Part shown: positions 1-13,398 of the stretch, piece by piece | Numbering within the stretch: position 1 is the first letter of the stretch | Layout: the number at the start of each line of letters is the position of its first letter | Assembly (NCBI GenBank): GCA_023265355.1 | Contig: JAHFTZ010000010.1 | Location: 1,441-14,838, forward strand | Reading direction: 5' to 3' | Source: Terriglobus sp. | GTDB lineage: Bacteria > Acidobacteriota > Terriglobia > Terriglobales > Acidobacteriaceae | DNA length: 13,398 bases | Translations under genes and position numbers: made by a program | The notes under the pieces: generated by a model | Told to the model about the DNA's origin: nothing | Databases searched by the model: none | What the model saw: the letters and a program-made list of their open reading frames with translations, nothing else

Positions 1-660
1 AAAAACCAGCGACCCACGTGTGGCGAGATAAAGAACCCGTCCCGTCGAAGGCGGCTTAATATTCGTCTTCGTCAGGGTAAAGCGCTGGGTAGAGGGGCTA
101 ACCATCGTATCGAGCACCAATTGTGCACGCTCCGCACTCTCGCTTGCCGCGGAAAGCGCCGCAGCCTGGGTTCCTACCTTCTCCCGTAAACCGTCACGTT
201 CCTTGTAGAGGGACAAGCTAAAGACAGCCACGGCCGCCGCCGTTGCCCAACCCACCCACGGAAAGACCAGACTAAACAAACCGCGTCCAGGTTCATCGAA
301 TCTGTCCTCTGGGGCGGAGCCATCCTGCACGGTTTTAACAGAGTCGCTTTCGTGAGAACGGAAGATCTGTGCCGGCGCTGCCGTCTGACGTTCCACGTTG
401 GTGTCGAAGGCTGCAAACGGAACCGCCTTCTTCTCGCGGGCGACCTGTTTCAGTAATCTCTGGCGTGCGGTGGCTGGGGGCTCATGTGCTTCGGCGCTCA
501 GAGCAAAGGCGGCAAGGTCGCCGCTGGTGCGTGCAAGTTCTTCGCGTGCCTCGGCTGACGTCACCAGGAAAGCCTCTACAGCGCGCATTTCTTCCGGTTC
601 CAGAAGCTGCATGGCATACAGCGCCAGGTCATCGGAGGTAAATTCTCTGCGGTTTCCCAT
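1..660 (-). CDS. RskA-type anti-sigma factor (C-terminus cut by window edge)
   Basis: Membrane-anchored anti-sigma factor that probably holds the ECF sigma factor encoded just upstream. The reverse complement of 660 down to 1 is open for 220 codons without a stop, so the C-terminus is missing. Residues 1-75 form a helical cytoplasmic region (start MGNRREFTSDDLALYAMQLL, then LEPEEMRAVEAFL), typical of the anti-sigma N-terminal domain that binds sigma2/sigma4. It lacks a ZAS-type HxxxCxxC motif and has no cysteine in the visible part. A single membrane segment lies at about residues 128-153 (LFSLVFPWVGWATAAAAVAVF). The rest would be extracytoplasmic, with a short helical stretch followed by the beginning of an RskA-like domain (visible end VLYLATRGSLVF). 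Its ATG shares one base with the sigma-factor TGA (TGATG), so the two are probably translationally coupled; AAAGG lies about 10 nt before the ATG. The order sigma then RskA-like protein is the standard SigK/RskA arrangement. The inducing signal is not visible. Confidence 0.85.
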   Translation of the reverse strand, partial: MGNRREFTSDDLALYAMQLLEPEEMRAVEAFLVTSAEAREELARTSGDLAAFALSAEAHEPPATARQRLLKQVAREKKAVPFAAFDTNVERQTAAPAQIFRSHESDSVKTVQDGSAPEDRFDEPGRGLFSLVFPWVGWATAAAVAVFSLSLYKERDGLREKVGTQAAALSAASESAERAQLVLDTMVSPSTQRFTLTKTNIKPPSTGRVLYLATRGSLVF

Positions 661-1229
661 CACTGCATAGCCTTTCTCAGCACAATCAGTGCTGCACGTA
701 TTCGCGTCTTCACAGTACCGAGGGGATCCCCGGTTGTCTCCGCAATCTCGGAGTGTGTCAGACCATCGAAGAAGGCCATCTCCAGCGTATTGCGCTGGTC
801 TACCGGGAGCGTGCCGATCAGCGCACGTACCTTTTCCATCATCAGGTTCCGCTGCGAGTCCTCCGCCAGATCGAACTTGGAAGAAAGAATGACATCGTCT
901 ACCGAATCCTGCGGCTTCCGCCTGCGGAGCAAGTCAATCGCCCGGTTGCGCGCCACGACAGCCAGCCAGCCGCCCATGCTTCCACGGTCGCTTGCGAAAC
1001 TGTCGGGATTGCGCCAGATCTGCATGAAAACTTCCTGTAAGACATCCTCGGCTGCTGCCGGATCGCGCAGTACGCGCAGAGCAACGGAATAAACTATCTT
1101 CGAATATCGATCGTACAAGGCCGCCATCGCGCGTTCGTCGCCGCGCTGCACCTGCGACAGGAGAAGGAGATCTTCTCCCATCGGAGGTTTGGGTGGTGGC
1201 ATGTCGTTGTCCCTATAAATAGAACGCAT
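660..1229 (-). CDS. ECF-family RNA polymerase sigma factor (SigK-like)
   Basis: Alternative sigma factor of 189 aa, normal for a two-domain ECF sigma. Region sigma2 spans about residues 33-105, with the core-binding/-10 recognition helix around EDVLQEVFMQIWRN (61-74) and GWLAVVARNRAIDLLRRR following. Sigma4 spans about 132-187, with the helix-turn-helix GLTHSEIAETTGDPLGTVKTR (156-176) for -35 recognition. The linker between them is short and no extra C-terminal domain is present. The protein should be sequestered at the membrane by the downstream anti-sigma factor, whose start overlaps this stop. The start is uncertain: ATG at 1229 has GAGG 9 nt upstream, while ATG at 1202 (MPPPKPP...) has AGGGA 7 nt upstream and leaves both domains intact. 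ECF sigma factors commonly transcribe their own operon, so the divergent gap 1230-1393 may hold its promoter, but I could not identify a clear one. The regulon is unknown. Confidence 0.93.
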   Translation of the reverse strand: MRSIYRDNDMPPPKPPMGEDLLLLSQVQRGDERAMAALYDRYSKIVYSVALRVLRDPAAAEDVLQEVFMQIWRNPDSFASDRGSMGGWLAVVARNRAIDLLRRRKPQDSVDDVILSSKFDLAEDSQRNLMMEKVRALIGTLPVDQRNTLEMAFFDGLTHSEIAETTGDPLGTVKTRIRAALIVLRKAMQ

Positions 1230-1393
1230 CGAAGTCGTCCTCGGATGATACAGCCATCATCTTTTTCCTTACAGAAGGTATTCTTAGCAGTGCATTGGAG
1301 GGCTGAAAGCAGGCATAAGATGCCTCGTTGCGCAACATTCTGCCCATTCGATAATGGGGTAAGCGCAGTGTACCCTCAAGGGAGCACAAGGAG
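1230..1393. promoter_or_regulatory. Divergent intergenic region between sigma factor and tlyA, with three dyads
   Basis: This gap must carry the promoters for the leftward sigma/anti-sigma operon and the rightward tlyA-nadK operon. Three inverted repeats sit close together: GGCAT-aag-ATGCC (1312-1324), the perfect palindrome GTTGCGCAAC (1327-1336), and CCCATT-cgat-AATGGG (1343-1358). They lie 36-82 bp before the tlyA start. They may be operators, or small hairpins in a tlyA leader. I found no convincing sigma70 or ECF -35/-10 pair on either strand. Confidence 0.45.
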
Positions 1394-2215
1394 ATGTTCC
1401 AGCGCTTCAGCCTCATGCCAGTTAACCTCAGACTCGACAAGCTTATGGTGGATCGCGCCCTGGTGCCGTCCCGCGAACGTGCACAGGCGCTTATTCTCGC
1501 AGGCCGTGTCCTCGTCAATGAACAGAAGATCCAGAAGCCCGGCACGTCTGTCGCCGAGGAGTCCACGATCCGCCTTCTGGGTGACGACCTGCGCTACGTC
1601 AGCCGGGGCGGCCTCAAGCTGGAACGCGCGCTGGAATATTGGAAGATCGAAGTTACCGGAATCTCTGCGGTGGACATCGGGGCCTCCACAGGGGGATTTA
1701 CGGATTGCCTCTTGCAGCAGGGCGCTGCCACTGTTCTTGCCGTGGACACAGGGTACGGCCAGATCGCACATAAGCTCCGCGCCGATCCGCGCGTGCGTCT
1801 GATGGAGCGCACCAACGCCCGCAAGCTGGAACCGTCCTCTCTTCTGCGCGAAGCGGTGTCTCCTCCTGTTTTTTTTGCGATGGATGTCTCTTTCATCGGA
1901 GCCTCGCTGATTCTCCCACCTGTCCTCGCTGCTCTCAGTGAGCCGGACCAGCCATGGCAGGGAAGCGGAGTCATCCTTGTAAAGCCTCAGTTTGAAGCAG
2001 GTCGTGAGCACGTCGGGAAAGGCGGGATCGTCCGCGACCCCGCCGCCCATCAGATCGCCATTGAACGCGTCCGTGCGACCGTCTTGGAGCTCGGCGCAAA
2101 GCATACTGATGTGATCGCATCGCCTATTACCGGTATGGAAGGCAATCACGAGTTCCTTCTCTATGTTCGCTTCGATACAGCAGTCGAAGAAGTTACACTG
2201 GACTTGAATGCCTAA
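1394..2215 (+). CDS. tlyA: TlyA-family rRNA (cytidine-2'-O)-methyltransferase
   Basis: Putative SAM-dependent 2'-O-methyltransferase of the TlyA/YqxC family ('hemolysin A' in older annotations). In mycobacteria TlyA modifies cytidines of 16S and 23S rRNA and affects capreomycin sensitivity. The 273 aa match the family length. An S4 RNA-binding domain covers about residues 11-70 (LRLDKLMVDRALVPSRERA...). The RYVSRGGLKLERAL linker follows, then a Rossmann FtsJ-like domain with SAM motif DIGASTGGFTD (94-104), DVSFIGASLILPP (164-176), VKPQFEAGR (196-204) and GNHEFLLY (250-257). Residues K75, D164, K197 and E253 fall where the K-D-K-E catalytic tetrad of the family is expected. The chosen ATG has AAGGGAG (1378-1384) 9 nt upstream; a later in-frame ATG at 1415 starts nearer the S4 domain but has poorer spacing. 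The end overlaps nadK by 8 nt, so the two should be co-translated; tlyA-nadK linkage is common in bacteria. Substrate specificity is inferred from the family. Confidence 0.93.
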   Translation: MFQRFSLMPVNLRLDKLMVDRALVPSRERAQALILAGRVLVNEQKIQKPGTSVAEESTIRLLGDDLRYVSRGGLKLERALEYWKIEVTGISAVDIGASTGGFTDCLLQQGAATVLAVDTGYGQIAHKLRADPRVRLMERTNARKLEPSSLLREAVSPPVFFAMDVSFIGASLILPPVLAALSEPDQPWQGSGVILVKPQFEAGREHVGKGGIVRDPAAHQIAIERVRATVLELGAKHTDVIASPITGMEGNHEFLLYVRFDTAVEEVTLDLNA

Positions 2216-3065
2216 AGTCGCCATCATCTCGAAACCGCAGAAACCTGAACTTGCCACGCTCCTGGCGGAGCTCCTTCTGTGGCTCCGCGAACGTAACTAC
2301 GAAGCCATCCTGGATCCCACGAGTGGCGCGTACCTCGGTATGCACAACTGCTGCGACCGTGCCACCATGCCCGCGCAAAATCCGGAGCTGGTCATTGTTC
2401 TCGGTGGAGATGGAACGCTTCTCAGCGCCGCGCGCGCTTTCGCCCGCTACGACGTTCCTATTCTTAGCGTTAACCTTGGCTCGCTTGGATTTCTTACGGA
2501 AGTCCCTCTCTCTGAGCTGTACATTACGCTCAATGGATGGATCAACGGGCAGTGCAGCATCGACGAACGCGCCATGATGCACGCCGAACTCTGGCGCGGC
2601 GGCAAAATCTTTCAGCAGTGGGACGCTCTCAATGACGTGGTCATGTCCAAGGGCGCGATTGCCCGCATGGGCGACTACACCGTTCGGCTCGACGAGCAGC
2701 TCGTAGCCCAGTTCCGCGCCGACGGAATCATCGTCTCCACGCCTACCGGATCCACGGCGTACAACCTCGCCGCTGCCGGTCCAATCGTGATGGCGAGTGT
2801 GAATGCCCTGATCGTCACACCGATCTGTCCCCACCTGCTCACGATCCGCCCCATCGTCGTTCCCGGAGACGCGGAAATTTACGTCGCCGTGGAAGGTATC
2901 GCCGACCAGACCTTCCTCACCGTCGATGGGCAGGAAGCAGTGGAACTCCAACTCAACGACGCACTTCGGTGTCGACGCTCACAGTACAGCGTGCGAATGA
3001 TCCGTCTTGGCGAACATGGCCTCTTCAGCGTCCTGCGCTCGAAGCTCAAATGGGGCCAGCGCTAA
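2208..3065 (+). CDS. nadK: NAD kinase (NAD+ 2'-phosphotransferase)
   Basis: Cytosolic enzyme that phosphorylates NAD+ to NADP+ using ATP (or polyphosphate in some family members). It is the only known route to NADP and is normally essential. The 285 aa are the usual length for a bacterial NadK. Diagnostic motifs are intact: GGDGT (66-70) with the conserved catalytic Asp, NLGSLGFLTE (89-98), LNDV (141-144), DGIIVSTPTGSTAYNLAAAG (172-191) and TPICPH (204-209). The C-terminus ends with the usual VDGQ-containing strand region (FLTVDGQEAVEL). The ATG lies inside the last codons of tlyA, giving an 8-nt overlap, which supports translational coupling rather than a separate promoter. No rho-independent terminator is evident after the stop. 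Nothing suggests loss of function. Confidence 0.97.
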   Translation: MPKVAIISKPQKPELATLLAELLLWLRERNYEAILDPTSGAYLGMHNCCDRATMPAQNPELVIVLGGDGTLLSAARAFARYDVPILSVNLGSLGFLTEVPLSELYITLNGWINGQCSIDERAMMHAELWRGGKIFQQWDALNDVVMSKGAIARMGDYTVRLDEQLVAQFRADGIIVSTPTGSTAYNLAAAGPIVMASVNALIVTPICPHLLTIRPIVVPGDAEIYVAVEGIADQTFLTVDGQEAVELQLNDALRCRRSQYSVRMIRLGEHGLFSVLRSKLKWGQR

Positions 3066-3245
3066 AGCCTTTTCGATCCGTTCCCCATCGATTATTTGTC
3101 ATTCCGTAGCGCAACAGAGGAATCTGCTGTTTCCTTACGCCCATTTACCTGTTGCTTTCCCAGCACATTTACCTGTTGCTTTCCCAGTAGAGCTGTGACA
3201 TTCTCCTGTTGGCAAACAAAAGAAGCGCGCACGGGACGGGATCAC
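3066..3245 (+). promoter_or_regulatory. Intergenic region upstream of the padR-ADOP operon
   Basis: The largest gene-free gap in the window. It holds a tandem repeat (3142-3187, described separately) and a degenerate third copy at 3199-3213. A weak sigma70-like pair can be drawn, TTGCTT (3176-3181) and CATTCT (3199-3204) with 17-bp spacing; it overlaps the second repeat, but the -10 match is poor. GGGA at 3233-3236 (9 nt before the ATG) or 3238-3241 may serve as the padR ribosome site. PadR proteins commonly repress their own operon, so an operator is expected here, though I do not see the classical ATGT-N8-ACAT form. Confidence 0.4.
3142..3187. repeat. Two-copy direct repeat, 24-bp period, upstream of padR
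   Basis: Positions 3142-3163 are repeated exactly at 3166-3187, sharing the core TTACCTGTTGCTTTCCCAG. The copies are joined by a 2-bp spacer, giving a 24-bp period. A third, partial copy at 3199-3213 (CATTCTCCTGTTGGC) matches 11 of 15 positions. The location just ahead of a regulator gene suggests a regulatory repeat, but a chance tandem duplication would look the same. Confidence 0.8.
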
Positions 3246-3593
3246 ATGCGACAGAAGAAGGATGTTCAGCAGGGAACATTGGCCCTGATGGTTCTGAAGA
3301 CCCTCGATGTACTGGGACCGCTGCACGGGTATGGCATCGCTCGGCGCATCGAGCAGATCAGCGGAGACCTGCTCTCCGTCAACCAGGGGACGCTCTATCC
3401 CCTTATGCTCAGGCTGGAGCAGGAGGGTGCGATCGCTTCGGAGTGGGGCCCTTCGGAGAGCAATCGCCGCGCACGCTTCTACAGCTTGACTCGTGTGGGA
3501 AGAAAGCTATTGGAGGCTGAAAAGCGCGATTGGGAGCAGACGGCAGCCATCATCGCGCGCTTCCTGGAAGCGAAGGCGGAGGACTTGGGATGA
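3246..3593 (+). CDS. PadR-family transcriptional regulator (acidobacterial ADOP-associated type)
   Basis: Small winged-helix DNA-binding protein of 115 aa, the size of the PadR-s1/acidobacterial PadR subfamily. The PadR domain covers about residues 10-90: QQGTLALMVLKTLDVLGPLHGYGIARRIEQ (8-37) is the conserved N-terminal helix and HGYGIA turn, LSVNQGTLYPLMLRLEQEG (43-61) is the recognition helix with its characteristic GTLYP motif, and RRARFYSLTRVGRKLLEAE (74-92) is the wing plus start of the dimerisation helix. The start at 3246 is chosen because the domain begins right after it; upstream in-frame codons would only translate the repeat region. The gene ends with an ATGA overlap with the ADOP permease gene, the standard operon for this pair in Acidobacteria. 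It probably represses its own operon; the ligand is unknown. Confidence 0.95.
   Translation: MRQKKDVQQGTLALMVLKTLDVLGPLHGYGIARRIEQISGDLLSVNQGTLYPLMLRLEQEGAIASEWGPSESNRRARFYSLTRVGRKLLEAEKRDWEQTAAIIARFLEAKAEDLG
3578..3583 (+). promoter_or_regulatory. Ribosome binding site setting the ADOP start
   Basis: GGAGGA lies 6 nt before the ATG at 3590. It selects that ATG, whose ATGA overlaps the padR stop codon, over an in-frame ATG at 3530 that would run through padR. Confidence 0.75.
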
Positions 3594-6268
3594 GATCTCT
3601 GCATCGGTTCTTCGCACGCCTTCTTAACTTCGTAACAAGACGACGCGACGATGAGCGCCTGAGAGAAGAGATGAAGTCTCATCTGGCCAGCCAGACAGAA
3701 GACTACCTGCGCTCTGGCATGACTCCCGAGGAAGCCTATCGACAAGCCCGCCTGAAGTTCGGTGCCATGGAGGCGATTCGAGAAGATTATCGCGCGGAAG
3801 AAGCATTGCCGCTTATGGAGAGTCTTCTGCTGGACGTTCGTTATGCACTTCGCGTACTTCGGACGTCTCCTACGTTTACGATCGTCGCTTTAGCCACGCT
3901 GATGCTGGGGATCGGCGCAAACGTCGTAGTCTTCGGCGTGCTGAATGAAGTTCTACTGCATCCGCTGGAGGTAAGAGACCCGCAAAGCCTGTATCAGGTA
4001 CGCCATAAGCAGTGGATGGTTGGAAGGTTACTGACCACTTCGTACCCCACCTTCGAGGATCTTCAGCGGCGCAACACTACCTTCAGCGGAATGGCCGGGA
4101 TGTATGGCTACTCCGGTGCCAAATTACTCTGGCGTAACTCCGTGCGGAAGGTCTCCGGCTATGAAGTGACCGGCAATTATTTCGATGTGCTGGGAGTGCA
4201 GCCGGAGGTGGGTAGGTTCTTCCATGAGGCGGATGAGCATGGTCCGAACTCGGCACCCTTTGTCGTTTTGAGCAATGCTCTGTGGCGAAGCACGTTTCAT
4301 GCGGATTCAGGCGTGGTCGGAACAACCGTAGAACTCGACAAGCATCCGTTTACGGTGATTGGCGTTGCATCCGCTCAGTTCCACGGCACGGAGAAGTTCC
4401 GTTGGCCTGACTACTGGATTCCCATGATGAACGAGCAGCAACTGGAAAACTATGATTACCTGCATAGCCGGACCTACATCAACGTAACGGTCCTTGGCCG
4501 ACTGAAGCCCGGCGTGACTCCGCAGCAGGCGACGGAAAATCTGAATGCGATCACGGCCGAGCTGGCGAAGGAGTATCCAGAGACCGACGACGGAGAGCCG
4601 CTGCGTCTGATCCATCCGGGCCTCATCGGAGATGAAGGCGATGTGATTCGCGGATTTCTGTACAGCGTCAGCTTGCTTGCGCTTCTGGTATTGGCGGCAG
4701 CGTGCGCCAATCTTGCCACGCTCTTTGCGGCGCGTGCAGCGGATCGCAGCCGCGAACTCGCGCTTCGTGTGGCCCTTGGATCGAGTCGGCGGCGGCTGGT
4801 GCGGCAACTCCTCACCGAGGCACTCGTAGTCTCGCTGTTAGGCGGAGCGGCGGGACTCGCGAGCGCGTACCTGTTGCTGGGCGTGTTGAATCGCTCTTCT
4901 GCTTTCGATGGCAGTATGACCGTCAGTCTCGATCTGCGTGTTTATTTTGTAGGCCTCGCGTTGACGCTTGTAAGCGCACTGCTCTTTGGCCTGGCGCCAG
5001 CGCGGCAGGCGTGGCAGAGCAGTCCGATGCAGGCAATGAAGGGTGGACAGGCAGAGTCGAAGAATCTCCATCGGTTTACCTTGCGAGACCTTTTGCTGGG
5101 GGTACAGATTGCAATCTGCACACTGCTGGTGACGGCTTCCCTGGTCGCGATACGCGGCATGATCCAGGCCCTGCATACCCCGCTGGGGATACACCCAGAG
5201 GGCGCAATGCTCGCCTATATGGATCTCAGCTCTACGGAGCAGGCAGACAGCACGGTGCCTGAGAACGCGTCAATCCACGACGCTACGCTTGAAAAAGAGA
5301 AGGCGGTCCTTGAGGCCGCGCGAAACATCCCGGGTGTCACAGCCGTCGGCATGATCAACCAGACGCCCATGACGGGCGGTCTGCATGGTGTCCCGATCTT
5401 TCGGCCGGGTACAACAGAGTTCAAACTGAAGAACTCCGCACTGGCACCGTACGTGTTTTCGATGTCGCCCGGATACCTCGACACTGCTGGCACACGCCTG
5501 CTCCGTGGACGGGATGCTTCGTGGCACGACACGACGGATACGCCCCATGTGGCTATTGTGAATGAGACCTTCGCTCGGAAGATGTGGGACAGAACACCAG
5601 CCATCGGACAACGCTTCCTTCTGAGGGGCCAACTGACAGAGGTCGTAGGCGTGGCGGAGGACGGCAAGTATCACGACTTGACCGAATCTCCGCAGCCGGT
5701 TGTCTATCTACCGCAGTCGCAGAGCGACGGCGGAGAGATGATCTTTGTGGTGCGTTCAGAGCGTACGCCGAAAGAGATGACGGCAGCGTTGCAACAGAGG
5801 CTGAGCAACATCGCGCCCAATGCGCCCATCAAGGTATTGAGCTGGTCGGATCAGCTTGCAGGCGAGTTGCTTCCGGCGCGTGCGGCCACCGTCGCACTCG
5901 GTGTCATGGGACTTCTGGCTGCGATGCTGGCGGTAACGGGCATCTTCGGCATGGCGGCGTACAACGTGAGCCGTCGAAAGAAAGAGTTTGGCATTCGTAT
6001 GGCCTTGGGCGCGCGCAAGGCGCAGGTGATAAACGCCGCGGTGGGGCGTCCCATGGTCCTGCTCGGCGTGGGATCGGTGCTGGGTCTGCTTGCAGGAATT
6101 TCCGCGAGCCGTCTCCTGGGGCAGATCGTGTATCAGGCGAATCCCAAAAACCCTGCGGTCGTGGGTGGAGTCGTATTCACCATGGCTCTGCTTGGGCTCG
6201 TCGCCTCCGCCGTTCCAGCTCGGAGAGCGCTTGCCGTCGATCCATCCGAGCTTATGCGGGAAGAGTGA
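3590..6268 (+). CDS. Acidobacterial duplicated orphan permease (ADOP), FtsX/MacB type
   Basis: Large inner-membrane permease of 892 aa related to MacB/FtsX, with two permease halves and no ATPase encoded next to it. A soluble N-terminal extension (residues 1-80, with SGMTPEEAYRQARLKFGAME) matches the 'permease prefix' domain of this family. Half one has TM1 at about 94-116 (TFTIVALATLMLGIGANVVV), a periplasmic MacB-like core domain at about 120-350, and three TMs at about 354-380, 404-432 and 449-468, with the FtsX motif RELALRVALGSSRRRL (388-403). Half two repeats this: TM about 498-522, a core domain about 530-755, and TMs about 766-790, 820-846 and 858-876, with EFGIRMALGARK (799-810). The C-terminus VPARRALAVDPSELMREE is typical. 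MacB-like proteins act as mechanotransmitters for efflux or lipoprotein/peptide export; the role of ADOPs is unproven and the partner ATPase, if any, lies elsewhere. The gene is in an operon with padR. Identification is firm, function is not. Confidence 0.94.
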   Translation: MRSLHRFFARLLNFVTRRRDDERLREEMKSHLASQTEDYLRSGMTPEEAYRQARLKFGAMEAIREDYRAEEALPLMESLLLDVRYALRVLRTSPTFTIVALATLMLGIGANVVVFGVLNEVLLHPLEVRDPQSLYQVRHKQWMVGRLLTTSYPTFEDLQRRNTTFSGMAGMYGYSGAKLLWRNSVRKVSGYEVTGNYFDVLGVQPEVGRFFHEADEHGPNSAPFVVLSNALWRSTFHADSGVVGTTVELDKHPFTVIGVASAQFHGTEKFRWPDYWIPMMNEQQLENYDYLHSRTYINVTVLGRLKPGVTPQQATENLNAITAELAKEYPETDDGEPLRLIHPGLIGDEGDVIRGFLYSVSLLALLVLAAACANLATLFAARAADRSRELALRVALGSSRRRLVRQLLTEALVVSLLGGAAGLASAYLLLGVLNRSSAFDGSMTVSLDLRVYFVGLALTLVSALLFGLAPARQAWQSSPMQAMKGGQAESKNLHRFTLRDLLLGVQIAICTLLVTASLVAIRGMIQALHTPLGIHPEGAMLAYMDLSSTEQADSTVPENASIHDATLEKEKAVLEAARNIPGVTAVGMINQTPMTGGLHGVPIFRPGTTEFKLKNSALAPYVFSMSPGYLDTAGTRLLRGRDASWHDTTDTPHVAIVNETFARKMWDRTPAIGQRFLLRGQLTEVVGVAEDGKYHDLTESPQPVVYLPQSQSDGGEMIFVVRSERTPKEMTAALQQRLSNIAPNAPIKVLSWSDQLAGELLPARAATVALGVMGLLAAMLAVTGIFGMAAYNVSRRKKEFGIRMALGARKAQVINAAVGRPMVLLGVGSVLGLLAGISASRLLGQIVYQANPKNPAVVGGVVFTMALLGLVASAVPARRALAVDPSELMREE

Positions 6269-6302
6269 TCTCCCCGTGCCACAGTATGATGAAGTCAACC
6301 GT

Positions 6303-7106
6303 ATGAAGAAAATCAATACGAAGGTGCAAAGCGCCGCCAATCCCATGCTCATCGAGGAAAGGCGGCAACATGTTCTTGCCACGATCCAACGGGAAGGGCG
6401 TGTATTGGTCTCAGAGATCGCCGACGAACTGAATATCTCGCGCATTACGATCCGAAAGGATCTGGATCATCTGGAGGCCAGAGGTCTGGTACAGCGCACG
6501 CACGGTGGAGCGCTGGCGCCGCAGGTGGGATCTTTGCTCGATCCTTCACTGAAAGAAAAAGAGCAGCATCAGCTTCAACAAAAGCAGAAAATCGCTTCTG
6601 CTGCGGTGAAGCTGGTGGAAGAGGGGCAGTGCGTTCTTCTGGACTCCGGTACTACCACCACAGCCATCGCTCGCGCGCTGAGAGGATTTTCCAAGCTGAC
6701 GGTGGTCACGAACGCTGTTAATATCGCAGCCGAACTTACTGGCACGAACTTCGATGTGATCCTGACCGGCGGCATGTTAAGGAAAAATTCATTCTCTCTC
6801 GTGGGTCCTCAGGCAGAAGATGTGCTCCGGGAGATCAACGCCGACATCTTATTTCTGGGTGTGGACGGCTTCGATCCGCGCATCGGTGTGACGACACCGA
6901 ATGTGCTGGAATCGCGCGTGAATCGCGCCATGGTGAAGGCGGCACGAAAGATTGTCGCGGTTTGCGACTCCACAAAGTTTACGCACCGCAGCTTTGCTCT
7001 GATCGTTCCGCCGTCCTCGATTCACACGGTCATTACGGATTCCCGCATCTCCGCTGAAGATGCGCAGACGCTGCGCAATGGCGGCATTGAATTGATTTTG
7101 GTCTAG
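6303..7106 (+). CDS. DeoR-family transcriptional regulator (AgaR/GatR-like)
   Basis: Sugar-phosphate-responsive repressor of 267 aa, typical DeoR length. The N-terminal helix-turn-helix covers about residues 15-72 (MLIEERRQHVLATIQREG, then VSEIADELNISRITIRKDLDHLEARG and the wing RTHGGAL). The C-terminal DeoRC sensor domain (about 90-250) has the sugar-phosphate-binding landmarks DSGTTTTAIARAL (114-126), TNAVNIAAEL (136-145), LTGGMLR (154-160), FLGVDGFDPRIGVTTPN (184-200) and CDSTKF (221-226). The gene starts 34 nt after the ADOP stop with no clear promoter or strong SD between. A GTG at 6276 and an ATG at 6345 are alternative in-frame starts. It converges on the sugar kinase gene with only 7 bp between the stop codons. 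Position next to kinase, AgaS-like and GatZ-like genes makes that cluster its probable regulon, with a sugar phosphate as inducer; this is inference. Confidence 0.93.
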   Translation: MKKINTKVQSAANPMLIEERRQHVLATIQREGRVLVSEIADELNISRITIRKDLDHLEARGLVQRTHGGALAPQVGSLLDPSLKEKEQHQLQQKQKIASAAVKLVEEGQCVLLDSGTTTTAIARALRGFSKLTVVTNAVNIAAELTGTNFDVILTGGMLRKNSFSLVGPQAEDVLREINADILFLGVDGFDPRIGVTTPNVLESRVNRAMVKAARKIVAVCDSTKFTHRSFALIVPPSSIHTVITDSRISAEDAQTLRNGGIELILV

Positions 7107-7113
7107 TCTGAGC

Positions 7114-8061
7114 TTAGCCCAGAACGGGCGTCTCGCTGTGTGCAGCGAAGAAGCTCTGCAAGAGTTCTGCATCGCGATAGGCTTCCGTTCCGCCCGGCCG
7201 AAGCGTAGAAAACGCAGCCGTGAGATTCCCCATTGCGGCACATTCCGGCAGAGGCTTCTTCGCCAGATACCCTTTGAGAAAGCCAGCGTTGAAGCTGTCC
7301 CCGGCACCGATGGTATCGACGGGCACAACGCGCGGCGGCGGAACGGCCCAGCGCTGCTCACCGGTCTGCACGATCGAACCCCGCTGACCGCACTTCACCG
7401 CTACTACGCCGACGCGCTTCGCCAGACGGGCGATGGCCTCGTCGAGATCGTCGGTTCGGGCCATACGTCTGGCTTCGTCTTCGTTGGGAAGAAGCACATC
7501 GACGCAGTCCAACATCTCGTCCAGAGGAACGCCCCATTCGTCCTCTGGATCGTCGTTCGTGTCGAGCGAGATGGTCAGACCCTTACGCGAGAGCTCGCGA
7601 CAGAGTGCAGGCAGGCCGGGCTGCAAGCCCTTCTGCAGGAAGAGGGAAGAGACGTGGAAGTGACGGCTGTCTGCAAGGAAGTCGAGATCGATATCATCCA
7701 CTGTCATCTCAGCCATGGTGCCGAGATACGTGAGGATATGCCGGGTTGCACCATGATGCAGCAGGAGCGTCACCCCGGTCTGCGAGCCTGCGGCGAAGGT
7801 CGTACGCGATACATCCACGCCAGCCGCACGTAACCGTTCGAGCGCGATCTCTCCCAGCGGATCGCTTCCGACGCGCGTGACGAATCCGACTCTGATGCCG
7901 AGAACGGACAGATTGTGCGCAAGAATTGCGGACGAGCTTCCAAGTGTCAATCTGAAGTCGTTCGCGAGCAGCTCCCGATCCACAGGCATCTGTTCCGCAA
8001 GGCCATAGAGAATCAGATCGAGATTAATCTCTCCCGCAATCGTTACATCGAACATGCTCAT
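7114..8061 (-). CDS. PfkB-family carbohydrate kinase
   Basis: ATP-dependent sugar kinase of the ribokinase/PfkB fold, 315 aa (usual 300-330). The N-terminal half starts with the strand MFDVTIAGEINLDLILYG. The region normally carrying the GG..N substrate motif reads LTLGSSSAILAHNLSVLG (39-56), so the usual second glycine is replaced by serine. The C-terminal PfkB signature DTIGAGDSFNAGF (249-261) is intact, with D255 as the expected catalytic base in the GAGD anion hole; LLPNEDEARR (190-199) is the conserved NxxE region. The specific sugar cannot be read from sequence. In context it could phosphorylate the imported free sugar (the cluster has an MFS porter, not a PTS) or be a tagatose-6-phosphate kinase. 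The start at 8061 has GAAGG about 7 nt upstream and lies 10 nt after the agaS-like stop, so it is the last gene of that operon. Confidence 0.93.
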   Translation of the reverse strand: MSMFDVTIAGEINLDLILYGLAEQMPVDRELLANDFRLTLGSSSAILAHNLSVLGIRVGFVTRVGSDPLGEIALERLRAAGVDVSRTTFAAGSQTGVTLLLHHGATRHILTYLGTMAEMTVDDIDLDFLADSRHFHVSSLFLQKGLQPGLPALCRELSRKGLTISLDTNDDPEDEWGVPLDEMLDCVDVLLPNEDEARRMARTDDLDEAIARLAKRVGVVAVKCGQRGSIVQTGEQRWAVPPPRVVPVDTIGAGDSFNAGFLKGYLAKKPLPECAAMGNLTAAFSTLRPGGTEAYRDAELLQSFFAAHSETPVLG

Positions 8062-8071
8062 CGACAGGCCT

Positions 8072-9118
8072 TCAAATGGTGACGACGCGGTTCAGATTTC
8101 TTGGGTTGTCCGGATCGAGACCCTTCTCCAAACCGCGATAGCTGCCGAGCAGCTGTCCCCATACAACATAGACGATGATGCGCGCGAGTTCTGGTACCGG
8201 CAGGCTGAGTTCGATGAGCAGATCTGCCGTCTTGCGCAGCGTATCCGAAGCAGAGTTCGCCACGGCGAAGATCGTTCCGCCAAGTTCCTTCATCTCCACC
8301 AGAACGGAGATCTCGCTCTCGTAGCCCGACTCGGAGATGAGGCCGCCAACCATGGCTCGACCGTCCACGATGGACTTCGGGCCGTGGCGAAACTCAAGCG
8401 TATGGAAGAACTGCGCATAGCTCGAAGAGGACTCCATCACCTTCAGCGCAGTCTCGGATGCGATCGCATAAAGAGCTCCCTGGCCGAGGAAAGCAAAATC
8501 CTCAAAGTCCGATTTGGCGAACTGCTCCACCTGCGGTCCATATTCCTTCAGCAGACGCTCTGTATGCTTCGGAAGCGTGCGCAGGGCAAAGAGGAACGCA
8601 TCGTCGCCTGCGATAGATGCAGCCAGATACTGAAGTGCCATGAGCATCGACGTAAACGAAGAGGTCATCACGGTGCTTTCTTCCAGCACGGGCAGCTTGA
8701 GTGTACGGGGGCTGAGAAGTTCGAGCTCGCGGCCATCGCACGTAACGGCAAGGAACTCCGTAGAGCGGCTCTGAAGATACTCAGCCACGTGCAGCACTTC
8801 CGAGGTATGCCCTGAACGCGAGATGAGGACGGGGAAATAGTCGGCAGTATCGTTCGGAAACACAAGAGAGGGGAAGAGCAGAATTTCAGAGGCAGGTACG
8901 GCCCGCGTCTTGACGCCGAGCAGCGTGGTGAAGCTGGCCGCTGCGGCCTGCGCAAGATAGTAGCTGGTGCCGCAACCTACGAAGACCCATTCGGTCTGGC
9001 GAGGATCCTTGCTCTGGATCAGCGACGTGAGGTCGAAGTTCTCCAACATGTCCAGGCAGTCTTGCCAGACCTTAGGCTGAGCATAAATCTCTGAAATTGT
9101 TTTTACGTCCTTACGCAT
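8072..9118 (-). CDS. agaS: SIS-domain sugar-phosphate isomerase/deaminase (AgaS-like)
   Basis: 348-aa protein with two SIS domains (about residues 40-165 and 205-345), as in AgaS and the isomerase half of GlmS. E. coli AgaS deaminates and isomerises galactosamine 6-phosphate to tagatose 6-phosphate plus ammonia. Sequence landmarks are VGCGTSYYLA (47-56), the phosphate-binding LISRSGHTSE (98-107), EESTVMTSSFTSMLMAL (147-162), ASETALKVME (220-229), EFRHGPKS (242-249) and a C-terminal GLDPDNPRNLNRVV (333-346), the last two being very typical of AgaS/GlmS-like enzymes. It lacks the glutaminase domain of GlmS, so synthesis of glucosamine 6-phosphate is unlikely. The start has AGG 6 nt upstream (AAGGATCAGGTGCAAG before ATG). 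It is followed 10 nt later by the PfkB kinase. The upstream 160-bp gap suggests its own promoter. The substrate could also be another amino sugar or a glycosylamine/fructosamine-type phosphate; family-level call strong, substrate moderate. Confidence 0.9.
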   Translation of the reverse strand: MRKDVKTISEIYAQPKVWQDCLDMLENFDLTSLIQSKDPRQTEWVFVGCGTSYYLAQAAAASFTTLLGVKTRAVPASEILLFPSLVFPNDTADYFPVLISRSGHTSEVLHVAEYLQSRSTEFLAVTCDGRELELLSPRTLKLPVLEESTVMTSSFTSMLMALQYLAASIAGDDAFLFALRTLPKHTERLLKEYGPQVEQFAKSDFEDFAFLGQGALYAIASETALKVMESSSSYAQFFHTLEFRHGPKSIVDGRAMVGGLISESGYESEISVLVEMKELGGTIFAVANSASDTLRKTADLLIELSLPVPELARIIVYVVWGQLLGSYRGLEKGLDPDNPRNLNRVVTI

Positions 9119-9278
9119 CTTGCACCTGATCCTTCAAGATTCAACGCAGCGAAGCGGCCCTATTCCCTTGATTTGGAGCTCTCTGCAACTTGTATCTATT
9201 GATTTATCATAGCATCCATAACGAAATATAAAGATATGAAAAATAACTTCATCCGGAAGTAAGTGTCGGTTGACCTTA
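9119..9278 (-). promoter_or_regulatory. AT-rich intergenic region, probable promoter/operator of the agaS-like and kinase genes
   Basis: This gap is clearly more AT-rich than its flanks, especially 9195-9250. On the minus strand a TATGAT (9211-9206) resembles a -10 box, but the -35 at 17 bp spacing (TCTTTA) is poor. On the same strand ATTTCGTTATGG (9227-9216) contains a TTTCG core of the kind found in several DeoR-family operators. A small dyad ACTTC-atccg-GAAGT occupies 9246-9260, close behind the gatZ-like stop. All of these are candidates only. Confidence 0.4.
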
Positions 9279-10574
9279 TCAAAAATTACTCTCTTTGTTG
9301 GAAGGTGGGAAACAGGCTGCAGCATAAGGTTTGAGCGCTTCCCGGATGCTGTAGAGGACAAGATCGACCGGCTTCTTCGAAAGCTTCCCCGCGCGGACTG
9401 CCTTGTAGTGTTCTGGCATCTGCGCACTCAAAAGTGTCTCTGGTATCGAGAGAGAACTCAGATTCGATATCAACAGGTCGGTCGCCTTCTGCACTGCAGC
9501 ATGTCCCCAGTAATAACGCATGCGGTCGCTATAGCTGTACCGGCGCAGGAGCCGCTGCTCTTCCGGGTTGCCGTGATAATGGCTTACCCAATCTTTCGGA
9601 TCGGAGAGCATCGCTTCCTCTACCACGGAGCGTAACGAAGAGCGATGCTCCGGCGCGACAAGTTCGTCTTCGATGGCTGCCAGAGCAAAGAGAGCTTCGC
9701 GCATGGCAAACGTCAGCGCGGGTCCTACCTTCAGAATGGCAAATCCATCAGCCACAAGATCGCGATAGGCTGCGGGCTTCTGATAATCCGTGGAGTGCGC
9801 TTCGAAGACAAGGCCGTCTTCTGAATCAAGAAGGGACTTCAATTCGTCCGCCTTGGACGGCACATAATCCACAACGCTGTCGTGATTGAACTCGACCCCT
9901 GGCTGCACGACCAGACCCACCACGCGGGGCCAGGCCTCCTCCAAACCCCGAAGTGCAAAGATCTCGCGGTGAATCCGAAGCGTCGTCTCGGCCGCCATCC
10001 GCGTCGTTACTGCAAGCTCCGTAAGAGCCTCTGTTGCGCCGCCCGGAATCGGCACCTCTGTCCCGATGACGTAAACGGGCTTTTCCCCCGATACGGCCGC
10101 CTCCGCTGCCTGGCATAGCTGAACGGCACGTTCCGCAACCACTTCATCGGCGAGGGGTGCCGTCTCTCCTGCGCATGCCATGCTGGCGTCAAGATGCAGC
10201 TTTGTGAAACCAGCAGCGGCATACTCGGCCATCATCTCTTTGGAGAGCGCCATGGCCTCTTCCGCTGTACGCTTCTGCCAAGCATTGGGGCCGAGGTGAT
10301 CTCCACCAAAGATGATTCGATCCACAGAGAGCCCTTCCTCTTCAGCAATCGCAACCACCATCCGGCGAAAGTCCGCGGGACGCATACCTGTGTATCCCCC
10401 GTGCTGGTTGACCTGGTTCGACGTCGCTTCAACGAGCAATGGACTTTCGTCCGGCAGAGCCTGTTGAATGGCAGCGCGGATCACCCACGGGTGCGCGGAA
10501 CACACGGAGTAGATGCCTCGCGCGCTGTTTGGTTTCTTTCGATTCGCGAGCAGACTCTGCAGTAGATTGAACAT
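9279..10574 (-). CDS. gatZ: GatZ/KbaZ-family protein (tagatose-1,6-bisphosphate aldolase subunit-like)
   Basis: 431-aa TIM-barrel protein of the GatZ/KbaZ family (about 420-430 aa). Conserved blocks include EATSNQVNQHGGYTGM (49-64), FGGDHLGPNAW (89-99), KLHLDASM (125-132), GTEVPIPGGA (171-180), QPGVEFNHD (224-232), FEAHSTDYQ (257-265), LKVGPALTFAMREALFAL (281-298) and YSYSDRMRYYW (346-356). In enteric bacteria GatZ and KbaZ are non-catalytic partners needed for activity and stability of the aldolases GatY and KbaY. Some stand-alone family members have been reported to epimerise fructose 6-phosphate/tagatose 6-phosphate at C4. No GatY/KbaY gene is visible here, so a catalytic stand-alone role is possible. 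AAAGGG lies about 8 nt before the ATG. It is the first gene of the minus-strand set, 160 bp ahead of the agaS-like gene and divergent from the hydrolase gene. Family call strong; activity open. Confidence 0.92.
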   Translation of the reverse strand: MFNLLQSLLANRKKPNSARGIYSVCSAHPWVIRAAIQQALPDESPLLVEATSNQVNQHGGYTGMRPADFRRMVVAIAEEEGLSVDRIIFGGDHLGPNAWQKRTAEEAMALSKEMMAEYAAAGFTKLHLDASMACAGETAPLADEVVAERAVQLCQAAEAAVSGEKPVYVIGTEVPIPGGATEALTELAVTTRMAAETTLRIHREIFALRGLEEAWPRVVGLVVQPGVEFNHDSVVDYVPSKADELKSLLDSEDGLVFEAHSTDYQKPAAYRDLVADGFAILKVGPALTFAMREALFALAAIEDELVAPEHRSSLRSVVEEAMLSDPKDWVSHYHGNPEEQRLLRRYSYSDRMRYYWGHAAVQKATDLLISNLSSLSIPETLLSAQMPEHYKAVRAGKLSKKPVDLVLYSIREALKPYAAACFPPSNKESNF

Positions 10575-10715
10575 GGAATTGCCCTTTCCGTCGGGTCCCG
10601 TAAACAGTCAGACGGCCCAAAACTCTTTCCCGGCGTGGGTTACAATTATCGCCTAAACAAACAAAAGCGAAAGAAAACGATACAAAGCTTATAGCATGGC
10701 CCGGAGGTGGCATCG
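10575..10715. promoter_or_regulatory. Divergent promoter region between gatZ-like and hydrolase genes, with an A-tract candidate operator
   Basis: This gap must drive both the leftward gatZ-like gene and the rightward hydrolase-porter pair. A strongly purine-rich run at 10655-10680 (AAACAAACAAAAGCGAAAG...) reads on the minus strand as phased T-tracts around a TTTCGC core. This resembles the T-tract/TTTCG style of AgaR-type operators without matching a consensus exactly. GATAAT (minus strand, 10650-10645) is a fair -10 for the leftward gene, but no good -35 accompanies it. The shared DeoR regulator could control both directions from here; this is inference. Confidence 0.4.
10703..10707 (+). 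promoter_or_regulatory. Shine-Dalgarno site deciding the hydrolase start
   Basis: A perfect GGAGG lies 8 nt before the ATG at 10716. It overlaps the in-frame GTG at 10707, which therefore cannot be the initiation codon used with this site. Confidence 0.8.
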
Positions 10716-11774
10716 ATGGACACGACGGACAAAGACAAATTTGTAGACATGGTCGGCGCAACGGCTGAAGTAGACCTCAGGCTCAGCGACTTCCATCCCC
10801 GCTCTTCTCTGCAGACGACAGTACACGCCATCGAGCGCGGCAAATTTCCGGTCATCGATTATCACAATCATCTCGACTCCACCGACCCCAGGGAAGTTCT
10901 GTCCATCATGGACCAGTGCGGCGTGGAGCACGTGGTCAATATCACCATGCAGGTCGGCCAGAAGGCGCTCGATATCATGGATCGCTTTCGCAATGCGGCA
11001 CCGGACCGCTTCTCCAGCATTGGTTGGATGGACTGGAGCGGAGTGGAAGGCTCGGATTTTGTGAAGGTCACCCTCGACCGCCTGCACCGCATGATCGATC
11101 ACGGCGCATGCGGCATCAAGTTCTGGAAGGACTTCGGCCTGACTCTCCGTGACACTGAAAACAGGCTCATTCGGATTGACGATGATCGCTTCGCCCCGAT
11201 CTTCGAAGCGTCTGGAGATCTCGGTCTTCCCGTCATGTTCCACACCGCCGATCCCAGCGCTTTCTTTGAGCCCATCGATGCCTACAACGAACGATACGAG
11301 GAACTGGCAGCGCATCCCGATTGGGGATTCTCCACTTCGCCCGTTTCAAAACGGGAGTTGTTGGAGCAGAGGAACCGGGTTATCGCGCGCCATCCTGCGA
11401 CGACCTTTGTCGGCGCACACTGCGCGGAGAGCGGGGAAGATCTCGAATACCTCGCGCAGCAACTCGACCGGCTTCCCAATCTGCAGATCGATATCAGCGC
11501 GCGAACGCCAGAACTGGGTCGACAGCCTTATAGCGCCCGCGCCTTTTTCCTGAAATATTGTGATCGGATCCTCTTTGGAACCGATCTTCTGCCAGATACT
11601 GAGATGTATCGACTCTACTTCCGTTTTCTTGAAACGGCGGATGAGTATTTTGAGTACCCATCGCACGCATCACGGCAGGGAAGATGGAATATCTATGGGA
11701 TCTTCCTGCCGGACGATGTCCTGCGTAAGATCTATCGAGAGAACGCTCTCAAGCTTATGCCGCACCTGCGTTAA
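10716..11774 (+). CDS. Amidohydrolase-superfamily TIM-barrel metal-dependent hydrolase (PF04909-like)
   Basis: 352-aa probable metal-dependent hydrolase, decarboxylase or lactonase of the amidohydrolase-2 type. After a roughly 43-residue N-terminal extension, the first barrel strand carries the metal motif D48-Y-H50-N-H52. Other expected metal or active-site positions are K135 in GACGIKFWK (129-137), H176 in LPVMFHTADP (171-180), H235 in FVGAHCAES (231-239) and D290 in ILFGTDLLPD (285-294), the strand-8 aspartate. The set H-x-H, H, H, D is complete, so the enzyme should be active. It is not of the NagA/AgaA deacetylase family, so its role in an aminosugar-like cluster is not obvious: deacetylation, lactone hydrolysis or another step are all possible. 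GGAGG at 10703-10707 selects this ATG; a GTG nine bases earlier is rejected. The MFS porter starts 52 nt after the stop with no terminator between, suggesting co-transcription. Confidence 0.88.
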   Translation: MDTTDKDKFVDMVGATAEVDLRLSDFHPRSSLQTTVHAIERGKFPVIDYHNHLDSTDPREVLSIMDQCGVEHVVNITMQVGQKALDIMDRFRNAAPDRFSSIGWMDWSGVEGSDFVKVTLDRLHRMIDHGACGIKFWKDFGLTLRDTENRLIRIDDDRFAPIFEASGDLGLPVMFHTADPSAFFEPIDAYNERYEELAAHPDWGFSTSPVSKRELLEQRNRVIARHPATTFVGAHCAESGEDLEYLAQQLDRLPNLQIDISARTPELGRQPYSARAFFLKYCDRILFGTDLLPDTEMYRLYFRFLETADEYFEYPSHASRQGRWNIYGIFLPDDVLRKIYRENALKLMPHLR

Positions 11775-11813
11775 GTTACGTTGTCCACACTGCTCTAAGT
11801 AGAATCCAAGCCC

Positions 11814-11817
11814 GAGG
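11814..11817 (+). promoter_or_regulatory. Ribosome binding site for a TTG-started porter gene
   Basis: GAGG, part of the palindrome GAGGCCTC (11814-11821), lies 9 nt before the TTG at 11827. The reading frame is closed upstream by TAG at 11800 and contains no ATG or GTG before the first membrane segment, so TTG 11827 (or TTG 11839) must initiate. Confidence 0.6.
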
Positions 11818-11826
11818 CCTCCTAGA

Positions 11827-13398
11827 TTGCCGAATAAATTGAATCCTGTTTTGTACAACCGCTATCTCATCGCGGTTGCTGGCCTGGGCGGACTTCTGTA
11901 CGGCATCGATGTGGGCATTATTGCGGCGGCGCTTCTCTATCTGGGAAAGACGGTGAACCTCTCTGTCGGACAAACCTCGACGATCGTAGCGGCTGTGCTC
12001 GGCGGCAGCATGGTCTCTTCGCTCATTGCAGGGTTTCTGGCGGACTGGGTTGGACGCAAGAAGATGATGATCGTCAGCGGCCTGCTCTTCGTCGCGAGCG
12101 TAGGCATCATCGTCATCTCGCAGGGCTTTGTACCTCTTCTGATGGGGCGGCTTCTGCAGGGCATCAGCGGCGGCGTGATCGCCGTGGTCGTACCTCTTTA
12201 TCTTGCGGAGTGCTTGAGCGCGGATGAGCGAGGCAAAGGCTCGGCCATCTTCCAGTTCATGCTGACGGTCGGCATCGTCGTCGCGGCGGTCACCGGCCTC
12301 TACTACACGCGCACTGCGGAAGCAGCTATTGCCGCGGCCAATGGCAACGCCGTCCTCATCCACGCCGCGCAGGACCATGCTTGGCGCGGTATGTTTTTGT
12401 CCGTGATCTATCCGGGCATCGCGTTCTTCCTGGGCACGTTTTTCCTGAGCGAAACGCCGCGCTGGCTCTTTCGCAAGGGATGTCGCGACGAGGCCATGAC
12501 CTCGCTACGCCGTGCCAACTTCGAAGACGCGGCGCAGCGGCAGATGCGTGAGATGGAAGAATTGAGCGCGGAGAATAAAGCAGCGGACGCCGCAGTGGGC
12601 GCAGTGGGCACGCTGTTGCAGAGGAAGTACGTCATCCCTTTTGTTCTTGCCTGCATGATTCTGGGCCTTAACCAGGCTACGGGAATCAACTCGGTTCTTG
12701 CTTACCTCGTGGTGATTTTGAAGCAGGCAGGCATGACCGCGCAGCACGCCACGGAAGGCGATCTTGCGGTCAAAGTTCTGAACTGCCTCATGACGATCGT
12801 CGCTATCGCCCTGATCGACCGTCGTGGCCGCAAGTTTCTGCTCACCCTGGGTACGGGCGGTATCGTGCTTTCGCTTACCGTCGCCGCGTTTCTCTTCCAC
12901 GGATTTGAAGCCAACCGAACCGACGTCATGCAGCAGGTAGAAGCCGCCAGAACAGGCGACCATCTCACGCTGCCGATGTCTGCCATGCCTTCTACAGACG
13001 GAAAAGCCGCATCGCTTACCGTGCTCTATACCTACGGAGACGGTGACCATATTGCGACGGCACTCACCACGGATCCAGATCCGGTTCTTAAGATCGTGCC
13101 GGAGAAACCGGGCTCGCAACTCATCATCGAGCGCGCTTCCTTTGGAGTTCTCCCGACCGAAAAAATGGGTTGGTGGATCACAACCTGCGTTGCGTTCTTC
13201 ATCGCGTTCTACTCGGTCGGCCCGGGCGTTGTCGTTTGGCTGACGCTCTCTGAACTGATGCCGACACGCATCCGCTCCGCGGGCATGGGAATCGCCCTGC
13301 TGCTGAACCAGGGCGCATCCACGCTGATTGCGGGCGTCTTCCTACCCGTGATCGGCCGCTACGGATACTTCGCGATGTTTGCCTTCTGGGCACTCTGC
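11827..13398 (+). CDS. MFS sugar porter-family transporter (C-terminus cut by window edge)
   Basis: Inner-membrane sugar:H+ symporter-like protein; 524 codons are visible and the frame is open to the edge, which falls in TM12. Sugar-porter signatures are present: GGLLYGIDVG in TM1 (21-30), DWVGRKK (73-79) in loop 2-3, GRLLQGISGGV (107-117), VPLYLAE (122-128), SETPRWLF (208-215), the sugar-binding NQATGIN (282-288) in TM7, DRRGRK (331-336) in loop 8-9 and LSELMPTRIRSAGMG (474-488) around TM10-11. Two insertions are unusual: about 25 residues between TM5 and TM6 (161-186) and about 85 residues between TM9 and TM10 (360-446), both on the predicted periplasmic side. Initiation is at TTG 11827, with GAGG 9 nt upstream; no ATG or GTG lies between the upstream stop and TM1. 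It follows the hydrolase gene by 52 nt and probably imports the sugar handled by the cluster. The substrate is not deducible from sequence. Confidence 0.92.
   Translation, partial: MPNKLNPVLYNRYLIAVAGLGGLLYGIDVGIIAAALLYLGKTVNLSVGQTSTIVAAVLGGSMVSSLIAGFLADWVGRKKMMIVSGLLFVASVGIIVISQGFVPLLMGRLLQGISGGVIAVVVPLYLAECLSADERGKGSAIFQFMLTVGIVVAAVTGLYYTRTAEAAIAAANGNAVLIHAAQDHAWRGMFLSVIYPGIAFFLGTFFLSETPRWLFRKGCRDEAMTSLRRANFEDAAQRQMREMEELSAENKAADAAVGAVGTLLQRKYVIPFVLACMILGLNQATGINSVLAYLVVILKQAGMTAQHATEGDLAVKVLNCLMTIVAIALIDRRGRKFLLTLGTGGIVLSLTVAAFLFHGFEANRTDVMQQVEAARTGDHLTLPMSAMPSTDGKAASLTVLYTYGDGDHIATALTTDPDPVLKIVPEKPGSQLIIERASFGVLPTEKMGWWITTCVAFFIAFYSVGPGVVVWLTLSELMPTRIRSAGMGIALLLNQGASTLIAGVFLPVIGRYGYFAMFAFWALC

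Follow-up and report, generated by a model that had tools for sequence, protein, structure and literature searches.

A cluster of six genes in the window, by which we mean the whole stretch of 13,398 nucleotides analysed, probably encodes a non-PTS pathway for N-acetylgalactosamine (GalNAc) and galactosamine, which would run through a PF04909 amidohydrolase (Amh2), a PfkB kinase, a SIS enzyme and a stand-alone GatZ. The proposal is built on the genes, their conserved neighbourhood, the active site of GatZ and the alternative endings of the route found in other genomes. All six genes named in the original prediction lie within 6300..13398 and each is an open frame with a Pfam match above the curated cut-off. 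The right edge of the window is the end of the contig, where the MFS gene is cut.

Table 1. Position, strand and proposed role of the features of the cluster
Feature	Position	Strand	Family match and proposed role
DeoR-family repressor, AgaR type	6300..7106	+	NF040755, DeoRC
PfkB-family sugar kinase	7114..8061	-	PF00294; candidate galactosamine (or GalNAc) 6-kinase
SIS enzyme, GlmD/AgaS-like	8072..9118	-	PF01380; candidate galactosamine-6-P deaminase/isomerase, giving tagatose-6-P
GatZ/KbaZ-family protein	9279..10574	-	TIGR02810; candidate stand-alone tagatose-6-P 4-epimerase
Divergent promoter region, GatZ/Amh2	10575..10706		AgaR-operator-like A-rich site within, 10660-10681
Amh2, PF04909 amidohydrolase	10707..11774	+	Candidate N-acetylgalactosamine deacetylase
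MFS sugar porter, incomplete at contig end	11827..13398	+	PF00083

The substrate, the order of the steps and the activities of the kinase, the SIS enzyme and Amh2 are what we infer. Outer glycosidases, which in the relatives include GH109, GH20, GH35 and a clan GH-D-like protein, would free the sugar, and GalNAc would be imported by the MFS porter (Sugar_tr, 243.5 bits, cut-off 22.3). Amh2 would deacetylate the sugar, most likely ahead of the kinase step; PfkB would phosphorylate galactosamine at C6, and the SIS enzyme would convert galactosamine-6-P to tagatose-6-P by deamination and isomerisation. GatZ, without GatY, would epimerise tagatose-6-P at C4 to fructose-6-P through a zinc-dependent retro-aldol/aldol step, so that a tagatose-6-P kinase and a tagatose-bisphosphate aldolase would be unneeded. 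The AgaR-type repressor would control the gene set.

As originally predicted, there is neither a GatY/KbaY nor a NagA/AgaA gene in the cluster, NagA being encoded elsewhere in the genome. The suggestion that the missing genes lie just beyond the right edge does not hold in the closest relative compared (G060), whose cluster proteins are 88–98% identical. The first genes to the right of its MFS gene, in a 20 kb stretch with two further, unannotated frames at its end, encode a methionine sulfoxide reductase, PadR, a MacB/FtsX permease and an ABC ATPase, the last on the opposite strand; a GH20 gene stands to the left of the regulator gene. The proposed comparison of gene order among relatives was run, and in 45 loci anchored on GatZ we found PfkB in 35, SIS in 32, Amh2 in 30 and DeoR in 30, a recurrence which argues that the grouping is not due to chance. 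Neither SIS nor PfkB is within the stretch read in ten of the 45. Two cultured relatives, Granulicella rosea (L123) and Granulicella aggregans (L122), also carry the cluster. GH109 or GH20 genes occur at 17 of these loci, all 17 with a cytoplasmic Amh2, and at none of the 15 GatZ loci lacking one; a NagX-like gene is also found among the neighbours in relatives, beside the glycosidases named above.

When the loci are anchored on Amh2, 35 of 136 have none of SIS, PfkB and DeoR. A LacC-like kinase, which passes the model for 1-PFK/hexose kinases and not the LacC equivalog, is present at 13 of the 136, three times together with a LacD-like aldolase and never with GatZ. That these proteins occupy Amh2 loci without GatZ points towards a galacto-configured substrate, though the LacD-like model by which L186 and L192 stand out lacks specificity for tagatose, since it is matched in 20 of 22 genomes. 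In Chloroflexi MAGs and in one Firmicutes MAG, too, Amh2 homologues are accompanied by genes for SIS and PfkB. The idea of a variant pathway with non-orthologous replacements, acting on an amino sugar or related galacto-configured sugar, gains from the conserved neighbours and from the LacC/LacD-like proteins, while calling it acidobacterial was too narrow; nor can the hydrolase be considered unrelated to the cluster, as its homologues in Acidobacteria, Chloroflexi and the Firmicutes MAG adjoin genes for SIS and PfkB.

Amh2 is our main candidate for the missing GalNAc deacetylase of the cluster, and it may quite possibly be that enzyme. It matches Amidohydro_2 (PF04909) with 83.9 bits (cut-off 26.4), with TatD_DNase as a second Pfam match below its cut-off, and has no NCBIfam match at E 0.001 and hence none to NagA/AgaA (TIGR00221). 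An ATG at 10716 is a possible alternative start. Asp51, His53, His55, His179, His238 and Asp293 are invariant in alignments of 29 and of 36 sequences, and the predicted model (pLDDT 90.8) has the fold of ACMSD-like amidohydrolases. The family match, model fold and metal ligands (HxH, H, H, D) all place Amh2 in the ACMSD/COG2159 amidohydrolases, with which PF04909 is grouped. Against the sequences of solved structures nothing was found at E 0.001, and a profile search gave two weak matches only. NagA is absent from the fold matches listed for Amh2, which carries no weight either way. In the accessible parts of a mostly open-access literature we came across no PF04909 protein described as a GalNAc deacetylase.

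Rather less likely, the pathway could be the same with the distant NagA as the deacetylase, while Amh2 carries out another step such as hydrolysis of a lactone or of an unusual galactosamine substituent. NagA scores over its cut-off on another contig of the same genome (C292) and in 134 of the 150 genomes of the order, and excerpts of the E. coli literature describe NagA and AgaA as able to replace each other, so Amh2 need not be the deacetylase. The fold neighbours of Amh2 with named reactions, which are mainly decarboxylases and lactone or C–C hydrolases, would also suit such a role, as would the occurrence of Amh2 in contexts without the core, for example directly after a Gfo/Idh/MocA oxidoreductase gene at L164. 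A gene for a glucose/sorbosone dehydrogenase-like protein, of a kind able to make lactones, is a neighbour at L061 and L064, but these are only two of 41 loci. Moreover, a tblastn search with a single NagA query picked up the gene at none of 160 neighbourhood loci, whereas Amh2 accompanies N-acetylhexosaminidase genes.

The role of GatZ as a stand-alone tagatose-6-P 4-epimerase, though predicted from sequence, is well supported. The protein belongs to the GatZ/KbaZ family (Pfam GatZ_KbaZ-like, 631.4 bits, cut-off 26.7; TIGR02810, 624 bits, cut-off 568.8), and Cys25, Glu49, Asp92, His93, Glu173, His260 and Lys282 correspond, seven out of seven, to Cys20, Glu44, Asp87, His88, Glu171, His257 and Lys279 of E. 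coli GatZ. In the accessible part of PMC11907403 roles are named for these seven active-site residues, E. coli GatZ and KbaZ are reported to be tagatose-6-P/fructose-6-P 4-epimerases with activity in vivo, and a zinc-dependent retro-aldol/aldol step is proposed for GatZ; the same source cites work in which GatZ also served growth on galactitol in Agrobacterium and refers to industrial interest in such epimerases for tagatose production. With the active site kept and this activity reported, GatZ could stand in for both tagatose-6-P kinase and aldolase, and it need not be regarded as an orphan aldolase subunit. GatZ is not obligatory: a full-length copy is missing in 21 of 59 genomes with a close Amh2, and the core of Amh2, SIS, PfkB and DeoR persists without it.

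It is improbable that GatZ is instead an aldolase helper, with a kinase phosphorylating tagatose-6-P and a LacD-like (class I) aldolase from another locus splitting the product with its aid. Helping is the classical role of GatZ/KbaZ, without which, according to excerpts of the literature, E. coli GatY and KbaY are not fully active, and a LacD-like aldolase is present in 20 of the 22 genomes tested, including G060 (about 460 bits); none was found in the incomplete genome of the window, but a complete lack of aldolase is rejected. However, helpers have been described for the class II GatY/KbaY, a family (PF01116) absent from 38 of 51 GatZ genomes and found neither in the genome of the window (70.7% complete) nor in G060. 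In addition, a LacC-like kinase and GatZ share none of the 136 Amh2 loci, the active site of GatZ is complete and there is the reported epimerase activity. The PfkB kinase of the cluster is probably not a tagatose-6-P kinase, because at L186 and L192 a PfkB 36–40% identical to that of the window coexists with a separate LacC-like kinase.

No negative association between GatZ and the PF01116 aldolase was found (Fisher 0.70) and mutual avoidance was dropped as proof of GatZ acting alone. GatZ genomes lack a PF00365 phosphofructokinase more often than others do (12 of 51, versus 7 of 99; Fisher 0.008). In these and the other comparisons the tests were picked after seeing the data, the p values are uncorrected and related loci do not count as independent. 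In three genomes of the same genus without GatZ (G032, G037 and G047) the sole PF00365 phosphofructokinase adjoins Amh2; that of L082 is PPi-type by model and the other two are 92% and 87% identical. As GatZ and this phosphofructokinase gene co-occur at two other loci, we do not claim that they are exclusive.

The kinase matches PF00294 with 169 bits (cut-off 25.8) and no NCBIfam model above cut-off, the best reaching 126.8 of 300. For the SIS enzyme (PF01380, 80.1 bits, cut-off 25) the nearest models are GlmD (136.6 of 580), GlmS and AgaS (TIGR02815, 108.4 of 529.2), all under cut-off, and by these scores it is no clear AgaS. A distant SIS, 25–30% identical to that of the window, replaces it at 23 of the 45 GatZ loci; for the one tested, AgaS is the nearest model (276.4 of 529.2). 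The regulator is of the AgaR type of the Aga pathway (NF040755, 266.7 bits, cut-off 260; DeoRC, 177.9 bits, cut-off 31.8). The site in the divergent promoter region fits an E. coli AgaR consensus at 18 of 22 positions; among 60 resampled sequences, 0 and 1 did as well. Scores of at least 17 of 22 occur in 45 of 126 upstream regions, many no better than resampled sequence, and the site is suggestive of an operator as a hint only.

Fructoselysine kinase and deglycase form a pair of PfkB and SIS proteins. A non-amino sugar as substrate, by a hexitol/tagatose route or from Amadori compounds, nevertheless seems improbable: while the kinase has scores, below cut-off, on the fructoselysine 6-kinase (97.9 of 247) and tagatose kinase (85.3 of 420) models, GatZ served galactitol growth in Agrobacterium and an amino-acid-type permease neighbours 10 of the 45 GatZ loci, no hexitol dehydrogenase is among the annotated recurring neighbour families, which are part of all neighbours, the SIS enzyme is nearest hexosamine-6-P deaminases, GlmS and AgaS, and the GH109, GH20 and NagX-like neighbours and the AgaR-type regulator speak for an amino sugar.

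The favoured GalNAc and galactosamine pathway resembles the E. coli aga/kba regulon in its AgaR-type regulator, candidate SIS deaminase (AgaS being reported as a galactosamine-6-P deaminase in excerpts of the E. coli work), KbaZ-family protein and tagatose-6-P route, but has a kinase and an MFS porter and no PTS gene, AgaA or KbaY, a SIS enzyme nearer to GlmD and the PF04909 protein as an extra. In the Shewanella non-PTS pathway (AgaP, AgaK, AgaA-II and AgaS; PMC2996990, seen in part) a permease and kinase likewise replace the PTS; here, however, the PF04909 protein is found instead of AgaA-II, and fructose-6-P, made by GatZ, is the end point that we propose for the route. GatZ is thought to turn tagatose-6-P into fructose-6-P in the Agrobacterium galactitol route too (cited in the accessible part of PMC11907403), whereas the GatZ of the window stands with a putative amino-sugar deaminase and, in relatives, also with N-acetylhexosaminidases.

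The ACMSD/COG2159 relatives of known function among the matches listed have aromatic or muconate acids, lactones or C–C bonds as their targets, and sugar de-N-acetylation would be new for these amidohydrolases. The de-N-acetylase families of CAZy named in the accessible part of PMC12017989 are CE4, 9, 11, 14 and 18. More tentatively than its role as a deacetylase, Amh2 might found a new sugar de-N-acetylase family within the PF04909/ACMSD clan, acting on free GalNAc before it is phosphorylated; its cytoplasmic and exported forms would each be paired with different transporters. Together with a stand-alone GatZ it would give a short route of uptake, deacetylase, kinase, deaminase and epimerase from GalNAc to fructose-6-P that dispenses with the classical deacetylase, with tagatose-6-P kinase and with an aldolase, and that would occur across Acidobacteria, with Amh2–SIS–PfkB kin in Chloroflexi. 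GatZ/KbaZ proteins, which have long been classed as helpers of aldolases, would gain a natural pathway that best accounts for their epimerase activity and makes the physiological role of this activity testable. A rule by which GalNAc use is recognised from agaA, as in a gut reconstruction (PMC5583593, seen in part), would miss organisms with the GatZ/Amh2 cluster, and the annotation of the gene set in many soil Acidobacteria would improve.

The original prediction described an Aga-like cluster of genes for a DeoR regulator, a PfkB kinase, a SIS enzyme, a GatZ/KbaZ-family protein (GatZ), a PF04909 hydrolase (Amh2) and an MFS porter, and all six were found at 6300-13398 of the window. Its main idea, a variant pathway with replacements for an amino sugar or a galacto-configured relative, is retained here and sharpened to a predicted non-PTS route for N-acetylgalactosamine (GalNAc)/galactosamine with a stand-alone GatZ. 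In the porter, the first Sugar_tr match (residues 16-357) is followed by what by eye appears to be an additional hydrophilic segment, some 85 residues long, at about 360-445. The left part of the window (1-6268) holds an ECF sigma factor with one further frame behind it on the same strand, an FtsJ/S4 methyltransferase, a NAD kinase, a PadR regulator and a MacB/FtsX permease, and no link between these genes and the cluster is visible.

Genes of the cluster in the window, and genes found at neighbourhood loci (L numbers) in other genomes
Feature	Position	Strand	Remark
AgaR-type DeoR regulator	within 6300-13398	+	
PfkB kinase	within 6300-13398	-	
SIS enzyme	within 6300-13398	-	
GatZ	within 6300-13398	-	
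Amh2, PF04909 hydrolase	within 6300-13398	+	divergent
MFS porter	11827-13398	+	cut by contig end
Protein family c7, about 660 aa	L051:6232-8250		also in 14 more of 45 GatZ loci; alignment A3
Acetyltransferase-like genes	L073:5525-6715, L176:3426-4265, L190:2383-3201, L161:1670-2569		
PPi-type phosphofructokinase beside Amh2	L082:8712-9899; also L083, L086, L061, L064		PRK14072 model over cut-off for L082 protein

GatZ, the proposed tagatose-6-phosphate 4-epimerase, exceeds the cut-off of the GatZ/AgaZ model. In a study of the E. coli enzyme (PMC11907403) His88, Glu171 and His257 are given as zinc ligands and Asp87 as catalytic, with Lys279, Glu44 and Cys20 also named, and all seven residues are found in the GatZ of the cluster. 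According to the same study, a pfkA zwf strain that made tagatose from glucose lost production when gatZ was deleted, and plasmid-borne gatZ alone did not restore it; production returned with gatZ or kbaZ together with the phosphatase gene hxpA, and fbaA, gatY and kbaY combined with hxpA gave no restoration. Full-length GatZ is present in 51 of 150 genomes of the order. The class II aldolase family is absent from 38 of these 51, and 11, including the incomplete genome of the window, lack a PF00365 phosphofructokinase as well. Across the 150 genomes the presence of GatZ is unrelated to that of the aldolase family PF01116 (Fisher 0.70). In all the comparisons made here, genomes and loci are mutually related and tests were picked after the data were seen. 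Since a LacD-like class I aldolase occurs in 20 of 22 genomes tested, an absolute claim that there is no aldolase is weakened. On this evidence a 4-epimerase would be the simplest reading of GatZ, though others are possible.

It had also been suggested that missing genes might lie just beyond the right edge. The window (bases 1441-14838 of contig C429) does share its right end with the contig, in a genome of 480 contigs that is 70.7% complete. In the closest relative compared (G060) the gene order of the cluster is identical, with protein identities of 88-98%, and a GH20 hexosaminidase gene lies immediately left of the regulator. To the right are genes for a methionine sulfoxide reductase, a PadR regulator, a MacB/FtsX permease and an ABC ATPase, and therefore neither an aldolase nor a deacetylase gene directly follows the cluster there. 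Similar clusters occur in Granulicella, Terracidiphilus and Edaphobacter, and Terriglobus albidus has one without GatZ. One locus, L115 (G076:C1:1488001-1504000), appears to be a decaying copy, where the DeoR, Amh2 and MFS frames are still open beside fragments of GatZ and SIS and c7 in pieces.

The leading candidate for the deacetylase of the route is Amh2. The family is large, with 7772 proteins at E 1e-10 among 8000 candidates scored. No core partner (SIS, PfkB or DeoR) is seen at 35 of 136 Amh2 loci, in some of them because contigs are short, and some distant loci among the 136 have other gene contexts. A search of the neighbourhoods for NagA, made with a single NagA query, found it at none of 160 loci. 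At one locus a TnpB (IS605-type) gene (L192:8706-9983) separates the gene of the LacD-like aldolase from that of Amh2.

The c7 protein has no Pfam match; its model has the alpha-galactosidase/alpha-N-acetylgalactosaminidase fold of clan GH-D, with DDGWD and KFDGTGN stretches present, and c7 is possibly an undescribed glycosidase family. The acetyltransferase-like neighbours are NagX-like in Acidobacteria and AAC(3)-like or GNAT in Chloroflexi, with scores below the cut-offs of the NagX and AAC(3) models; one role they may have is to re-acetylate galactosamine residues.

Parts of the pathway appear interchangeable. The SIS gene is of two distant types, 25-30% identical: the window type occurs in 6 of 45 GatZ loci, the type nearest AgaS in 23, and both together in none. 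Among 59 genomes with a close Amh2, 21 have no full-length GatZ, two of these holding a fragment. In three same-genus genomes without GatZ (G032, G037 and G047) the sole PF00365 phosphofructokinase adjoins Amh2. As E. coli PfkA forms tagatose-1,6-bisphosphate, according to PMC10101011, a phosphofructokinase beside Amh2 may by analogy provide a third pathway ending. This ending is not exclusive, since two further loci carry both phosphofructokinase and GatZ. Across the order PF00365 is absent from 19 of 150 genomes, including G000, G060 and G079, and 12 of the 19 have GatZ. For the cluster of the window, the genes predict a non-PTS route for GalNAc/galactosamine that looks complete and where a stand-alone GatZ would make an aldolase unnecessary.
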